DNA of 64,000 nucleotides, taken from contig JAFWEJ010000004.1 in the NCBI GenBank assembly GCA_017512985.1, positions 60,483-124,482 on the forward strand, written 5' to 3'. Below the pieces are notes generated by a model. It was not told where the DNA came from. It saw nothing but the letters and a program-made list of their open reading frames with translations, and did no database searches. This document shows, in pieces, positions 1 through 64,000 of the stretch (positions are counted from its first letter, which is position 1; every line of letters begins with the position of its first letter). This DNA comes from Clostridia bacterium (GTDB lineage: Bacteria > Bacillota > Clostridia > Christensenellales > Aristaeellaceae). Made by a program: the position numbers and the translations under genes.

Positions 1-202
1 TGTCCGTCCGCCAGTAGGTTTTATAATCCCGGTCTTTGCAGCGGGAAAAGGTTTTCCGTCCGGAGCCGGCGTTAAACCTGCATTTTGACGTAATATCCGC
101 CGCGGTTTCCGCCCCTGCCAGCGCGCAGCAAAATACCGCCGCGATGAAAACCACCGCGGCGACGATCATTCTGAAACAGGTTTTTCTCTTTGCAGTATTC
201 AA
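1..202 (-). CDS. Secreted protein, N-terminal part only (runs off left edge)
   Basis: A minus-strand frame is open from a TTG start at 202 to the window edge. GAGGG lies 7 nt upstream of the TTG, which decides the start. The product begins with a basic stretch (NTAKRK) followed by a hydrophobic run ending in ALAGAETAA, a typical signal peptide of about 32 residues. After it comes a stretch with CKDRDYKTYW, which resembles the first strand and the D-x-D-xx-TYW signature of F5/8 type C (discoidin) galactose-binding domains. The domain call is inference from about 30 residues; the protein continues outside the window. Confidence 0.5.
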   Translation of the reverse strand, partial: MNTAKRKTCFRMIVAAVVFIAAVFCCALAGAETAADITSKCRFNAGSGRKTFSRCKDRDYKTYWRTD

Positions 203-229
203 CGCAATGCCCTCAGGATACCAGCTGAA

Positions 230-250
230 ATAATTATGAATTCTGAATTA
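230..250. repeat. AT-rich AATTATGAATT-type short repeat
   Basis: A short run of the ATTATGAATT unit in otherwise GC-rich DNA. Longer versions occur at 2229-2273, 5835-5861 and 8214-8233, always between genes. Confidence 0.4.
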
Positions 251-772
251 TCTTTTTACCAGGCCCTTGAACACTTTTTTCACCCTTCCGGGCAGCTTCT
301 TTTCTTTCTGCTGCGCCACGGCGGCGGCCAGGGCGCCGGCGCGGTACACGTTGTTTTCCGGGTCCATGCGGACTGCCTGGCGGAAGGACTGGTGGGCGCT
401 GTCGTATTCTTCCAGGGCCATGAGTACCTTACCCTGCATATAGTACCAGTCGCCGTCCCGTTCCTCACAGCGGATCAGGCTCCGCAGGGCGCCTTCGGGA
501 TTGTCCCGGGCCATCGCGCGCTGGGCCATCAGGATGGCTTCCGCGCTGGACAGCTCCGGCGTCACCGGGTTGTTTGCCCGGGGAGAGGCGAGCCGCAGGG
601 CTTCCTCATACGCCAGGTTCAGCGCGACCATGCGCGTCTGGGCGGCTTCCTTCTCTGACGGGTCCTGGATCATGTCCGGGTGGCACTGCCTTGCCAGCGC
701 CCGGTAGGCGGTACGGATCTCTTCCGGCGTTGCCATGCCTTTCAGGCCCAGGACCTCAAAGGGATTGTTCAT
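248..772 (-). CDS. J-domain (DnaJ-like) co-chaperone with TPR-like tail
   Basis: Protein of 174 residues. Residues 1-62 form a J domain with the HPD motif at 31-33, the site that stimulates the ATPase of DnaK-type Hsp70 proteins. Residues about 80-150 are alanine/glutamine-rich helices with TPR-like spacing (ALRSLIRCEERDGDWYYMQG, then ALEEYDSAHQSFRQAV). The Gly/Phe-rich and zinc-finger regions of classical DnaJ are absent, so this is a short J-protein that probably recruits Hsp70 to a particular client. It lies 18 nt downstream of murA on the same strand and may be cotranscribed with it. The C-terminus is very basic. Confidence 0.85.
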   Translation of the reverse strand: MNNPFEVLGLKGMATPEEIRTAYRALARQCHPDMIQDPSEKEAAQTRMVALNLAYEEALRLASPRANNPVTPELSSAEAILMAQRAMARDNPEGALRSLIRCEERDGDWYYMQGKVLMALEEYDSAHQSFRQAVRMDPENNVYRAGALAAAVAQQKEKKLPGRVKKVFKGLVKR

Positions 773-790
773 TCACTGGCACCTCTCAGG

Positions 791-2053
791 TCACTCAATG
801 GCTTCGCGCCGGATCTCCGCGCCGAGGGAGCGGAGCTTGTCTTCAATATGTTCATATCCGCGGTCGATATAACCGGGTTCATAGATCTCAGAAGTTCCCC
901 GGGCCATCAGGGCAGCCACAATCAGCGCGGCGCCGGCCCGCAGGTCGGAGGCGGTCATCGGCGCGCCGTAGAGTTCCGGGACGCCCTCAATGATGGCGGT
1001 CCGGTCCATCACGCGCACATGCGCGCCCATGCGCCGGATTTCGTCCAGGTGGCGGAAACGCTGTTCAAAGATGGTTTCCGTGACCAGGCTCGTTCCCCTG
1101 GCTGTGGTCAGCAGCGCGCTCATCGGCTGCTGCAGGTCGGTGGGGAAGCCGGGATATACCTGGGTCTTGACGTTGATCGCCCGCCGGGGACCGACCACAT
1201 GCACGCGGATCGCTTCGTCGCCGTCCGTTACCTTCACGCCCATTTCCAGCAGCTTCGCGCTCAATGCGTCCATATGGGTGGGAATGCAGCCGTCGATGAT
1301 TACGTCTCCGCCCGTGGCGGCCGCCGCGATCATCAGCGTGCCGGTCTCGATCTGGTCCGGGATGACTGCGTAGGTGCTGCCGTGCAGGCGCTGCACCCCG
1401 CGGATACGAATGATATCCGTACCGGCGCCCTTGATCTTCGCGCCCATACTGTTCAGGAAGTTGGCAAGGTCAACGATGTGCGGCTCTTTTGCCGCGTTGT
1501 AGATATAGGTCTGGCCTTTGGCCTTTACGGCGGCCAGCATCACGTTCACCGTCGCGCCGACGGTTACCATGTCGAAGAATACGTCGCCGCCGGTCAGCGG
1601 GCCTTTGGCGATCAGCATGCCGGCCAGCTCCTCCGCTTCCGCCCCGATGGAGCGGAAACCCTTCAGGTGCTGGTCCACCGGGCGGGAGCCGATTTCGCAT
1701 CCGCCGGGGGTGGGCACGCGGGCGCTGCCGCAGCGGCCCAGCAGGGCGCCCAGCAGGTAATAGCTGGCCCGCAGGCGCTGCGCGTTGCGGTAGGAGACCT
1801 CTGTGCCTTCCGCAGGCCGGGGGTCCACGTGCATGCACTTGCCGGGCTCATAGTCCACCTTCGCGCCCAGTTCGACCAGGATGTCCGCCAGGGCGTGGAC
1901 GTCTTCTATGTCGGGAAGGTTCTCGATCGTGCAGGGCTCGTCGCTCAGCAGCGTGGCAGGGATTACGGCCACCGCGGTGTTCTTGCCGCCGCTGACCCTG
2001 ACCTGTCCCTCCAGCGCATGCCCGCCGGTGATCAGCATCCGCTCCTTGCCCAT
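791..2053 (-). CDS. murA: UDP-N-acetylglucosamine 1-carboxyvinyltransferase MurA
   Basis: Protein of 420 residues, the normal length for MurA. It transfers enolpyruvate from PEP to UDP-GlcNAc, the first committed cytoplasmic step of peptidoglycan synthesis. The substrate-binding SGGKN motif is at residues 21-25, and the catalytic cysteine is C119 within PGGCEIG, so the enzyme is predicted to be fosfomycin-sensitive. The two inside-out alpha/beta domains are intact. The start at 2053 has a weak ribosome site; ATG at the MLITGG position is an alternative start six codons in. Gram-positive genomes often have two murA genes; this may be either copy. Confidence 0.95.
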   Translation of the reverse strand: MGKERMLITGGHALEGQVRVSGGKNTAVAVIPATLLSDEPCTIENLPDIEDVHALADILVELGAKVDYEPGKCMHVDPRPAEGTEVSYRNAQRLRASYYLLGALLGRCGSARVPTPGGCEIGSRPVDQHLKGFRSIGAEAEELAGMLIAKGPLTGGDVFFDMVTVGATVNVMLAAVKAKGQTYIYNAAKEPHIVDLANFLNSMGAKIKGAGTDIIRIRGVQRLHGSTYAVIPDQIETGTLMIAAAATGGDVIIDGCIPTHMDALSAKLLEMGVKVTDGDEAIRVHVVGPRRAINVKTQVYPGFPTDLQQPMSALLTTARGTSLVTETIFEQRFRHLDEIRRMGAHVRVMDRTAIIEGVPELYGAPMTASDLRAGAALIVAALMARGTSEIYEPGYIDRGYEHIEDKLRSLGAEIRREAIE

Positions 2054-2143
2054 CCGGTCTCACCCCCGTGTTTTGTGGCGATACTTCTCAGTATGATTCA
2101 TTATACTCTTTTTATGGTAACGTGACAAGCAGACAGCGTTCCG

Positions 2144-2172
2144 TTGCCGAACCATAACCCTTGTGGTATAAT
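2144..2172 (+). promoter_or_regulatory. Sigma-A-like promoter upstream of the solute-binding protein gene
   Basis: TTGCCG (2144-2149), a 17-bp spacer and a perfect TATAAT (2167-2172) with TG just upstream of the -10. It points at the gene starting at 2286. Confidence 0.6.
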
Positions 2173-2194
2173 ATCCCGGTCCGATACAATCTAT

Positions 2195-2208
2195 ACTGAC
2201 TGGTCAGT
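2195..2208. promoter_or_regulatory. TetR-type palindromic operator candidate
   Basis: ACTGAC-TG-GTCAGT is a perfect 6+2+6 palindrome about 23 bp downstream of the -10 box, where a bound repressor would block transcription. The ACTGAC/GTCAGT pattern is typical of TetR/AcrR operators. No TetR gene is present in the window. Confidence 0.4.
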
Positions 2209-2228
2209 CAATCAGGATTCAACATATT

Positions 2229-2273
2229 CATTATGAATTATGAATTGTGAATTATGAATTATGAATATGAATT
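2229..2273. repeat. AT-rich tandem repeat of the TTATGAATT unit
   Basis: Five degenerate copies of a 9-10 bp TTATGAATT/TTGTGAATT unit in tandem, ending just before the GGAGGAG ribosome site of the next gene. Related runs are at 5835-5861 and 8214-8233. Confidence 0.55.
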
Positions 2274-2285
2274 GGAGGAGTCGCC

Positions 2286-3380
2286 GTGAAAAAGATCGCC
2301 GCCCTGCTGCTTGCGCTCTGCCTGCTTCTTTCCGCTTCCGGAAACGCGCTGGCTGCGGATGAGTCTGTTGAGGGAACGCTGGTCATCTATTCCTCCATGT
2401 ACCAGTTCGTGCTGGACATGCTGGACGACGCCATCCGCGCGGAGTTCCCGAACCTCAAACCCGGAAACGGCGAAAGTTTCTTCGTTTACGGCGGCACCTC
2501 CCGGCTTATCAACCGGATTTACGGGGAGATGGAGGATGACGTCCTCGGGTGCGATATGCTGCTGGTGGCGGAACCCGCGCTGAGCCTGGAGCTGAAGGAA
2601 GCGGGTTACCTGGAGCCGGTGGCAGTGCCCGGCGCGGCGGAGCTGCTCCGCTTCCCCTATGACGAAGAGGGATACTGGTATCCCGTCCGCGTCTGCAACA
2701 TGGTCCTCGCTTACAATCCGGAGCTGGAAGCGCAGTGGGCGGAGCAGGGCGTCACGGTCCCGAAGACCTTCCGCGACTTTGCGATGGATCACAGCCTGAA
2801 GGGCCATATCGCCATGGGTGATCCGATGAGCAGCGGCACCACCTTCGCGGCCGTCGCCTCCCTGACCCAGAGCAACCATTACGGCCGGCAGTACCTGAAG
2901 GGCCTGGCGGAGAACCGGATCCAGATCATTACCGGTTCCGAGTCCATCAAAAAGCTCCGTTCCGGAGAAATCGCCGCCGCCATGATCCTGGAGGAATCCG
3001 TCCTTAAGGCGCTCCGGGACGCGGAGGACAGCGGGGATTCCGTAACGAACCTTGCCTGTATCTACCCGGAGGACGGGGTTATCCTGATCCCCTCCACCGT
3101 CATGACCGTCTGTGACGAGCACAGCGCGAACAGGAACGCGGAGGCCTGCAGGGCTGTGGAACAGTGGTTCCTGAGCGAAAAGGCCCAGAAACTGATCCTG
3201 GAGGGTTTCATGCATTCCGTTTTCAGGACCATGGACCAGGTTCCGGCCGGCTCCATCGACACAAACGAGCTGATCAAAAAAACCATGGACGTCAACTGGG
3301 AAAATGTCTACCGCAGCCGGGAAGAGATCAATGACGCCTGGACGGACATCGTGGCGAACCACCTGATCACGGATGAGTGA
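2286..3380 (+). CDS. Periplasmic-type extracellular solute-binding protein (Fe3+/FbpA-like fold)
   Basis: Protein of 364 residues starting at GTG, with GGAGGAG 6 nt upstream. Residues 1-23 are a signal peptide ending ALA-AD; no lipobox cysteine is seen. The mature part begins with GTLVIYSSMYQFVLDML, the beta-strand/serine pattern of ABC substrate-binding proteins of the iron/thiamine/2-aminoethylphosphonate class, and later has YWYPVRVCNMVLAYNPE and an SGTTFAAVASL segment. No permease or ATPase lies next to it, which is unusual, so it may be an orphan binding protein or a sensor partner. The ligand cannot be told from the sequence. A strong terminator follows. Confidence 0.8.
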   Translation: MKKIAALLLALCLLLSASGNALAADESVEGTLVIYSSMYQFVLDMLDDAIRAEFPNLKPGNGESFFVYGGTSRLINRIYGEMEDDVLGCDMLLVAEPALSLELKEAGYLEPVAVPGAAELLRFPYDEEGYWYPVRVCNMVLAYNPELEAQWAEQGVTVPKTFRDFAMDHSLKGHIAMGDPMSSGTTFAAVASLTQSNHYGRQYLKGLAENRIQIITGSESIKKLRSGEIAAAMILEESVLKALRDAEDSGDSVTNLACIYPEDGVILIPSTVMTVCDEHSANRNAEACRAVEQWFLSEKAQKLILEGFMHSVFRTMDQVPAGSIDTNELIKKTMDVNWENVYRSREEINDAWTDIVANHLITDE

Positions 3381-3408
3381 CAAAACGGTTACATATCAAC
3401 GGAAAAGG

Positions 3409-3438
3409 AGCCCGGACTGCGGTCCGGCTTCTTTTTTT
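3409..3438 (+). terminator. Rho-independent terminator after the solute-binding protein gene
   Basis: CCGGAC (3412-3417), loop TGCG, GTCCGG (3422-3427), then CTTC and seven T. Confidence 0.85.
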
Positions 3439-3573
3439 GCCCGAAAAAGTTACATAAAAAAACCGGCTGAGTACAGCCGGGGGACTTGCCTTTTTTCACA
3501 AGATGCGGTAGACTTGCTTTCAGATGTGTGCCATATATGGATAAATCAATGGTTACGGAGGGTTGATACTGCC

Positions 3574-3720
3574 ATGCGCGAAGAAGAGACGCCGAAGACT
3601 GCGCCGGTCATGAGCGAGCCAAAGGAGTCATCTCATCCATGGGTAGACCTGCCCGTACAGGAAGACGACTCCATCGGGGAGGCAGTCCGCTACAGCCTGG
3701 ACGAGATCCGCTACGCCTGA
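3574..3720 (+). CDS. Small hypothetical acidic protein (48 aa)
   Basis: ATG at 3574 follows TTACGGAGGG with 11 nt spacing. A longer in-frame start at 3373 is rejected because it would span the terminator at 3409-3438. The product is soluble, acidic and ends in a predicted helix (IGEAVRYSLDEIRYA). It is not recognised. It converges with the small membrane protein at 3723-3857. Confidence 0.45.
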   Translation: MREEETPKTAPVMSEPKESSHPWVDLPVQEDDSIGEAVRYSLDEIRYA

Positions 3721-3722
3721 CC

Positions 3723-3857
3723 TCAGGCGTCCGTATCCTCGTCGTTGGTGTGCTTGATCCCGCTTACGGTGCTGACCGCGGAGAAGATGCAGATCAGGAC
3801 GGCGAGCACCGCCACTACGAGCACCACGCTGATCGCAACGATCGTTCCGGTTTCCAT
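3723..3857 (-). CDS. Small single-span membrane protein (44 aa)
   Basis: ATG at 3857 on the minus strand, with AGGAG 8 nt upstream. Residues about 6-30 form one continuous hydrophobic segment (IVAISVVLVVAVLAVLICIF), followed by a short acidic tail (HTNDEDTDA). This topology resembles small membrane subunits and regulators, but the family is not recognised. Its stop lies 2 nt from the convergent neighbour. Confidence 0.55.
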   Translation of the reverse strand: METGTIVAISVVLVVAVLAVLICIFSAVSTVSGIKHTNDEDTDA

Positions 3858-3949
3858 AACGCTTTCTCCTCTTCCAAAGACTGCAGAGATTATATCACGA
3901 ACCGGTCTGAGCTGTAAACTCAGGCCGGTTCAGTTTATATCTGAAGGAT

Positions 3950-5350
3950 TCAGTCCGCCAGGTCTTCCTTTTCTTCCAGGACGACCTGGTTTTTTCCTCT
4001 GAAGGTTTTCCACCGCCCGCTGAACAGGTAAGCCGTGCCGATCAGGAAGGGCACCAGCCCGGACAGGGCGTTGCCGTACCAGAACCCACGGATGCCCAGG
4101 CCCAGCACCACGCCCAGCAGCAGGCTCAGGCCGATGCGGGTGAAGATGCCGTCCAGCAGCGCCACAGAGAGGTTCAGCTTCGAGTTGCCGGAACCGTTGA
4201 TCAGGGCAAAGTTCGGGGGCCGCAGCACGCAGCCCAGGTACTGGATCATGGCAATCGGGATATAGGTAATGGCCATGTTCATCACTTCGTCATCCTGCGA
4301 GAACAGGCCGAAGAGCCATTCCGGCCGGAACAGCGTGATCACGGCAAAAACAGCGGCCGGGATAGCGACAATCCACATGGCGTGGCCGACGATTTTCGGC
4401 ACGCGCTCCGTTTTCCGGGCGCCCAGGGCCTGGGAGACCATCGCGCCGCCGGCGGAGGAGATGGCCTGGCTGACCACGCCGATCATGTTTTCCAGTTTCC
4501 GGGCAATGCCGGTGACGGCGACGGCCACCGTACCGTAGGTGTTGATATAGGAATTGACAAACAGCATTGAGAACGTGATTGCCGCGCTCTGGATCACCAT
4601 GGGGATGCCCAGGCTCATGAGGTTGCGGAACACGTTTTTCCCGATGCGGAAATGCCGCGGGTGAAAATCAAAATGTATCTGCGCGCGGTTTTTATACAGA
4701 AGCCGCAGCGCGAAGAAGAAACTGACCGCCTGGCCGATGACCGTGGCCAGCGCGGCGCCGCGGGGGCCCATGCCCATCGGGCCGACGAACAGGATGTCCA
4801 GCACCACGTTGATCACCGAAGCGATCGCGATGAACATGAAGGGATGTTTCGAATCGCCCATGCCGCGCAGGATCGCGCTCACCAGGTTGTAGCCGTAGAT
4901 GAACACCACGCCCCAGATGCACGTGATGCAGTACTGCCGGGTGTATTCCCAGATCTCGTTCGGCGTGTTCAGCCAGGCGATGATATCCCGGTAGGTGAAC
5001 AGGAAAATGACCATGATGACTACGGCCAGGCCTTCCAGCAGGGTGAACAGGGTGCCGACCATCTCGCCCACCAGGTCCGTGCGTTTTGCGCCGACATAGC
5101 GGGAGATCAGGATCTGCCCGGCGTTGGAAAAGCCCATCGCGACAAAGGTGATCAGCATCAGCACCTCGCCGCCGATGGACACGGCGGACAGGCCTTCCGT
5201 GCCGACAAAGTTGCCGACGACGATCATGTCCACCATGTTGTAGACCATCTGGAGCAGGCCGGACAGGAAAAGCGGCAGCGAAAAAGTGAACAGCGTCCGC
5301 GGAACGCTGCCCGTTGTCAGATCCCGGATGATCTCCTTCCGTTTCTCCAT
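3950..5350 (-). CDS. MATE family multidrug efflux transporter
   Basis: Protein of 466 residues with 12 predicted membrane segments, the standard MATE length. The N-terminal half has the family pattern PRTLFTFSLPLFLSGLLQMV and YNMVDMIVVGNFVG, and the second half repeats it. MATE proteins export cationic drugs and metabolites using Na+ or H+ gradients. AGGAGG lies 10 nt before the ATG. The gene stands alone between the convergent small genes and the T-box region. A second, only distantly similar MATE gene is at 43776-45191. Confidence 0.92.
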   Translation of the reverse strand: MEKRKEIIRDLTTGSVPRTLFTFSLPLFLSGLLQMVYNMVDMIVVGNFVGTEGLSAVSIGGEVLMLITFVAMGFSNAGQILISRYVGAKRTDLVGEMVGTLFTLLEGLAVVIMVIFLFTYRDIIAWLNTPNEIWEYTRQYCITCIWGVVFIYGYNLVSAILRGMGDSKHPFMFIAIASVINVVLDILFVGPMGMGPRGAALATVIGQAVSFFFALRLLYKNRAQIHFDFHPRHFRIGKNVFRNLMSLGIPMVIQSAAITFSMLFVNSYINTYGTVAVAVTGIARKLENMIGVVSQAISSAGGAMVSQALGARKTERVPKIVGHAMWIVAIPAAVFAVITLFRPEWLFGLFSQDDEVMNMAITYIPIAMIQYLGCVLRPPNFALINGSGNSKLNLSVALLDGIFTRIGLSLLLGVVLGLGIRGFWYGNALSGLVPFLIGTAYLFSGRWKTFRGKNQVVLEEKEDLAD

Positions 5351-5474
5351 GCCTTCCCCTCCTGTCCCTGAATTTTAACATATTCCTGAGATTATAACAG
5401 CGGCTTTTTTCCTGTTATGGGGGACAAATTTGTCTTCTCCTTGTTTTTCCCGGCCGGCGCGGCCCGGGAAACGC

Positions 5475-5503
5475 TTGACAGGATCCGGCATGCGTGCTAC
5501 AAT
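5475..5503 (+). promoter_or_regulatory. Consensus sigma-A promoter of the T-box transcript
   Basis: Perfect TTGACA (5475-5480), exactly 17 bp, then TACAAT (5498-5503). Transcription would begin near 5510, at the start of the T-box leader. The preceding 5351-5470 holds no gene. Confidence 0.85.
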
Positions 5504-5509
5504 GCGTGC

Positions 5510-5767
5510 AATTTCATACAAGGCTGTGACGAAGACGGAACAGCAGGAGGCCCCGCAGAGAGCCGGGTATGGTGTGAACCGGCGGGCTGAAGCTTCATCC
5601 CATCGCTTCCGAGCCGGAGATCCGAACAGAGTTTCCCAGTAGGCGTCTCCCGTGACTGCTGCGTAAAGGCATAGGACATGACAGTGTCTGAAGGGGTGTG
5701 CAAAGGCGCACAATTTGAGTGGTACCGCGAGCTGTATGGCCCGTCTCAAAACGAGACGGGCCATTTT
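5510..5767 (+). promoter_or_regulatory. T-box leader (tRNA-sensing riboswitch) with terminator
   Basis: The conserved T-box bulge sequence TGGTACCGCG is at 5720-5729, followed by a terminator: 12-bp stem 5736-5747/5753-5764 and T run to 5767. Upstream is a normal Stem I: GACGAAGAC near 5530, then AGAGAGCCGGG with the distal GGTGTGAACCGGC arm. The UGGU of the bulge would pair with a tRNA ending ACCA (discriminator A). The specifier lies in the segment 5589-5600 (GAAGCTTCATCC); TTC (Phe) followed by A is the best reading, GCT (Ala) the alternative. The first gene downstream is not an aminoacyl-tRNA synthetase but the acyl-CoA synthetase fusion at 5883. Confidence 0.9.
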
Positions 5768-5834
5768 GTATGAAATCTTTTCCGGGACATTGCAGCCTGC
5801 CGCGATGAACCGGACAGCCGCAATTCAGCTGCTT

Positions 5835-5861
5835 CATTATGAATTGTGAAATTATGAATTG
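5835..5861. repeat. AT-rich ATTATGAATTGTGAA repeat
   Basis: A copy of the AT-rich unit between the T-box terminator and the ribosome site (GAGAGGAG) of the gene at 5883. Confidence 0.5.
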
Positions 5862-5882
5862 TTATGAGAGGAGTGTTTCCAG

Positions 5883-8153
5883 ATGACGACCCAGACTGAT
5901 CTCAGCCAGCTTTCCGCTGTTGCTTCCCGTTTGCGTGAGATGCGGGAGATTATGGGCTGGACCCAGGAGGAAATGGCGGAGAAGACGGAGGTCACGCCGG
6001 ACGAGTACCGGCTGTATGAGGCCGGGCATACAGACATGCCCTTCACCTTCGTGTATAAATCCGCCCAGGCCTTCAATATGGAGCTGACCGAGCTCCTCGA
6101 AGGCCATAACGCTTTCCTGTCCACCTATACGGTTACGCGCCGCGGCAAGGGCGAGACCACCGCGAAGGAGGAAGGCATCGCCATCTCGAACCTCGCTCCG
6201 AAGTTCCGGGACAAGGTGGCGGAGCCCTACTGGGTCCGTTACGAGTACTCCGAGAAGCAGCAGAACGAGCCGATCCATACCACGACCCACCACGGGCAGG
6301 AGTTCGACCTGGTGCTTTCCGGCACCCTGAAGGTGCAGGTCGGCGAGCATACCGAAATCCTGCACGAGGGAGACAGCATCTATTACAATTCCTCCCTGCC
6401 GCACGGCATGATCGCCGTGGACGGGAAGGACTGCGTGTTCCTGGCGATGATCCTGCCCGGCGAAGGCCCGAAGGCGGAACCCGCGGCTGTCGCCGCGCCC
6501 AAGGCCGCCCGCTATGAGGGGCACCTCGTCGCCGAGAAGTTCATCGACGCGGAGGAGGACGAGCAGGGAAGGCTCCGTTCCATCTCCTTTCCGAACCGTG
6601 AAACCTTCAACTTCGGCTTCGACATCGTGGACGAGATCGCCCGCCAGTACCCGGACAAGCTGGCCATGCTCTATGTGGACAAGCACCATGAGGAGCGCCG
6701 TTTCACTTTCAAGGACGTGAAGGACGCCTCCAACCAGTGCGCGAACTATTTCACTTCCCTGGGCATCAGAAAGGGAGACCGGGTCATGCTGGTGCTCAAG
6801 CGGCACTATCAGTTCTGGTTCTGCATGGTTGCCCTGCACAAGCTCGGCGCCATCGCCATCCCCGCCACAAACCAGCTCAAGGAGCACGATTTTGAATACC
6901 GTTTCAACGCTGCCGGCGTGAAGGCGCTCATCTGCACCGCGGACGGCGATACCGCCGAGATCGCGGAGCGTGCCGCCGCGAAGTGCCCCTCCGTCCAGAC
7001 CCTGGTCATGGTCAACGGTTCCCGCGAGGGCTGGCATGACCTGAACGCGGAATATCCGCTCTTCACCCGCCGTTACCACCGCCCGGCGGACGCCTCCTGC
7101 GGAGACGAGCCGGCCCTGATGTTCTTCACCTCCGGCACCACCGGCAATCCGAAGATGGCGCAGCACAGGCATACCTACGCCCTGGGCCATTACGTCACGG
7201 CAAAATACTGGCACTGCTGCGAACGGGACGGCCTGCACCTGACGATCTCCGACACCGGCTGGGGCAAGTCCCTCTGGGGCAAGCTCTACGGCCAGTGGAT
7301 GTGCGAGGGCGCGGTCTTCGTCTATGACTTTGACAGGTTTGACGCGGCGGACATCCTGCCGATGTTCAAAAAGTACAATATCACGACCTTCTGCGCGCCG
7401 CCCACCATGCTGCGCATGTTCATCAAGGTGGACCTGGAGAATTACGACCTGTCCTCCATCCACCACATGACCACCGCCGGCGAGGCGCTGAATCCTGAAG
7501 TCTACCGCCAGTTTGAGAAGGCCACGGGCCTGCAGATCATGGAGGGCTTCGGCCAGACCGAGACGACCCTGACCATCGGCAACCTCTGGGGCACCGTGCC
7601 GAAGATCGGTTCCATGGGCAAGGCCAACCCGCAGTACGACGTGGATATTGTTGATCCGGACGGCAACCCTGTCGCCAACGGCGAAGTGGGCGAGATTGTC
7701 ATCCGCACGGACAAAAACACGCCCTGCGGACTCTACCGCGAGTACTACCTGGACGAGGAAAAGACGAAGGAAGCCTGGCACGACGGCATGTACCATACCG
7801 GCGACACCGCCTGGCGGGATGAGGACGGCTACTTCTGGTACGTCTCCCGCATCGACGACGTCATCAAGTCCAGCGGCTACCGCATCGGTCCGTTCGAGAT
7901 TGAGAGCGTCATCATGGAACTGCCCTACGTCCTGGAGTGCGGCGTTTCCGCCGAACCGGACGAAATCCGCGGCCAGGTTGTCAAGGCGTCCATCGTCCTC
8001 ACCAAGGGGACCGAAGGCACCGAGGAACTCAAGAAAGAGATCCAGAACTATGTCAAGCAGCACACCGCGCCCTACAAGTATCCCCGCAAGATCGTCTTCC
8101 GGGACGAGCTCCCCAAGACCATCTCCGGCAAGATCCAGCGCAACCTGCTGTAA
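5883..8153 (+). CDS. XRE HTH-cupin-AMP-forming acyl-CoA synthetase fusion
   Basis: Protein of 756 residues with three modules. Residues about 10-70 are an XRE-type HTH (LREMREIMGWTQEEMAEKTEV). Residues about 110-200 are a cupin (HHGQEFDLVLSGTLKVQVG, then GDSIYYNSSLPHGM). Residues about 235-756 are an ANL-superfamily ligase of the acetyl/medium-chain acyl-CoA synthetase branch: P-loop TSGTTGNPKMA near 415, GFGQTETT, YHTGDTAW, and the A10 motif PKTISGKIQRN with catalytic Lys near 750. It should activate a carboxylic acid through an acyl-adenylate and transfer it to CoA; the HTH-cupin part may sense or bind the acid. It is the first gene after the T-box leader, so its expression is predicted to rise when one charged tRNA is scarce. 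The substrate is unknown; a Stickland-type aromatic or branched acid would fit. Confidence 0.88.
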   Translation: MTTQTDLSQLSAVASRLREMREIMGWTQEEMAEKTEVTPDEYRLYEAGHTDMPFTFVYKSAQAFNMELTELLEGHNAFLSTYTVTRRGKGETTAKEEGIAISNLAPKFRDKVAEPYWVRYEYSEKQQNEPIHTTTHHGQEFDLVLSGTLKVQVGEHTEILHEGDSIYYNSSLPHGMIAVDGKDCVFLAMILPGEGPKAEPAAVAAPKAARYEGHLVAEKFIDAEEDEQGRLRSISFPNRETFNFGFDIVDEIARQYPDKLAMLYVDKHHEERRFTFKDVKDASNQCANYFTSLGIRKGDRVMLVLKRHYQFWFCMVALHKLGAIAIPATNQLKEHDFEYRFNAAGVKALICTADGDTAEIAERAAAKCPSVQTLVMVNGSREGWHDLNAEYPLFTRRYHRPADASCGDEPALMFFTSGTTGNPKMAQHRHTYALGHYVTAKYWHCCERDGLHLTISDTGWGKSLWGKLYGQWMCEGAVFVYDFDRFDAADILPMFKKYNITTFCAPPTMLRMFIKVDLENYDLSSIHHMTTAGEALNPEVYRQFEKATGLQIMEGFGQTETTLTIGNLWGTVPKIGSMGKANPQYDVDIVDPDGNPVANGEVGEIVIRTDKNTPCGLYREYYLDEEKTKEAWHDGMYHTGDTAWRDEDGYFWYVSRIDDVIKSSGYRIGPFEIESVIMELPYVLECGVSAEPDEIRGQVVKASIVLTKGTEGTEELKKEIQNYVKQHTAPYKYPRKIVFRDELPKTISGKIQRNLL

Positions 8154-8166
8154 ATTGCATAAAACG

Positions 8167-8205
8167 AACCGGCACAGAGAGAACTTCCTCTCCGTGCCGG
8201 TTTTT
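8167..8205 (+). terminator. Terminator after the acyl-CoA synthetase fusion
   Basis: CCGGCAC (8169-8175) pairs with GTGCCGG (8194-8200), with an inner AGAGAG/CTCTC pairing, then TTTTTG. Confidence 0.85.
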
Positions 8206-8213
8206 GTATAGAT

Positions 8214-8233
8214 CATTATGAATTGTGAATTAT
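8214..8233. repeat. AT-rich CATTATGAATTGTGAATTAT repeat
   Basis: Near-identical to the first 15 bases of the copy at 5835. It sits between the terminator at 8205 and the stop of the EAL gene. Confidence 0.5.
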
Positions 8234-8234
8234 C

Positions 8235-10118
8235 TCATGCGCACATTTTCACAAACTCATCCATCGGCACGGGCCGCGAGAAGTAATACCCCTGAAGGTA
8301 GTCGCAGCAGATGTCCTTCATCGCGCCGGCCATTTCTTCCGTCTCGATGCCTTCCGCGGTGATGCTCAGGTTCATCTGCTTGAATCCCTGGATCAGCGCG
8401 GGCAGCAGCACGTCCCTGTCCCGGCAGTAGTTCCGCACGACCTCCATGTCGATCTTGATGTTGGAGAAGGGATACTGCCTTACCCGGGAAAGGTTGGAAT
8501 ACCCGCTGCCGTAGTCGTCCAGCGCGAACTGGAAGCCGTTGTCGTGCAGGTCCGTGATCTGGTCATGCAGGAGCGAGAAGTCGATCATGCTCTGCTCGGT
8601 AATCTCCAGATGGATCATTTCCTGGTCCACGCCGTACTGCTTCAGGATCGCGGAGAAACGCTCCGGAATATCCCGGCTCATGAACTGGACCGGACTCAGG
8701 TTCACGTTGATCCACCGGATGCCCAGCGCCTTCATGTCGTGGTCCCGGATGAAACGGCACACCTTGCTCAGCACCTGCTCGCCCAGGCGAACGATATAGC
8801 CTTCCTGCTCCGCCATGGAGATGAACAGGTCCGGCCGGATCAGCCTGCCCCGCTCATCCCGCAGACGCACCAGGGCTTCGGCGGCGACGCGTTTGCCGGT
8901 CAGGCAGTCCACCAGGGGCTGCAGGAATACCTCCAGCCCGTCGTTGTTCAGCGCGCCTTCCAGGCACCGGCGGATATCCAGTTTCTGGCTGATTGCCGCG
9001 ATGGATTCCTTCAGGTACCGGCTTGTGTCCGGCTCGGAGGCGTGGTTCAGTTCGTCCAGGGAAATCATCAGCGTGTTTACCAGCCGGTCGCTCGGGCAGT
9101 CCATCTGCAGCATGTCGGCTTTGACAAAGCTGAGGCTCAGCCGCAGCTCGCCGACCTCGGTCTTCCACGGGTCCGCGAAGCGCGCGGAGACCTGCTGCTG
9201 CAGGGCTTCCAGGTCCGGCTTGTTGTGGCCGACCAGCGCGTAGCATCCGCTGCGCAGGTAGAAGCCGCTCAGCTGGGGAAAGGTTTCGCACAGCCACCGG
9301 TTGATGCCGATCAGCGCCGCGTCCATCTGTTTGCCGCCGAAGAGCTCCCGGTGCTCGTTGTAGTTCTGGATCGTGAAGCCCAGCACCCGGCAGGAGCGCT
9401 TGCGCCGGTAGCATTCCTCCAGCAGCGCGTGGAAGGCCGGCAGGTTATATACATAGCCCCGCTCGGACAGGAACAGGTCCGGGTTCAGGAACGAAATGAA
9501 AATCACGATGATTGCCATCAGGCAGAAGGTGTTCATCACCACATAGGTGGGGAACAGGATGCGGGCTATGTTGCCCAGGATCAGGACGGCCTGGAGCGCG
9601 GTCAGGCTGATGATCTGGTGCGGACTGAGTTCGTGCAGGTGCCGCAGCACCGCGATGGCCGCAAAGAGCGGATAGGCGCATCCGCAGGCGTACAGGAGCC
9701 AGTACAGGGAACCGGCCCGGAACCCGTCGCTGATCCGGAACAGCCAGCCGTTCAGCGGCGCCGTCAGGGCAATCAGCACGCAGGGAATATACACGATCGG
9801 CGCGAGGACGTGCAGCCGCGAGCGCAGCAGCACATGCGAGTCCAGTACGCTGACCGTAAAGACGAAAAACATATAGGAACGGATGAACGCGAAGACAAAG
9901 AACAGGATGTTCAGCGCCCACAGCAGGGCCGGCGCGTGTTCGGGCCAGGTCTCGTTCAGCCGGAAGGAAATACACTCAAACAGCTCCGTACAGATATCGA
10001 TCACCAGGATTGCGAGGAAAGCGCGGTTCAGGCGGATCGGAAGCCTCGGCCGGAAAAAGTAATAACCCATGATGACCAGGAGAACCAGCATGCTGGGGAT
10101 GATAAAGCTGTAGTTCAT
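8235..10118 (-). CDS. Membrane-anchored EAL domain c-di-GMP phosphodiesterase
   Basis: Protein of 627 residues. The first 210 residues hold about six to seven membrane spans, a sensory module of 7TM type. A degenerate GGDEF-like region follows (about 220-350) with no GGDEF signature, so no cyclase activity is expected. The EAL domain (about 385-625) keeps the catalytic motifs: EAL in AEALVRL, NVNLSP, LEITEQ, LDDYGSGYSNL, the Lys of NIKIDMEVV, AEGIET and LQGYYFSRP. It should hydrolyse c-di-GMP to pGpG at the membrane and so shift cells away from the sessile state. It is a single-gene unit. Confidence 0.9.
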   Translation of the reverse strand: MNYSFIIPSMLVLLVIMGYYFFRPRLPIRLNRAFLAILVIDICTELFECISFRLNETWPEHAPALLWALNILFFVFAFIRSYMFFVFTVSVLDSHVLLRSRLHVLAPIVYIPCVLIALTAPLNGWLFRISDGFRAGSLYWLLYACGCAYPLFAAIAVLRHLHELSPHQIISLTALQAVLILGNIARILFPTYVVMNTFCLMAIIVIFISFLNPDLFLSERGYVYNLPAFHALLEECYRRKRSCRVLGFTIQNYNEHRELFGGKQMDAALIGINRWLCETFPQLSGFYLRSGCYALVGHNKPDLEALQQQVSARFADPWKTEVGELRLSLSFVKADMLQMDCPSDRLVNTLMISLDELNHASEPDTSRYLKESIAAISQKLDIRRCLEGALNNDGLEVFLQPLVDCLTGKRVAAEALVRLRDERGRLIRPDLFISMAEQEGYIVRLGEQVLSKVCRFIRDHDMKALGIRWINVNLSPVQFMSRDIPERFSAILKQYGVDQEMIHLEITEQSMIDFSLLHDQITDLHDNGFQFALDDYGSGYSNLSRVRQYPFSNIKIDMEVVRNYCRDRDVLLPALIQGFKQMNLSITAEGIETEEMAGAMKDICCDYLQGYYFSRPVPMDEFVKMCA

Positions 10119-10315
10119 TGCCGTTGTTCACCCTTCCCTTCAGGGACCTTTCATATGAGTTTTTACCGGGGCAGCTGCACGCGTGAAATGAAAACGTTAC
10201 GCAATTTAGCCGGACAAATATAACATATAGTTACATAGTGTGTAAAGGATTTTTTCTGCATGTGTCTTTTGGTATTTCCACCTGTTGATCCGCAAGCCGT
10301 ACGGGTTCCGGAAAC

Positions 10316-10347
10316 GCAAAAATACGGCGCTGTTTACAGCGCCGTAT
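10316..10347 (-). terminator. Terminator of the MFS gene
   Basis: Read on the minus strand: ATACGGCGCTG, loop, CAGCGCCGTAT (10322-10332 and 10337-10347), then a T run opposite A 10318-10322. The remaining 10119-10315 shows no gene. Confidence 0.85.
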
Positions 10348-10363
10348 ACAGTATTTTTTCGGT

Positions 10364-11668
10364 TCAGAGCTCCCGCACCGGTTTGTTCACCAGCAGCAGG
10401 ACCGCCGTCACGGAGAAGCCCAGCGCGCAGATGAACAGCAGCACCGAGGAACCGAGGCCCTGCAGGACCGCGCCGGCCATCACCGAGGCGATCGGTATCA
10501 TCGCCTGGGAGCCGATGCTGATGAGGCTGTTGACCTTGCTCAGCTTGTCCTTGTCCACCACGCGCATGGTGGCGGTGGTGATCGGGATGTTGATGGCGGA
10601 GAGCAGGATGCCGATGGTGAAGCTTCCCGCACAGAAGAACATCAGGAAGGAGTTCAGGCTGTTTCCGCGGTCCACCAGCAGCCAGTAGCTGAACGCCAGG
10701 GAAACGACCACCGCGGCGGAGATGCACAGCTGCACGGCGACCTTGTGGCCGCATTTCTCCGCAGGCTTCCGGGCGCTGAGCACCGCCGCGCCGATCAGGG
10801 AACCCAGGCCGACGCATACGCTGATCACGGAGGACCAGAGTTCCGGCGTCAGGACGTTATCCAGCAGGTAGGACGGGGCGCTCGCCAGGTCCGTCCGCAC
10901 GAAATAGGGGATAAAGTTGCTGGCGACCGGCGCGAAGAAGAAGTTGATGAACACCACTGAGCCCAGCAGCGCCAGGATGGCTTTCTGCGTCTTCAGGTAC
11001 TTCAGCCCGTCGCCCATGTCCTTCACCGCGGTGCGGAGCGTCAGCCGGTCCGCCGGCGGCGTGTGCGGGCAGCGGATCAGCATTTCGGAAATGCCGGAAG
11101 CCAGGAAGGTTGCGCCGACCAGGAAGAACAGCGTCTGCACCGGCAGGGCGGCGTAGAGGACGCCGGCCAGCACCACGCCCAGGATGCCTTCCGCGGCGCT
11201 CTTGACCGTGAAATAGGAATTAGCCTGCTGCAGCCGGTCCTCCGGCAGGATGTGGGGAAGCAGGGCGCCGGACGCGGGATTGAAGATCCCGCTGATGATG
11301 TTCCCGAGGATGCCCAGCGCGAACAGGATCACGATGTGCGCGTCCGCCGCCGGGAAGAGGATCATCAGCACCGTGGCCAGGATGATCGTTCCGCCCTTGC
11401 AGAAGTCGCACAGGTACATGATTTTCGCCTTGCTGAAGCGGTCGCCCAGCACGCCGCCCACCGGCGTGAACAGCAGCAGCGCCACGCTGCAAAGCGCCAG
11501 GTACAGCCCCTGCAGGAACGCGTTGTTCCCGCTGATCTGCAGGATATAGAAGCCGACGGCGAAGCTGTACAGCAGCGCGCCCAGTTCCGATACCAGCGCG
11601 CCGAAAAATACCAGCCGGTAGTTCCGGTTGCGGAATACGTTTTGCGGTTTCACGGTGATCTCGCTCAT
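10364..11668 (-). CDS. MFS transporter
   Basis: Protein of 434 residues with 12 predicted spans. It has the MFS loop motif GGVLGDRFSKAKIMYLCDF (G-x-x-x-D-R-x-x-R/K-like) between spans 2 and 3 and an NxxFLxGLY pattern typical of macrolide-efflux-like (MefA/Bcr-type) exporters. The substrate is unknown. AGGAGG lies 10 nt before the start. It has its own terminator and no linked regulator. Confidence 0.88.
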   Translation of the reverse strand: MSEITVKPQNVFRNRNYRLVFFGALVSELGALLYSFAVGFYILQISGNNAFLQGLYLALCSVALLLFTPVGGVLGDRFSKAKIMYLCDFCKGGTIILATVLMILFPAADAHIVILFALGILGNIISGIFNPASGALLPHILPEDRLQQANSYFTVKSAAEGILGVVLAGVLYAALPVQTLFFLVGATFLASGISEMLIRCPHTPPADRLTLRTAVKDMGDGLKYLKTQKAILALLGSVVFINFFFAPVASNFIPYFVRTDLASAPSYLLDNVLTPELWSSVISVCVGLGSLIGAAVLSARKPAEKCGHKVAVQLCISAAVVVSLAFSYWLLVDRGNSLNSFLMFFCAGSFTIGILLSAINIPITTATMRVVDKDKLSKVNSLISIGSQAMIPIASVMAGAVLQGLGSSVLLFICALGFSVTAVLLLVNKPVREL

Positions 11669-11750
11669 CCCAGGTCATCCTCCTCTGCCTTTCGCCTGCA
11701 TTATACCGGACCGGAAAAGCAGCTTCATTGGAATTGGATGAGAATCAAAT

Positions 11751-11777
11751 AAAAAGACGGTTTGTTTCCAAACCGCC
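11751..11777 (-). terminator. Terminator of the esterase gene
   Basis: Read on the minus strand, GCGGTTTG, loop, CAAACCGTC (11756-11764 with 11769-11776), followed by five T. Confidence 0.8.
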
Positions 11778-11797
11778 TTATTTCTGAAAGGACGATA

Positions 11798-13399
11798 TCA
11801 ACGGGTGAACTGGGAGACGAACTTCCAGGCGTTTTCACAGCTGTGCTGGCGGCACTCATGCTGTTGGCCGCTGACGCCGGCGAAGGCCGTGCGGCAGACG
11901 CCGTCTTCGCTGTCGTAATAGTGCACCGTCAGGACGCTGCCCCGGGAGGGATCCGGAATCTGCTCGATCCGGTCGCCCGGCACGCACCACTTGCTCTCTT
12001 TCCAGCTGTCCTTCTGTTCCACGGAGGCATTTTTGAACTCCTCTGCCTTTTTCAGCCTGTTGACCTCGGCAACATACTGCACGCGCTCCAGGCATGTCGG
12101 CGCCTGGAAGGGCAGCTCGGGCAGTGGGCTTTCCTCGCCGCCGGAATAGAACACGGCGCCGGGTACGGTTTTGTTCAGTTTATCCGTCACCGGTTTGCCG
12201 AAGAAGGTCGTGTAGACCGGGAACAGCGCGCTGCAGGGCATGAAGCCCGCGAAGACTTCCGGATACTCCTGGAAGCAGTCCCAGGTTTTGCCGCTGCCCA
12301 TGGAGAAGCCCGTGGCGTAGATCCTGTGCTCGTCGATGTTATACCGCTTCTTCAGTTCGCCGATCAGCTCCACCGCTTCCGTCGCGGTTACGTCCATGTG
12401 GTTTTCCACCGACACGAACAGGAAGCCGTACTTGTGGGCAACCTCCCACCATCCGGCCACATAGGTCAGGTACATGGAGCTGTCGCCGCCGCCGTGGAAG
12501 CCCACGACCAGGGGCGCCGGGCCCTTGTCGAAGATGTCGTTGTTGTAATAGGCAAAGTATCCGACCTTGTGCTCCTTCGTGTCCTTCCAGGCGCCCATGT
12601 TGTCCGGGGAGGTCTGTACGGTATGGCTGCCCGCGTCTTCCGTCATGCCCAGGGCGGGGAAGTCCGGCTCATACTGGATCTGGCCGCACCACATCTTGAA
12701 CTTTTTCACAAAGGCGTGGAAGTCCTTTTCATACTCGGCTTTGTCCTTGATCAGCAGGTGCCGGCAGCCTTCAAAGGCCTTGTTGATCTCCGCGCTGTTG
12801 CCGGCGCTGAGGACCGCGATATCTTTCCGCTGCACGTCCGGCACGATGCTCAGCCCTTCCATGGAGCACATGGCGGGCGTGATCTCGCCCGGTCCCCACA
12901 GGTAGTCGCCCTGCAGGGTCTTCAGCAGGTTCTTCGCCACATAGTCGGCGGAGGCGCCGAAGGAGTAGATGTCCGCGCGGAAGATCGCGCCGCGGACGAA
13001 GTATCCCTTGAACTGCCGCGCGAAGAAGTCATAGTTCTCCACGATGCCGTCCTTGTAAACCTGGATCATCTTGATCTCGCTGATTACCGCGGCGTAGAGG
13101 CTTTCGTCCTCGCCTGCCCAGCCGCCGTCCTTCGTCGGGTAGACGAAGAGCACGCTCGTGTCAAAGTCCGCCGCGATCTTTGCCAGGCCGCTTTCCCGGG
13201 CAAAGGCCACCGCGCTGTTCATGTCCTGTTTCTTCTCCTCAAACACCAGCAGGCAGGGCGCGCGGAAACCGTAGTTGTTCACCTGGCCGTCCAGGCTGTT
13301 GTCCGGTACATAGGCCTTGAGCTCAAACTTTTCAAACGTGTGTTCCCAGCATTTTCCGCCGGCGGTTTCCCGCACCTGCGGCCTTTCCATCATGGCCAT
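11798..13399 (-). CDS. Alpha/beta hydrolase, polyhydroxybutyrate-depolymerase/feruloyl-esterase-like
   Basis: Protein of 533 residues without a signal peptide. The C-terminal half has an esterase fold: oxyanion-hole HGGGDSS near residue 300, nucleophile motif GFSMGSG near 363, and a late histidine candidate in QHECRQHSCENAW near 518. The N-terminal 270 residues form an extra domain with repeated beta/alpha segments and no recognised motif. This layout is seen in PHB depolymerase/LpqC-type esterases of gut Clostridia, which may cleave plant ester or polyester bonds. AAGGAGG lies 8 nt before ATG. The missing signal peptide suggests a cytoplasmic substrate. Confidence 0.72.
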   Translation of the reverse strand: MAMMERPQVRETAGGKCWEHTFEKFELKAYVPDNSLDGQVNNYGFRAPCLLVFEEKKQDMNSAVAFARESGLAKIAADFDTSVLFVYPTKDGGWAGEDESLYAAVISEIKMIQVYKDGIVENYDFFARQFKGYFVRGAIFRADIYSFGASADYVAKNLLKTLQGDYLWGPGEITPAMCSMEGLSIVPDVQRKDIAVLSAGNSAEINKAFEGCRHLLIKDKAEYEKDFHAFVKKFKMWCGQIQYEPDFPALGMTEDAGSHTVQTSPDNMGAWKDTKEHKVGYFAYYNNDIFDKGPAPLVVGFHGGGDSSMYLTYVAGWWEVAHKYGFLFVSVENHMDVTATEAVELIGELKKRYNIDEHRIYATGFSMGSGKTWDCFQEYPEVFAGFMPCSALFPVYTTFFGKPVTDKLNKTVPGAVFYSGGEESPLPELPFQAPTCLERVQYVAEVNRLKKAEEFKNASVEQKDSWKESKWCVPGDRIEQIPDPSRGSVLTVHYYDSEDGVCRTAFAGVSGQQHECRQHSCENAWKFVSQFTR

Positions 13400-13509
13400 A
13401 TTCGGTTCCTCCTTGTTTTCTGTGGAAACAGTGTATCACGCTTTCCGCCGGTCCGGAAGGGGAAACGCCAAAGAATACAATGCTGTACGGGACCGGCGTG
13501 ACAAGCCTG

Positions 13510-15012
13510 TCAGTTCGCCTTTTCCAGCGCGGAAACAATGTCCCTGACGCAGTTTGCCGTATCCCCGGCGGTCATGGCAACGGAGCCGTACCGCTCCTGC
13601 GCTTTTTCCCCGGCTTTTCCGTTGATCCACGCCGCGGCCGCCGCGGCGTCCGGGCGGTCCGGAATGAAGGCCGCCGCCGCGGAGAGGATGCCGCTGAGCA
13701 CGTCGCCGCTGCCGGCGGTCGCCATGCCGGCGCATCCGGCGTCCACGACGCGGGTCCGTACCCCGTCCGTCACGACGGTGGACGGTCCCTTCAGCAGTAT
13801 CACTGCGCCGGTTTCCTTCGCGTACGCTTCCGCGGAGGCGATCGGGGCGTGCAGGATCTCACCGGTCTCCATCCCCGTCAGCCGGGAGAACTCCTTCACA
13901 TGCGGGGTCAGGATCAGCCGGCAGGCGGCGCCGTGGATCCGCTCCCTGTCCAGCCGGGACAGCAGGGTCAGCCCGTCCGCGTCGACGATGAGCGTGCCGC
14001 CGAAGTGCTCCAGCAGCCAGCGGAGCGCCTGCGCGGCGCCTTCGCCCGTACCAACGCCCATGCCGAAGGCCGCGGTCCGGACGTTTCCGGTCAGCTCCGC
14101 AAACTGCCCTTCGTCAAATGCGATCCCGTCGCCGTCGTCCATCAGCGGGAACACGGTGCTCTCCAGCACCGCCGGCGCGACCGCCGGCCAGAGAAGGTCC
14201 GGCACCGCCAGCTTCACGACGCCCGCGCCGGTGCGCATGGCGCTGTTCGCCATCGCGGCGAGGCGGACCGCTCCGCTGTATTTTCTGCTTCCGCCGATCA
14301 GGGCGGTATAGCCGTATGTGCCCTTGTGCGCGTTGTTCGCCCGCGGGCGGAAGAAGGGAGCGATGTCCGCTTCCGTGACCAGTGAAATGTGTTCGTCCAC
14401 AGGACGGATGCCGATATCGCAGTTCACTTTTTCCTTCATCACGTCCTTGGCCATGTTCAGGAAATGCCCGGGCTGGAAGCTGCCGACGGAGACCGTCAGG
14501 TCCGACCGGACGCATGTTTCCGCCAGGCCGCTGTCCCCGTTCAGCCCGCTGTTGATGTCCACGCTCACCACGTACGCGCCGCTTTCGTTGATCCGCCGGA
14601 TCGCTTCCGCGGCGGCGCCTTCGGCGGTTCCGCGGAACCCGGTGCCGAACAGGCAGTCAACGACCGTGCCGAAGCCTTCCAGCGTCCGCCCGGGCGTCCA
14701 GGGCGTCACCTTCACGCCGGCTTCCTGGCACAAAGACAGGTAATACGCGCCGTCCTCCGAGCACCGGTCGGAAAGCATAATGACTTCGCAGGCTGTCCCG
14801 GCGTCGTGCAGCAGTTTCGCGAGGACGTACCCGTCGCCCGCGTTGTTGCCGCTGCCGCACAGGATGGCGGCCGGGGCCTTCCAGTCAATCCGCTCAAAGA
14901 CGGCTTTTCCCGCGCGGAGCATCAGTTCCCGCCCGGGAATTCCTTCCGCGATGGTCCGCGCGTCGCTCTCCCGCATCGCCGCCACGGAGAGGATGATGTT
15001 TTCTGCACTCAT
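13510..15012 (-). CDS. nnr: Bifunctional NAD(P)H-hydrate epimerase / ADP-dependent NAD(P)H-hydrate dehydratase
   Basis: Protein of 500 residues, the usual length of the fused enzyme. Residues 1-210 are the YjeF_N epimerase domain, with the nucleotide loop GSGNNAGDGYVLA near 53-65 and VSVDINSGLNGDSG. Residues about 225-495 are the ribokinase-like dehydratase, with ALIGGSRKYSGA, NAHKGTYG and the phosphate-binding ATAGSGDVLSGIL. It repairs hydrated NADH/NADPH produced by heat or side reactions; the epimerase makes the S form that the dehydratase needs. The start has AAAGGAG upstream. The gene is not in an operon. Confidence 0.93.
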   Translation of the reverse strand: MSAENIILSVAAMRESDARTIAEGIPGRELMLRAGKAVFERIDWKAPAAILCGSGNNAGDGYVLAKLLHDAGTACEVIMLSDRCSEDGAYYLSLCQEAGVKVTPWTPGRTLEGFGTVVDCLFGTGFRGTAEGAAAEAIRRINESGAYVVSVDINSGLNGDSGLAETCVRSDLTVSVGSFQPGHFLNMAKDVMKEKVNCDIGIRPVDEHISLVTEADIAPFFRPRANNAHKGTYGYTALIGGSRKYSGAVRLAAMANSAMRTGAGVVKLAVPDLLWPAVAPAVLESTVFPLMDDGDGIAFDEGQFAELTGNVRTAAFGMGVGTGEGAAQALRWLLEHFGGTLIVDADGLTLLSRLDRERIHGAACRLILTPHVKEFSRLTGMETGEILHAPIASAEAYAKETGAVILLKGPSTVVTDGVRTRVVDAGCAGMATAGSGDVLSGILSAAAAFIPDRPDAAAAAAWINGKAGEKAQERYGSVAMTAGDTANCVRDIVSALEKAN

Positions 15013-15051
15013 ATATGATCAGTCTCCTTTGCCCGCGGTACATTATACCAC

Positions 15052-15083
15052 AAAAGCGGCAGCCCGCGTCTCCGCGGGCTGCC
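15052..15083 (-). terminator. Terminator after the 133-aa membrane protein gene
   Basis: GGCAGCCCGCG (15058-15068) and CGCGGGCTGCC (15073-15083) form an 11-bp stem; on the minus strand it is followed by GCTTTTG. Confidence 0.75.
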
Positions 15084-15131
15084 TGTATATGGTTGCGTGT
15101 CTGGCCGGTTCCGGTATTACGGCCGTTCCTG

Positions 15132-15533
15132 TCACGCGTTGAAGGTATGGTAAGTGGGCGCTTCGATAATCTCTGTTTCAACCGCGGCGCCGTCAACGGT
15201 GCTGCCGCTTTCCTGAATCGCTTTTTTTCCGGCGGTGTTCCCGTCCTTCCTATGGGTCCGGAAATACCAGATCAGCCCGATGGCCAGGCCGGCAACAAGG
15301 CTCTTCGAGGAAAGGATTCCCCTGAACAGGCGCGGCGCGACGCGGGCCAGGCCGGAGACCACGGAGCCCAGGATCATGAAGCCGGCGCCCATCAGGCCGC
15401 CGATCACGGCCAGGATGATCCATCCGAAGAACATGAGCCCCAGGATGCCCAGGAAGATTTCCGGGCGGAATTCTCCGCGCCCGGTTTTCCGGCCGCGAGG
15501 ACCCGTATTGTAACGATTATTGCTGCGATACAT
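15132..15533 (-). CDS. Hypothetical two-span membrane protein
   Basis: Protein of 133 residues. The N-terminal 27 residues are basic and Asn/Arg-rich, followed by a long hydrophobic glycine-rich part with about two spans (ILGLMFFGWIILAVIGGLMG, then a second near 85-100). A soluble tail ends TEIIEAPTYHTFNA. AGGAGG lies 8 nt before ATG. No family is recognised. Confidence 0.6.
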   Translation of the reverse strand: MYRSNNRYNTGPRGRKTGRGEFRPEIFLGILGLMFFGWIILAVIGGLMGAGFMILGSVVSGLARVAPRLFRGILSSKSLVAGLAIGLIWYFRTHRKDGNTAGKKAIQESGSTVDGAAVETEIIEAPTYHTFNA

Positions 15534-15662
15534 TTTACAGATCCTCCTTTCGCGTCATCGGCAGGGAAGTCCCTCACCGTGGCTATATCCTACCATCAGG
15601 GGATCTGTGAATACAGGATGAAAGGGGAAAAATACAGGCCGTTATTTTTCCGGTTCGTCCGT

Positions 15663-15992
15663 TCAGGCCGTCAGCCGCTTCTCCATCATCCAGTTCTCGG
15701 AGTAGTCCAGGTATTCTTTGCAGAACCGCCGGTAGTCGCTGAAGCCCAGCAGGTTCATCTTGTCCGGCAGTTCGCTCAGCGCCTGCAGGAAGCCTTCCCG
15801 GTGCCAGGGCAGCACCTTGCAGATGACCAGGCGGTACGGGTTGATCGGGTTGGCGAATTCCCGCTCATACTTCACGGTGATGTTCTGCCGCTCGAACAGG
15901 GAATCCGCCAGGTGGTCCTCCAGGTCAAAATAGGCGTAGCGGCAGTACAGCGCCGGGGACTTGGTGATGTTGATCCAGTTCTTCTGTTCCAT
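15663..15992 (-). CDS. Hypothetical 109-aa protein divergent from WYL regulator
   Basis: The start is placed at ATG 15992 because GGAGG lies 9 nt upstream; a longer reading to 16052 has no ribosome site. The product is soluble, rich in aromatic and charged residues (EYLDYSENWMMEKRLTA at the end) and not recognised. It is divergent from the WYL regulator at 16098 with about 105 bp between the starts, so it is a likely target of that regulator. Confidence 0.55.
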   Translation of the reverse strand: MEQKNWINITKSPALYCRYAYFDLEDHLADSLFERQNITVKYEREFANPINPYRLVICKVLPWHREGFLQALSELPDKMNLLGFSDYRRFCKEYLDYSENWMMEKRLTA

Positions 15993-16046
15993 GTTCTTTT
16001 CCTCCCCATGGTTTCTTTCGGCATATTCAGAATAAGGGAGAAATCG

Positions 16047-16076
16047 TTGCATTTTTACCCCATTTTATGCTATATT
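16047..16076 (+). promoter_or_regulatory. Promoter candidate of the first WYL regulator
   Basis: TTGCAT (16047-16052), an 18-bp spacer and TATATT (16071-16076). Inside it, 16049-16065 is identical, in inverse orientation, to 38831-38847. Confidence 0.45.
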
Positions 16077-16097
16077 TTTTCGCGGAGGGGAGAAAAG

Positions 16098-17138
16098 ATG
16101 GCCAGGGATACCATGAACAAAAAGAAATATGTGGTCTTCGACATGGTGAAGATCCTGAAGGAGCATACGGACCTGCAACACCCGATGAAGCAGAAGGAGC
16201 TGGTGGACCGCCTGCACGCCCTGGGCTATACCACGGACCGCTCCACGGTCCGCCGGACCATGACTGACCTGGTGATGGATCCGGAAAGCCGGGTCTGTTC
16301 CCTGTCCAACACCGCGCACGACGAGAAGGACTGCGATTACGAGACCTATTATTCCGGCCTGTATTACAGCCAGGAATTCTCCGACGCGGAGCTCCGCTGG
16401 CTGATCGACGGTATCCTTTACAGCAGGAATGTGCCCCACGGCGCCCGGAAGGACCTGCTGGAAAAGCTGTGCGGCCTCGGCAACGCGCACTTCCGCAAAA
16501 ACCTCAACCTGAACAAGATCCGCCGCCTGGCTGCGGACGAGCCGGTGAACCCGGAGCTGTTTGAGAACATCGACAGGATCGGCCGGGCAATCGACGCGAA
16601 CCGGAAGATCACCCTGCAGTACAAATACATGGGCACGGACTTCGCCCTGCATGCCCGGGAGAACCCGGAGCATCTGCTGAACCCCTACGCGATGGTCATC
16701 CGCAACGGCTTTTATTACCTGATCTGCAACAGCGACAGCCACGACACCCTGAGCGTCTACCGCATCGACCGGATGACGGACGTGGAGATCCGGAAGGAGG
16801 CCGCCCGGCCGGTGCGGGAGCTGCAGGGGTACCATGAAGGCTGGAACCTGCAGGAATTCATGGAGCATAACGCGAACATGGCCTTCGGCGATCCGGTGCG
16901 GATCACCTTCACCTGCACGGAGCGGGGCGTCCCCATTGTGGTCGACGCCTTCGGCAGGGCGGTGGAGTTCAGGGAGCGGAAAGACGGGCTGGTGGACTGC
17001 ACCGTCCGGGTTCCGGCCTTTGACATGAAGCTTTTTGCCATGCAGCACAGCGGATTCATCCGGGTCACCGCCCCGCGGGAGCTGGCGGAGGAGATCCGGA
17101 ACGACCTGAAAAAAGCGCTGGAAGCGTATGAATCATAA
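16098..17138 (+). CDS. WYL-domain transcriptional regulator (copy 1)
   Basis: Protein of 346 residues from ATG 16098, which has GGAGGGG 7 nt upstream; the frame is open further upstream but lacks a start signal. Residues about 10-75 are a winged-helix/HTH (MKQKELVDRLHALGYTTDRSTVRRTMTDL). Residues about 150-230 are the WYL ligand-binding domain, with HLLNPYAMVIRNGFYYLICN and VYRIDRMTDVEI. The C-terminal WCX region follows. WYL regulators bind nucleic acids or small ligands and often control defence genes. Its paralogue is at 32252-33331. A GNAT gene follows after 12 nt. Confidence 0.85.
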   Translation: MARDTMNKKKYVVFDMVKILKEHTDLQHPMKQKELVDRLHALGYTTDRSTVRRTMTDLVMDPESRVCSLSNTAHDEKDCDYETYYSGLYYSQEFSDAELRWLIDGILYSRNVPHGARKDLLEKLCGLGNAHFRKNLNLNKIRRLAADEPVNPELFENIDRIGRAIDANRKITLQYKYMGTDFALHARENPEHLLNPYAMVIRNGFYYLICNSDSHDTLSVYRIDRMTDVEIRKEAARPVRELQGYHEGWNLQEFMEHNANMAFGDPVRITFTCTERGVPIVVDAFGRAVEFRERKDGLVDCTVRVPAFDMKLFAMQHSGFIRVTAPRELAEEIRNDLKKALEAYES

Positions 17139-17150
17139 AGGAGAAAACCT

Positions 17151-17897
17151 ATGACCCGGAAAGAAATTCTTGAAATCGCGCTGAAGCAGTCCGCGGCGGA
17201 CTGCTCCTGCAGCCCGGAGGACTTCCTCCGGGAGGAAAACGTCGTGACGGAGTCCCTGCCTTCTGCGGACGCGCGGAAGGACCGGCCGAATCCGGCCCTC
17301 TGCCGCCTGGTGACCTTCGGATCAAACGTGGTGGCAGCCTGCCGGAAGGACCTGATCCCGGGCGTGACCGCCTACGTCAACAGCCAGTCCGCGTTCTACC
17401 GCTGCATTGAGACGCCGTATCTCTATGAGCTGAACAAGGTCCTGGAGCCGGCAGGCGGGCGCATGGCCAAGATGCATACCGCTTTCCTGCCGGATATTGA
17501 GGCGGTCTTCGGCGCGGACCTGAGCTGCCCGTATGAAACGCGGGTGCTGCATCCGGAGGACTTCACAGGCCTGTATCTGCCGTGCTGGGGCAACGCCCTG
17601 TGCGCGGAGCGGCCGCAGCTGGACATGCTGGGCGTCGGCGCGTACAACGGCGGGAAACTGGTCGGCCTGGCCGGCTGTTCCGCGGACGGCATGGAGATGT
17701 GGCAGATCGGCATCGACGTGCTGCCGGAATACCGGAGGCAGGGGATTGCTTCCGCGCTGACCAACCGCCTGGCGCGGGAGATCTTCGCCTGCGGAAAGGT
17801 TCCGTTCTACGGCGCGGCCTGGTCCAATGTCCGGTCGATGCGCAACGGCATCCGGTGCGGTTTCCGCCCCGCCTGGGTCGAAATCACCGCGGAATAG
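17151..17897 (+). CDS. GNAT family N-acetyltransferase
   Basis: Protein of 248 residues. The acetyl-CoA binding motif A is EYRRQGIASALTNRLAREI near residues 192-210. The N-terminal part lacks known motifs but has a helical region resembling the GCN5-like proteins that carry an extra N-terminal half. AAAGGAG lies 7 nt before ATG. It probably forms an operon with the WYL regulator. The structured repeat follows 2 nt after its TAG stop. Confidence 0.75.
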   Translation: MTRKEILEIALKQSAADCSCSPEDFLREENVVTESLPSADARKDRPNPALCRLVTFGSNVVAACRKDLIPGVTAYVNSQSAFYRCIETPYLYELNKVLEPAGGRMAKMHTAFLPDIEAVFGADLSCPYETRVLHPEDFTGLYLPCWGNALCAERPQLDMLGVGAYNGGKLVGLAGCSADGMEMWQIGIDVLPEYRRQGIASALTNRLAREIFACGKVPFYGAAWSNVRSMRNGIRCGFRPAWVEITAE

Positions 17898-17898
17898 G

Positions 17899-18012
17899 GA
17901 GGGCGAACCTCTTTCGACCGCCAATGGCGGATATTTCGAAAGAGGTGAGGTCAACCGAAACGAGTGATCTCCCCAGTGGGGAGTCACGACTGTTGAGGTT
18001 GCGGAAAGGCTT
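17899..18012 (+). repeat. Structured repeat element, copy 1 (covarying hairpins)
   Basis: Stem A: CCTCTTTCGA (17908-17917) with TCGAAAGAGG (17936-17945), enclosing CCGCC/GGCGG (17918-17922/17926-17930). Stem B: CAACC (17952-17956) with GGTTG (17997-18001), enclosing stem C: GTGA/TCAC and CTCCCC/GGGGAG (17964-17987). The second copy at 21236-21350 keeps every stem through paired changes, while the loops GAAACGAG and the TTGAG/TTGCGGAAA strands are constant. It lies between a stop codon and the ribosome site of the next gene. It could be a 5'-UTR RNA element or a miniature mobile repeat. Confidence 0.75.
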
Positions 18013-18032
18013 TTTGAACAGGAGCGAATACA

Positions 18033-18761
18033 ATGGAAACAATCAACGGCGAATGGATCATGAAGGGCTGCAGACGGACGGACAAAGGCTGCCTGCATTC
18101 CCCGGCGGATCTGCTGGCGCTGGTCCGGGAGATCGGCTTCCTGCCGCTCTTTTCCGGCGATATCCCCGGCTTTTCCGTGGAGGAGCATACGCCGCCGGAC
18201 GACTGGTGGACGGACCGGCCCGGGGATCCCTGGGCCTGGCGGCAGGTGCTGGCGCCGGAAGACGGAGTAGCCTACGGCAAGTTCTTCGACAAAAAGGCGG
18301 GTTTCATCTCAAAGGAATGGTTCCCCGCCTTCGCGAACTACCGCCGGGACGGCTACGACTGGGAAGGCCTGTATGAGGACGGCAAAATGAACAGCCGCTG
18401 CAGGCGGATCCTGGACGTCCTGGAGCTGAACGAAGATGCGGAGGGCCTGGGCCTCCTCTCCTGCGAGATCAAGCGGCGCGCCGCGCTGGAAAAGGGATTT
18501 GAGGGCGCGCTGACGGACCTGCAGATGAAGGGCTTCCTCCTCATGAGCGATTTCCGGCAGCGGCGGAACAAACTCGGCGAAGCGTACGGCTGGCACGTGG
18601 CGGAACTGATGACTCCCGAAACCAAATGGGGATATGATTTTGTAAACAGCTGCGAAGAAAAACCGGACCGCTCCCTGGAAAGGATCCTGGAGCAGATCCG
18701 GCGGCATTTCCCCGGCGCTTCAAGCCGGGAGATTATGAAAGTTGTCGGGATAAAGAGATAA
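18033..18761 (+). CDS. AlkZ-related protein (winged-helix glycosylase-like)
   Basis: Protein of 242 residues from ATG 18033, with CAGGAG 8 nt upstream; an internal ATG at 18060 is possible. Segments such as DPWAWRQVLAPEDGVAYGKFF, KAGFISKEWFPAFANYRRDG and SCEIKRRAALEKGFEGALTDL match small Firmicutes proteins named AlkZ-related, distant relatives of the AlkZ/YcaQ interstrand-crosslink glycosylases, but the catalytic QxQ/QxD motif of AlkZ is not obvious. Its leader is the structured repeat copy 1. The function is unproven. Confidence 0.55.
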   Translation: METINGEWIMKGCRRTDKGCLHSPADLLALVREIGFLPLFSGDIPGFSVEEHTPPDDWWTDRPGDPWAWRQVLAPEDGVAYGKFFDKKAGFISKEWFPAFANYRRDGYDWEGLYEDGKMNSRCRRILDVLELNEDAEGLGLLSCEIKRRAALEKGFEGALTDLQMKGFLLMSDFRQRRNKLGEAYGWHVAELMTPETKWGYDFVNSCEEKPDRSLERILEQIRRHFPGASSREIMKVVGIKR

Positions 18762-18769
18762 AGGACCTG

Positions 18770-19285
18770 TCAGTGTATCCGGATCTCCGGCAGCACGGCG
18801 TCAACGTCCACAAAACCGATGTTCTCATTGTACCGGTCAATATAGACCGGTACGGTTTTGCTTTTGAGCAGTTTCTCCACATTCGTGTAGAGATACCGGC
18901 TCCGGTAAACGTGCACCACGCCGTTCGCGTCTGTCCAGGCGGCTTCCAGCATGCGGGGGCGGCCGTTGGCCATATTCACGTTCTGCTGTTCCACAATGCC
19001 GAGGATCTCCGCCTCCACGCGGTTGCCGCTTTCATACGCCCGGCGCAGAAGGTACCGCCGGCGCAGGTCAAGCGCCAGGAAGATGAGGCCGAGCAGCAGG
19101 AAAAGCCCGCCGATTCCGCCGAAGACGGCGATAAAGATCACAGGATCCTGCGGGGTCTTCCAGCGCGCGTTCTTTGCCTGCCCCAGCACAGCGCCCAGCA
19201 CGGCAAACAGCAGGCCCATCGGGGCAAAGATGATCCCGAGCACCCCGTATACCGTCCAGCCGAGTTTCTTCTTCGTTTCCATCAT
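18770..19285 (-). CDS. Membrane protein with DUF3592-like extracytoplasmic domain
   Basis: Protein of 171 residues with two spans (VYGVLGIIFAPMGLLFAVLGAVL near 14-36 and FIAVFGGIGGLFLLLGLIFLAL near 51-72). A beta-rich domain follows (EAEILGIVEQQ ... YTNVEKLLKSKTVPVYIDRYN) with the pattern of DUF3592 proteins. The role is unknown. It converges with the AlkZ-related gene with 8 nt between stops. Confidence 0.6.
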   Translation of the reverse strand: MMETKKKLGWTVYGVLGIIFAPMGLLFAVLGAVLGQAKNARWKTPQDPVIFIAVFGGIGGLFLLLGLIFLALDLRRRYLLRRAYESGNRVEAEILGIVEQQNVNMANGRPRMLEAAWTDANGVVHVYRSRYLYTNVEKLLKSKTVPVYIDRYNENIGFVDVDAVLPEIRIH

Positions 19286-19364
19286 ATATATTACCTCCCT
19301 GCAGGTATAAGGATAATCCCCTCCCGCGCGGAAAAACAGGACGGGAGAGGACAGATACAGGCCT

Positions 19365-19853
19365 TTATTTCTCTTTGTAGAAATGTGCCGGAATATGGCA
19401 GTAGCCCCCGGGGTTCTTCTCCAGGTATTTCTGGTGGTATTCCTCCGCGCTGAAGAAGTTCTTCAGCGGCTCCACGGCCACGGCGAGCTTTGCCCCGGCT
19501 TTGGCTTCCTCCCGGCTGTATACCTTCCGGACCGTATCCAACTGTTCCTCGTCCGTATAGTATATCCCGGTCCGGTACTGGATGCCCTCGTCGTGGCCCT
19601 GCCTGTTCATGGACAGGGGATCGATCACAAGGAAATAGCTGTCCAGCAGGGTTTCCAGGGAAATCCTGCTGTCGTCGTATTCGATCATCACGGTTTCCGC
19701 GTGGCCGCTGTCATTGCATACGTCCTCATAGCTCGGCGCGCGGTCCGGGCCGTTGGCGTAGCCGACCTCGGTGCGGAGCACCCCGTCAAACTGGTCAAAG
19801 TATTTCTGCAGGCCCCAGAAGCACCCGCCTGCCAGGAAAATCGTCCGGATCAT
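19365..19853 (-). CDS. msrA: Peptide methionine (S)-S-oxide reductase MsrA
   Basis: Protein of 162 residues. The catalytic GCFWG motif lies at residues 10-14, and the family pattern EVGYANG and YEDVCNDSGHAETV follows. It reduces methionine-S-sulfoxide in oxidised proteins, with thioredoxin as the usual donor. It lacks a fused MsrB domain and a C-terminal CxxxxC resolving pair, so recycling may use a shorter one-cysteine chemistry. GGAGG lies 8 nt before ATG. A GNAT gene lies immediately upstream on the same strand. Confidence 0.93.
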   Translation of the reverse strand: MIRTIFLAGGCFWGLQKYFDQFDGVLRTEVGYANGPDRAPSYEDVCNDSGHAETVMIEYDDSRISLETLLDSYFLVIDPLSMNRQGHDEGIQYRTGIYYTDEEQLDTVRKVYSREEAKAGAKLAVAVEPLKNFFSAEEYHQKYLEKNPGGYCHIPAHFYKEK

Positions 19854-19869
19854 TGTACATTCCTCCCGT

Positions 19870-20325
19870 TCACCGGTTCAGCTTCCGGAACATCCGCGCG
19901 CTCCAGAAGGTCATGTCCAGCTCATCCACATAAAAATGGAAGATCGCCTTCCAGTTCTTTGTCGCCGTGCTCAGCGTGATATAATCCGCCTCGCCCTTCA
20001 TCCTGTCCGCGGCATACTCAAACAGCGCCTTTCCGACGCCTTCCGACCGCCGCCGCGGGATCACATAGATCTCCTCCACCTCAAAGCAGCGGGACTTTTC
20101 CGGCATGATCGATTTCATGTTTTCCGAGTCAAAGCAGTGGCCGAACAGGTACCCGATTGTCTGCCCTTCCTCCCGGGCCAGGAAGATCCGGTTTCCCTCA
20201 ATATCCGCCCGCCCGTTCGCGCGGTATCCCCAGCAGCTGGCTTCCGCCTCCCAGTCTTCCGAAAGGCGGATCAGGTCCGCGAGGACCTCCTCCGTCAGGG
20301 CGGCCTCCTCAATCTTCATCCGCAT
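19870..20325 (-). CDS. GNAT family N-acetyltransferase
   Basis: Protein of 151 residues from ATG 20325, chosen because AAGGAG lies 7 nt upstream; the frame continues to 20385 without a start signal. Motif A is VIPRRRSEGVGKALFEYAADR near residues 86-106, and the C-terminal part ends VDELDMTFWSARMFRKLNR. The substrate is unknown. It is 16 nt upstream of msrA and probably cotranscribed. Confidence 0.75.
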   Translation of the reverse strand: MRMKIEEAALTEEVLADLIRLSEDWEAEASCWGYRANGRADIEGNRIFLAREEGQTIGYLFGHCFDSENMKSIMPEKSRCFEVEEIYVIPRRRSEGVGKALFEYAADRMKGEADYITLSTATKNWKAIFHFYVDELDMTFWSARMFRKLNR

Positions 20326-20450
20326 CAACGTCTCCTTGTTTTTTCTGCCGGAAAACATCATATCATGGATGGAAACAGACAACAAGCGGGCTTCTCATCC
20401 GGACCCGCGCATGGTAAAATAAAGGGGAGAAAGAAAACCGAAGGAGCTGT

Positions 20451-21212
20451 ATGTGTCCCATGAGACAGCCCATGATCATCCACGACGACGGGATCGCCCT
20501 CGCGGCGGACCTGGAAACGCCGGAAGGCTGCTGCGGCGCCTGTCCGCTGGTGATCCTGCTCCACGGCTTTTCCAGCGCCCGGAACCGGATTCATACGCTT
20601 CAGGCTGCCGCGGCCATGCGGGAGGATGGCTTCGCGACCCTGCGCGCAGACCTGTACGGGCACGGGGAGTCCGGCGGGGAATTCAGCAAACACACCCTGT
20701 ACAAGTGGATTTCCAACACCCTGGCCGTGATCGACCATGTCCGGGGGATGGGCTATACAGACCTGTACCTGTCCGGCCATTCCCAGGGCGGCCTGGTTGC
20801 CGCGCTTACCGCCGGCATGGAGCCGGACCGGATCCGCGGCCTGGTTCTCCGGGCGCCGGCCTTCATGATCCCGCGGTGCGCCCGGGAGGGGAACCTGCTG
20901 GGCTTCCGCTTCGATCCGGACCATGTCCCGGATTCCGTACCGGCACTGAACGGGCTGGCGCTGGACGGAAACTATATCCGCGTGGCGCAGGCGGTCCGCG
21001 CGGAGGAGACAGCCGCCCGCTTCAAAGGGCCTGTCCTGATCCTCCACGGGGATGAGGATGATGTTGTACCGCTGGAGGATTCACAGCGCATGGCCGCGCT
21101 CTACGCGGACTGCGAGCTGGCCGTGATGCCCGGTGAAACGCACCACTATGACCGCCATCCGGAGGAGATGCAGGACCTTATCCGGGCGTTCTGCAGAAAA
21201 ATAAAGCCATGA
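20451..21212 (+). CDS. Alpha/beta hydrolase of the serine aminopeptidase (S33)/BD-FAE type
   Basis: Protein of 253 residues. Oxyanion segment LLHGFSSARNR near 34-44, nucleophile motif SGHSQGG near 108-114, acid in ILHGDEDDVVP near 197-207 and histidine in MPGETHHYDRHPEE near 225-238. This is the intracellular acyl-esterase/lipase pattern. GAAGGAG lies 4 nt before ATG 20451; ATG 20460 is an alternative start. Its stop overlaps the abandoned start at 21209 (ATGA), showing that it was once coupled to a following hydrolase gene. Confidence 0.82.
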   Translation: MCPMRQPMIIHDDGIALAADLETPEGCCGACPLVILLHGFSSARNRIHTLQAAAAMREDGFATLRADLYGHGESGGEFSKHTLYKWISNTLAVIDHVRGMGYTDLYLSGHSQGGLVAALTAGMEPDRIRGLVLRAPAFMIPRCAREGNLLGFRFDPDHVPDSVPALNGLALDGNYIRVAQAVRAEETAARFKGPVLILHGDEDDVVPLEDSQRMAALYADCELAVMPGETHHYDRHPEEMQDLIRAFCRKIKP

Positions 21213-21240
21213 AAAAGATCGTGTGTTTATTCCCCGGGTG
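21209..21240 (+). pseudogene. Truncated start of a hydrolase gene (MKKIVCLFPG then stop)
   Basis: ATG at 21209 overlaps the upstream stop in an ATGA coupling. It encodes MKKIVCLFPG and then stops at the TGA (21239-21241) supplied by structured repeat copy 2. The intact hydrolase at 21390 begins MRKIACLFPG, so this is a diverged duplicate of that start, cut off by the repeat. Confidence 0.55.
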
Positions 21241-21350
21241 AACCTCTGACGACTGCCGGTGGCAGAAATTTCGTCAGAGGTGAAGTCAAGCGAAACGAGC
21301 GAGCTCCACTGTGTGGAGTCGCGACGATTGAGCTTGCGGAAATTTGCCGC
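21236..21350 (+). repeat. Structured repeat element, copy 2
   Basis: Stem A: CCTCTGACGA (21243-21252) with TCGTCAGAGG (21271-21280), enclosing CTGCC/GGCAG (21253-21265). Stem B: CAAGC (21287-21291) with GCTTG (21332-21336). Stem C: GCGA/TCGC and CTCCAC/GTGGAG (21299-21322). Each stem differs from copy 1 (17899-18012) by complementary changes. An extra GCCGCAGGC hairpin follows. It lies directly before the hydrolase gene at 21390. Confidence 0.75.
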
Positions 21351-21389
21351 AGGCAAAATCGAGTAACTTAAAAAGGACAGCAACATGAA

Positions 21390-21953
21390 ATGAGAAAAAT
21401 AGCCTGTTTGTTTCCCGGTGTGGGTTATACCTGTGACAAGCCATTGCTGTATTACAGCTGGAAGCTGCTGAAGGGCCTGGGCTGGGAGATCATCCCGGTG
21501 CCTTATTCCGGCTTTCCGGACAAGGTGAAGGGCGACCGGGAAAAGATGCGGCAGTGCGCGCAGACGGCCCTGGAGCAGGCGGAGGAGATACTGCGGGAGA
21601 CCGACTGGAGCGCGTACGATGAGATCCTCTTCATCGGCAAAAGCGTGGGAACGGTGGTCTGCGCCGCCTACGCGAAACGCCGCGGCCTCCGCTGCCGCCA
21701 GATCCTCTTTACCCCGGTGGAGGATACCTTCCGGTTTGCGTCCCGGCAGTCCGTTGCCTTCCACGGCACCGCGGATCCCTGGGCGGATACAAAGGCTATA
21801 GAGGAAGGATGCCGCCGGCTGGATATTCCGTTATATGAGACAGAAGGCGCCAACCATTCCCTGGAGACCGGGGATGTGGATCAGGATATCAAAGAACTGC
21901 GGAAGATCATGAAAACTGTCAGGGAGTTTGCGGAAAAGGAGGGAAGATCATGA
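21390..21953 (+). CDS. Small alpha/beta hydrolase-like protein
   Basis: Protein of 187 residues. The core has the nucleophile-elbow motif IGKSVGT near residues 80-86, AFHGTADPWAD near 130-140 and EGANHSLE near 153-160, giving a Ser-Asp-His triad. It lacks the long cap of classical esterases and resembles small dienelactone-hydrolase-like proteins of Clostridia. ATG at 21385 gives only two codons in another frame, so ATG 21390 is used. Its stop overlaps the start of the next small gene by 4 nt. Confidence 0.65.
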   Translation: MRKIACLFPGVGYTCDKPLLYYSWKLLKGLGWEIIPVPYSGFPDKVKGDREKMRQCAQTALEQAEEILRETDWSAYDEILFIGKSVGTVVCAAYAKRRGLRCRQILFTPVEDTFRFASRQSVAFHGTADPWADTKAIEEGCRRLDIPLYETEGANHSLETGDVDQDIKELRKIMKTVREFAEKEGRS

Positions 21954-22087
21954 GCGAGCGGGAGATGGACAGGCGCGAAAAGGAATTCGCCGACGAGATT
22001 CCGGACGAGGAGGAATCCTTCCCGGAACCCTACGAAAAGACCTGGCGTGACGGCTCCGCGCAGCACGAATGTGCCCCGGAGGAATAA
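21950..22087 (+). CDS. Small acidic protein (45 aa)
   Basis: ATG 21950 overlaps the upstream stop (ATGA), with GGAGG 5 nt before it. The product is charged (EREMDRREKEFADEIPDEEE) and ends QHECAPEE. It is not recognised. Translation coupled to the hydrolase makes it a real gene candidate. A terminator follows within 10 nt. Confidence 0.5.
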   Translation: MSEREMDRREKEFADEIPDEEESFPEPYEKTWRDGSAQHECAPEE

Positions 22088-22093
22088 CAAAAC

Positions 22094-22129
22094 GCCCGCT
22101 GCCATCCGGCAGCGGGCCTGGTCTTTTTT
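22094..22129 (+). terminator. Terminator between the hydrolase operon and flotillin gene
   Basis: GCCCGCTGCC (22094-22103), ATCC, GGCAGCGGGC (22108-22117), then TTTTTT. It can serve both converging transcripts. Confidence 0.85.
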
Positions 22130-22131
22130 GT

Positions 22132-23610
22132 TTATGCTTCAGGGGTTTCAGGATTTGCTTCCTGAGCCTTTTCAGCTTCGGCCTGAGGCAGGGATTCCGC
22201 GGGCTTGTCCGCGTCTTCCGCTTCCTTTGCGGCGCGGCCGACGAGGCCGCCGGTGGTGACGTCGCGGATGGCCTTGGGGATATCCAGGCCGACGGCTTCC
22301 TTCACCGCCTCAAAGGTCTGCAGCATGGTGCCGGCGGTATCGCGGGCCATGGAGGTGGCGCCGCCTTCGCCGAAGAGGATGATCTTGTCGGTCTTGCTCA
22401 GGGGCTCGGACACCGCGCGGGCGATGTCGGGCAGCTTTTCGGTGACCATCTGCATCATGGCGGCCTGGCCGTAGAGCTGCATGGCTTCCGCCTTCAGCCG
22501 CATGGCTTCGGCTTCCGCTTCACCCTTCATCCGGATGGCTTCGGCTTCCTTCTGCGCGGCGTAGAGGGCAGCGTCGGCTTCCGCCTGCCTGCGGTATTTC
22601 TCCGCGTCGGCCCTTGCCATCTCGCCGTCCTTGTCGGCCTGGGCTTTTTCACGGATCATGACGTTCAGCTTTTCGCGCTCGATCTCGACCTCCTGGCGCT
22701 TCAGTTCGGTTTCCTTCTCCAGGCGGGTCAGTTCGGCGGCAGCCTTTTCCGTTTCGAAGGTCTTGCGGATGCGCTCTTCCTCGATCTTGTACGCCATGTC
22801 GGCCTTGGCTTTCGCCTCATCCGTTTCCTGCTTGTAGGCGGCTTCCTGGACGGCTACGTCGCGTTCCTTCTGCGCGATTTCCGCCCGGGCCTGCAGTTCG
22901 GCGTGCTGGGATTCCTTGTCGGCCTGCGCCTTGGAAATCCGCTTGTCCATTTCCTTCTCGGCGATGTTACGGGCAGCCATCGTGTCGATGACGGCGCCGT
23001 CCTTGTCGATGAAGTTCTGGATCGTCAGGTTGATGATCTCCAGGCCCATGTTGCTCATGTCGCACATGGCCGCCTTGATGGATTCCTGGGCGAACTTGTC
23101 ACGGTTCTGCACCAGTTCCGCGATCGTCATCTGGCCGATGATTTCACGCATGTTGCCTTCCAGAACGTCCTTGGCCAGGGCCTTGATCTGGTCGGGATTG
23201 TAATGCAGCAGCTGCTCGGCGGCCGTCGCAATGGACAGGTCGTCCGATCCGATCTTGATGTTCGCCACGGCGTCCACGACCACGGAGATGTATTCCTTGG
23301 TCGGCACGGGCTGGGCGGTCCGGATGTCCACCTGGGTCAGGCACAGGTCCAGGCTGTCGATCCGCTCCACCGCGGGCACATAGAAGGTGGCGCCGCCGCG
23401 GATGATCCGGTAGCCGAACTTCTTGGTGGAAACGCTGCCGTCCGTGTCGCGTACCTTGTAGTTGCGGCGGATCAGGCCGGAGATGATCAGGGCCTTGTCC
23501 GGCGGCGCAATCTTGTACCGCGGCAGGAACTTGAGCAGGATGATCAGCAGCGCGATGCCGATCAGGATCCAGTACCAGCTGGTCTGGAGGAAAGAAATAA
23601 TGTTTTCCAT
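22132..23610 (-). CDS. Flotillin-like SPFH (band 7) membrane scaffold protein
   Basis: Protein of 492 residues. One membrane anchor (WYWILIGIALLIILLKFL near 12-29) is followed by an SPFH/PHB domain to about residue 210 and then a long Ala/Glu/Lys coiled coil (about 215-400) with EAEAIRMKGEAEAEAMRLK-type repeats, the hallmark of FloT/YuaG. It is expected to organise ordered membrane domains and secretion or signalling proteins. No NfeD partner gene is adjacent, although many floT operons have one. The C-terminus is acidic and Pro/Ala-rich. Confidence 0.9.
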   Translation of the reverse strand: MENIISFLQTSWYWILIGIALLIILLKFLPRYKIAPPDKALIISGLIRRNYKVRDTDGSVSTKKFGYRIIRGGATFYVPAVERIDSLDLCLTQVDIRTAQPVPTKEYISVVVDAVANIKIGSDDLSIATAAEQLLHYNPDQIKALAKDVLEGNMREIIGQMTIAELVQNRDKFAQESIKAAMCDMSNMGLEIINLTIQNFIDKDGAVIDTMAARNIAEKEMDKRISKAQADKESQHAELQARAEIAQKERDVAVQEAAYKQETDEAKAKADMAYKIEEERIRKTFETEKAAAELTRLEKETELKRQEVEIEREKLNVMIREKAQADKDGEMARADAEKYRRQAEADAALYAAQKEAEAIRMKGEAEAEAMRLKAEAMQLYGQAAMMQMVTEKLPDIARAVSEPLSKTDKIILFGEGGATSMARDTAGTMLQTFEAVKEAVGLDIPKAIRDVTTGGLVGRAAKEAEDADKPAESLPQAEAEKAQEANPETPEA

Positions 23611-23693
23611 GGTGACGCTCCTTTCTTTATCTCAAAGCACCATTGTTTTCACTCAGCACATACTCCCGTATTGCTTCGGGAGGATCATACCAT

Positions 23694-23727
23694 AAAAACT
23701 TCCGGGGATAAACGGTATCCCCGGAAG
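23694..23727 (-). terminator. Terminator of the Big_2-domain secreted protein gene
   Basis: CTTCCGGGGATA (23699-23710) pairs with TATCCCCGGAAG (23716-23727). On the minus strand it is followed by five T (A 23694-23698). Confidence 0.85.
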
Positions 23728-23750
23728 AATAGGCCGTGTTATTTTTCGCT

Positions 23751-24887
23751 TCACAGATCGTCGCCGGGCGATTCGACGTCTTCGGGTTCTTCGGCCTCGT
23801 CAGGCGCGGATTCCCCGGTCTCTCCGTCCCAGATGACCTCCAGGATGGTGAAACGCTCCTTCTTCTCCAGCCGGACTGTCACATGGTCCCGCTGCCAGGT
23901 CCGCACGTTCCCGTCCTGCGTTCCCTTATCCAGGCAGTAGAGGGTCCGGGCGGTCTGCGCGATCTTCTCAAACGGGATTTCGGGATCGAAATACAGGTCG
24001 CCGTTGTTGAAGGAGTTCCGCGTCTCAAACATCCGGTCGTTCTTCCGGAAGCTGTAGTTCAGTGCGCCCCGGAACGCCGTGAGGTTCCCGAAGGCGATCT
24101 CCCCGTCGATCACGATGGAGCGCAGGTAGTCGTTCCGCTCGCTGATCGGGTCCAGGTCCAGGTTCCGGGCGATCATCAGATTTTTAGTCGCCGGCCAGTT
24201 CGATCCCCAGGGGATGTTCAGGAAAAGGATCGGGGCGGGCTCGCCGTCCTCCGTCAGCCGCGGGGCTTCGCCGACCGCGTTCTGGTCGACGAACACGGTG
24301 TGCTGCTCCGACTTCAGGGGCTTTTTCTTTTCATAGTAGATAACCTGGATCGTGTCGGATCCCGCTTTGACCGGGCGGATGACCATGTCTTCCGGGGTGA
24401 TTACGGTGCCGTCTTTGGTTTTGAACACCCGGTTGGTGGTTTTCGTGGTATCCTGGCCCTTATCCTTGATGGAGATCTTCACGGTATCTTCTTCCGTCTC
24501 AAACTCCACGTCCACGTCGCCCGGTTCGGTGATCATGATCTCGTGGTCCCTCACCGTCACCCGGACCGACGCCCGGGCCCCGGACCCGTCCTGCGCGACG
24601 CCGGAGACGGCGCACTCGCCTTTTTTGACGGCATGGATCACGCCGTATTCGTTGACCGTCGCGATCCTCGGATCGGAGCTCTTCCAGGTGACCCAGCTGT
24701 TCGTCGCGTTCGCCGGCTCCGTATCCCAGAACAGCGCCCAGGAGGTTCCGGGGGCGAGCGTCAGCTTGTTGTGCTCCGGGATGATCCTTTTCACCGGCAC
24801 AGCGGCTTCTTCCGCGTTCACCGCGGGCACGGAGATGACGGAGAGCAGGATGATCCATGTCAGGAGAAGGGAAAGAAAACGTTTCAT
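23751..24887 (-). CDS. Secreted protein with bacterial Ig-like (Big_2) domain
   Basis: Protein of 378 residues. Signal peptide 1-25 (RFLSLLLTWIILLSVISVPAVNA). Residues about 35-112 are a Big_2 domain (KLTLAPGTSWALFWDTEPAN, WVTWKSSDPRIATVNEYGVI, GECAVSGVAQDGSG). The remaining 260 residues carry beta-rich repeats and a C-terminal region rich in aromatic residues (NDYLRSIVIDGEIAFGNL). The tail is very acidic (DEAEEPEDVESPGDDL). It is probably a cell-surface or secreted binding protein. No LPxTG or S-layer motif is seen. Confidence 0.75.
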   Translation of the reverse strand: MKRFLSLLLTWIILLSVISVPAVNAEEAAVPVKRIIPEHNKLTLAPGTSWALFWDTEPANATNSWVTWKSSDPRIATVNEYGVIHAVKKGECAVSGVAQDGSGARASVRVTVRDHEIMITEPGDVDVEFETEEDTVKISIKDKGQDTTKTTNRVFKTKDGTVITPEDMVIRPVKAGSDTIQVIYYEKKKPLKSEQHTVFVDQNAVGEAPRLTEDGEPAPILFLNIPWGSNWPATKNLMIARNLDLDPISERNDYLRSIVIDGEIAFGNLTAFRGALNYSFRKNDRMFETRNSFNNGDLYFDPEIPFEKIAQTARTLYCLDKGTQDGNVRTWQRDHVTVRLEKKERFTILEVIWDGETGESAPDEAEEPEDVESPGDDL

Positions 24888-24968
24888 ATGCAGTGACCTC
24901 CCGGTCGGAATCTGTTTGTATACAACTAAAGATTATACCACAGAACAGGAAGAACCGTCCACCGGTGC

Positions 24969-25772
24969 TCAGGGTTTTTCCAGAAGCCTGCCTGCTTTTT
25001 CCGCGTACGCCGCCTCGCTCAGCGCGCCGTCCCTGCGCATGCGCATCAGTTCCAGCAGCATTTCGCGGCGCGTTTCATAATCCGGCCCGCCCTCCGGCCG
25101 CGGGGCTTCGGATACCCGCGGCGGTTCCGCCTTCCGCAGGCACAGCAGCGCCGCCGCGATGCAGATCAGGATGTGCGGAAGGTAGCCGCAGATGAACGCA
25201 AGCGCGTTCATCCGGTAATTGATCACATAATACACCGCGTAGGCGGTGAAGCCCGCGGCCGTTACAAAGGAAACGGCGCGGGAAAGGAAGTCCTTCCCGA
25301 TGAACGCCTCCACAATCAGGATCAGCATGCTGCCGTAGGCGGCGATCAGGCAGATATCAAGCACGACCCAGAAGGACTTGTACTGGTTGAACATGTACGG
25401 GGTCGCGAAATACGCCTGCACGCTGTTCCAGAAATTCCGCGCCTGCCGGGACAGGAGCGGCAGCCCGGACAGCGCCCCGAGCTCCAGCAGCAGGAACGGG
25501 AGGCCCAGCAGCAGGTATCTGCCCGTCCGGGGACGCTCCCACACGCTGTGGGCAAGCAGCAGCGCTGCGGCGGCAGGCACGGTCATCAACTGAATGACGC
25601 TGCCCCCGCTGCCGGACAGGAACAGCCTGGCCAGTACCGCCGTAACGGGCATGCCGGCCATCTGCGCGGAGACGCCCGTACTTCCGGATATCCAGACGCG
25701 GCCCAGCGCCAGCGCCAGCGCGATGCCCGAGAGTACCGCCGGCACGATGACCCTGAAGATCCTGTTCTTCAC
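24969..25772 (-). CDS. Hypothetical membrane protein with C-terminal SHOCT-like segment
   Basis: Protein of 267 residues starting at GTG, with AAGGAG 9 nt upstream. It has about six spans, then a cytoplasmic tail (RREMLLELMRMRRDGALSEAAYAEKAGRLL) matching the SHOCT helical hairpin often found at the ends of membrane proteins. The function is unknown. It is 23 nt downstream of the next SHOCT-tailed gene (25796-26146), so the two form a pair. Confidence 0.65.
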   Translation of the reverse strand: MKNRIFRVIVPAVLSGIALALALGRVWISGSTGVSAQMAGMPVTAVLARLFLSGSGGSVIQLMTVPAAAALLLAHSVWERPRTGRYLLLGLPFLLLELGALSGLPLLSRQARNFWNSVQAYFATPYMFNQYKSFWVVLDICLIAAYGSMLILIVEAFIGKDFLSRAVSFVTAAGFTAYAVYYVINYRMNALAFICGYLPHILICIAAALLCLRKAEPPRVSEAPRPEGGPDYETRREMLLELMRMRRDGALSEAAYAEKAGRLLEKP

Positions 25773-25795
25773 GATCGCACACTCCTTTTCGGCGC

Positions 25796-26146
25796 TCAGC
25801 GGCCGTTCAGCCGCTCCCGGTATTCCTCCTCCGTCAGCAGGCCTTCTTCCCGCATCTGCCGGAGCGTATCCGCCCGGCTCCGGACGCCTTTTCCGGCACC
25901 CTGTGCGAGCCGGTTGTCAATGCTCACCGTACACTCAATGAGCTCGCCGAATCCGTATGTGAAGAAACTGCCGATCCAGGATACCAGGCAGCCCGCCACA
26001 AGGATCAGGACGCCCGTCAGCGTCAGGTCCTGCCGGCGGCCGGAGTTCACGAAGCAGAAGACCGCGCAGACCACCGACGCGACCATTCCCAGGATGCAGA
26101 GAACAACCGCCAGTTTTTTGATTTTTCCCCCGATATTGCTGAACAC
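25796..26146 (-). CDS. Two-span membrane protein with SHOCT-like tail
   Basis: Protein of 116 residues if it starts at GTG 26146, where a run of nine G (C 26153-26161 on the plus strand) lies 6 nt upstream as the only ribosome-site candidate. Longer readings to ATG or TTG near 26189-26197 would translate the G run and have no ribosome site. Two spans (LAVVLCILGMVASVVCAVFC and LTGVLILVAGCLVSWIGSFF) precede a tail DTLRQMREEGLLTEEEYRERLNGR, a clear SHOCT pattern. Confidence 0.6.
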   Translation of the reverse strand: MFSNIGGKIKKLAVVLCILGMVASVVCAVFCFVNSGRRQDLTLTGVLILVAGCLVSWIGSFFTYGFGELIECTVSIDNRLAQGAGKGVRSRADTLRQMREEGLLTEEEYRERLNGR

Positions 26147-26192
26147 AAGCAGCCCCCCCCCTGTTCGGTTTTTCCTTTTTCCCATCATATCA

Positions 26193-26231
26193 CACAATGT
26201 GACAAAGGGACAGTCCCTTTGTCACATTGTG
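26193..26231. repeat. 39-bp near-perfect palindrome (CACAATGTGACAAAGGGAC arms)
   Basis: Arms of 19 bp (26193-26211 and 26213-26231) around a single central A. The GTGACAAAGGGAC unit is of the kind dispersed through gut Clostridia genomes as palindromic or REP-like repeats. It marks the left border of the lower-GC AbiE island. Confidence 0.75.
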
Positions 26232-26240
26232 GTTTAAACA

Positions 26241-26343
26241 AACCTATGCAAAAATTCGAGATTTGCAGAGCTATGCTTGACTTTTGGAAACATAAGAGTT
26301 ATGATTTCAATGAACCTATGCAAAACATATAAATTCGCATAGG
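26241..26343 (+). promoter_or_regulatory. AbiE promoter with two operator repeats
   Basis: TTGACT (26277-26282), 17 bp, TATGAT (26300-26305). AACCTATGCAAAA occurs twice, at 26241-26253 and 26313-26325, flanking the promoter 72 bp apart. Copy 2 continues into GCATAGG (26337-26343), giving an inverted repeat with CCTATGC. Known AbiEi antitoxins bind paired inverted repeats at their own promoter, so autorepression is predicted. Confidence 0.65.
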
Positions 26344-26371
26344 AATATCAAAATCGGGGGGGGTGGTCCGG

Positions 26372-26911
26372 ATGAAATCGCGCTCAGAATGCCTCAGGGA
26401 ATACGGATCAGATTATTACATCCGGCAGAAAGTCCATGCGGGAGAACTGTTCCGTATTGACAAAGGCATATATTCCGAACAGGAGTATGTGCCGGATGTC
26501 GCCCTTCTGTGTTACAAATATCCAAACGCTGTTGTGACGATGGACACAGCGTTCTATCTGTATGGAATGACAGATGAAATACCGGATATGTGCACAATGG
26601 CAACAAAACGGGAAGCGGCGCCGATCATTGATCCCCGAGTGAAACAGATATTTATGCCCGGGGAAATCCTTCGGATCGGACTGACAGAAACGGAATACAA
26701 AGGCTTCAATATTCGGATTTACGACAGGGAAAGAATGCTGATCGAACTGGTCAGGTATAAAAGCAAACTGCCGTACAATTACTATAAGGAAATCATTGGG
26801 AACTACCGCCGGATCCTGCAGCAGCTGAATCATGAAAGTATACGGGACTATGCGGAAGCCATGCCCAAGTGCGGGATGATTATCCGCACACTGAAATCAG
26901 AGGTGTATTGA
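26372..26911 (+). CDS. abiEi: Type IV toxin-antitoxin system AbiEi family antitoxin
   Basis: Protein of 179 residues. ATG 26372 lies 8 nt after a run of eight G (26356-26363) that acts as the ribosome site; GTG 26363 inside the run is less likely. Residues 1-70 are a winged-helix DNA-binding part (YIRQKVHAGELFRIDKGIYS), and the rest matches the AbiEi C-terminal domain (NAVVTMDTAFYLYGMTDEIP, YDRERMLIELVRYKSKLPYNYY). It should repress the operon and counter the nucleotidyltransferase toxin encoded 2 nt downstream. Base composition is clearly more AT-rich than in the surrounding genes. Confidence 0.85.
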   Translation: MKSRSECLREYGSDYYIRQKVHAGELFRIDKGIYSEQEYVPDVALLCYKYPNAVVTMDTAFYLYGMTDEIPDMCTMATKREAAPIIDPRVKQIFMPGEILRIGLTETEYKGFNIRIYDRERMLIELVRYKSKLPYNYYKEIIGNYRRILQQLNHESIRDYAEAMPKCGMIIRTLKSEVY

Positions 26912-26913
26912 CA

Positions 26914-27720
26914 ATGAATCTTGAAACATTGGCTGCACAATACAGGGAGCAGGGATACAACGAACTGATGGCCGAGGCAAGGGTATGTCAGGATATTGTG
27001 TTGAAAGCAATTTCCAAAGGATCGCTGAACCGGAATGTGACAATTAAAGGCGGCGTAGTCATGCGCAGCATTACCGGGGATGTCAGGCGTGCCACAAGGG
27101 ATATTGATTTTGATTTCATCAGATACTCATTAAGTGAGGAATCTATCCGCAGCTTCATTGACAAACTGAACTGTCTGGAAGGGATAACGATCCGGATCTC
27201 GGGCTCTATCGAAGAACTGTCACAGCAGGAATATCGCGGAAAACGAGTCTGGGTGATCATCAGCGATAACTGCAGTCATTCCTTCAAGAGCAAAATAGAT
27301 CTTGGAGTTCACACAAAAACGGACATTGAACAGGATGAATACTGTTTTGATGTATGCCTGGACAATGATGGTGCAAGCCTGCTGATAAATTCAAAAGAAC
27401 AGATATTCGCAGAAAAACTGCGCGCTCTCCTCCGTTTCGGATCATTTACCGGCCGGGTAAAGGACATTTATGATCTGTGCTATCTTTCAGGACATGTTGA
27501 CCGCAAAAAACTGCATAAATGTATCAATGAGTTTATTATGGATGATCCGGATATGTTTGAAAACGACCTGAATGCAGTTCGGCAAAGAGTGAACAGGGTT
27601 TTCAGTGATCGGGATTTCAGGCGGACTGTTGAAAACAGTACACGGGATAACTGGCTGAACATCAACCCGACAGCGGCATTTCAAACAATACAGAATCTAC
27701 TGGAAAAAATGGATCCATGA
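26914..27720 (+). CDS. abiEii: AbiEii-type nucleotidyltransferase toxin
   Basis: Protein of 268 residues from ATG 26914; the frame is open upstream within abiEi, but AGAGGTG supports this start. The DNA polymerase-beta-like NTase core is visible: IKGGVVMRS near 44-52 and RATRDIDFDF near 59-68, the GG...R-x-T-x-D-I-D motif of AbiEii/MenT toxins. Such toxins add nucleotides to tRNA acceptor ends or bind GTP and stop growth during phage infection. It overlaps the following HNH gene by 4 nt, so three genes form one transcript. Confidence 0.85.
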   Translation: MNLETLAAQYREQGYNELMAEARVCQDIVLKAISKGSLNRNVTIKGGVVMRSITGDVRRATRDIDFDFIRYSLSEESIRSFIDKLNCLEGITIRISGSIEELSQQEYRGKRVWVIISDNCSHSFKSKIDLGVHTKTDIEQDEYCFDVCLDNDGASLLINSKEQIFAEKLRALLRFGSFTGRVKDIYDLCYLSGHVDRKKLHKCINEFIMDDPDMFENDLNAVRQRVNRVFSDRDFRRTVENSTRDNWLNINPTAAFQTIQNLLEKMDP

Positions 27721-28322
27721 TGTTCCATCCGGACTGGATCAGGATGATCCGGGATTATACTGTTTCTATTTTGGGCTGGATTCAGTATGAAAAGGTGAAA
27801 TGGCTCCAGAACAACAATCCGGAAGTACCGGGCCTGGTATATAAGCTGCTTCCCATGGATGAGAAAATGCGGAAGCTGGGGAAAGTCCGGAGCCTGTGGG
27901 AAGGCGTATTGGAGCTCCGTCCGGTTTCAGATGTGTTTACCGGGGAGCCGATTTTGGCGGGAGGATATGATATTGATCATTTTATCCCCTGGTCATTTGT
28001 AATGAATGATGAGCTATGGAACCTGATGCCGATGGATTCATCCCTGAATTCATCCAAGAGCAACCGGCTGCCGCAGTGGGATCCGTTCTTCAGCCGGTTT
28101 GCGGACAACCAGTATATGCTGTATCAGCTGATTCATGAAAAGGAAGGGATTCATAAGCTGTATGAAGCATGCTGGCGGGACAACCTGCATTCCATCTGGG
28201 CGGGGCAGGAATTGTACAGGCCCGGGAACACGAAAGAGGCGTTTGATGCGATTCTGAGCAAAAACATGAGGCCTGTGTACGATTCCGCCAAGCGGCAGGG
28301 GTATGAAGTGTGGAAGATGTAA
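27717..28322 (+). CDS. HNH endonuclease domain protein (probably N-terminally shortened)
   Basis: Protein of 201 residues coupled to abiEii through ATGA. The HNH core is intact: DVFTGEPI (72-79), DIDHFIPWSF (85-94) with the D-H pair at 87-88, WNLMP (101-105) and NSSKSN (111-116). Before it lies YEKVKWLQNNNPEVPGLVYK, a conserved lead-in seen in larger (about 340 aa) HNH proteins. The N-terminal domain of those proteins is missing here, which suggests truncation or a reduced version recruited to the AbiE operon. It probably cuts DNA. Confidence 0.75.
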   Translation: MMFHPDWIRMIRDYTVSILGWIQYEKVKWLQNNNPEVPGLVYKLLPMDEKMRKLGKVRSLWEGVLELRPVSDVFTGEPILAGGYDIDHFIPWSFVMNDELWNLMPMDSSLNSSKSNRLPQWDPFFSRFADNQYMLYQLIHEKEGIHKLYEACWRDNLHSIWAGQELYRPGNTKEAFDAILSKNMRPVYDSAKRQGYEVWKM

Positions 28323-28374
28323 GTTAATCATCACACATTTCTGGCATTCCTGAAATCCAAAGGAGAACAGGTAT

Positions 28375-29871
28375 ATGTACCTTTCCAAATCAATCTATGT
28401 CCGGGTCTGGTCCTGCCCGAAGGGCGCCTGGGTCTGGAAGTACCATCCGGAGGCGGTGCCGAAGGATGAGGGCACGCTGGCCCGGTTCCGGCAGGGGGAC
28501 GAGGTCGGGGACCTGGCCCGGGGGCTGTTCGGGCCGTTTGTGAATGTGACGGCGGTCCGGGAGGACGGGAAGCTGGACCTTTCCCGGATGATTGAGAATA
28601 CCGCCGCGGAGATGGGGCGCGGGACTTCCGTGATCTGCGAGGCGGCGTTTTCGTATGGGGGCATGTACTGCGCGGTGGACCTGCTGCGGCGGGATGAGGA
28701 GAACGGCGGCTGGGCGATCTATGAGGTCAAAAGCTCCTCGGACGGGCTGCAGGATAAGTATATCGCGGACGTGTCGTACCAGAAGTACGTGCTGGAGCAC
28801 TGCGGGGTGAAGGTTACCGGGGTGTACCTGGTGTGCATCAACACGGAATATGTGCTGGAGGAATCCGGGCTGGATGTGAACGCGTTCTTCAAAATCAACG
28901 ACCTGTCGGAACAGGCGTGCGCGGCGCAGGCGGAGGTGCCCGGGGTGCTGGAGACGGCGGAGCGGGTGCTCGGGAGCGGGGAGGAGCCCCCGTGGGTTCC
29001 CGGCGAGGACTGCAAGGGCTGCGAGCTGTTCGGCTGGTGCGGCAGGGACCTGCCTTCGCCGAATGTGTTTGACCTGTACCGGCTGCCGAAGAAAAAGATG
29101 ATCGAGTATTACCGGCAGGGGCTGGTCTCCTTTGAGGACCTGGACCGGGCCGGGGTGATTACAAACGCCACGCAGAAGCGGCAGATGGACTATGCCCTGT
29201 CGGACCTGGGAACGTATACGGAGCCGGAGAAGATCCGGGAGTTTCTGGGCCGGCTGACTTATCCGCTGTACTTCCTGGACTTTGAGACCATGATGCCTGC
29301 CGTGCCGTTCTGCGTGGGAACGCGGCCCTTCGCCCAGATCCCGTTCCAGTATTCCCTGCATTATATCGAGCGGGAGGGCGGGGAACTGAAGCATAAGGAA
29401 TTCCTGGCGGAGAGCGGGACGGACCCGAGGAGGGAGATCGCCCTCGCGCTGTGCCGGGATATCCCGGCGGACGCCTGCGTGACGGCGTTCAACAAGAGCT
29501 TTGAGTGCACGCGGCTGAGGGAACTGGCAGTGGCGTTCCCGGACCTTTCGGAGCACCTGCTGGCGATAGAGGGGCATGTTGTCGACCTGCTGGAGCCGTT
29601 CCAGAAGGGATGGTATTACAAACGGGAGATCGGGGGAAGCTTTTCGATCAAAAGCGTGCTGCCGGCGATCTGCCCGGACGATCCGGAACTGGATTACCAT
29701 GAGCTGGAGGGCGTGCACAACGGGAGCGAGGCCATGAGCGTGTTCCCGGCAATCCGGTACATGCCGCCGGAGGAACAGGAGCGGGCGCGGCGGAACCTGC
29801 TGGCGTACTGCAAACTGGATACCCTGGCCATGGTAAAGGTGTGGGAGGAACTGCGCAGAGCGGCAGGGTAA
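28375..29871 (+). CDS. DUF2779 protein: Cas4/RecB-like nuclease plus DnaQ-like exonuclease
   Basis: Protein of 498 residues. The N-terminal half is a PD-(D/E)XK nuclease: E89, D102, E117-V-K119 (WAIYEVKSS) and the RecB-type motif YQKYVL near 135-140. Four cysteines (C14 and the CKGCELFGWC cluster near 209-218) suggest a Cas4-like Fe-S cluster. The C-terminal half is DUF2779, with an RNase-H-like start LYFLDFETMMP near 298-308 and AFNKSFECTRL and YCKLDTLAM as later acidic motifs (DEDD pattern). It may process foreign DNA ends. GC returns to the genome average here, unlike the AbiE genes just upstream. AAAGGAG lies 9 nt before ATG. Confidence 0.8.
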   Translation: MYLSKSIYVRVWSCPKGAWVWKYHPEAVPKDEGTLARFRQGDEVGDLARGLFGPFVNVTAVREDGKLDLSRMIENTAAEMGRGTSVICEAAFSYGGMYCAVDLLRRDEENGGWAIYEVKSSSDGLQDKYIADVSYQKYVLEHCGVKVTGVYLVCINTEYVLEESGLDVNAFFKINDLSEQACAAQAEVPGVLETAERVLGSGEEPPWVPGEDCKGCELFGWCGRDLPSPNVFDLYRLPKKKMIEYYRQGLVSFEDLDRAGVITNATQKRQMDYALSDLGTYTEPEKIREFLGRLTYPLYFLDFETMMPAVPFCVGTRPFAQIPFQYSLHYIEREGGELKHKEFLAESGTDPRREIALALCRDIPADACVTAFNKSFECTRLRELAVAFPDLSEHLLAIEGHVVDLLEPFQKGWYYKREIGGSFSIKSVLPAICPDDPELDYHELEGVHNGSEAMSVFPAIRYMPPEEQERARRNLLAYCKLDTLAMVKVWEELRRAAG

Positions 29872-29963
29872 TTACAGAAAGTTTTGGAACGGGCGGCCGC
29901 TGAGTCACGGAACCGTTGAATTTCCTTGCTTTTTTTGCTTTGCTTCATTACATGGACGAATGT

Positions 29964-29992
29964 AACCGGGGGCTTTCCCCGGTTGCTTTTTT
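29964..29992 (+). terminator. Terminator after the DUF2779 gene
   Basis: AACCGGGG (29964-29971) pairs with CCCCGGTT (29977-29984), then GCTTTTTT. Confidence 0.85.
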
Positions 29993-30010
29993 ACTTTTGG
30001 GGGATGATAA

Positions 30011-30040
30011 ATTTTTTTCGCATCCGGTTCTGTACAATAT
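30011..30040 (+). promoter_or_regulatory. Shared 30-bp promoter-like motif, copy 1
   Basis: ATTTTTTTCG at 30011-30020, CATCCGGTTC at 30021-30030 and TGTACAATAT at 30031-30040. It aligns without gaps to 33381-33410, 33801-33830 and (minus strand) 32171-32200. TACAAT (30033-30038) would be the -10; no normal -35 is present. Confidence 0.5.
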
Positions 30041-30103
30041 AAGTGTAAGAGGGGGAGACCCTTCATGAGGCCGTTACCAACAGAAAGAAAGGAGCCGGGA
30101 AAG

Positions 30104-30454
30104 ATGATTACCACACTGCACAGCATTGAAAGAGCCAAGGAACGGACCGGGATGAACCCCAGGGCTGCGGAGCATTTCATGCGGAACGCCCTGGAGCGCG
30201 GCAGGGATAAATCCATGTTCGCCTGCGAGCAGAAGCGCAGGTGGCTGGCCGCGAAAGAAAATGCCTGCGGATTCAAGGCATTGGTGTATAATGATATGTG
30301 CCTGATTGTTGACCGGGAAGTGGTCATTACCATGTATGAGGTGCCCGACTGGTTCAAGCGCTCCGCCCGCTATAACGGCAAGGAGCGGATCCGCAACCGG
30401 GCCAGGTTTGAAAAATTCAACCGCAGCGGCGCGGAAGCCGGCTGGGTAATGTGA
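30104..30454 (+). CDS. Hypothetical 116-aa protein upstream of DUF2130
   Basis: ATG 30104 has AAAGGAG 11 nt upstream; an earlier ATG at 30065 lacks one. The product is basic and begins with a helix (MITTLHSIERAKERTGMNPRA). It has a beta-hairpin reading CLIVDREVVITMYEVPDWF, a pattern like the core strand of small RelE/BrnT-type or phage proteins, but no family is recognised. It lies 19 nt before the DUF2130 gene, so the two are one operon. Confidence 0.6.
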   Translation: MITTLHSIERAKERTGMNPRAAEHFMRNALERGRDKSMFACEQKRRWLAAKENACGFKALVYNDMCLIVDREVVITMYEVPDWFKRSARYNGKERIRNRARFEKFNRSGAEAGWVM

Positions 30455-30473
30455 TCTGAAAGGAGAAAAGGAT

Positions 30474-31661
30474 ATGTACGAAATTCGCTGCCCCAAATGC
30501 GGGGAGGTCTTCCAGGTGGAGAAGGCCGCCTATGCCGAGATCGTTGAGCAGGTCCGGAACGAGCAGTTCAGCGCGGATGTGGAAGCCCGGGTCAGGGACG
30601 CCCGGGAAAAGATGGAAGCGGAGCAGAAAGTGCTGCTGACGCAGCAGGAGCAGAAACTGCAGCGGCAGATTGACCAGAAGAACCGGGAGATCGACCAGCT
30701 GAAGGCGCAGGCGGAGAGCGCGGCGGAGAAGAAGGAGCTGGCGGTGGCGCAGGCGGTCCAGGAGAAGAACAGTGAGATCGGGCAGCTGAAGCTGGAGATG
30801 GAAAAGGACCGGAACGCCGCGGAGAAGCAGGTCCGGGACCTGCTGGACGGGCATAAGCGCGAGCTGGCGGACAAGGACGCGGAGATCGAACGGCTGCAGA
30901 ACTACAAGCTGAAGCAGTCCACGAAGATGATCGGGGAAAGCCTGGAGATCTACTGCAAGAACGAGTTTGACGCCGTCCGGATGATGGCGTTCCGGAACGC
31001 GTATTTCGAGAAGGACAACGATGACAAGGAAGGCAGCAAGGCGGACTTCGTATACCGGGAGGAAGCCGAGGACGGCACGCCGCTTCTGTCCATCACCTTT
31101 GAGATGAAGAACGAGGCGGACGCCACGGCAACCAAGCACCGGAACACGGACTTCCTGAAGAAGCTGGACGAAGACCGGAAGAAGAACGGGACGGAGTACG
31201 CGGTGCTGGTCACGATGCTGGAGCAGGACAGCGAGCTGTACAACAAGGGGATCGTGGCCGCGTACCAGTATCCGAAGATGTATATCGTCCGGCCGCAGTT
31301 TTTCATCCAGTTGATCTCACTCCTGCGGGACGCGGCGCTGAACAGCCTGCAGACGCGCCGGGAGCTGATTGCCGCGCGGCAGCAGAACCTGGATGTGCAG
31401 AACTTTGAATCCGCCCTGCTGGACTTCAAGGGCCGGTTTGACAAGAACGTCCGCCTGGCCGGTGAGAATTTTGAGGAGGCCATCAAACGGATCGACGAGT
31501 CCATCAAGCAGATGGAAAAGGTCAAGGAAGCCCTGACCAAGACCCAGAACAACCTGCGGCTGGCGAACGACAAGGCCCAGGACCTGACGATCAAAAAGCT
31601 GACGAAGGACAGCCCGTCTGTCCGGGATAAGTTCATTGAAGCCGGCGCGGATGTAAAGTAA
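30474..31661 (+). CDS. DUF2130 protein with zinc-ribbon and coiled coil
   Basis: Protein of 395 residues. It begins with a short zinc-ribbon half (CPKCGEVFQ, residues 6-14), then a coiled coil (about 20-155) rich in Glu/Lys/Gln. DUF2130 (about 160-330) contains SKADFVYRE, SITFEMKNEAD and TEYAVLVTMLEQDSELY, which fit the acidic residues of an endonuclease-like fold. A second helical region ends the protein. DUF2130 genes often travel with defence or DNA-repair genes; the activity is unproven. Confidence 0.8.
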   Translation: MYEIRCPKCGEVFQVEKAAYAEIVEQVRNEQFSADVEARVRDAREKMEAEQKVLLTQQEQKLQRQIDQKNREIDQLKAQAESAAEKKELAVAQAVQEKNSEIGQLKLEMEKDRNAAEKQVRDLLDGHKRELADKDAEIERLQNYKLKQSTKMIGESLEIYCKNEFDAVRMMAFRNAYFEKDNDDKEGSKADFVYREEAEDGTPLLSITFEMKNEADATATKHRNTDFLKKLDEDRKKNGTEYAVLVTMLEQDSELYNKGIVAAYQYPKMYIVRPQFFIQLISLLRDAALNSLQTRRELIAARQQNLDVQNFESALLDFKGRFDKNVRLAGENFEEAIKRIDESIKQMEKVKEALTKTQNNLRLANDKAQDLTIKKLTKDSPSVRDKFIEAGADVK

Positions 31662-31673
31662 CGGCGGCATGGG

Positions 31674-31706
31674 AAAAGCTCCGGATCGGATGATCCGGAG
31701 CTTTTC
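31674..31706. terminator. Bidirectional terminator between DUF2130 and HIRAN genes
   Basis: AGCTCCGGAT (31677-31686) and ATCCGGAGCT (31693-31702) with A runs before and T runs after, usable from both sides. Confidence 0.85.
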
Positions 31707-31755
31707 TGCGGGTTCGGTTTCATATCCGGGCAGCATCTGATGCGTCCTGTCCAGG

Positions 31756-32127
31756 TCATTCGTCAGGCTGCCCATCCGCGGTTTCCTCCCCGGGGTCTTT
31801 GGCTTCGCCTTCGGGCGGGACGGGATCATCATCCTTCTTCTGCTTCAGGGTGCAGAGGACGCCCCGGTCGGTGATGAGCTTTACCTTGCCTTTGGCGGTA
31901 TCGCCGATTTTGTCGTACAGGCGGCCGGCGCTGTAGCTCTCGCCGATGACCGTGTACGGGCTGTTGGCGACGTAGCCGATGTGGCCGACGCCGTCCAGCA
32001 GGACTTTAATGGCCTCCCGGTCGTGCCTGTTGTCGGGCTCCTTTTCCAGGCGGATCTTCATGCCCTTTTCCAGGAAGTCCTGTCCGAAATAGTGGTTTGT
32101 GCCGGTCAGGGTGAACCAGATCCTCAT
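31756..32127 (-). CDS. HIRAN-domain protein
   Basis: Protein of 123 residues. Residues 1-90 match the HIRAN fold: FTLTGTNHYFGQDFLEKGM, LEKEPDNRHDREAIKVLLDG, GHIGYVANSPYTV. HIRAN domains bind single-stranded or damaged DNA ends. Here the domain stands alone with an acidic tail (DPVPPEGEAKDPGEETADGQ). It is divergent from the WYL regulator at 32252 and shares the promoter-like motif at 32171-32200. Confidence 0.8.
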   Translation of the reverse strand: MRIWFTLTGTNHYFGQDFLEKGMKIRLEKEPDNRHDREAIKVLLDGVGHIGYVANSPYTVIGESYSAGRLYDKIGDTAKGKVKLITDRGVLCTLKQKKDDDPVPPEGEAKDPGEETADGQPDE

Positions 32128-32170
32128 GGGAATGATCTCCTTTCCATATTCATTATGTCTTTCGGCATCT

Positions 32171-32200
32171 TCATGCTACCAAACGGGATGTTGCGATTTT
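32171..32200 (-). promoter_or_regulatory. Shared 30-bp promoter-like motif, copy 2 (HIRAN gene)
   Basis: On the minus strand it reads AAAATCGCAA, CATCCCGTTT, GGTAGCATGA. The GGTA-x-x-AT end lies 43 bp before the HIRAN start. It also sits in the upstream region of the divergent WYL gene. Confidence 0.5.
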
Positions 32201-32251
32201 TCATCATCTCTGATAAACTGATTGCAGTACCGTGAAAGGGGAAAAGTAAAT

Positions 32252-33331
32252 ATGCCACTGGACAGCGGAAAGAAGATTATTATCCTGTATATTCTGAACA
32301 TTCTGCGGAAGTATACCGACGCGGACCATACCATGACCCAGCAGGAAATCGCGGACAAACTGCTGAGCGATTACGGCATGCCGGTGAACCGGGCAACGGT
32401 CAAGCGGAACATCGCGGACCTGATTGACGCGGATTATGACATCGGATTCAGGGAGATTACGCGTACGCATACGGATAAAAAAACCGGGCGGACAGAGGAA
32501 AACACCATTTATACGGACCTGTACTATATCCATGAGTTTGAGGAATCCGAACTGCATATGCTGATGGACGGCCTCCTGTTTTCCCGCTCCGTGCCTTATA
32601 CTGCCCGGAAGGACCTGATCGAAAAGCTGGGCGGACTGTGCAGTTCCCATTTCAGCAGGCGGATGAAGCACGTGCACAGCATGTCCCCGGACGCGCCGGA
32701 GAACAGGAAGCTGTTCTGGAACATCGAGAAACTGGACAAAGCGATCACGGACGGAAAGCAGGTCGAGATTGTTTACGGCTATTACGGTACGGACCTGAAG
32801 CTGCACGAGCGGAGGAATGAGGACGGATCCGTGAAGAAGCAGCTGCTGAACCCGTATCAGCTGGTGGCCAGCGAAGGCCGGTATTACCTGATCTGCAACA
32901 AGGACAACTATGACAATGTCGCCAATTACCGGATCGACCGCATTATGGACCTGAAGGTCCTGGATACGCCTTCCAAGCCGGGCAGCCAGGTCGCGGGCCT
33001 GGAGAACGGGCTGAAGCTGGAAAAGTATATGTACCAGCATGTGAATATGTTCTCCGGGGAACCGGAGAAGGTGGAGTTCATCATCCCGCAGTCCTTCGTC
33101 AGCGTGGTCATTGATTTCTTCGGCTCCCATGTATCGTTCTTTGACAGGGGAGACGGCACGATCTCCTGCAGCATTGAGGTCAGCCGGGAGGCAATGCGGC
33201 ACTGGGCGGGCCAGTTCGCGGACACGGTCCGGGTGGTCTCGCCGGAAAGCCTGGTGGAGGAGATCCGGGAGGATCTCCGGAAAGCGGCGGAAAACTACGG
33301 TATGCAGTTGCCGGGGGGACGGTCCTGCTGA
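32252..33331 (+). CDS. WYL-domain transcriptional regulator (copy 2)
   Basis: Protein of 359 residues from ATG 32252, preceded by AAAGGGG. Residues about 8-75 form the HTH (MTQQEIADKLLSDYGMPVNRATVKRNIADL). The WYL domain (about 165-240) has QLLNPYQLVASEGRYYLICN and NYRIDRIMDLKVL. It shares order and many residues with copy 1 at 16098 (for example LYYIHEFEESELHMLMDGLLFSR against LYYSQEFSDAELRWLIDGIL), so they are paralogues. Given its place among HIRAN, DUF2130 and AbiE genes it may control this island. Confidence 0.87.
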   Translation: MPLDSGKKIIILYILNILRKYTDADHTMTQQEIADKLLSDYGMPVNRATVKRNIADLIDADYDIGFREITRTHTDKKTGRTEENTIYTDLYYIHEFEESELHMLMDGLLFSRSVPYTARKDLIEKLGGLCSSHFSRRMKHVHSMSPDAPENRKLFWNIEKLDKAITDGKQVEIVYGYYGTDLKLHERRNEDGSVKKQLLNPYQLVASEGRYYLICNKDNYDNVANYRIDRIMDLKVLDTPSKPGSQVAGLENGLKLEKYMYQHVNMFSGEPEKVEFIIPQSFVSVVIDFFGSHVSFFDRGDGTISCSIEVSREAMRHWAGQFADTVRVVSPESLVEEIREDLRKAAENYGMQLPGGRSC

Positions 33332-33380
33332 CAGCTTCCGCGGCAAAGGAACAATCCCTTTTCCGCGTTTTGGATGCGCT

Positions 33381-33410
33381 GTTTTTGCCGCATCCCGTTT
33401 GGTACGATCT
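33381..33410 (+). promoter_or_regulatory. Shared 30-bp promoter-like motif, copy 3
   Basis: GTTTTTGCCG, CATCCCGTTT, GGTACGATCT. The central ten bases are identical to copy 2. The motif ends 61 bp before the start at 33472. Confidence 0.5.
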
Positions 33411-33471
33411 GTATGCCGGAAAGAATCAGTGTTTCCGGCATTGCGGAGAACGGGACAAGGAGGCGTTTTGA

Positions 33472-33753
33472 ATGTCGACTGTTTTCTGGATTGCGATTGG
33501 CTTGATCGTTCTGGGCGCCTGCCTCGGAGGCGGGAAAAAGGTTACTGCTCAGAAGGGGCCGTACCGGATTGACCGGCCGCATGTGATTGATCCGGATGAT
33601 TATGAATGCTCTGTCTGCCACAGGCGGTTCCGGGAGGACCGGATGGTCTGCCCGTACTGCGGGGCCGGGTTCACGGAGCGGGTAAAGGACGAGGAAGAGT
33701 TCGACCTTGAGGAGGACGAGCTGGAGGATTGGGACGAAGAGGACAGGATATAA
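33472..33753 (+). CDS. Small membrane protein with zinc-ribbon
   Basis: Protein of 93 residues. One N-terminal span (VFWIAIGLIVLGACLGGG) is followed by a zinc-ribbon with two CxxC pairs (CSVCHRRF near 46-53 and CPYCGAGF near 60-67) and a strongly acidic tail (EEEFDLEEDELEDWDEEDRI). AAGGAGG lies 8 nt before ATG. The function is unknown. Confidence 0.6.
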   Translation: MSTVFWIAIGLIVLGACLGGGKKVTAQKGPYRIDRPHVIDPDDYECSVCHRRFREDRMVCPYCGAGFTERVKDEEEFDLEEDELEDWDEEDRI

Positions 33754-33800
33754 ACCGGAGCCGGTTCATCTTAACGGATGGCCGGCTTTTCTGATGCGCC

Positions 33801-33830
33801 ATTTTTGCAACATCTCCTTTGGTAGGATGA
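33801..33830 (+). promoter_or_regulatory. Shared 30-bp promoter-like motif, copy 4
   Basis: ATTTTTGCAA, CATCTCCTTT, GGTAGGATGA. It ends 47 bp before the microprotein start at 33878. Confidence 0.5.
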
Positions 33831-33877
33831 AGATGACCGGGAGAGCCCGGGAAGACTGCCGGAGGAGGATGAGGAAG

Positions 33878-33952
33878 ATGGGCGCGCTGATCTGGTTTCT
33901 GTTTGTCGGGATCGTTATGGTTGTGCTGGAGAGGGAGACCTTTTTCTCCTGA
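33878..33952 (+). CDS. Single-span membrane microprotein (24 aa)
   Basis: GGAGGAGG (33861-33868) is 9 nt upstream of ATG 33878; an in-frame ATG at 33869 is too close to it. The 24-residue product is almost entirely one membrane span (GALIWFLFVGIVMVVLE) with a short polar end. Its own upstream motif supports expression. No family is known. Confidence 0.4.
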   Translation: MGALIWFLFVGIVMVVLERETFFS

Positions 33953-34047
33953 CGGATTTGGAGAGATAAGGCCGGGTATTGCGCGGGACTGATCCTGTAT
34001 TTTCTGCCCGGGGCGGGATATGATACAGGTGAAGGGGGCTGAACGGT

Positions 34048-34188
34048 ATGTATGATATTGACGGGAACGGAAGGATTGATCCCGGGGAGGAATACCTTGC
34101 CTTCCGGATCTGGGAAGAGATGAACGGAATCGAAGAGGAAAATGAAGAAGGACTGCCGGATATCCCGGACGAAGAGGAAGGGTTCTGA
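34048..34188 (+). CDS. EF-hand-like acidic microprotein (46 aa)
   Basis: ATG 34048 follows GAAGGGGG by about 10 nt. Residues 3-14 read DIDGNGRIDPGE, matching the EF-hand loop (acidic or polar at 1, 3, 5, 9 and Glu at 12, Gly at 6, Ile at 8), followed by a helix EYLAFRIWEEMNG. The rest is acidic. A single loop without a preceding helix suggests calcium binding as a dimer or a dockerin-like use. No signal peptide. Confidence 0.5.
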   Translation: MYDIDGNGRIDPGEEYLAFRIWEEMNGIEEENEEGLPDIPDEEEGF

Positions 34189-34214
34189 CACGGTTCGCCA
34201 AATGCGCCGATATG

Positions 34215-34223
34215 TGATATAAT
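34215..34223 (+). promoter_or_regulatory. Extended -10 promoter of the SAM-I leader
   Basis: TGATATAAT (34215-34223) is a perfect TGn plus TATAAT extended -10; the -35 region is weak. It is placed about 35 bp before the riboswitch core. Confidence 0.7.
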
Positions 34224-34255
34224 AAACTTGCCGGGGGATCCGGCGAAAAGAATAA

Positions 34256-34393
34256 CGCCTATGAAGAGTGCGCGAGGGACAGGCCCTTAGACCGCACGAC
34301 AACCTGCCGGAAACGGCAAGGTGCCAAAGCCTGACCGATAGGATGAAGAAACCGGGAATATACCGTCCTGTCGGAACGATGGGACGGTTTTTT
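34256..34393 (+). promoter_or_regulatory. SAM-I (S-box) riboswitch with terminator
   Basis: P1 pairs CCTAT (34258-34262) with ATAGG (34338-34342). The core has GAAGAG, GAGGGACAGGCCC, ACGACAACC and AAGGTGCCAAAGCC, the conserved S-box order. A terminator follows: ACCGTCC (34362-34368) with GGACGGT (34382-34388) and a run of six T. It should turn off the gene at 34434 when S-adenosylmethionine is plentiful. Confidence 0.92.
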
Positions 34394-34433
34394 CGTGCCT
34401 CTTCAGGGTGAAAGATGAAAGGAGAGGCATGCA

Positions 34434-35483
34434 ATGAAAAACAACTTCAAAAAGAACGGAAAAATGGCCGTACGCTTTGAAACGGCGGAGGAACGGCGGG
34501 AGATCATCCGGATCCTGGAGGAGCAGCGGGGGTTTCAGATTGAGGATAAGCTGAAACAGTCTGATAAGATCCATCCCTATGATACGAGGACCTTCCTGAT
34601 CAATCTGAAATCCAAGACATACACATACTGGATCCAGCCGTTCGTCGGCGCGGCAATGGTGAGCGGCGGTGCCCGGCTGTATTCCGCCCGGGAATTCTTC
34701 CGGATCGCGGAACTGGGGTTTAAGGTGGTGCCGCGCTTCCCGGTATTCCATATCCCGCATGCGGGCGACCGGTTTCCTTTTGAAATGCTGCCTTCCGTCT
34801 GTGTACCGGAAGAGGAGTTCAGGCGGTACCATGCGCAGATGAGCGACACGGACGCCTGGCGGTTTGTGCCCCGGGACTATTACGGCGGGGATATGACGAA
34901 AGGGTTTCAGATCTCACGCCTGATGTGCGACGTGGAACGCTTTATCGGCCCGGAGGAGGAGATGGAACAGTACGGCATGGGGTTCTGTTATGAGAAGGCG
35001 TTTGACGGGAAACAGATCAAGATTGTGACGGATGAGCTGAAGGCGCAGGCCAGGAAGTATTATGATGAGCATCATGCGTGGATGGACCGGCTGTGCGAGC
35101 GGCATCCGCGGATCCTGCTGTTCGATCTGCACAGTTTTTCGGAGGAGACGCTGCCGGAACATATCCGGAAACGGGCGGGGGACCGGATCCCGGACGTGTG
35201 TATCGGGGCTGACTGGAAGTATACACCGTATGAGTTGATCAGCCGGATTGAGCGGCGCCTGGACGAGGTGAACCTGCTGCATATGATCAACACACCCTAC
35301 AGCGGAACGTTCGTGCCCGACGCGGTATTGAAGGGAAACAGCTCCTGCGACCTGGTGTCCGTGATGCTGGAGTTCAACAAAAAACTCTACTGCGATGAAA
35401 ACGGGAAGGCGGATGAGGTGAAGGAGGAACTGATCCGGAAGCTGATGCTGAGGATTGTCTGCGACTGCGTGGATCTGGACTAA
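34434..35483 (+). CDS. N-formylglutamate amidohydrolase family protein (S-box controlled)
   Basis: Protein of 349 residues. The FGase core starts near residue 100: VFHIPHAGDRFP (103-114) with two metal-ligand histidines, a DVERF-type segment, LLFDLHSFSEE and MINTPYSGTFVP. An N-terminal domain of about 95 residues precedes it and is not part of the usual 260-290 aa enzyme. Family members hydrolyse N-formyl amino acids, classically N-formylglutamate in histidine breakdown. No hut genes are near, and control by a SAM-I riboswitch instead suggests a methionine-related substrate such as N-formylmethionine (inference). GGAGAGG lies 6 nt before ATG. Confidence 0.8.
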   Translation: MKNNFKKNGKMAVRFETAEERREIIRILEEQRGFQIEDKLKQSDKIHPYDTRTFLINLKSKTYTYWIQPFVGAAMVSGGARLYSAREFFRIAELGFKVVPRFPVFHIPHAGDRFPFEMLPSVCVPEEEFRRYHAQMSDTDAWRFVPRDYYGGDMTKGFQISRLMCDVERFIGPEEEMEQYGMGFCYEKAFDGKQIKIVTDELKAQARKYYDEHHAWMDRLCERHPRILLFDLHSFSEETLPEHIRKRAGDRIPDVCIGADWKYTPYELISRIERRLDEVNLLHMINTPYSGTFVPDAVLKGNSSCDLVSVMLEFNKKLYCDENGKADEVKEELIRKLMLRIVCDCVDLD

Positions 35484-35591
35484 AGTACGGCTTGAGTTTT
35501 GCCGAACAGATTCAATCCCTGCCCGCTTCAGTTCCGGGAGGCGGCGGGATATGATGATTGTGCCGGGTGAACCGGGAAAGGAGGAAGGATC

Positions 35592-36128
35592 ATGAGTGAA
35601 AAGAAGAAGGGAACCCGTTATCCCTGCCATATCTGGGAAATCGGGGACGCAAAGGAAGCAAAGAAAGCTTTCTGGGTTATGAGGGTCGGTGATCTGGGAT
35701 CGGATGTCATGCTGGAAGACCGAACACTTCTCCATATCAACCATGACGAGCAGGATGATTGCGGAAGCAGGGAGCTGCTGCGCTGCCGGACATGCGGCGG
35801 CCTGATCCTGAGCCAGTCGTCTGTGGATTGCTGGGACCCGACGGATATCGACGCGGACGACGACTACATGCCGGTCAGTTCGCCGGAGGAAGCAGGCCTG
35901 CTGAATATCCTGCTGGACTATGGTGAGTTCTATCAGCTTCCCGGCCGGATATTTCACACGTTCAACAATTCACTGCCTCGCTGGCTGGGAACCGGAGATC
36001 CGGTTCCGAATGATCCGGAGGAACTGAAGGAAAAGATCCGGCAGAAGTATTCCGGGCTGAAGCCGGAGCAGAAGGAAATGCTGGAAAAACTGATCAGCAA
36101 GGCGGGAGAACTAAAAGCGGATGACTGA
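35592..36128 (+). CDS. Hypothetical 178-aa protein
   Basis: The product is soluble and acidic. It has a Cys pair LRCRTCGGLIL near 62-72 with a later Cys (SSVDCWDP), possibly a small metal site. A phenylalanine/tyrosine-rich middle (LDYGEFYQLPGRIFHTFNNS) and a charged C-terminal helix (LKPEQKEMLEKLISKAGELK) follow. No family is recognised. AAAGGAGGAAGG lies 5 nt before ATG, a strong start. Confidence 0.55.
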   Translation: MSEKKKGTRYPCHIWEIGDAKEAKKAFWVMRVGDLGSDVMLEDRTLLHINHDEQDDCGSRELLRCRTCGGLILSQSSVDCWDPTDIDADDDYMPVSSPEEAGLLNILLDYGEFYQLPGRIFHTFNNSLPRWLGTGDPVPNDPEELKEKIRQKYSGLKPEQKEMLEKLISKAGELKADD

Positions 36129-36200
36129 CCGGGGGATGTCGCCGGGCGGGCGACCCGGGACGGCGGATGCGCGGGTAAAATGATCGCGGAGGTGAGGGAG

Positions 36201-36698
36201 ATGGCGGCTGTAAATGAAGGGATCCGTTTCCTGGAGGAATACAGGGCGCATCCGGAGAAGTATTTACCGTTAGCGGATCACGCATGGAAACTATATGAAA
36301 AAGTGGATTACGGCGAGGAATGGTACGATGATCCCTGGTACAACCTGGGATGGGACGCCGGACTGCTGGAAGGAAACCGGCCGTACTTCATGATCCTGTG
36401 GGCAACCTGCGGCATTACGATACTGACCTGTCATGTGTCCGCGGAAGGGATCGGGGAGTACGGGGTGCCGGAACTGCTGGCGATGCAGGAGAAAGCGAAG
36501 CTGGTGAAGGTCCTGGATCCTTCCCGGCCCAGGACGGATATTATGAAGTACCGCGACGGCAGCGGGAATGAGTTCTTCTCCGTCAATATCTGCGTCGGCG
36601 ATGAGAACGAAACATACGCGAGGGGCGGAGCGGCGTATTCCTTTGCGGAACTGAACAGATTCAACAGGAAAAGGGAAAAGGAGGCCGGCCGGAAATGA
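36201..36698 (+). CDS. Hypothetical 165-aa protein, first gene of the XRE-SAH1 operon
   Basis: ATG 36201 is chosen because GGAGG lies 8 nt upstream; ATG 36180 has none. The product is acidic and aromatic-rich (YGEEWYDDPWYNLGWDAGLL), with a central hydrophobic segment (YFMILWATCGITILTCHV). It is not recognised. Its stop overlaps the start of the XRE-SAH gene (ATGA), so the two proteins are translationally coupled. Confidence 0.55.
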   Translation: MAAVNEGIRFLEEYRAHPEKYLPLADHAWKLYEKVDYGEEWYDDPWYNLGWDAGLLEGNRPYFMILWATCGITILTCHVSAEGIGEYGVPELLAMQEKAKLVKVLDPSRPRTDIMKYRDGSGNEFFSVNICVGDENETYARGGAAYSFAELNRFNRKREKEAGRK

Positions 36699-37519
36699 CG
36701 ACGGGCGAGCGGATCACAAAGGCGAGAAAAAACAAGGGCAAGGAACTGACGCAGGAAAAACTGGCGGAGATCCTGGGCGTGTCGCCGCAGGCGGTCAGCA
36801 GCTGGGAGCGGGACGAGTACCTGCCGGACACAAAGAACCTCATCGCGCTGGCGGACGCGCTGGACGTGACGCTGGATTCGCTGCTGCGGGAGGACAACGG
36901 CTGGAAGATGGGGCCGGTCAACTGCGATCCGGACCGGATGTTCACCTTCGTGAAGGGCCGCGCGCAGGTGTACTGCCTGCCGCAGACGCTGAGGATGCTG
37001 GATGTGGCGCGGAGCGTGCACGGGAAAAAGCCAAGGCGGTCGAAGACCGGCTTTGACACCGTATATACGGTGCACCCACTGACGATGGCCTGCCATGCCC
37101 TGGCGATGGGCCTGCATGACGACGATGTGATCGCGGCGGCCCTGGCGCACGACATTGTGGAGGAATCGGATATGCAGGTCAGCGATCTCCCGGCGAATGA
37201 GCGGGTGCGCGAGGCTGTGCGGGTTGTGTCCAAGAACCTGTACGGCCATAGCGGGCCGGATTGGGAGAAGGCGTATTTTGAGGAGATTGAAAAGAACCCG
37301 CTGGCCTGCCTGGTCAAATGCCTGGACCGGGTGAACAACCTGTCCGGGATGGCGGACGCGTTTGACAGGGCCGGAATGGTGAAATATACGAAAGAAACAG
37401 ATCAGTACTATCCGGCACTGCTGAAGGTCGTCAAGAAGGTGCCGGAGTGGAGCAACGCCTGGTGGCTGCTGCGGTACCAGATGACAGCGCTGCTGGAAAC
37501 GTTCAAAAGGATGCTGTAA
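36695..37519 (+). CDS. XRE HTH fused to MESH1-like (p)ppGpp hydrolase domain (paralogue 1)
   Basis: Protein of 274 residues. Residues 1-66 are an XRE HTH (ELTQEKLAEILGVSPQAVSSWERDEYLP). Residues about 95-250 match the HD-type hydrolase of RSH/MESH1 enzymes: YTVHP with H127, AHDIVEES with H152-D153 and E156-E157, and KCLDRVNNL with D211. In MESH1 the fourth motif is HDxxED; here the last acidic residue is Glu, which may weaken catalysis. There is no synthetase or ACT/TGS domain. It may bind DNA and respond to or degrade alarmones. It is coupled to the gene before it and lies 12 nt before a HAD nucleotidase. Confidence 0.78.
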   Translation: MTTGERITKARKNKGKELTQEKLAEILGVSPQAVSSWERDEYLPDTKNLIALADALDVTLDSLLREDNGWKMGPVNCDPDRMFTFVKGRAQVYCLPQTLRMLDVARSVHGKKPRRSKTGFDTVYTVHPLTMACHALAMGLHDDDVIAAALAHDIVEESDMQVSDLPANERVREAVRVVSKNLYGHSGPDWEKAYFEEIEKNPLACLVKCLDRVNNLSGMADAFDRAGMVKYTKETDQYYPALLKVVKKVPEWSNAWWLLRYQMTALLETFKRML

Positions 37520-37531
37520 GGAAGCGCAGGG

Positions 37532-38038
37532 ATGGAGATCAGCAGGATCTACTTCGATATGGACGGTGTGCTGGCGGATTTTAACCGCGGGGTGCGGGAA
37601 CTGTGCGGAATGGAGGCTCCGGATCCGATGAACGCCGCGCCGGAGCAGGACGACCTGATGTGGGAAAGGATCCGGGAGGCAGGACATTTCTATGACCGGC
37701 TGGAGCTGATGCCCGGCGCGAAGGAGATGTTCGGCGCCGTATACGGGAAATACGGCGACCGCTGCGAGATCCTGACCGGAATTCCGAAGGAGAAGCGGAA
37801 GATCCTGACGGCAAAACAGGACAAGATCCACTGGATGAGGCGGGTCCTGTCAGACAGGATCGTGGTCAACGTCTGCCTCCGCGCGGAGAAGATTGAAAAA
37901 TGCACGGGGCCGGACGCGGTCCTGATCGACGACCTGCAGAAGAATATCGACGAGTGGCGGGCGGCCGGCGGCACCGGCATCCTGCATGTGAGCGCGGAGC
38001 AGACGCTGAAGGAGCTGCGGGAACTGGAAGAAAGATAA
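37532..38038 (+). CDS. HAD superfamily 5'(3')-nucleotidase-like protein
   Basis: Protein of 168 residues. Motif I is YFDMDGVLADF at residues 7-17 with both catalytic aspartates, motif II ILTGIPK near 78-84 and motif IV VLIDDLQKNIDEW near 130-142. The short length and the LADFNRGVREL cap match the NT5C/deoxyribonucleotidase family, which removes phosphate from nucleoside monophosphates. It is the third gene of the XRE-SAH1 operon, so it may act on nucleotide products of the same response (inference). Confidence 0.8.
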   Translation: MEISRIYFDMDGVLADFNRGVRELCGMEAPDPMNAAPEQDDLMWERIREAGHFYDRLELMPGAKEMFGAVYGKYGDRCEILTGIPKEKRKILTAKQDKIHWMRRVLSDRIVVNVCLRAEKIEKCTGPDAVLIDDLQKNIDEWRAAGGTGILHVSAEQTLKELRELEER

Positions 38039-38046
38039 CGGAACGG

Positions 38047-38077
38047 AAGCCCTCCCGCGGGAGGGCTTTCTTCTTTT
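38047..38077 (+). terminator. Terminator of the XRE-SAH1 operon
   Basis: AAGCCCTCCC (38047-38056) with GGGAGGGCTT (38059-38068), then TCTTCTTTT. Confidence 0.8.
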
Positions 38078-38141
38078 CAGGGATTATGGTATGATATTTT
38101 CACTCGGAAGGGCGAAAAATGAAGACAAACCGGAGGGAAAT

Positions 38142-38765
38142 ATGGGCAGGAAATGTTTATCAGTTATTCTGGCGGCGATGATGGCCTTTACGGTCTCTGC
38201 CGCGCTGGCGAAGACGGTGGAGCCGGAGGGCAGCTGGAACGCGGTGATGGCCGGACTGACGGTCCACGCGACGGTCGGGGAATACAATGAGATTACGGGC
38301 ACCTTCGAGGTGACGATGTATGAGCCGGACCAGTTCGCGGCGGAAGCGGTCGAAGGCCTGGCCGCGGGGGACGTCCTGCTGGCGGACGGGCGGGCGTATA
38401 CGGTGCGGGAGATGACCAAGGCGCCGGACGGCGAGCCCATGGCCCTGACCGAAGACGGAATGGAGATCATCTTTGACCGGAATGAGGACGGGTATTCCGC
38501 CCGGTATTCCGACGACGACAGGCAGTGCATGCACGCCTTCCGTCAGCTGCACCTCGCGCCTTCGCCGATCATCATCTACGAGGACAACTCCGATCCGGAC
38601 CTGGACGCGGAGGTAAAGGTGACCGAGGGCCTGGAAGAGATCCTGAAGATCAAGGCGGAGAAGGAAGAAAACAGCATCGGGTTTGACTTCTATGCCACCA
38701 CCGTGACTTTAAGCGAGAACCTGCAGATCATGAAGATCCACCAGGACTTTGACGTGGCGCAGTAA
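38142..38765 (+). CDS. Hypothetical secreted protein
   Basis: Protein of 207 residues from ATG 38142, with GGAGGG 5 nt upstream. Signal peptide 1-23 (CLSVILAAMMAFTVSAALA). The mature part is acidic and beta-rich (VHATVGEYNEITGTFEVTMYEP, ADGRAYTVREM), with no cysteines beyond one and no recognised domain. It stands between two terminators, so it is a single-gene unit inside the alarmone-hydrolase region. Confidence 0.6.
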   Translation: MGRKCLSVILAAMMAFTVSAALAKTVEPEGSWNAVMAGLTVHATVGEYNEITGTFEVTMYEPDQFAAEAVEGLAAGDVLLADGRAYTVREMTKAPDGEPMALTEDGMEIIFDRNEDGYSARYSDDDRQCMHAFRQLHLAPSPIIIYEDNSDPDLDAEVKVTEGLEEILKIKAEKEENSIGFDFYATTVTLSENLQIMKIHQDFDVAQ

Positions 38766-38790
38766 AGGAAGATATCTGCCGGGCAGCAGG

Positions 38791-38820
38791 CCGGACCGGA
38801 AACGGTCCGGTTTTTCTTCT
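38791..38820 (+). terminator. Terminator of the secreted protein gene
   Basis: CCGGACCG (38791-38798), GAAA tetraloop, CGGTCCGG (38803-38810), then TTTTTCTTCT. Confidence 0.9.
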
Positions 38821-38967
38821 GGCCTTCCGGAAATGGGGTAAAAATGCCCGCGGCCGGGGCCGATAATGGAGACGCCGGAGGTGAGCCGGACGGAACAGCG
38901 CGGAGGGAAACCGCGTTTATTATGACGGAGACGGCGGAGGACGCCGGAACAAAAGGAGGCACGGAAT

Positions 38968-39144
38968 ATGATCAGCAGGAACGCAAACGCCGCCAAGGCG
39001 CTGAAGTGCATCAACCTGATCCTGGATCCCGCGGAGGACGGGGACATGATCGAGCACCTGTACGAGCAGGGCGACGTATATGAATACCTGAAGGAGCTGA
39101 TCCGGAAGGATATGGCCGCCCCGGCGGATCCGGACCGGGCGTGA
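38968..39144 (+). CDS. Small hypothetical protein (58 aa)
   Basis: ATG 38968 follows AAAGGAGG by 9 nt. The product is helical with a charged surface (AAKALKCINLILDPAEDGDM, YEQGDVYEYLKELIRKDMA). It is not recognised. A GGGGTAAAAATG segment shared with the first WYL promoter lies upstream at 38831-38847. Confidence 0.5.
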   Translation: MISRNANAAKALKCINLILDPAEDGDMIEHLYEQGDVYEYLKELIRKDMAAPADPDRA

Positions 39145-39239
39145 CGTCAGGGACGGTCCACAGGAACGGGAAGAATGATGAGAAAAAGAGATAAGGGAAT
39201 CGGGAGGCTGGTTGACTGCCTCCCGCTTTCAAGTTATAC

Positions 39240-39263
39240 TTGAAATTGGAAATTCAATTTCAA
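39240..39263. promoter_or_regulatory. 9-bp inverted repeat, operator candidate for XRE-SAH2
   Basis: TTGAAATTG (39240-39248), 6 bp, CAATTTCAA (39255-39263), perfect arms, in an AT-rich patch 66 bp before the start at 39329. Size and symmetry fit an XRE-family operator, so autoregulation is possible. Confidence 0.5.
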
Positions 39264-39328
39264 ATTGAATCTGCTGGTTTTTCGGAAACCCTGTGCGGTA
39301 TCCTGTGAACGGAAGGGAGCGATGCGGG

Positions 39329-40165
39329 ATGACGGATGAAATGAGGAAACGGATCGGGAAGCGGATCCGGGCGGCGCGGAAGGAAAAGGACCTGAGCCAG
39401 GAGAAACTGGGCGAGGAACTGGAAGTCTCCTTCCAGGCGGTGAGCAGCTGGGAGACCGGGAAGTTCCTGCCGGACGCGGATCACCTGCCGGCGCTGGCGA
39501 AGGCGCTGGACATTTCCCTGGACGCGCTGTTCGCGGAGAAGGACCGGCAGTGGTCGTTCAGGCGGGTGAACTTTGACGAGGAACATATGTTCACCTATGT
39601 AAAGAGCAAGGCGCAGGAACGGGGATATACCCAGACCCTTGCGGTGATGGACCTGCTGAAGGCGGCGCACGGGGAACAGAAGCGGCGGTCGAAATACGGG
39701 TTTGAATGCTCCTATACCGTGCATCCGCTGACCATGGCCTGCCAGGCGCTGGCGATGGGCCTGAAGAGCGACGACCTGCTGGCGGCGTGCATCGCCCACG
39801 ATATGGTGGAGGACACGGAAATAAAGCTGGACAGCCTGCCGGTGGGCGAGACCGTGCGGGCGGCGGTGCGGCTGGTGTCAAAAAACCTGGTGAAGTGGTC
39901 CCCGGACTGGGAGGAAAAGTATTACGACGCGATCCGGAAGAACCCGCTGGCCTGCATGGTGAAGGTGTTGGACCGGACGCACAACGTGGCCGGGATGGCG
40001 GACGCCTACGGCCGGGAATGGATGGCGCGGTATGTGCGGGAGACGGACAAATACTATCCGGAGCTGCTGGATGTCGTCAAAAAGGTGCCGGAGTGGAACA
40101 ACGCCGCCTGGCTGCTGCGGTACCAGCTGAACACAATGGTTGAGACATTCAAGAGGATCCTGTGA
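39329..40165 (+). CDS. XRE HTH fused to MESH1-like (p)ppGpp hydrolase domain (paralogue 2)
   Basis: Protein of 278 residues. Residues 1-70 are an XRE HTH (DLSQEKLGEELEVSFQAVSSW). The hydrolase domain (about 98-255) keeps every MESH1/RSH metal and catalytic motif: VHP with H132, AHDMVEDT with H157-D158 and E161-D162, and VLDRTHNV with D215; HGEQKRRSKYGFECSYTVHP matches the start of the MESH1 domain. It therefore looks catalytically complete, unlike paralogue 1. ATG 39329 is chosen over 39293 because of the GGAAGGGAG upstream. It heads an operon with a PHP phosphatase (11 nt gap) and an ADP-ribosylglycohydrolase. Confidence 0.8.
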   Translation: MTDEMRKRIGKRIRAARKEKDLSQEKLGEELEVSFQAVSSWETGKFLPDADHLPALAKALDISLDALFAEKDRQWSFRRVNFDEEHMFTYVKSKAQERGYTQTLAVMDLLKAAHGEQKRRSKYGFECSYTVHPLTMACQALAMGLKSDDLLAACIAHDMVEDTEIKLDSLPVGETVRAAVRLVSKNLVKWSPDWEEKYYDAIRKNPLACMVKVLDRTHNVAGMADAYGREWMARYVRETDKYYPELLDVVKKVPEWNNAAWLLRYQLNTMVETFKRIL

Positions 40166-40176
40166 GGAGGAAGCGG

Positions 40177-40932
40177 ATGGAAGAGGCAAAACGGTTTATC
40201 GATACCCACAGCCATATTGTCTTCGGGGCGGACGACGGGGCGCAGAGCCTGCGGGAAGCGATCGATCTGCTGAAACTGGACCGGGAGGAAGGCGCCTTCG
40301 CGGTGTTCGCGACGCCGCACTACGGCCGGGAGAACGGATTCGCGCCGGACGCGGCGATGGTGAGGGAGAAGTTTGAGCTGCTGAAGGAGAAAGCCGCGGA
40401 AGAGGTGCCGGAAATTGAACTGTACCTGGGCACGGAGTGGTACTGCGCGTGGGACCTGGGGGACCGGGTGCACAGGCGGGACGCGTTCCGGATGAACGAT
40501 ACGGACTATATGCTGTGCGAGTTCCTGGAATACGGGCAGGTGTATGAGACATGTGAGAAGATTTCCTGCAACCTGAAGGAGCTGATCCGGCGCGGGTTCC
40601 GCCCGGTGCTGGCGCATCCGGAACGGTACAGGGCGATGCAGGAGGACCGGGAGCGGCTGCGGGAGCTTTGGGAGGCGGGCGTGCTGATGCAGGTGAACGC
40701 GTACGACCTGTACCTGAACTCAAAGGCGCGGACCCGGGAGACGGCGCAGTGGCTGGCGACGGAACGGATGATCTCGTTCATCGGGAGCGACATGCACGGG
40801 ACGCGGCCGGGCAAGAAAGGGCCAAGGCTGAAGGAAGGCCTGCGGTGGCTGTATGAGCATACGGATGAGGAATACGCCGACGCGGTTGCGTTCGGCAACG
40901 CGGAAAAGCTGTTCCTGAAGAAAGGGGAATGA
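40177..40932 (+). CDS. PHP-type tyrosine-protein phosphatase (CpsB/CapC-like)
   Basis: Protein of 251 residues from ATG 40177, with GAGGAGG upstream. Metal-binding PHP motifs: DTHSHIVFGADDGAQ (9-23), ATPHYG near 45-50, LGTEWY near 86-91, VLAHPERY near 147-154 and GSDMHGTRPG near 198-207. CpsB enzymes dephosphorylate tyrosine kinases of capsule synthesis, but no capsule genes are near. In this operon with an alarmone hydrolase and an ARH it may act on another phosphate ester (inference). The stop is 3 nt from the next start. Confidence 0.8.
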   Translation: MEEAKRFIDTHSHIVFGADDGAQSLREAIDLLKLDREEGAFAVFATPHYGRENGFAPDAAMVREKFELLKEKAAEEVPEIELYLGTEWYCAWDLGDRVHRRDAFRMNDTDYMLCEFLEYGQVYETCEKISCNLKELIRRGFRPVLAHPERYRAMQEDRERLRELWEAGVLMQVNAYDLYLNSKARTRETAQWLATERMISFIGSDMHGTRPGKKGPRLKEGLRWLYEHTDEEYADAVAFGNAEKLFLKKGE

Positions 40933-40935
40933 AGC

Positions 40936-41739
40936 ATGTACGGAGCGATACTGGGGGATATCATCGGTTCCCCGTATGAGTTTGAAAAAAGCAAAAAGAC
41001 AAAGGAGTTTCCGCTGTTTATCCCGCGGTCCCGTTATACGGATGACAGCGCCATGACGATTGCCGTGGCTGAAGCGCTGCTGGATACGCAGGGGACGAAG
41101 AACCGGGAGGAACGGAAGGAAGCTGTTACCCGCTCCATGCAGAAATGGGGAAGGCGGTATCCGGACGCCGGTTACGGCGGCAGGTTTTATGACTGGCTGT
41201 ACAGCCGCGATCCCCAGCCGTACAGGAGTTGGGGAAACGGATCCGCCATGCGGGTTTCTTCTGCCGGCTGGCTGTTTGAAACCCTGGAGGAAACGCTGGA
41301 AGCGGCTGAGGACACGGCGGCCGTGACGCATAACCATCCGGAAGGGATCAGGGGGGCGAAAGCGGCTGCGGCTGTAATCTGGGCGGCAAGGAACGGCTGG
41401 TCCAAGGCAAAGATCCGTGAGTATGCGGAGCAGGAGTTTTATCCGCTGAAGCAGACCTGTGATGAGATCCGTCCGGGATATCATTTTGACGTCAGCTGCC
41501 AGGGAACGGTGCCGCAGGCGATTACCGCGTTCCTGGAGGGGAAGGACTTTGAGGACGTGATCCGTACGGCGGTCTCCCTGGGCGGGGACTGCGATACGCT
41601 GACGTGCATTGCCGGCGGCATGGCGGAAGCCATGTACGGTGTTCCGGAGTATCTGAAGGCGGAGTGCCGGAAGCGCCTGGAACCGGATATGCTGGAAGTG
41701 CTGGACCGGTTTGAGAAGGCAAGGATCCGACTGGGCTGA
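40936..41739 (+). CDS. ADP-ribosylglycohydrolase family protein
   Basis: Protein of 267 residues. The binuclear magnesium site is visible: GDIIGSPYEF (7-16), RYTDDSAMT near 33-41 and GGDCDTLTCIAGG near 215-227. This DraG/ARH fold removes ADP-ribose from modified proteins or cleaves O-acetyl-ADP-ribose. It is the last gene of the XRE-SAH2 operon, linking alarmone and ADP-ribose turnover in one transcript. No ADP-ribosyltransferase is visible in the window. Confidence 0.87.
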   Translation: MYGAILGDIIGSPYEFEKSKKTKEFPLFIPRSRYTDDSAMTIAVAEALLDTQGTKNREERKEAVTRSMQKWGRRYPDAGYGGRFYDWLYSRDPQPYRSWGNGSAMRVSSAGWLFETLEETLEAAEDTAAVTHNHPEGIRGAKAAAAVIWAARNGWSKAKIREYAEQEFYPLKQTCDEIRPGYHFDVSCQGTVPQAITAFLEGKDFEDVIRTAVSLGGDCDTLTCIAGGMAEAMYGVPEYLKAECRKRLEPDMLEVLDRFEKARIRLG

Positions 41740-41763
41740 CAACGGTTTGCGTTGTACTGCCAA

Positions 41764-41884
41764 TGAGGAGGTGCAGAAATGGGACAATGTTCCCAAAGAC
41801 TATACCTTTGATGAAGCTGAAACCCTGCCGGGATATCTGATAAAAAGGACTGTTTATTTGCCGCATTCCGGGTTGCGAAATGCA
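41764..41884 (+). pseudogene. Possible gene remnant between ARH and ABC genes
   Basis: After the ARH stop, a frame without a convincing start encodes EVQKWDNVPKDYTFDE followed by AETLPGYLIKR and ends at TAA near 41884. Its composition looks like real protein (the W-x-x-V-P-x-D-Y-T pattern recalls the start of a small Firmicutes family), but there is no ATG with a ribosome site. It may be the end of a decayed gene. Confidence 0.25.
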
Positions 41885-41886
41885 TA

Positions 41887-41919
41887 AACCTGCTGTAACA
41901 TCAAAGCAGCAGGTTTTGA
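41887..41919 (+). terminator. Weak terminator-like hairpin before the ABC gene
   Basis: AACCTGCTG (41887-41895) pairs with CAGCAGGTT (41907-41915), followed by TTGAATTTG, a poor T run. Confidence 0.4.
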
Positions 41920-41942
41920 ATTTGAATACGGGAGGTGCCGGT

Positions 41943-43772
41943 ATGGCGGGACCCGGCGGAAGAAGAGCCAATTACCTGACGGATGAGGAAAAGGCGAACC
42001 AGCCGAAGATCACGAAAGAGCTGCTGGCGCGGGTGTTTTCGTACCTGAAGCCATACTGGCGGCAGCTGGCGCTGGTGCTGGTGTGCATCGTGGTGTCCTC
42101 GGTGTGCAGCCTGTTCCCGTCGATCCTGACCGGTAACATCATCGACGTGCTGACGGGGAAGGAAATGGGCGGCTGGTTCGGCGCGGGGATCTCCGCGCTG
42201 GTGAAGCTGATCCTGCTGTCCCTTGGGCTGCACCTGGCGAGCAACCTGATCGGCGTGGGGCAGAACTACCTGAACAACTGGATCGCGCAGCACATCTCCT
42301 TTGACATGCGCAACCAGATGTACCGGCACCTGCAGAAGATGAGCCAGCGGTTCTTCACCACGGCGAACCAGGGCGATATCATCACCCGGATGACCAGCGA
42401 CGTTTCCGGCGTGGAGAGCGTGGTGACCAACACATTCACGAGTATCCTGTCGAACACAATCACGCTGGTGGTCGCGGTGATCGCGATGTTCCGGAAGAAC
42501 TGGCTGCTGGCGCTGATCGGCATTGCGGTGGTGCCGCTGTTTACCCTGCCGACGCGGATGGCCGGCAAGCGGCGGTGGAAGCTGGCCGGGGAAGCGCAGA
42601 AATGCAACGACGAGATCAACGGAATCCTGAACGAGACGCTGAGCGTCAGCGGCCAGCTGCTGGTGAAGCTGTTCGGGCGGGAAAAGAGCGAATATGAGCG
42701 GTATGAGGAAGCGAACGGCCGCATGATCAGGCTGAACATCCGGGAAAAGATGGCCGGCCGCTGGTTCTTCATGCTGCTGAGCACGCTGACGACGATCGGG
42801 CCGATGCTCCTGTATCTGGTGGGCGGTATCCTGATCATGAAATACCGCAGCGACCTGACCGTCGGCGATATCACGGTGCTGGTGGCGCTGCTCGGGCGGA
42901 TGTACGGGCCGGTGAACAGCCTGCTGAACATCCAGGTGGACTGGATCCGCTCCATGGCGATGTTCACCCGCATTTTTGAATACTACGACATGAAACCCGA
43001 GATTGACGACAGGCCGGACGCGAAGGAGCTGGCGAACGCGAAGGGCGAGATCGTGTTTGACCATGTGGACTTCAGCTACGACGGGGAGCGGATGATCCTC
43101 AAGGACATCTCCTTCACGCTGAAGAGCGGCGACTGCGTGGCCATCGTCGGGCCCAGCGGCAGCGGCAAGAGCACGATCGTGAACCTGATCCCGCGGCTGT
43201 GGGACGCGACGCGCGGCACGGTGACCTTCGACGGCACGGACGTGCGGGACCTGACGCTGCATTCTCTGCGGGAGGAGATCGGCGTGGTGACCCAGGAGAC
43301 GTACCTGTTCAACGGGACGATCCGGGAGAACCTGCTCTACGCGAAGCCGGACGCCACGGAGGAAGAGATGACCGACGCCTGCAAAAAGGCGAACATCTGG
43401 GACTTCATCTCCACCCAGCCGGACGGCCTGGACACGATGGTCGGCAACCGCGGCCTGAAGCTCTCCGGCGGCGAGAAGCAGCGGATCTCCATCGCCCGGG
43501 CGCTGCTGAAGGACCCGGCGCTGCTGATTTTCGACGAGGCGACCAGCGCGCTGGATTCCATTTCCGAGGCGGCCATCCAGGCGGCGATCAACCCGCTGAT
43601 CGAGGAGCGGACGAGCATCCTGATCGCCCACCGGCTGAGCACGATCCTGGCGGCGGACGAGATCCTCGTGGTCCGCGACGGGCAGATCGTCGAGCGCGGC
43701 ACACACAAAGAACTGGTACATGCCGGTGGCACGTACCAGGAGCTCTACGAAACGCAGTTCGCCAAAGTGTAA
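41943..43772 (+). CDS. ABC transporter, fused permease and ATPase (multidrug/lipid exporter type)
   Basis: Protein of 609 residues from ATG 41943, with GGAGGT 6 nt upstream. Six spans (about 35-340) are followed by the ATPase: Walker A GPSGSGKST (403-411), Q-loop VTQETYLF, signature LSGGEKQR near 506, Walker B LLIFDEAT near 527 and H-loop AHRLST. The layout is that of MsbA/BmrA half-transporters, which work as homodimers; no partner half-transporter gene is adjacent, so a homodimer is likely. It probably exports lipids, drugs or peptides. Confidence 0.93.
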   Translation: MAGPGGRRANYLTDEEKANQPKITKELLARVFSYLKPYWRQLALVLVCIVVSSVCSLFPSILTGNIIDVLTGKEMGGWFGAGISALVKLILLSLGLHLASNLIGVGQNYLNNWIAQHISFDMRNQMYRHLQKMSQRFFTTANQGDIITRMTSDVSGVESVVTNTFTSILSNTITLVVAVIAMFRKNWLLALIGIAVVPLFTLPTRMAGKRRWKLAGEAQKCNDEINGILNETLSVSGQLLVKLFGREKSEYERYEEANGRMIRLNIREKMAGRWFFMLLSTLTTIGPMLLYLVGGILIMKYRSDLTVGDITVLVALLGRMYGPVNSLLNIQVDWIRSMAMFTRIFEYYDMKPEIDDRPDAKELANAKGEIVFDHVDFSYDGERMILKDISFTLKSGDCVAIVGPSGSGKSTIVNLIPRLWDATRGTVTFDGTDVRDLTLHSLREEIGVVTQETYLFNGTIRENLLYAKPDATEEEMTDACKKANIWDFISTQPDGLDTMVGNRGLKLSGGEKQRISIARALLKDPALLIFDEATSALDSISEAAIQAAINPLIEERTSILIAHRLSTILAADEILVVRDGQIVERGTHKELVHAGGTYQELYETQFAKV

Positions 43773-43775
43773 TTG

Positions 43776-45191
43776 TCAGTGGGACGGTTTTGCCGACAGC
43801 TTTTTCCTCCAGCTGAGGTAACGGAGGATGCAGGAGATGCCGGCGAGCATCCAGGTGACGCCCGACGTGATCCAGATGGACCAGACGCCGGCGGCGGTGA
43901 TGCCAAGGAGCAGCAGGGGCAGGCCGATGCGGCCCGCGATCTCCACAATGCCGTTGATGAACGAGAATACCGCGTCGCCCGTGCCGTTGAGCACGCCGCG
44001 GGAAACATAGATGACGCCGAGGAAGACATAGAAAAGGCTGGTGATCTTCAGGGCCTTTCCGCCCAGGTCGATCACCTCTTTTTCGTGTACAAACAGGCCG
44101 ACCAGGTTTCCGCCGAACAGCTGCATGATGAGCGTCATGGCGCCGGCCAGGGCGATCATCGCCAGGAGGCTGTCCCGGAAGCCGGTCCGGATACGGTCCG
44201 TTTTGCCGGCGCCCATGTTCTGGCCCGCGTAGGTGCTCAGCGCCATGCTCATGGAGCCGAAGGGCTGCTGCACCAGCTGCTCCAGGCGGTTGCCGGCGGT
44301 ATAGGCCGCCATGGCGGTGGCGCCGAAACCGTTGACCACGGACTGCAGCGCAGTGGTGGAGATTGCGATGAGGCTCCACTGCAGCGCCAGGGGCAGGCCC
44401 AGGCGGACCGCCTGCTTCGCGATGGGCTTGTCAAAGGCCAGGGACTGTTTGTTCAGCCGGAAATACGGATTGGTTCGGAAGGCCCAGAGCAGGGAGCCCG
44501 CGCCGGCGAGGAGCTGGCTGAGCATTGTCGCGAGGGCCGCGCCGAACACGCCCAGGCCGAACGTGCCGACAAACAGCAGGTCCAGACCCACGTTCAGCAG
44601 GCAGGAGAAGATCAGGAAATACAGCGGCGTGCGGGAATCCCCCAGGGCACGCTGCATGGAAGAGGCGTAGTTGTAGATCGCGATGAGCGGCACGGAGGCC
44701 GAGGTCATGCGCATATAGACGATGGCGTCCGGCAGGATCTCCGCCGGGGTGCCCATCCAGGAGAGCACCGTCGGGACCATGGCAAAGGCAATGGACCCGG
44801 TCAGCAGGGCAAAGCCCATCATGATATAGGCCGAGTTGGCGATGGCCTTGTAGACCAGGTCATTCTTCCGCGCGCCGAAATACTGCGCCGTGACGATGCC
44901 GCAGCCGCCGCTGATGCCGTTGAAAATGGAGAAGAAAAGGAACGAGATGGAGCCCGTGGCGCCGACGGCGGCCAGCGCGTTGGCGCCCAGCAGCCGGCCG
45001 ACGATCATCGAGTCCGCCAGGTTGTACGCCTGCTGGAACAGGTTCCCGATGAGCAGCGGCAGCGCGAAAACGGCGAGCAGCGCCAGCGGTCTGCCTTCCG
45101 TCATGTTCATGGTGGTGTCGCGGGGGCCTTTGCGGCCGCGAAGCGGGAACATCCCGCGTTTCGACGGAACGGTGGTGGTGATCAGGCTCAT
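43776..45191 (-). CDS. MATE family efflux transporter (second copy)
   Basis: Protein of 471 residues with 12 spans. The start region reads GRPLALLAVFALPLLIGNLFQQAYNLADSMIVGR, the DinF/NorM-type MATE signature. It differs strongly from the MATE at 3950. An alternative start at MNMTEGRP (28 codons in) is possible because the ribosome site AAGGAG is 13 nt before ATG 45191. Its upstream region carries the 22-bp-period direct repeats (45255-45291) also found before the redox operon at 51403. Confidence 0.92.
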   Translation of the reverse strand: MSLITTTVPSKRGMFPLRGRKGPRDTTMNMTEGRPLALLAVFALPLLIGNLFQQAYNLADSMIVGRLLGANALAAVGATGSISFLFFSIFNGISGGCGIVTAQYFGARKNDLVYKAIANSAYIMMGFALLTGSIAFAMVPTVLSWMGTPAEILPDAIVYMRMTSASVPLIAIYNYASSMQRALGDSRTPLYFLIFSCLLNVGLDLLFVGTFGLGVFGAALATMLSQLLAGAGSLLWAFRTNPYFRLNKQSLAFDKPIAKQAVRLGLPLALQWSLIAISTTALQSVVNGFGATAMAAYTAGNRLEQLVQQPFGSMSMALSTYAGQNMGAGKTDRIRTGFRDSLLAMIALAGAMTLIMQLFGGNLVGLFVHEKEVIDLGGKALKITSLFYVFLGVIYVSRGVLNGTGDAVFSFINGIVEIAGRIGLPLLLLGITAAGVWSIWITSGVTWMLAGISCILRYLSWRKKLSAKPSH

Positions 45192-45513
45192 GATTCCGCA
45201 TCGGCTCCTTTCCCATGTTACCGGCCTATTTTAGAGCGGCGGCGGACGGAACACTTCCCATTTTTTGACGTCGGGCTTTCCGTTTTTTGTCAGGAAGGAC
45301 AAAAGACGGAAAGGCGGCTTGACTTAAAGCTGACTCTAAGTTCTAATATAAAACAGGAACAAAAACAGGTTTACAGAACGGACGGGGACCTGGAAACCAT
45401 GGCGCACAAGTGCGCGGTGGGCGCCGGCGGCGAAATGGGCTCCGCCCGGGTGCTTCGGGAAGAGGATATGCTGGCGATTTACAAAGCCAGCATGTAAAGG
45501 AGGAACAGCTGTT
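45192..45513. promoter_or_regulatory. Regulatory intergenic region between MATE and SDR-AraC genes
   Basis: No convincing gene. It holds direct repeats TTCCCATTTTTTGAC (45255-45269) and TTTCCGTTTTTTGTC (45277-45291), 22 bp apart, then a MerR-type promoter (45319-45349). A 32-codon frame at 45399-45497 (MAHKCAVGAGGEM...) has only a weak ribosome site and may be a leader peptide or a remnant. Confidence 0.55.
45319..45349 (+). promoter_or_regulatory. MerR-type promoter (19-bp spacer) for SDR-AraC
   Basis: TTGACT (45319-45324), a 19-bp spacer and TAATAT (45344-45349). The spacer holds the dyad ACTTAAAG/CTCTAAGT. The overlong spacer with a central dyad is the hallmark of promoters twisted open by MerR-family activators. 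Confidence 0.7.
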
Positions 45514-46266
45514 ATGTACAGTGTAAAAGGAAAATGGGCGCTGATTACCGGCGCGGCGCGGGGGATCGGATACCTGACGGCAAAGTTCATGGCGGAGCAG
45601 GGCTGCAACCTGATCCTGCACAGCCGGGACCTGAAGCATACGGAAAAGGTGCTTTCGGAGGCGCAGGCGTTCGGCGTGGAAGCCCGCGCCGTGGCGGCGG
45701 ACCTGAACGACCTTTCCGCGGTGGAGCGGATGCTGGCGGAGATTGACGCCCTGGGCGTTGACGTGGACATTGTGATGAACAACGCGGGGCTGCAGATCGC
45801 CTACCGGACGGACTGGTGCGGTACGCCCGCGGAGGACTATGAGGTCAGCTTCCGGGTGAACACGATCGCCCCGGCGATGATCTGCTACCATTTCCTGCCG
45901 AAGATGATCAGGAAGGGCACGGGCCGCATCCTGAACACCACCAGCGGCATTGCCCTGGACGTGTGCCAGGCGGGGTATTCCGCCAGCAAGGCGGCGCTGG
46001 ACAAGATCACGATCGACATGGGATCAAAGGTGGAGGGCACGGACGTGCTCATCAACCTGACCGATCCGGGCTGGTGCCGCACGGACCTGGGCGGCGCGGG
46101 CGCGCCGAACGCGCCGGAGAGCGCGATCCCGGGCATCACGGTGGGCGTGTTTGTGAACGACGGAAAGAGCGGACGGTACCTGGGCGCCCAGAACTTTACG
46201 GGCATGAGCCTGGAGGACGCCGTGAAGAAGGCGGAAGCGGAGTTTGACAGCCCCTACGGAAAATAA
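45514..46266 (+). CDS. Short-chain dehydrogenase/reductase
   Basis: Protein of 250 residues. The dinucleotide loop TGAARGIG is near 11-18, NNAG near 89-92 and the catalytic YSASKAA near 155-161, with a Ser in TTSGIAL. It is a classical SDR oxidoreductase with NAD(P)H. AAAGGAGG lies 9 nt before ATG. It is cotranscribed with the AraC regulator after a 15-nt gap. Confidence 0.9.
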   Translation: MYSVKGKWALITGAARGIGYLTAKFMAEQGCNLILHSRDLKHTEKVLSEAQAFGVEARAVAADLNDLSAVERMLAEIDALGVDVDIVMNNAGLQIAYRTDWCGTPAEDYEVSFRVNTIAPAMICYHFLPKMIRKGTGRILNTTSGIALDVCQAGYSASKAALDKITIDMGSKVEGTDVLINLTDPGWCRTDLGGAGAPNAPESAIPGITVGVFVNDGKSGRYLGAQNFTGMSLEDAVKKAEAEFDSPYGK

Positions 46267-46281
46267 CCGCGGAGGAAGCAC

Positions 46282-47136
46282 ATGGATTACAGCCAGTATG
46301 AAGACTACGGGTTTGAGCGCGTGAGCGCCTTCAACCTGTCCACAGGCTATGAGCAGCGGAGCTACCAGGACCACTGGCATTCCTACGGCGAGATCCTGCT
46401 CGTCGGCCCGGGAAAGACCAACATCTTTACGGTCAACCGGGACCGGTATGAGCTGGCGGAGGGGGACTTCCTCCTCATCTGGCCGATGGAGATGCACGCG
46501 ATCATTGACGCGGACCGGAAGGAATCGCTGGTGATCCAGTTCTCCAACGCGTTTATGAACTCGCTCTTTGACCTGCAGCGGATTATGCATTTTTACCGGA
46601 ACCTGCATGTGCTGTGCGTCGGCTCCCATCCGGAGCTGGTGGCGAAGCTGCGGGCGGTTACGGACAAAATGAAGGAGATTTTCTTCTCCACCGGGCCTGA
46701 CCGGGAACTGCGCTGCTGCATGCTGCTGATGGAGTTCATGCTGACGCTGGACCGGCACCGGGAGGAGTTCGCGCCGGAGCTGAAGGGCGGGGATCCCGCC
46801 TATACAGATTCGGTCATGCGGCGGATGATCATGGTTACGGACCATATCAAGAACAACCTCACCGCGGACGACCTGAGCCAGGGCGCCATGGCGGAGATGG
46901 CCGGTATCAGCAAGGACTATTTCTCCCGCATCTTCCGCAGCGTGACCGGGATGAACTATTCCAAATGGCTGAACACGATCCGCCTGGAGAAGGCGGCGGA
47001 GCTGCTGGCAGACAGGGAAAAGACCCTGACAGAAGTCGCGATGCTGTCAGGGTTCCAGAGTATCTCTTCCTTCAACCGCGTTTTCCGTGCGGAGAAGGGC
47101 ATGGCCCCCGGCGAGTACCGGGCGCTCAGGATGTGA
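46282..47136 (+). CDS. AraC family transcriptional regulator
   Basis: Protein of 284 residues. The N-terminal cupin (about 20-110) has QDHWHSYGEILLVGPG and EGDFLLIWPMEMHAII. The C-terminal double HTH (about 180-284) has MAEMAGISKDYFSRIFRSVTGMNYSKWLNTIRLEKAAELL and VAMLSGFQSISSFNRVFRAEKGMAPGEYR, cited here in part. It probably senses a small molecule and acts on the nearby pump, SDR and redox genes; the 22-bp direct repeats fit an AraC-type site. It converges with the redox operon. Confidence 0.92.
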   Translation: MDYSQYEDYGFERVSAFNLSTGYEQRSYQDHWHSYGEILLVGPGKTNIFTVNRDRYELAEGDFLLIWPMEMHAIIDADRKESLVIQFSNAFMNSLFDLQRIMHFYRNLHVLCVGSHPELVAKLRAVTDKMKEIFFSTGPDRELRCCMLLMEFMLTLDRHREEFAPELKGGDPAYTDSVMRRMIMVTDHIKNNLTADDLSQGAMAEMAGISKDYFSRIFRSVTGMNYSKWLNTIRLEKAAELLADREKTLTEVAMLSGFQSISSFNRVFRAEKGMAPGEYRALRM

Positions 47137-47153
47137 AAAAAGGCCTGAAAACT

Positions 47154-47591
47154 TTATAAACCCGCGTAGAAGGAGACCGCTGCGGCGGTCTCTTCTTCTG
47201 TCGGATGGCCCTTGGCGATGCCGCCGAGCAGCCTGAACGGCCCGAAGGTGTCGAATCCCTGGCAGTGATACGCGCCGATTTCCCTGCAGTTCTTCGCTTC
47301 CGTAACCCGGCGGATCGCGGTCAGGAAGGAGCCCTTCGGCGCGCCGTGGGTATAGATGAAAAAGACCTCTTTTCCATCCGGCAGGTGTTCCTGCGCGTAA
47401 GCGACCAGCTGTTTCGCGAAACTGCCGTAATAGATGCCCGAGGCAAAGCCGATCCGGTCATACGCGGACAGGTCCGTTTCCGGCTGCTTTGTCACATTGA
47501 TCAGGGTCACCTCATGCCGCGCCGCGATGGCGTCCAGCAGTTTTTTTGTGTTGCCGTGATGTTCGGAATAATACACAATGGCAGTTTTCAT
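47154..47591 (-). CDS. Flavodoxin-fold protein
   Basis: Protein of 145 residues. The FMN-binding loop YYSEHHGNTKKL is at residues 7-18, with VFFIYTHGAPKGSFL near 75-90 as the second loop. The length is that of a flavodoxin or menaquinone-dependent protoporphyrinogen oxidase-like protein. It is the last gene of the seven-gene minus-strand redox operon and probably carries electrons or reduces quinones. Confidence 0.8.
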   Translation of the reverse strand: MKTAIVYYSEHHGNTKKLLDAIAARHEVTLINVTKQPETDLSAYDRIGFASGIYYGSFAKQLVAYAQEHLPDGKEVFFIYTHGAPKGSFLTAIRRVTEAKNCREIGAYHCQGFDTFGPFRLLGGIAKGHPTEEETAAAVSFYAGL

Positions 47592-47606
47592 TTTCTTTCT
47601 TCTCCT

Positions 47607-47984
47607 TTACCGTTCCTGGAAGAACTCAATCTCCTCGCCCAGCGGGCCGAAGCAGAAGGCCATCCGCGCCGGAAACTCCGGATCCGAGCGGATCACGATG
47701 TCCTTCGGCCCGATGAACACCTCGTATCCCGCGGCTTTCACCTTTTCAGCGATCCCGTCCGCGTCGTCCGTGGCGAACGCGATATGGCGCAGCGCGCCTT
47801 TGGTCCGGACGCCCTCGCCGTTGCTGAAGATCTCCAGCAGGCCCGCGCCGGAATCAATCATGACGCCCTCCGGCCATTCCCGGACGACGGAGAAGCCGAG
47901 GACGTTCAGATAGAAATCCTTCGCCTTTTCAAAATCTTCCTTTGTCCCGCACTTCAGCGAGATATGGTGGATGCCTGAGATCAT
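47607..47984 (-). CDS. VOC (glyoxalase/bleomycin-resistance fold) protein
   Basis: Protein of 125 residues. VOC repeats: GIHHISLKCGTKEDFEKAKDF with a metal-ligand His near 5-6, then LRHIAFATDDADGIAEKVKAAG and the C-terminal FCFGPLGEEIEFFQ Glu. Such proteins act on methylglyoxal-type electrophiles, bind antibiotics or cleave thiol adducts. It neighbours a second VOC gene in the same operon. Confidence 0.82.
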   Translation of the reverse strand: MISGIHHISLKCGTKEDFEKAKDFYLNVLGFSVVREWPEGVMIDSGAGLLEIFSNGEGVRTKGALRHIAFATDDADGIAEKVKAAGYEVFIGPKDIVIRSDPEFPARMAFCFGPLGEEIEFFQER

Positions 47985-48026
47985 GTTTCCTCCTCCGGCT
48001 GCCGGGGGATGCGGTTTTCCCGGCGG

Positions 48027-48488
48027 TTAGCTGTAGCTCTCCAGGAGCTCAATGATGCACTTGAGGTCCGGGGCGTCGAGATAGTTGTACTCGCCGTTGC
48101 CGTCGCCGTAGGTGCCGTGCTGGACGAGCCGCAGGCCGGCCGCTTCGGCGCTGGCAACCATGGCTTTGGAGTCTTTCACCTGGAAGGCCAGGTGATGCAT
48201 TCCCTCGCCGTGCTCGTTCAGGAAGTTCCGCCAGGTGGACGGCTCCTCGTTAGGCTGGATCAGCTCGATCTGCAGCCCCGGATTCACGTCAAGGAAAGCG
48301 AGCAGGGAGTTCGCCTTCGGGGCAGGCTGTCCCTCAAAGACGGTCTGCGTGATCTCATAGTCCCCGCAGGGCTGCGTTTCCGGCACGTCCACGCCGAGGA
48401 AAGCGGCCCACTTTCTTTTGGTTTCCTCAATGTCCTTCACGATAAAACCGACCTGGGCGATCAGATGGGTTCCCACTACACCGGCCAT
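48027..48488 (-). CDS. VOC family protein
   Basis: Protein of 153 residues from ATG 48488, where AAGGAG lies 10 nt upstream; the frame is open to 48533 without a start signal. Motifs: IAQVGFIVKDIEETKRKWAAFLG, GMHHLAFQVKDSKAMVASAEAAG and the terminal KCIIELLE. It resembles methylmalonyl-CoA epimerase/lactoylglutathione lyase-like VOC proteins. Confidence 0.82.
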   Translation of the reverse strand: MAGVVGTHLIAQVGFIVKDIEETKRKWAAFLGVDVPETQPCGDYEITQTVFEGQPAPKANSLLAFLDVNPGLQIELIQPNEEPSTWRNFLNEHGEGMHHLAFQVKDSKAMVASAEAAGLRLVQHGTYGDGNGEYNYLDAPDLKCIIELLESYS

Positions 48489-48554
48489 GCTTGTTTCACT
48501 CCTTAATAAAACTGATTCAGGATAATTTGTCAACAGAACCGGGGGTCCTGTGTC

Positions 48555-49481
48555 TTACGGCAGGAATTTGCCGGAAGCGAGGTAGAGCCGCCACCACTCG
48601 TTGTGGGACATCTCCACCTTTGAAGCGGCGCAGATGTCCTTCAGGTGCGCCGGGTTCATGGTGCCCGCGATGGCCTGCATCTTTGCCGGATGGCGGAGGA
48701 TCCACGCGATGGCGACGGCGGTCTTCGGCACGCCGTACTGTTCGCCCAGCTCGCCCAGTACCCGGTTCAGTTCCGGGAAGTCCGGATGGTCCACGAAGCA
48801 GCCTTTGAACATGCCGAACTGCAGCGGCGACCAGGCCTGGACCGTGATGTCGTGCAGGCGGCAGTAGTCCAGCAGGCCGTTGTCCCGGTTCGTGGAGCGG
48901 TCTGTGGTCAGGTTGTTGACATACAGGCCGTTGTCAATCAGCTGGGTCTGGTCCAGGGAGAACTGGAGCTGGTTGAACACCAGGGGCTGCTTCACATACT
49001 TCTTCAGCAGTTCCAGCTGGCCCGGATTCACGTTGCTGACGCCGAAATATTTCACCTTGCCGCTTTTTTCGAGCTCGTCAAAGGCTTCAGCCACCTCCTC
49101 CGGATCGAACAGCAGGTCCGGCCGGTGGAGGAGCAGCACGTCCAGGTAATCCGTCTTCAGCCGCCTCAGGCTCGCTTCGGCGCTTTCGAGGATATCCTTT
49201 TTGCTCCAGTCAAATTCCTTCCGGTCAAAGTGCAGGCCGCACTTGGACTGGATATACACGTCCTCCCGCTTCAGGCCGGTCAGCGGGAACGCGTCGCCGA
49301 AGCGGGTCTCCGCGTCGCCGTCGCCGTAGCAGGTGGCGTGGTCGAAAAAGTTGACGCCTTCCTCCGCCGCGGCGCGGATCATCTCCGCCGCTTTCTCCAC
49401 GGACAGGGCGGGCATGCGCATGCAGCCCAGGATGACCGCCGAGGCGTTCTGCGGGCCGCTGACAACATTGATGGTCTTCAT
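48555..49481 (-). CDS. Aldo/keto reductase
   Basis: Protein of 308 residues of the YdhF-like AKR branch. Catalytic tetrad candidates: D and Y in NFFDHATCYGDGDAE near 44-58, K in DVYIQSKCGLHF near 75-86 and H in DVLLLHRPDLL near 113-123. NADPH-binding segments are TMNPAHLKDI and RHPAKMQAI near the C-terminus. It reduces reactive aldehydes and ketones. It forms part of the redox operon. Confidence 0.88.
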   Translation of the reverse strand: MKTINVVSGPQNASAVILGCMRMPALSVEKAAEMIRAAAEEGVNFFDHATCYGDGDAETRFGDAFPLTGLKREDVYIQSKCGLHFDRKEFDWSKKDILESAEASLRRLKTDYLDVLLLHRPDLLFDPEEVAEAFDELEKSGKVKYFGVSNVNPGQLELLKKYVKQPLVFNQLQFSLDQTQLIDNGLYVNNLTTDRSTNRDNGLLDYCRLHDITVQAWSPLQFGMFKGCFVDHPDFPELNRVLGELGEQYGVPKTAVAIAWILRHPAKMQAIAGTMNPAHLKDICAASKVEMSHNEWWRLYLASGKFLP

Positions 49482-49500
49482 ATCTTTTCTTCTCCTTTCC

Positions 49501-50133
49501 CTATCGTGTGAAATTGGTCCAGACGCGGGGTTCCTCCGGCAGGGGAGCGCCGATCTCTTTTTTGCCCAGGGCGATGCTCTTCATCAGGAAGGCCATGTTG
49601 CGGGCCAGCGTACGCATGACCTGGCGGCCTTCCGCGTCGGCTTCGCTCTCGCCGGGATCCCAGCCGTAGATGTTGTTCCAGTACTGGCTGGTGGCCACCG
49701 GCATATTGCAGAGGGTGAAGAATTTGTTCAGCTCGTCAAAGGCGGCGGTGCAGCCGGAGCGGCGGGCGCTGACCACGCTGGCGCCGACCTTCAGGCTCTT
49801 GTCGAAGGAGGTGCTGTAGAACAGCCGCTGCAGCGCGGACATGAGCGTGCCGTTGGCGGAGCCGTAATACACCGGGGAGCCGATGACCAGCCCGTCGGCG
49901 GCCTCGAACTTCACAGCCAGGTCGTTGACGATATCGTCAAAGACGCACTTTTTGTTCTTCCGGCAGGTTTCGCAGGCGATGCAGCCGCGGATGACCTCCC
50001 GGCCGAGGAGAATGTTCTCCGTCTCAATGCCGTTCTCCGCGAACACCTGTTCCATCTCCCGGAAAGCCAGGGCGATGTTCCCGTTCTTCCGCGGGCTGCC
50101 GTTGAGCATGAGGACCTTCAGCTTCTTTTCCAT
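49501..50133 (-). CDS. NADPH-dependent FMN reductase / flavodoxin-like oxidoreductase
   Basis: Protein of 210 residues. The FMN phosphate loop NGSPRKNGNI is at residues 11-20, followed by CIACETCRKNKKCVFDD (three cysteines near 51-63) and GSPVYYGSANGTLMSALQRLF near 80-100. The Cys-rich loop is typical of iron-sulfur flavoprotein-like members. It probably reduces quinones or other electrophiles. Confidence 0.87.
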   Translation of the reverse strand: MEKKLKVLMLNGSPRKNGNIALAFREMEQVFAENGIETENILLGREVIRGCIACETCRKNKKCVFDDIVNDLAVKFEAADGLVIGSPVYYGSANGTLMSALQRLFYSTSFDKSLKVGASVVSARRSGCTAAFDELNKFFTLCNMPVATSQYWNNIYGWDPGESEADAEGRQVMRTLARNMAFLMKSIALGKKEIGAPLPEEPRVWTNFTR

Positions 50134-50145
50134 ATCCTGCTCCCA

Positions 50146-50664
50146 TCAGACGCGGTAAATCCAGTTTGCCTTGCGGGGCGCGGCGGGTTTGATTTCGGAC
50201 GCCGCATAGCCCAGCACGCAGTGGCCGATGCCTTCATAGTCGCCCTCAATGCCCAGGGACTTCAGGATGGCCTTGCCTTCCGCGCTGTCAAATTCTTCCT
50301 TCGCCCGGTGAATCCAGCAGCTGGCGACGCCCAGGGCGTGGGCGGCGTTCATCAGGTTGCCCATGACCAGGCTGCCGTCGTACAGGTAAGTGCCCACGCG
50401 GCGGTCCGCCAGCACGACGACGACCACCGGCGCGCCGTAGAAGGGATCGTTGTCCGTGCCCATCACCGCGGCGTTCATTTTTGACAGGCGGTCGCGCATG
50501 GCTTTGTCCGTGACGGCGATCATGACCGGGGACTGCCTGCCCATGCCGGTGGCGGCGTAGGTGCCGGCCTCCAGGATCCGGTCCAGGATCTCCGCCGGGA
50601 TGGGATCATCCTTATAGCTGCGGCAGCTGCGGCGTTCGGTGAGGGTCTTGAGCGTTTCGTTCAT
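50146..50664 (-). CDS. Nitroreductase family protein
   Basis: Protein of 172 residues from ATG 50664, where AAAGGAGG lies 9 nt upstream. FMN-binding RRSCRSYKDDPIP near 9-21, ATGMGRQSP near 38-46 and GVASCWIHRAKEEF near 110-123. Family members reduce nitro groups or quinones with NAD(P)H. It lies 12 nt upstream of the FMN reductase gene. Confidence 0.88.
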   Translation of the reverse strand: MNETLKTLTERRSCRSYKDDPIPAEILDRILEAGTYAATGMGRQSPVMIAVTDKAMRDRLSKMNAAVMGTDNDPFYGAPVVVVVLADRRVGTYLYDGSLVMGNLMNAAHALGVASCWIHRAKEEFDSAEGKAILKSLGIEGDYEGIGHCVLGYAASEIKPAAPRKANWIYRV

Positions 50665-50692
50665 GGGGATTCCTCCTTTGCTTCTCTTTCTG

Positions 50693-51403
50693 TCACCAGG
50701 GATAGGGTTCGCCTTCGTATGTGATGAAGACCGGGCCGTCCTTGTCATGGCGCTTCGACTCAAACAGCTTCCGGAGCGTTTCTGCGTGCTCGTAGGGATC
50801 CAGGGGCGCCTCTCCGGGCCAGGTCCGCATCCAGCCGGGATGCAGGCAGAAGATGTTGATATCCGGATCGTCCTTCAGCCAGTTGTGCAGCGTCATGGTG
50901 AGCATGTTCAGGGCGGCCTTCTCCGTGCCGTAATCCAGGTAATACGCGCGGTAGCACTTTCCGATGCTGCCGGCCTCGGAGGAGATGTTCACGATGAGCC
51001 CGCCGACGGCGCTCTTTTTCAGCAGCGGCAGGAATGCTTTCACCACGCGGACCGGGCCGACGGCGCCGACGTTCACCGCGGGAGCGATGAGGTCCAGGTC
51101 AAAGTCCGGCAGCTCCTTCATCGTGTCGGCGGAGGCGGTGGTGGCGTTGTTGACAATCAGGTCCAGGTGGCCTGTCAGTTTTTCCGCTTCCCGGGCGGCC
51201 GCGTTCACCGATTCCGTGGAGGAAATATCCATGGTAAGGATATGCAGGCGGCTGGCATAATCCTTCTCCAGCGCTTCCAGCGCTTCGGACGGGCGGCGGA
51301 CGGAGGCGAAGACCGTGTCCCCGTTCTCCAGGTAGCGCTTCACCAGGTTGAATCCCAGGCCCATGGCTCTGCCGGTGCCGGTGATCAGTACTGTCTGCGG
51401 CAT
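50693..51403 (-). CDS. Short-chain dehydrogenase/reductase, first gene of redox operon
   Basis: Protein of 236 residues. Dinucleotide loop TGTGRAMGLG near 8-17, NNATT near 87-91, Ser in NISSEAGSIG and a YYLDYGTEKAAL segment supplying the catalytic Tyr/Lys. It is the first of seven minus-strand genes (SDR, nitroreductase, FMN reductase, AKR, two VOC, flavodoxin) separated by 12-66 nt. A MerR-type promoter starts 26 bp upstream. Confidence 0.88.
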   Translation of the reverse strand: MPQTVLITGTGRAMGLGFNLVKRYLENGDTVFASVRRPSEALEALEKDYASRLHILTMDISSTESVNAAAREAEKLTGHLDLIVNNATTASADTMKELPDFDLDLIAPAVNVGAVGPVRVVKAFLPLLKKSAVGGLIVNISSEAGSIGKCYRAYYLDYGTEKAALNMLTMTLHNWLKDDPDINIFCLHPGWMRTWPGEAPLDPYEHAETLRKLFESKRHDKDGPVFITYEGEPYPW

Positions 51404-51428
51404 GTTCTGTTCTCTCCTTTATGGTCGT

Positions 51429-51459
51429 ATTCTACGCCTTAGAGTGGACTTGAGGTCAA
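51429..51459 (-). promoter_or_regulatory. MerR-type promoter of the redox operon
   Basis: On the minus strand: TTGACC (51459-51454), a 19-bp spacer and TAGAAT (51434-51429). The spacer has CTCAAG/CTCTAAGG half-sites. It matches the promoter at 45319 in spacer length and in the CTCTAAG half-site. Confidence 0.7.
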
Positions 51460-51735
51460 GACGCGAATATCAGGATGGTTTCAGTTTATTGATCCCGGCG
51501 CTCCGGCGCTTCCCATTTTTTGACGGGCCCGGTCCCATTTTTTGCGCAGAAAACCCGCGGGAGAGTTTCCCCGCGGGTTTGCGGAATCCGGGAAACAGGG
51601 CCGGGCGCCGCCGGAGCGGGCCGTTCCCTAATAGCTGATCCAGCCTTTGAAGCCGCAGCATTCGCAGCCTTCGCCCATGCAGCAGCCGCAGACCGTGCGC
51701 CATTATGTGCGGATGGGCCCCGGTTGTCAAACGGC

Positions 51736-51768
51736 CTGACCTGGAGTAAACTCCATGGAGAACATATA
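51736..51768 (+). promoter_or_regulatory. MerR-type operator before the EamA gene
   Basis: CTGACC (51736-51741) followed by TGGAGTAAACTCCA, a perfect 6+2+6 dyad, then an AT-rich CATATA about 21 bp from the -35. The ACCTGGAGT half-site is typical of MerR-family operators. Confidence 0.55.
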
Positions 51769-51806
51769 CAGCGGAAGCAGAAAAACGCACGGAAGGGGAG
51801 GATCGC

Positions 51807-52694
51807 ATGGACCGCAATGCCAACGGCCGCAGGCCGCTCCTGATGTTCATTTCCTCCATGATCATCTTCGGGACAATCGGGGTGTTCCGGCGGTATATTC
51901 CGGCTTCCTCGGCGTTCCTGGCCTTTTCCCGCGGGATCCTCGGCGGCCTGTGCATCCTGCTGTTCCTGAAGCTGAAAAAAAAGGACCATACGGAAAAGAT
52001 CCCGGGCAGCGCCATGCGGGGGCTGATCGTCTCCGGCGCGCTGATCGGGATCAACTGGATCCTCCTGTTTGAGGCATACAACCATACGACCGTCGCGGTC
52101 GCCACGCTTTGCTATTATATGCAGCCGACAATCGTGACGCTCCTTTCGCCCCTGCTCTTCCGGGAAAGGCTGACCGGGCGGAAGGCGGCCTGCGCGGCCG
52201 TCGCCGTGGCAGGCATGGTGCTGGTCTCAGGCGTATTGGAAGGCGCACGGGGCGGGAATCTCCGGGGCGTGCTGTTCGGACTGGGCGCGGCGCTGTTCTA
52301 TTCAGCAGTGGTCATCATGAACAAACGCATCACCGGCGTCGATATGTACCGGAAGACCACGGTCCAGCTGCTCTCCGCCGGAGCGGTCATGATCCCTTAC
52401 CTGCTGCTGACGGGCGGGTTCGGCGGAGAAGGCTTCACGCCGGCGGCGGTCGTCCTGCTGGCGGTGGTCGGGATTGTCCACACGGGGCTTGCTTATGTCC
52501 TCTATTTCGGCAGCATGGACGGGCTGCGGGTGCAGACCGTCGCGATCCTCAGCTATATCGATCCCGTTTCCGCACTGCTGTTTTCCGCCCTGCTGCTCCG
52601 GGAACCGCTGAGCGCGTTGGGCGTCCTCGGCGCGGCCATGATCCTCGGCTCCGCCATTGTCAGCGAGACCGGAAAAACGAAGGAAGCGTCATAA
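51807..52694 (+). CDS. EamA/DMT family transporter
   Basis: Protein of 295 residues with ten spans in two EamA repeats (FISSMIIFGTIGVFRRYIPAS and LFGLGAALFYSAVVIMNKRI). Each repeat ends with the family pattern near the membrane (TVAVATLCYYMQPTIVTLLSPLLFRE; VQTVAILSYIDPVSALLFSALLLRE, cited in part). DMT proteins export amino acids or metabolites. The upstream MerR-type operator suggests stress- or effector-induced export. Confidence 0.9.
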   Translation: MDRNANGRRPLLMFISSMIIFGTIGVFRRYIPASSAFLAFSRGILGGLCILLFLKLKKKDHTEKIPGSAMRGLIVSGALIGINWILLFEAYNHTTVAVATLCYYMQPTIVTLLSPLLFRERLTGRKAACAAVAVAGMVLVSGVLEGARGGNLRGVLFGLGAALFYSAVVIMNKRITGVDMYRKTTVQLLSAGAVMIPYLLLTGGFGGEGFTPAAVVLLAVVGIVHTGLAYVLYFGSMDGLRVQTVAILSYIDPVSALLFSALLLREPLSALGVLGAAMILGSAIVSETGKTKEAS

Positions 52695-52739
52695 CGCTGC
52701 CAGTCGGTTTGCACATTCAAACCTTTCTGCATATGCAAA

Positions 52740-52772
52740 ATTGCACATTGCCCGGAAGACAAATGTGCAAAT
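52740..52772. repeat. Inverted repeat TTGCACATT/AATGTGCAA
   Basis: TTGCACATT and AATGTGCAA about 12 bp apart between two converging genes; another TTTGCACATT lies at about 52708. It may act as a terminator stem or a protein site; no T run is seen. Confidence 0.35.
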
Positions 52773-52789
52773 ATGTATGATTAATTGCA

Positions 52790-53095
52790 TTATTCTTCTT
52801 TATCCCACCGTTCGGGACTGTTCAGCCAGGCGCTGTATCCGGCCTGGGCGGCCCGGTTTTCTTTTTTCTCCCGCCAGGCGTCGATCTCCGCGCGGATCGC
52901 GAGCATCTCGTCGATGATCATCTCCATGCTTGCCGGTTTCGCCTGGTACAGGTATGATGCCAGCCGGTCAATGGCCTTCGGGCTGCCCAGCTGCTTTGCC
53001 AGCAGGTCCGCGAATTCCGCCGGCCAGCCCAGCGCTTCCACCGCCGCGGCCAGCCGGTCCCGCGCCTGCGCCCACAGCTTCTGATTCGGATTCAT
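52790..53095 (-). CDS. Hypothetical 101-aa helical protein
   Basis: ATG 53095 overlaps the stop of the phosphoesterase gene (ATGA) with GGAGGCG upstream, so the start is firm. The product is fully helical and charged (LWAQARDRLAAAVEALGW, ASMEMIIDEMLAIRAEIDAWRE), with a conserved-looking LNSPERWDKEE tail. It is a known type of small Clostridia protein without assigned function. Confidence 0.65.
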   Translation of the reverse strand: MNPNQKLWAQARDRLAAAVEALGWPAEFADLLAKQLGSPKAIDRLASYLYQAKPASMEMIIDEMLAIRAEIDAWREKKENRAAQAGYSAWLNSPERWDKEE

Positions 53096-54045
53096 GGAAG
53101 CGCCTCCTGTTGCTTTTCCCAAAGCTCATAGGCCTTTTCCCAGGTGTCCGGAGCGAAGGGCCGCCGGGCGTCCCCGATCTCCCGGGCATAGTTTTCCGTG
53201 AATTGAAGGAAATAATAAATGTGCTCCGTGGCAAAGGACAGCTCCCGCCCGATCACCTTTGACCAGACATTCGCTTCCCGGAACTGGCTTGTCCGCCGGA
53301 CAGCTTCAATGTATGCCCGCTTGTCAAAGAGGAGATTTCTTTCTTCAATTTTCACCTGTCCGGCTTCCCCGATTTCCAGGACGGTGTAGGGCACGCGGTC
53401 CCGGATCCCGCCCAGCGGCAGCCCGCAGGAACCGGGATTGACCAGGTATATTTCTTTATCCCGGACTTTATATGACCACTGGATATGGGAATGCCCGAAG
53501 ACGTAGACGCCTTCCTCCAGCTTCGAGACCGCCGCCTGAAAAGCCGGATCCCGGTCCCATTCGGCGCGGATGTCCGCCAGGATCTTTTCCGGGACGGCGC
53601 CGGGCTTCCGGTTCCGCTCCGCAATCGTGACCGAGTTCCAGGTATAAAAGGGGTATGTGCCGATAAAATCCACGGAGGAATGGGCCATGCGGATCTTTAC
53701 GCCGCCGCATTCCAGCTCAGCCGTGTGGGGCAGGGACAGCACATATTCCAGGTTTTCCTTCCGCATATTCCGGAAGGTCCAGTAGGAGACCTGCATCTGG
53801 CCGTCGGTCCACTGCGCCGGATCCTTTCCGACCAGGTTTTCCAGGTACTTCTCCTCGTTTCCCCGGATAACCGCCTTGTCCGGGATCCCGCGGACGGCCG
53901 ACACGCATTCGTCCGGCCAGGGCCCGCTGATGCAGTAATCCCCGGCAAAGAGGAAACGCGTGATCCCCTGCTGCCGGGCGTCCGCCAGCACAGCCTCCAG
54001 GGCGGGCAGGTTTCCGTGGATATCCGAGATGACGGCGTATTTCAT
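53092..54045 (-). CDS. Metallophosphoesterase family protein
   Basis: Protein of 317 residues from ATG 54045, with GGAGG 5 nt upstream. Metal-binding motifs: DIHGN (7-11), FAGDYCISG near 34-42, RGNEEKYLEN near 62-71, VFGHSHIQW near 185-193 and NPGSCGLP near 205-212, the calcineurin-like (YfcE/YmdB-like) pattern. It probably cleaves phosphodiesters or dinucleoside polyphosphates in the cytoplasm. A C-terminal helical extension of about 80 residues is unusual for the short family. It is coupled to the next small gene. Confidence 0.87.
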   Translation of the reverse strand: MKYAVISDIHGNLPALEAVLADARQQGITRFLFAGDYCISGPWPDECVSAVRGIPDKAVIRGNEEKYLENLVGKDPAQWTDGQMQVSYWTFRNMRKENLEYVLSLPHTAELECGGVKIRMAHSSVDFIGTYPFYTWNSVTIAERNRKPGAVPEKILADIRAEWDRDPAFQAAVSKLEEGVYVFGHSHIQWSYKVRDKEIYLVNPGSCGLPLGGIRDRVPYTVLEIGEAGQVKIEERNLLFDKRAYIEAVRRTSQFREANVWSKVIGRELSFATEHIYYFLQFTENYAREIGDARRPFAPDTWEKAYELWEKQQEALP

Positions 54046-54164
54046 GTTTCCTCCGGTTGAATTATTCTCCAGCCGATTATACCCGACCGGCACAGGCGGC
54101 GCAAGGCTGGACGGGAAGGCCCGCGTCTGGTATCATTTGAGGAAGCAAAGGAGATAACGAACCC

Positions 54165-54617
54165 ATGGAATACAGGATCGCGACGGAAAAAGACATTGAG
54201 CTGCTGCTGAAAAGCAGGCTGGATACGCTGCGGGACGTCAACTGCCTGGGCGCGGGCTACCGCTTCAGCGAAGACTTTGAGGAAGCCAGCAGGAGGTATT
54301 TCCTGGAGGGCGACCAGACGACGGTCCTGGCGGCGGAAGGGGAGCGGGTGCTCGGCTGCGCCTCGATGTGTTATGTTGAGCTGATGCCGACCTTTTCCCA
54401 TCCGGCGGGAAAACGGGCGCACCTGATGAACGTCTGGACGGACCCGTCCCGGCGCAGGGAAGGGATCGCCGCCCGGATGGTTTCCATGCTGATTGAGGAG
54501 GCCTGGAAACGGGGCGTGACGGAGATCAGCCTCGACGCGACGGAAGCCGGGAAACCGCTTTACCGGAAACTCGGTTTCCACGGTTCGGAAGAGCATATGG
54601 TGCTGGAGAAGGAATAA
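54165..54617 (+). CDS. GNAT family N-acetyltransferase
   Basis: Protein of 150 residues. Motif A is VWTDPSRRREGIAARMVSMLIEEA near 92-115, and the C-terminal part has ATEAGKPLYRKLGFHGSEEHM. This is the common PhnO/RimI-like layout. It forms a run of stand-alone genes with the metallo-hydrolase behind it. The substrate is unknown. Confidence 0.8.
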   Translation: MEYRIATEKDIELLLKSRLDTLRDVNCLGAGYRFSEDFEEASRRYFLEGDQTTVLAAEGERVLGCASMCYVELMPTFSHPAGKRAHLMNVWTDPSRRREGIAARMVSMLIEEAWKRGVTEISLDATEAGKPLYRKLGFHGSEEHMVLEKE

Positions 54618-54648
54618 AATACAGACGGAAGATAAGGAGGAACAAGCC

Positions 54649-55332
54649 ATGAAGAAAATGCTTTGCGGAATCCTGTCCCTTTCCGTGCTCCTGCTGTGCG
54701 GCGCGGCCGCGGCGGAAGAAACGGAGGCAAAGGCGAAGCTGCTGTACCAGGGCCACGGCAGCCTGCGCATCGTGACGGCGGAGGGAAAGGTCATCTATAT
54801 CGATCCCTACGCCGGGGAAGGGTACGACCTGCCCGCGGACCTGATCCTGATCACCCATGGGCATTCGGACCATACGGCGGTGAAGCTGATCAAAAAGCAG
54901 AACAAGGGCTGTGAAAAGATCACCTGGAAGGAAGGCCTGAAAAAGGGTGAGTACAAAACCTTTGACCTGGGCTTCGCCGCGGTGGAGGCCGTGCAGGCCG
55001 GGAACAACAAAAACCACAATATCAAAGAATGCGTCGGCTGGCTGATCACGCTTTCCGGCGGGATCACGGTCTATGTTTCCGGCGACACCTCCGCCACGGA
55101 ACAGATGGCGGAACTGGCGGGGCGGAACATCGGCTACGCGTTCTTCTGCTGCGACGGGATCTACAATATGGATATGGACGAGGCCGTCGCCTGCGCGAAG
55201 ACGGTGAACGCGAAGCACAGCATTCCGTACCACATGGCGCCGGGAAAGCTGTTTGACGAAAAGCGGGCGGAGTTGTTCGACGTTCCGGGCAGGCTCATCA
55301 TCCCCGCCGGGGAAGAAATCATACTGGAATAA
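54649..55332 (+). CDS. Secreted metallo-beta-lactamase-fold hydrolase
   Basis: Protein of 227 residues. Signal peptide 1-22 (MLCGILSLSVLLLCGAAAA). Metal motif THGHSDH is near 69-75, with a later D in VYVSGDTSA near 144-152 and H in YHMAPG near 190-195. It resembles UlaG/YycJ-like MBL enzymes of about 210-230 residues, here exported. AAGGAGG lies 9 nt before ATG. The substrate is unknown; drug hydrolysis is not implied. Confidence 0.83.
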   Translation: MKKMLCGILSLSVLLLCGAAAAEETEAKAKLLYQGHGSLRIVTAEGKVIYIDPYAGEGYDLPADLILITHGHSDHTAVKLIKKQNKGCEKITWKEGLKKGEYKTFDLGFAAVEAVQAGNNKNHNIKECVGWLITLSGGITVYVSGDTSATEQMAELAGRNIGYAFFCCDGIYNMDMDEAVACAKTVNAKHSIPYHMAPGKLFDEKRAELFDVPGRLIIPAGEEIILE

Positions 55333-55360
55333 ACTGCAGTCATCACAGGAGAAAACGACC

Positions 55361-56014
55361 ATGCAGCTGGAAGAAATGTCCCGATTCTTTGAAAACCGCG
55401 TCGGCGGATACGACGAGCATATGCGCGCGACCATTGAAGGCGCGTCCGCTTTCTACGCCTATACCGCCGCGCAGCTGCCGCAGCAGCCGGGGGCCAGGGT
55501 GCTGGACCTGGGCTGCGGCACCGGCCTGGAGCTGGAGGAATACTTCGCGCTGAACCCGGAGGCGGAGGTCACGGGAATCGACCTGTGCCGCCCGATGCTG
55601 GACGAGCTGGAGGCGAAGTTCCCGGGAAAGAAACTGAATCTGCGCTGCGAGTCCTATTTCGACGCGGACCTGGCGCCGGAGTTCTTTGACGCCGCGGTGT
55701 CCGTGGAATCGCTCCACCATTTTACGGCGGAGAGGAAGCTCGGCCTGTACCGGAAGCTCCGCGCCGCGCTGAAGGACGGCGGGCAGTTCATCCTGACTGA
55801 CTATTTCGCGGAATCCGGGGAACTGGAAAAAGAATATTTTGAGAACCTGGACGCCCTGATGCGCGAGCAGGGCCTGGACAAAGGCTCCTTCTACCACTAC
55901 GACACGCCCCTGACCGCGGAGCACGAGGCGGAAGTCCTGAAGGAAGCGGGCTTCCGCGACGTGCGGATCCTGAAGGTATGGGGCACTACCTGCACGGTGA
56001 TTGCCGTAAAATAA
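55361..56014 (+). CDS. Class I SAM-dependent methyltransferase
   Basis: Protein of 217 residues from ATG 55361; the frame is open upstream but CAGGAG supports this start. Motif I is VLDLGCGTGLELEEYF near 46-61, motif II TGIDLCRPML near 70-79, and DAAVSVESLHHF near 108-119 is motif III. It methylates a small molecule. A GNAT gene follows after 25 nt. Confidence 0.87.
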   Translation: MQLEEMSRFFENRVGGYDEHMRATIEGASAFYAYTAAQLPQQPGARVLDLGCGTGLELEEYFALNPEAEVTGIDLCRPMLDELEAKFPGKKLNLRCESYFDADLAPEFFDAAVSVESLHHFTAERKLGLYRKLRAALKDGGQFILTDYFAESGELEKEYFENLDALMREQGLDKGSFYHYDTPLTAEHEAEVLKEAGFRDVRILKVWGTTCTVIAVK

Positions 56015-56039
56015 TAAAGCCCTGCGGAGGGATAACAGT

Positions 56040-56549
56040 ATGCGCATTGAGACGGAACGGCTGGTCATCACGGAGTTCACCGAGGACATGGCGAGGGACG
56101 TGCACCTGAACTCGCTGGACGAGGACAACCGGCGGTTTGTGCCGGACGAGGTGTTTGAGACGGAGGAGGAGGCGCGGGAAGCGCTTCTTTTCCTGATGTC
56201 GCAGTACGGAAGTACCGAAGGCCCCCTGGCCTATCCCGTGCTCACCCGCGGCGGGGAAAACATCGGCTATGTGCAGATGGTCCCGCTGGGGAACGGCAGC
56301 TGGGAGATCGGCTACCACATCGCGAAAAAGCATACCGGCAGGGGCTATGCCACGGAAGCGGTCAAAGCTTTCCTGCCGGTGATGGCGGATGCCGTCGGAA
56401 CCGGGGAGGTGCTGGGCATCTGCCTGAGTGAAAACACCGCTTCAAAACGCGTCCTGCTCAAGTGCGGTTTCGTCCCGGTTTTTGAGGGCACGGGCGAATA
56501 CCAGGGCGGGCAGCGGGAAATCTTCCGCAGCGTCTGGGCGAACCTCTGA
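56040..56549 (+). CDS. GNAT acetyltransferase of the RimJ/RimL type
   Basis: Protein of 169 residues. It starts RIETERLVITEF, typical of the RimJ/RimL group, and motif A is HIAKKHTGRGYATEAVKAFL near 98-117, followed by SENTASKRVLLKCGF near 130-144. Its last codons (ANL and the TGA stop) lie within a GGGCGAACCTCTGAC stretch that equals the left end of the structured repeat, so the repeat appears to have supplied the stop. Confidence 0.82.
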   Translation: MRIETERLVITEFTEDMARDVHLNSLDEDNRRFVPDEVFETEEEAREALLFLMSQYGSTEGPLAYPVLTRGGENIGYVQMVPLGNGSWEIGYHIAKKHTGRGYATEAVKAFLPVMADAVGTGEVLGICLSENTASKRVLLKCGFVPVFEGTGEYQGGQREIFRSVWANL

Positions 56550-56562
56550 CAACCGCCGGCAG
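56536..56562 (+). repeat. Left-end fragment of the structured repeat (copy 3)
   Basis: GGGCGAACCTCTGAC-AACCGCCGG follows the same order as the left end of copies 1 and 2, then breaks off at the terminator at 56561. The right half of the element is missing. Confidence 0.5.
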
Positions 56563-56586
56563 GGAGACAGTTTCTGTCTCCCTTTT
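56561..56586 (+). terminator. Terminator after the RimJ-like gene
   Basis: GGGAGACAG (56562-56570), TTT, CTGTCTCCC (56574-56582), then TTTT. Confidence 0.85.
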
Positions 56587-56596
56587 AAATTGGTGA

Positions 56597-57187
56597 TCAG
56601 AAGCGCAGGAGGATGTGCTCTTCTGTCAGGTCATGATACAGTTCGCAGTCCCGGCCGCTGACGTCCGCCAGGCAGACGACGTCCTGCCGCTGCGCGCCGC
56701 CGGGGATCTTCGTAATCATGTTCGGAACCAGCCAAAGCAGCTCCGGCCGGAAGTGCAGGGTTCTGTTCCCGGGGAACACAGCCATATAGAGGATCTGGGC
56801 TTCCACCAGGTCCTGGAAGATGTGGCTGCCGTAGGACAGCTCCGGATTATACCCGGCCCGGCTTTCCGCCATCTCGCACACCGCGTCGAACCCGCTGATG
56901 TCCGAGAACGCGGTCGGGACCCCGAGCTCGGGGGAGGACGTGCCGACGCGCCCGGGCACCATCAGCAGGAGATGCTTTCCCTGGTCCCTGAATTTCCAGT
57001 TGATCCGCCCGATCAGGGAAGCGATCTCCGTTTTCTCCTGGTAAGGCAGATGGTAATACTTCACCGGATCCACATACACAATCATATCCAGCCGGACTTT
57101 CCGGGAAAGGCCCATGGACGCACCGCGGGTCTCCAGCAGGATGTCCTTTTCCGGAGTGCCCTGCGGAACGGAAACGCTGCCGGTGTC
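56597..57187 (-). pseudogene. C-terminal part of PEP/pyruvate-binding protein, cut off by an in-frame TAG
   Basis: The frame continues without break from the TAG at 57188-57190 to a stop at 56597, coding about 196 residues (DTGSVSVPQGTPEKDILLET and, later, PGRVGTSSPELGVPTAFSDI and YNPELSYGSHIFQDLVEAQI). These segments are the normal C-terminal domain of the large Clostridia PEP-utilising-enzyme-like proteins. The first ATG inside is at 57115, with no ribosome site, so it is not a separate gene but the end of the gene at 57188-59173. Confidence 0.75.
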
Positions 57188-59173
57188 CTAAAATACCTGC
57201 AGCGGCCTGCACTGCAGCAGGTTGATCATGTATTCCCGGTCCTCTGACACGTTGATCGTATACTCAATATCCACCGGCTCGCCGTATTCCTGCTGGATCA
57301 GGCGCATCATGCGCCGCATGCGTTCCATCAGCTCGCGGTTGCGCACAAGCCCCAGGCAGGAGATGAAACAGATGTTCCGGCAGATGCCCCGCTCCCGGAG
57401 GGAGGCTTCGGCGTCCGCGTCATGCTCCAGCACCTGGTTTTTGAGATAGGACGGGAGCACCGGCTCCAGCTCCTCCAGCGGGACGCGGGCCAGGCGCCGG
57501 GCCTTTAGGTCCACGGCTTCCGCCTTCCGCTGGGAAAACCGGTGCTTTTCCGCGGCGGTGGTGAAGTTTGTGGCCTCCGGCTTATCCAGGCTGACCAGCC
57601 GGGGATAGGAGCCCTCCGTGCGGTCCACGGCGGAGGTGCCCAGGCCCATGACCAGGCGCAGCATGCCCGCGGAGGAATCAATGCCGTTCAGGAACTTGTA
57701 GGGGCTGAAGGAATAACTGACGCCCGCGGCGCAGGGCATGTACCAGGAACCGTAGGCGGAACCGGAAACGCGCATGACCAGCAGGGCCATCTGCTCGTCC
57801 CGTTTATCCAGCCCGCGCCGCTTGCGGTAGTCCAGGGCGGAGAGGCCGGCGGAACTGGCGTAGACGGTGCGCACGGCGTTCTCAAACTCCTCCAGCCGCT
57901 CCTCCGGCGTGCCCCGGTTGGCGCAGAACACGGATTCGTATTTTCCGGCGAAGGCGTTGTCAAAACCGTCCTCCAGGATGCTGCTGGAACGGACGATATA
58001 GGGATCCTGGCCGTAGTATTCCAGGATGTGCATGAACTGTTCCCGGGTATCGGCGGAGAAGCTCCCGCCGCGCAGCCGTTCCGCCAGTTCGTCCGCCAGG
58101 GTGAAATAGCCTTCCTCCGTGCGCTGGCGGATCCGCAGGTCCCAGAAATCGTTGTCCACGATATAGGTATAGAACACGTCCGACCCGACATAGAAGGAAT
58201 CGTGCGGCTCCAGCACGCCGCTGATGTCCGACGCCAGGTTCCGGATGATTGCCCGGGCGAGCAGCATGCCGCAGGTCTTTCCGCCGACCATGCCGGTGCC
58301 CACCATATGGTCCCGGACCCGGAAATAATCCTCCGGCCGGAAGTGCTTTTTGACCAGCACCCGCAGACGTTCGTCCCGGGTCATCATGATGTTGCACATC
58401 CGGGCGCACTGCTCCTCCACGGGAACGCCGTTCTCATGCAGCACCTTCGCCCGGTTGAAGAACCGGTCCCAGGAGTCCGTATACTGCTCCTCCAGCGTGC
58501 GCTGGCAGGCGTCCATCACCTGGTAGAAGCGGCTGGTCTGCACGCCGTCCCGGATCGGGCGGACCGTGCCTTCGTCCGGCCTGTACAGGTGGGGGAGGAA
58601 CATGGTGTCGGAGTTGCGGTTCCACACCTTCTGGGGACGGATATAGACAGCGCCGTGATCCGGATCGGAATAGACGTCCAGGAACAGCTGGGTGGTGTTC
58701 ATGATCTTCGTGATCGCGGTGAAGGAATGCCGCCCCCGGATGACCGGGAAGAACGCGACCGTGTCCAGGATGAACAGGAAGGGACAGGTGACCCGGAAGA
58801 AGTTGCCCATCATCAGGTCGGTAGCCCAGGCGGCCTGCAGCTCCGACAGGCAGTCGAACACATAGAAGGCGTCGCGGCCCTCCTGCTCGATCACCCTGTG
58901 GATCTCCACCGTGAAGGTCTCAAACCGGTGGGAGAGCGGCACGCAGACGCGTTTTACCTCCGGGCATTCCGGGACCAGCTCCGGATGGCTGGCGAAGCGG
59001 AAATAGATGATGTTCCGCCCGTCCTTCTTCGCCTGCTCCACAAAGGGGTCCGCAAAGCGCCGGAACTCGTCCAGGTCCGATACGCGCCATACCACATTGT
59101 CGCCCATGCGGATATAATCCACGGCCTCGTCCAGGGCGGGGATACCGGAGAAAACCTTGTCAAACGCAGCCAC
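57188..59173 (-). CDS. PEP synthase/pyruvate phosphate dikinase-like (PPDK_N) protein, interrupted
   Basis: GTG start at 59173 with AGGAGGT 6 nt upstream, reading VAAFDKVFSGIPALDEAVDY; 661 residues up to TAG. Residues about 20-250 are an N-terminal domain with a KaiC-like feel (GRNIIYFRFASH, FYVFDCLSELQAAWATDLM). Residues about 300-560 are the ATP-grasp PEP/pyruvate-binding domain (GMVGGKTCGMLLARAI, PYIVRSSSILEDGFDNAFAGKY, cited in part). With the downstream frame the protein would have 858 residues, its usual size. The single TAG after LLQCRPLQVF either truncates it or is read through. The phosphate-swivelling His domain is absent. Confidence 0.75.
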   Translation of the reverse strand: MAAFDKVFSGIPALDEAVDYIRMGDNVVWRVSDLDEFRRFADPFVEQAKKDGRNIIYFRFASHPELVPECPEVKRVCVPLSHRFETFTVEIHRVIEQEGRDAFYVFDCLSELQAAWATDLMMGNFFRVTCPFLFILDTVAFFPVIRGRHSFTAITKIMNTTQLFLDVYSDPDHGAVYIRPQKVWNRNSDTMFLPHLYRPDEGTVRPIRDGVQTSRFYQVMDACQRTLEEQYTDSWDRFFNRAKVLHENGVPVEEQCARMCNIMMTRDERLRVLVKKHFRPEDYFRVRDHMVGTGMVGGKTCGMLLARAIIRNLASDISGVLEPHDSFYVGSDVFYTYIVDNDFWDLRIRQRTEEGYFTLADELAERLRGGSFSADTREQFMHILEYYGQDPYIVRSSSILEDGFDNAFAGKYESVFCANRGTPEERLEEFENAVRTVYASSAGLSALDYRKRRGLDKRDEQMALLVMRVSGSAYGSWYMPCAAGVSYSFSPYKFLNGIDSSAGMLRLVMGLGTSAVDRTEGSYPRLVSLDKPEATNFTTAAEKHRFSQRKAEAVDLKARRLARVPLEELEPVLPSYLKNQVLEHDADAEASLRERGICRNICFISCLGLVRNRELMERMRRMMRLIQQEYGEPVDIEYTINVSEDREYMINLLQCRPLQVF

Positions 59174-59330
59174 GGGAACACCTCCTGTCCGGCGGTCGGG
59201 CAAAAAAAGCGGCAAAGGAGCCATCCGGCTCCTTTGCCTTTCCGGGCACAGTATACCATGTCCGGGCGGGAATGTACAGATTGATTTGCCGGGCCGCTCA
59301 TAGTAGAATACGGACACGGGAGTGATGGCA

Positions 59331-59561
59331 ATGAGGATCGGGATCGCGGAAACCACCCGGGAGGAACGGGAGCGGATCGTGGCGGAGTCCGTCGGGAACA
59401 CGGAAGGGCTGTGCGACGGCTGCGCCCCGGGGATCATGGAAATGTACCAGGACTATATAGACGGAAAAAAGGAACTCCGCGAAGTGAACGCGGAATTCCG
59501 GGCAAGGTATATGTCGGGCGCGCAGGGTCCGGACCGGGCCGGCTGCGGCATGGGGGAATGA
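59331..59561 (+). CDS. Small conserved cysteine-containing protein (76 aa)
   Basis: ATG 59331 is preferred because GGGAG lies about 8 nt upstream; GTG 59322 and ATG 59325 are possible. The family pattern is TTREERERIVAESVG, then CDGCAPGIMEMYQDYIDG and ELREVNAEFRARYMSG. Such proteins are common in Clostridia and are sometimes labelled PurH, but they share nothing with real PurH enzymes. The CxxC pair may bind metal. It is the first gene of a short run with the ACT and HAD genes. Confidence 0.65.
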   Translation: MRIGIAETTREERERIVAESVGNTEGLCDGCAPGIMEMYQDYIDGKKELREVNAEFRARYMSGAQGPDRAGCGMGE

Positions 59562-59562
59562 G

Positions 59563-59934
59563 ATGCTGAAACTGAAAACGCTGCCCTGGGCGCTTACGGT
59601 GTGCAAACCGGCTTCCGCGGAGCAGATTGATCCGGCCATGGATTTTTACTTCCTCGGCAGGACGGACGAGGAGATCTCGCTGGTCTGCAGGACGGAGGAT
59701 ACCCCGGAAGGAACCCTGGCCCGGGAGGACGGATGGCGCGGCTTCCGGATCGAAGGCACGCTGGACTTTTCCCTGGTGGGGATTCTCTCAAAGATTTCCG
59801 CGGTCCTGGCGGAGAACGGGATCGGCATCTTTGCCGTATCCACCTTCAACACGGACTATATCCTGGTGAAGGCGGAAAACCTGGACCGGGCGCTGGCCGC
59901 GCTGGCAGCCGCCGGATACGTCGCCGAAGGATGA
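59563..59934 (+). CDS. ACT-domain (CASTOR-like) protein
   Basis: Protein of 123 residues. Residues about 60-120 form an ACT domain (GTLDFSLVGILSKISAVLAENG, IFAVSTFNTDYILVKAENLDRAL). The first half has the paired beta/alpha layout seen in short amino-acid-binding ACT_7 proteins (FLGRTDEEISLVC). It probably binds an amino acid. The start is 1 nt after the previous stop, so the genes are coupled. Confidence 0.8.
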   Translation: MLKLKTLPWALTVCKPASAEQIDPAMDFYFLGRTDEEISLVCRTEDTPEGTLAREDGWRGFRIEGTLDFSLVGILSKISAVLAENGIGIFAVSTFNTDYILVKAENLDRALAALAAAGYVAEG

Positions 59935-59982
59935 CAGCGGCGTGCAGACGGGAACAGATCATGGGAGGAGGCAGGCCGGACG

Positions 59983-60768
59983 ATGCTCCTGTTTTTCGAT
60001 GTCGACGGGACGATTTTTGACGACGAACGCCGCCTGCCGGCGAGCGTAAAGCCGGCGATGGAGGCCGCGCACCGGAACGGCCACAGCCTGGTCATCAACA
60101 CCGGCCGCACGCTGTGCAACCTGGACCGGCGGCTGGACGGCTTCCCGCTGGACGGATGGATCATGGGCTGCGGAACCCGGCTGACCTGGCACGGGGAAAC
60201 GCTGCAGGCCATGGAATATGATCCGGAAAGGTCGCTGCGGCTTCGGGACCTTTTCCGGGACATGAAGATGCCGGCGGTCTATGAATGCGACACGGCGATG
60301 TATTTTGACCCGGAAAATTCCGGGCACCCGGCCATCGCCGGCTTCCGGAAATGGGCGGAAACCCACGGCATCTGCCGGGACATCGCGGAGAGCGATCCGG
60401 AGTTCCGGGCGGTCAAGATGTTCTGTTTCGCGAAGCGGAAGGACATCGCCGCCATGAAGAAGCAGACGGCCGCGGCCGGTATGCCCTACACGGCGATCAA
60501 CCGGTGGCCGGAAGGCTGGGAACTGGTCCCGGCGGGTTATTCCAAGGGAAAAGGAATCGACCTGCTGCGGAAGAAGCTCGGCGTGAAGCGGGAGGACTGC
60601 TTTGCCTTCGGGGACAGCCGGAACGATATGACGATGTTCAGGCACGTCGCGCACAGCGTCTCGATGGGCAACGCGACGGACGATGTGAAGGCCGCCTGTT
60701 CGTATATGACAGACCGGCCGGAGAACGACGGAATTGAAAAAGCGATGAAGCATTTCGGCCTCATCTGA
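59983..60768 (+). CDS. HAD family hydrolase (Cof-type phosphatase)
   Basis: Protein of 261 residues. Motif I FFDVDGTIFDDERR (4-17), motif II NTGRTLCNL near 38-46, motif III Lys in YSKGKGIDLL near 186-195 and motif IV FGDSRNDMTMF near 208-218. Cof-type enzymes dephosphorylate sugar phosphates, flavin or pyridoxal precursors in the cytoplasm. AGGAGG lies 12 nt before ATG. Confidence 0.88.
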   Translation: MLLFFDVDGTIFDDERRLPASVKPAMEAAHRNGHSLVINTGRTLCNLDRRLDGFPLDGWIMGCGTRLTWHGETLQAMEYDPERSLRLRDLFRDMKMPAVYECDTAMYFDPENSGHPAIAGFRKWAETHGICRDIAESDPEFRAVKMFCFAKRKDIAAMKKQTAAAGMPYTAINRWPEGWELVPAGYSKGKGIDLLRKKLGVKREDCFAFGDSRNDMTMFRHVAHSVSMGNATDDVKAACSYMTDRPENDGIEKAMKHFGLI

Positions 60769-60782
60769 CGGGAGAAAACACC

Positions 60783-61097
60783 ATGGCGTCATCCAAAGAA
60801 TACATGGACTTTATCCTGGAGCAGCTCTCCGGGCTGGAAAATGTGACCTGGAAGGCCATGATGGGGGAATATATCCTGTACTGGCGCGGGAAGATCGTCG
60901 GCGGGATCTATGATGACCGTTTCCTGGTCAAACCGACCCGGTCTGCCCTGGCCATGATGCCGGACGCGGACCGGGAGCTTCCCTATGAAGGCGCGAAGGA
61001 AATGCTGCTGGTGGACAATGTGGACAGCCGGGAGTTCCTCACAGGGCTCCTGGAAGCGATGTACGACGAGCTGCCCGCGCCGAAGAAAAAGAAGTGA
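60783..61097 (+). CDS. TfoX/Sxy N-terminal domain protein
   Basis: Protein of 104 residues. The sequence YMDFILEQLSGLENVTWKAMMGEYILYWRGKIVGGIYDDRFLVKP (cited here in part by position 7-52) has the TfoX N-terminal pattern, with MMGEY and the KxxVGGI strand. In competence-capable bacteria TfoX is a regulator, but small stand-alone forms in Clostridia have no proven role. It ends in a lysine-rich tail and is followed after 16 nt by a P-loop gene. Confidence 0.75.
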   Translation: MASSKEYMDFILEQLSGLENVTWKAMMGEYILYWRGKIVGGIYDDRFLVKPTRSALAMMPDADRELPYEGAKEMLLVDNVDSREFLTGLLEAMYDELPAPKKKK

Positions 61098-61113
61098 GAA
61101 AGGGGACAGCGCC

Positions 61114-61716
61114 ATGGCAAACCTGATTGTGGTCTGCGGACCCCAGGCGGTGGGAAAGATGACGGTGGCGGAGAGCCTGCGGGACAAACTCCGCTACAAT
61201 ATGATGATGAACCACGACAGCATCGAGCTGTCCGACCGCATCTTCGGCTTTGCCACGCCCGCCCAGAAGGAACTGAGCGAGAGCGTCCGGGAAAGCGTGT
61301 TCAGCCTGGCCGTGAAGCACGGCGTCGACCTGATCTTCACCTATGTCTGCGCCTTCGACGAGCCGGAGGAACGGGAATACCTGACGCAGCTGAAGGACCT
61401 GTTTGAGCGGGGAGGCGGGCAGTTTTACCTTGTGGAGCTGAGCGCCGACCTGGAGACCCGCCTTGCGCGGAACGAGACGCCGCACCGCATGGAACGGAAG
61501 GCTTCCAAGAAGGATGTGGCCTGGAGCCGGGCGGACCTGCTGCGCTCCTCGGAACGCTACCGGCTGAACACAAACGAGGGCGAAACCTGGTTTGAGCACC
61601 ACCTGAAGATCGACAACACAAACCTCACGCCGGACGAGGTGGCGGACCGGGTCATCAGCGCCTGGAACCTCACGGCGGTCGAGAAGGAAGAAAAGGAATA
61701 CCGTTTCGGCGTTTAA
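61114..61716 (+). CDS. P-loop kinase-like ATPase
   Basis: Protein of 200 residues from ATG 61114, with AAGGGG upstream. Walker A is CGPQAVGKMT at residues 7-16, a variant GxxxxGKx(T/S). FTYVCAFDEPEEREYL and VELSADLETRLARNETPHR follow, giving the strand and LID arginines of shikimate/adenylate-kinase-like proteins. It resembles small kinases of unknown substrate in Clostridia. It is cotranscribed with the TfoX-like gene. Confidence 0.7.
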   Translation: MANLIVVCGPQAVGKMTVAESLRDKLRYNMMMNHDSIELSDRIFGFATPAQKELSESVRESVFSLAVKHGVDLIFTYVCAFDEPEEREYLTQLKDLFERGGGQFYLVELSADLETRLARNETPHRMERKASKKDVAWSRADLLRSSERYRLNTNEGETWFEHHLKIDNTNLTPDEVADRVISAWNLTAVEKEEKEYRFGV

Positions 61717-61728
61717 CGGCGCGAACCC

Positions 61729-61758
61729 TTGACAATCAACGCCCCTGCCTGTTACGAT
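61729..61758 (+). promoter_or_regulatory. Sigma-A promoter of the polysaccharide deacetylase gene
   Basis: TTGACA (61729-61734), 18 bp, TACGAT (61753-61758), 34 bp before the ATG. Confidence 0.75.
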
Positions 61759-61791
61759 AGTTGTACGGACAAGAATCAAGGAGGCTTCCCC

Positions 61792-62424
61792 ATGCCGATC
61801 ATTGCGCTGACTTTTGACGACGGCCCGAACACCGTCATCACGCCCCAGGTGCTGGATATCCTTGAAAAGGAAGGCATCCTTGCCTCCTTTTTCCTGATCG
61901 CGCAGAACATCACGCTGGAATCCGCCGCCGTCGCCCGCCGGGCGTACGACATGGGCTGCGATATCGAGAACCACACCCTGACCCATCCCTTCATGGACAA
62001 GCTGACCGTGGAAGAGATCAGGAAAGAGGTGCAGACCTGCACGGATAAGATCATTGAGATCACCGGCGAAGCGCCGAAGTTTTTCCGCCCGCCGTTCATC
62101 GCGGTCAGCCAGGCAATGTACGACAATATCGACATGACCTTCATCTGCGGCATGGGCTGCGAGGACTGGGTTCCCGAGGTCACCGCGGAACAGCGCGCGG
62201 AACGGGTGCTCGCCAATGCGGAAGACGGCCAGATTGTCCTCCTGCACGATATGCAGTGGAACCAGAACACCGTCGAAGCCCTGAAGACGATTATCCCCGA
62301 ACTGAAAAAGAGAGGCTATGACTTTGTCACAGTCTCCCAGCTCTTTGAACAGAAACACGTTACCCCGCGGCGCGGCTGGCTCTATACCAACGTCCTGCAG
62401 GAAACCAGCGAAAACCGCCTCTGA
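61792..62424 (+). CDS. Polysaccharide deacetylase (NodB/CE4) family protein
   Basis: Protein of 210 residues from ATG 61792, with AAGGAGG 6 nt upstream; the earlier in-frame ATG at 61729 lies inside the promoter. CE4 motifs: TFDDGPN (7-13) with the catalytic and metal Asp, ENHTLTHPFMD near 57-67 (two His ligands), FFRPPFIAVS near 93-102 and VLLHDMQWNQ near 148-157. There is no signal peptide or membrane anchor, unlike secreted peptidoglycan deacetylases, so the substrate is probably cytoplasmic. Confidence 0.9.
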   Translation: MPIIALTFDDGPNTVITPQVLDILEKEGILASFFLIAQNITLESAAVARRAYDMGCDIENHTLTHPFMDKLTVEEIRKEVQTCTDKIIEITGEAPKFFRPPFIAVSQAMYDNIDMTFICGMGCEDWVPEVTAEQRAERVLANAEDGQIVLLHDMQWNQNTVEALKTIIPELKKRGYDFVTVSQLFEQKHVTPRRGWLYTNVLQETSENRL

Positions 62425-62997
62425 TCAGAACAAACCGAACACAACAACGCCCAGCAAGGCCGAGATCCCGATCAGCGCGATCGGGGACAGGCCTTTTTTC
62501 AATGCTTTGATTTTCCGGGAACCGAAATAGATCAGCGCCAGCACGGCTGCCAGCAGCAGCGGGCGGACGTCCGTTTGTCCCGTAACCACCGGTCCGACGG
62601 CGTTCTGGTACAGCATCCAGATACCGACCGCGGTGATCACGCCGATCACACAGGCCTGCAGTCCGCGCATCACGGCCTGCACATATTTGTTGTTCAGCGT
62701 CCGCTTCATCACCGCCATAATCAGCAGGATGATCAGGAAAGCCGGCAGGATCGACGCCAGCGTCGCGATGACCGCGCCGGGGATTCCGGCCTGGCTTGTG
62801 CCCACATAGGTGGCCAGGTTGACCATGATCGGCCCGGGCGTGCTCTCACTCACAGCGATCATATCGGTCAGCATTTCTTCCGAAACCCAGCCGTAGGAAA
62901 GCACAACCTCGCGGATCAGCGGAATCGCGGCGTACGCCCCGCCGAAGGAGAAGCAGCCGACCTTTAGGAAACCGATCAGCAGATCCAGGTAAATCAC
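62425..62997 (-). CDS. Chromate transporter half (ChrA-like), downstream gene
   Basis: Protein of 190 residues with about six spans. It begins LLIGFLKVGCFSFGGAYAAIPLI and has ESTPGPIMVNLATYVG, the paired conserved segments of the chromate-transport (CHR) family. Short CHR proteins work as heteropairs. The start overlaps the stop of the other half (62994) by 4 nt. The cation or oxyanion carried may not be chromate in this host. Confidence 0.88.
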   Translation of the reverse strand: MIYLDLLIGFLKVGCFSFGGAYAAIPLIREVVLSYGWVSEEMLTDMIAVSESTPGPIMVNLATYVGTSQAGIPGAVIATLASILPAFLIILLIMAVMKRTLNNKYVQAVMRGLQACVIGVITAVGIWMLYQNAVGPVVTGQTDVRPLLLAAVLALIYFGSRKIKALKKGLSPIALIGISALLGVVVFGLF

Positions 62998-63569
62998 GGC
63001 TGCTCACCGTCCTTCCCGGCCTGTTTGTTTTCAAACAGGGCAAACACCGCCAGGCTGACCGCCGCGGCGGCCAGCAGCAGGGTGATTGTGGAGATCTTCC
63101 ACGCGAAGATACTGGCCAGCAGCATCACGATCACTGCGCAGGCCATGATCGCCCAGCGCAGGGGCTCCTTCGGCATTTTCTTCACCATCCGGATGCCCAC
63201 GTCGATGATCAGGATACCCACGGCGATCCGGATTCCCTTAAACGCGCTGGCAACCCAGGCGATCTCCAGGAACCGGTCCAGGAACATGGAGATCAGCCAG
63301 ATGATGATAAAGGAGGGCAGCACCACGCCCAGCGTGGCGGCTATCGCGCCCAGGATTCCCTTCTGTTTGTATCCGACAAACGTCGCGCAGTTGATTGCCA
63401 CCGGTCCCGGCGTGGACTCGGCGATCACCGTTACGTTCATCAGGTCCTCATGCGTGATCCACTTTTTCTGGCCCACGCAGATGTTCTCAATCACGGCGAT
63501 CATGGCGTATCCGCCGCCGAAGGTGAACAGCCCGATCCTGAAAAACGTCAGGAACAAAGTCAGCAGCAT
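62994..63569 (-). CDS. Chromate transporter half (ChrA-like), upstream gene
   Basis: Protein of 191 residues, homologous to the other half: FFRIGLFTFGGGYAMIAVI near 9-27 and ESTPGPVAINCATFVGYKQKG near 52-72. About six spans. The two genes together form one complete CHR transporter. The upstream spacer holds the tRNA promoter on the opposite strand. Confidence 0.88.
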   Translation of the reverse strand: MLLTLFLTFFRIGLFTFGGGYAMIAVIENICVGQKKWITHEDLMNVTVIAESTPGPVAINCATFVGYKQKGILGAIAATLGVVLPSFIIIWLISMFLDRFLEIAWVASAFKGIRIAVGILIIDVGIRMVKKMPKEPLRWAIMACAVIVMLLASIFAWKISTITLLLAAAAVSLAVFALFENKQAGKDGEQP

Positions 63570-63634
63570 GGTAATCCTCCCGGTTCATTCTGCCCGGATT
63601 ATACCATCTCTCATACCGAATCGCAAATTGTACC

Positions 63635-63663
63635 TTGACCGAATCCTTCCCGCATGATATAAT
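63635..63663 (+). promoter_or_regulatory. Strong sigma-A promoter of the tRNA transcript
   Basis: TTGACC (63635-63640), 17 bp, perfect TATAAT (63658-63663), about 20 bp before the truncated tRNA copy. Confidence 0.85.
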
Positions 63664-63682
63664 GCCTTTCGTTCCCACAAAT

Positions 63683-63715
63683 GGTGGCATGGCTCAGTCG
63701 GTAGGACACTTCGTT
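63683..63715 (+). pseudogene. Truncated tRNA-Val fragment (5' half)
   Basis: GGTGGCATGGCTCAGTCGGT and the following AG match the intact tRNA at 63840 through the D-arm, then diverge after CACTTCGTT. CACTTCGTT recurs inverted as AACGAAGTG (63758-63766), so the anticodon-arm sequence is present backwards. The acceptor 3' strand and T-arm are missing here, so no tRNA can form. Confidence 0.75.
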
Positions 63716-63839
63716 AAGATCCCCATACTGAGCGATGTAGATGTGAACGAAGTGCTGGCGAGTCGTTCACACAACTGACCGGGAAAATCGAGCAGATTTC
63801 CGAACGATCTGCAAGATACAAGCCAGAATGTTCGGATAA

Positions 63840-63915
63840 GGTGGCATGGCTCAGTCGGTAGAGCACATCGTTCACATCGATGGGGTCGTTGGTTCGAGTC
63901 CAACTGTCACCACCA
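63840..63915 (+). tRNA. tRNA-Val (anticodon CAC), with encoded CCA
   Basis: Acceptor GGTGGCA/TGTCACC, D-arm GGCTC...GAGC, anticodon stem CATCG/CGATG with loop TTCACAT (anticodon CAC), T-arm GTTGG-TTCGAGT-CCAAC and encoded ACCA end. All arms pair. It reads GUG valine codons, frequent in this GC-rich genome. Confidence 0.95.
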
Positions 63916-63917
63916 AA

Positions 63918-63955
63918 AATCCCTTGCAGGATAACGCTTGCAAGGGATTTTCTTA
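63918..63955 (+). terminator. Terminator after tRNA-Val
   Basis: AATCCCTTGCA pairs with TGCAAGGGATT across a short loop, then TTCTTATT. The last 45 bp of the window show nothing further. Confidence 0.85.
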
Positions 63956-64000
63956 TTCCCGGATGTCGCGGTTTAACCCGTGTCGCCAGTTTCTTCCGGC

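Follow-up and report, generated by a model that had tools for sequence, protein, structure and literature searches.

Two neighbouring genes in a 64,000-nucleotide stretch of a Clostridia bacterium genome (hereafter, the window) encode the proteins P0001 and P0002, in which a first-pass annotation had noticed an XRE-type DNA-binding domain joined to an HD hydrolase domain. To our knowledge, RSH hydrolases have been described as stand-alone or synthetase-linked enzymes, and the literature that we searched, which consisted mostly of titles and the openings of abstracts, contained no fusion of such a hydrolase to a DNA-binding domain.

Domain organization of P0001 and P0002

Both open reading frames were confirmed at the positions first reported (Table 1), each with an XRE HTH followed by an HD domain. 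In the two window proteins, Pfam HTH_3 was matched with E values of 1.4e-14 and 2.2e-14, and TIGR00691 (spoT_relA) was matched with 2.1e-7 by P0001 and 2.9e-9 by P0002. The top PDB match for the HTH part was P22 C2. No Nudix match was detected in either protein by Pfam and NCBIfam profile searches. P0001 and P0002 are 57% identical and are the only family copies found in the source genome, the assembly of which is 89.67% complete. The start of P0002 was taken as ATG 39329, with GTG 39293 as a possible longer reading. P0001 begins before the gene at 36180 has ended, its start overlapping that gene's stop.

The HD part of both proteins belongs to the RSH/MESH1 type, as judged from sequence comparison. 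PDB entry 3nr1, which we take to be MESH1, was matched with E values of 3.2e-4 (P0001) and 3.2e-6 (P0002), and the Rel structure 1vj7 with 0.023 and 4.6e-6, respectively; the 25-row family profile gave 4.2e-12 for 3nr1 and 8.8e-12 for a Rel chain. At E<=1e-6, the HD profile matched 18 PDB sequences, several with uninformative names, and all names that tell a function were RSH or MESH1. The scores for Pfam HD and HD_4 were under the gathering cut-offs in both window proteins. An unrelated HD family was considered and ruled out: the RelA/SpoT NCBIfam models matched 25 of 25 HD parts, with only stray weak matches to sucrose synthase (two) and SA0570 (one) besides.

By alignment to MESH1 and Rel, the RSH motif positions are occupied in P0002 by R119, H132, H157-D158, E161-D162, K212, D215-R216 and N219, the catalytic and metal-binding motif residues. 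The MESH1-like motifs had been described as complete in both proteins; this is exact for P0002, but P0001 carries HDxxEE instead of HDxxED, a single substitution (D162E in P0002 numbering).

Distribution of the fusion and comparison with known hydrolases

An HTH was detected in 33 of 37 relatives, and HTH_3 was found in 24 of the 25 members of the family alignment (A2). H132, H157 and D158 are kept in 37/37 relatives, and D215 and N219 in 36/36 readable ones. This retention of the RSH catalytic residues favours an active enzyme over a bare sensor pocket for the HD domain. One relative (L032) has HDxxDN and has lost R119 and K212; from its sequence, it looks like a decayed copy, not a family rule.

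Relatives of P0001/P0002 occur in gut Clostridia. A phage home and a plasmid home were also considered and rejected: nine phage records, all of Klebsiella phages, cover only residues 132-278 at 27-29% identity, and three plasmid records match the HD part, the best being a stand-alone Butyrivibrio protein. No viral-contig match for the fusion was found in a scan reaching close relatives only.

RSH/SAH hydrolases of the small type are described as single-domain proteins (PMC3153485), which P0001 and P0002, with an XRE HTH at the N-terminus, are not. The P0002 family shares the HD fold family, as judged by sequence, and the motif residues with the small alarmone hydrolases (MESH1, Mesh1-L such as XccSAH, RelH and Lmo0812), and likewise has no synthetase domain, but adds the XRE HTH and a conserved C-terminal stretch. 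In the HD-domain tree, in which the only named SAH is the Butyrivibrio plasmid relative, the 37 relatives form one group, a separate clade among the domains compared. Long RSHs (Rel and SpoT) carry a related hydrolase domain (TIGR00691), whereas P0002, of 278 aa, and its family are without synthetase, TGS or ACT domains and stand apart from long RSHs in the tree.

Neighbouring genes

Each gene had been placed in an operon with nucleotide- or ADP-ribose-processing genes. This holds for the NT5C-type nucleotidase and the ADP-ribosylglycohydrolase, but the PHP protein is of the CpsB/CapC type, and Pfam gave no match for the products of the 35592, 36180 and 38091 genes. When 28 neighbourhoods were clustered, no conserved operon partner was found, no other cluster occurring in more than three of them; the ad hoc gene caller missed some genes, including the family gene itself in 2/28. 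Since clustering gave no conserved partner, we searched for a shared operator. The N-formylglutamate amidohydrolase is a doubtful member of the system; a relative of it sits behind a weak module in genome G010.

Table 1. Coordinates of genes and predicted regulatory elements in the window
Feature	Positions	Strand	Remarks
N-formylglutamate amidohydrolase	34434..35483	+	Directly upstream of the 35473 module
Weaker promoter module heading the P0001 operon	35473..35556	+	13.3 bits, E 0.0022 for the window
178-aa protein without Pfam match	35592..36128	+	Relatives head two other module-led operons
c4, 172-aa protein without Pfam match	36180..36698	+	Upstream of the family gene in several relatives
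P0001 (paralogue)	36695..37519	+	HTH ~36701-36895, HD ~36983-37351
NT5C-type 5' nucleotidase, P0001 operon	37532..38038	+	PF06941 9e-10
Sigma-70-like promoter, TTGACT-17-TATACT	39212..39240	+	1 found vs shuffle mean of 0.2
O1, predicted operator TCAAGTTATACTTGA	39229..39243		1 of 3 exact genome-wide matches; conserved before relatives' genes
O2, second predicted operator	39254..39268		Two mismatches; 25 bp downstream of O1
Possible second -10, TATCCT	39299..39304	+	By eye; relatives have TATGCT at the same place
P0002	39329..40165	+	XRE HTH ~39350-39532, RSH-type HD ~39632-40075, conserved C-terminal stretch
PHP protein, CpsB/CapC type, P0002 operon	40162..40932	+	PF19567 1.5e-52; GTG 40162 or ATG 40180
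ADP-ribosylglycohydrolase, P0002 operon	40936..41739	+	PF03747 1.6e-39

Predicted operators upstream of P0002

The segment 39200-39330, which had been named as the likely DNA target, contains a sigma-70-like promoter overlain by a pair of predicted operators. O1 follows the palindrome pattern TCAAGY-N3-RCTTGA. A two-mismatch match alone is not above chance within the window, and the assignment of O2 rests on its position and conservation. The -10 element of the P0002 promoter sits inside O1, suggesting repression by the P0002 family at its own promoter.

In 25 of the 33 cases, and in seven of eight out-of-genus genomes, an O1-type site or a variant of it lies upstream of the family gene or of the operon that contains it; for 8/33 family genes, no site was present in the sequence examined. 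Two relatives with a different recognition helix have a different palindrome, giving two co-variations of helix and operator. The comparative evidence strongly supports the prediction that the O1/O2 palindromes are the specific operator of the XRE protein, and this predicted operator is new here.

Counts of the palindrome were rejected as evidence: with one mismatch allowed, the source genome has 15 sites against 29 in the reversed control, and the 23 genus genomes have 21 exact sites against 16. By place, the 21 exact sites comprise ten at the family gene or operon, seven at a module elsewhere and four that are chance-like. Out-of-genus sites away from the family gene, most of them in or near unrelated long ORFs, were counted as chance.

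A promoter module shared with unlinked loci

The same promoter module was detected at unlinked loci, before genes for Nudix, RSH-type HD, ADP-ribosylglycohydrolase and nucleotidase proteins and for families of unknown function; two such loci lie elsewhere in the source genome (C16:74330 and C16:80896). Of the 23 genus genomes that carry the family gene, 17 had the module, compared with one of the 22 that lack it (Fisher p 1.7e-6). Restricted to modules not located at the family gene, the association was weak (7/23 vs 1/22, p 0.047). Certain gene families recur behind independent modules. The regulon content varies from genome to genome.

G009, G019, G021 and G004 contributed their modules to the training set of the module model (R1), as did the source genome with one of its two; modules recovered from outside this set were C16:80896 of the source genome, G030:C85, G633:C69, G633:C77 and G002:C1:2261618. 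Matches above approximately E 1e-3 were treated as chance, except for three that we call weak, namely, the 35473 module, G010:C31 (0.004) and G021:C61:164020 (0.037). The 35473 module, left out of model building, contains an O1-like site with one mismatch (35481-35495). Weak modules were also found in G018 and G213 (3.8e-5 and 5.7e-4), where the family gene is absent.

A possible alarmone-linked regulatory enzyme

Of the first-pass annotation, the fusion, the assignment to the RSH/MESH1 family and the proposal that these proteins are alarmone hydrolases that bind DNA are supported. We give somewhat better than even chances to P0001 and P0002 being autoregulated XRE 'trigger enzymes' that sense an alarmone-like nucleotide and hydrolyse the bound ligand. 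We infer that a P0002-family protein, probably as a dimer, would bind O1 and O2 at its own promoter, and would bind the same module at the other genes of a small, scattered regulon; enzymes that process nucleotides recur among these genes, as do several families whose function is unknown. The ligand of the HD domain would be a nucleotide phosphorylated at the 2' or 3' position, with (p)ppGpp as the most likely candidate and (p)ppApp or NADPH as possibilities; occupancy by the ligand would alter DNA binding, and its hydrolysis by the HD domain would reset the switch. Points against this reading are the HDxxEE motif and weak operator of P0001, the family genes without a site, the weak association of modules away from the family gene, the weak modules in genomes that lack the gene, and the variation in regulon content between genomes. 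Like XRE repressors such as P22 C2, the family would combine HTH_3 with paired palindromic sites over a promoter, but with an RSH-type hydrolase domain as the effector part.

The HD domain could instead be a nucleotide pocket without meaningful catalysis, for which NrtR is the precedent: MsNrtR is an auto-repressor whose Nudix domain has lost hydrolase activity and senses ADP-ribose, which releases the protein from DNA (PMC6800001). The proposed trigger enzyme would likewise be autoregulated and join a nucleotide-hydrolase fold to a DNA-binding domain, but fold and HTH are unrelated to those of NrtR. The altered motifs of P0001 and L032 fit a sensor; however, retention of the catalytic residues is nearly universal among the 37 relatives, distant ones included, and L032 appears atypical, and we regard loss of catalysis as rather unlikely. 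Still less likely, in our view, is an enzyme whose substrate is free alarmone or NADPH and whose HTH, blind to the ligand, mainly sets the amount of the protein. The operator evidence is indeed strongest and widest at the family gene itself, and the tie to the family is looser for unlinked modules, but such modules occur in several genomes with the gene, twice in the source genome.

That the XRE protein serves as the antitoxin or regulator of a toxic neighbour, such as c4, in a toxin-antitoxin or defence unit seems highly improbable. In several genomes c4 lies directly before the family gene, and in the window their frames overlap; against this, the neighbourhoods, within the reach of the rough gene caller, showed no stable adjacent partner, PADLOC matches were confined to the HTH end, the sole RelA_SpoT synthetase match in the source genome was the long RSH, and in G030 c4 lies behind a module on a different contig from the family gene.

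If the trigger-enzyme reading is true, uncultured gut Clostridia would couple the removal of alarmone directly to the control of promoters, through a DNA-binding RSH member with a predicted operator and regulon, and several gene families that lack a Pfam match would gain a possible context. A bolder version, to which we give somewhat less than an even chance, is a self-resetting alarmone switch, in which one polypeptide would sense the alarmone at the DNA, shift a dispersed regulon rich in nucleotide-processing enzymes and then destroy the ligand, such that the transcription factor itself would set the lifetime of the signal. The locus and its relatives supply exact DNA sites, candidate target genes and a naturally occurring pair of variant operators.

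Domain architecture and motif conservation of the paralogues

The source genome (2.63 Mb, 17 contigs, 89.67% complete; window at C14:60483-124482) encodes two proteins, P0001 and P0002, which share 57% identity. Pfam identified an XRE helix-turn-helix (HTH) in each (HTH_3, about 1e-14), and the remainder of both showed likeness to the RelA/SpoT hydrolase part and MESH1 in profile and PDB comparisons. The spoT_relA model matched P0001 at 2.1e-7 and P0002 at 2.9e-9, and 3nr1, which we take to be the MESH1 structure, at 3.2e-4 and 3.2e-6; the family profile as query matched 3nr1 at 4.2e-12 and Rel at 8.8e-12. These searches against RSH/MESH1 profiles bear out the first-pass annotation that both window genes join an XRE HTH to an RSH/MESH1-type HD domain. 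Pfam HD and HD_4 were under the gathering score in both proteins, and were detected at E<=0.01 in 20/25 and 19/25 rows, respectively, of the family alignment.

Aligned to MESH1 and Rel, the family motifs coincided with the RSH motif positions, and each residue is taken to have the chemical role that it has in RSH enzymes. Among 37 family HD domains (P0002 numbering), H132, H157 and D158 were each kept in 37/37, R119 and E161 each in 36/37, and D162 in 35/37, with E in P0001 and N in L032. The incomplete row L051 is blank at D215, R216 and N219, which were kept in 36/36 readable rows, and K212 was kept in 35/36. L032, the second copy in G002, has lost several of the catalytic motif residues and looks like a decayed copy. 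Of the complete MESH1-like motif set ascribed earlier to both proteins, P0002 retains all, while P0001 has E in place of D162.

Features in the window and genes behind predicted modules (own, source genome)
Feature	Location	Size or position	Description
P0001	36695-37519	274 aa	ORF, XRE HTH + HD domain
P0002	39329-40165	278 aa	ORF, XRE HTH + HD domain
O1, predicted operator TCAAGTTATACTTGA	39229-39243	before P0002	palindrome
O2, predicted operator	39254-39268	25 bp from O1	two mismatches, position conserved
Weaker module, P0001 operon	35473-35556		13.3 bits
Module	own C16:74330		158-aa protein of unknown family, then peptide deformylase
Module	own C16:80896		424-aa protein, its N-terminus followed by Sel1 repeats
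Module	G019		Nudix
Module	G002		HD_4 protein
Module	G021		178-aa family, then ADP-ribosylglycohydrolase
Module (1.7e-6)	G288		PHP, then ADP-ribosylglycohydrolase
Modules	G002, G035, G030		c4 (172-aa protein without Pfam match, encoded just before P0001)
Module	G009		102-aa family
Module	G004		NT5C-like nucleotidase, by likeness to window gene
Module	G633:C77		HIT protein, third behind module

Distribution of the family

At E<=1e-15, the family was found in 20/61 genomes searched, every one in the window's genus (20 of the 37 genus genomes in that search). A scan with the HD profile also brought up full-length members in seven of 297 genomes from the order (G163, G274, G232, G173, G256, G195 and G092), and 299 genomes from the phylum added G551 (E<=1e-14). 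Seven named relative loci belonged to uncultured Clostridia, Clostridiales or Bacillota, two of them from goat ileum and water deer rumen; an eighth locus in the same search matched the HTH only.

A single branch (support 100/97) separated the 37 rows of the family from the long RSHs and the remaining small RSH-like proteins in a tree built from 61 HD domains. The genome survey for the fusion first seen in the window detected an HTH in 33/37 family rows, the others being L031, L197, L102 and the incomplete L051; the HTH–HD fusion is the rule within the family. L102, a stand-alone 212-aa relative on the Butyrivibrio fibrisolvens plasmid pNP243, fell inside the family beside L050, so the HTH was either lost in L102 or gained elsewhere. 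L197 (G633:C7:140729-141304) is a second family copy in G633, and L043 (G288:C42:3848-4450) is a family gene with one TAG within the HD part.

A predicted operator before the family gene

A palindrome, TCAAGY-N3-RCTTGA, recurred upstream of family genes. O1 contains the -10 hexamer of the sole sigma-70-like promoter found in 38700-39400; O2 alone is not above chance, yet its location is conserved. The genus layout is fixed: TTGAC (present in 12/21 module sequences), O1, 10 bp, O2, TCTGCTGG, ~20 bp, a TATGCT-like hexamer and the gene. The palindrome lay <=220 bp from the start in 17/33 family genes, two in the TCAACC form, and in 25/33 after adding L025 (one mismatch) and the operon heads of P0001 (one mismatch), L015, L017, L037, L020, L048 and L071; for L035 and L038, two of the other 8, which follow c4 homologues, the tally covers the stretch before the gene itself. 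An ORF of 58 codons (38968-39144, +), preceded by a good ribosome site, lies in the interval from the P0001 operon to the promoter of P0002.

Across the whole source genome the exact pattern has three occurrences: the one before P0002, and two (C16:74367 and C16:74392) spaced 25 bp from each other. Out-of-genus genomes with the family carried an exact site ahead of the gene or operon in 7/8 cases, G092 having none there, and hold only 1–4 exact sites each (reversed control, 0–2). The 56 exact palindromes on many contigs of G040 (locus L136; reversed control, 0), mostly TCAAG(C/T)AGTACTTGA-like and often spaced 50–250 bp, are a dispersed repeat of a different kind.

L027 (G024) and L028 (G011) carry SPQAVSKWE and STQAVSKWE, compared with SFQAVS[ST]WE in most of the genus, and their palindrome is TCAACC-N3-GGTTGA. 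This form occurred once each in G024 and G011, at the family gene, and once each in G008 and G023 (2/18 other genomes searched); the exact TCAAGY site was absent from G011 in a search of 23 genus genomes other than G024. P0001 has SPQ but SSWE, with a TCAAG-type operon-head site (one mismatch). These two cases, which are related, hint that recognition helix and operator vary together but do not prove it.

Proposed mode of action

A transcription factor with the hydrolase as ligand domain would be the simplest reading. The position of O1 over the -10 suggests repression; that of O2, immediately upstream of another -10-like element, would allow for activation as well. Tde-SAH is reported to be homodimeric, like two RelH proteins (PMC10434055); a small alarmone hydrolase (SAH) dimer of this kind would fit the two halves of a palindrome. 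The Mesh1-L SAH XccSAH hydrolyses pGpp, ppGpp, pppGpp and pppApp, and NADPH far less well (PMC9765508), so the fold does not tell the ligand. The source genome has one RelA_SpoT synthetase match, within a long RSH, so (p)ppGpp is probably made.

In kind, the family puts an already known enzyme domain into an established style of enzyme-regulator, for which NrtR offers a functional analogue. The literature searches, which covered few subscription papers, listed no fusion of an RSH hydrolase to an HTH; architectures of this type may be recorded in domain databases.

Modules beyond the family gene

We searched 45 genus genomes under stricter filters with R1, a sequence-only model of the module (the promoter unit holding both operators) built from 19 sequences, the 35473 site and L140 excluded. 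Matches at E<1e-6 occurred in 17/23 genomes with the family gene and 1/22 without (Fisher p 1.7e-6), a difference that is largely autoregulation and includes training sequences that match by construction. G004, the one exception, carries the module ahead of a nucleotidase gene at the end of a contig. Modules at loci other than the family gene were found in 7/23 (G000, G002, G009, G019, G021, G030, G633) versus 1/22 (p 0.047); those in G009, G019, G021, G004 and own C16:74330 belong to the training set, and own C16:80896, G030:C85, G633:C69/C77 and G002:C1:2261618 lie outside it, the last being located downstream of the decayed second copy at a distance of ~4 kb. Two genomes that lack the family gene carry weak modules: G018 at 3.8e-5, ahead of a Nudix gene, and G213 at 5.7e-4.

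Genes behind modules were assigned by ORFs from a simple script, Pfam domains and BLAST links. The 424-aa protein at C16:80896 is 51% identical at its N-terminus to the first gene product of the P0001 operon, and relatives of the 102-aa family belong to the family operon in G173 and G551, while in G274 they follow the family gene. The Nudix enzyme NahA converts (p)ppGpp to pGpp (mentioned in PMC9765508); by this precedent, enzymes of the regulon might process the signal of the family protein too.

The c4 before the family gene at L143 (G019:C18) has only 66 codons, both ends resembling full-length c4. At L189 (G021:C61:163000-167500), a weak module is followed by a protein of 405 aa. Its C-terminal part matches CpsB/CapC; the N-terminal part shares 32% identity with the G019 Nudix protein but gives no match to Pfam Nudix at 0.01. 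Two contigs of G633 (L181, C69; L182, C77) share an identical 81-bp variant of the module, followed at one by a transposase-like ORF, presumably IS200-type, and at the other by a 115-aa protein, a 92-aa protein related to the C-terminus of the G002 HD protein, and the HIT protein.
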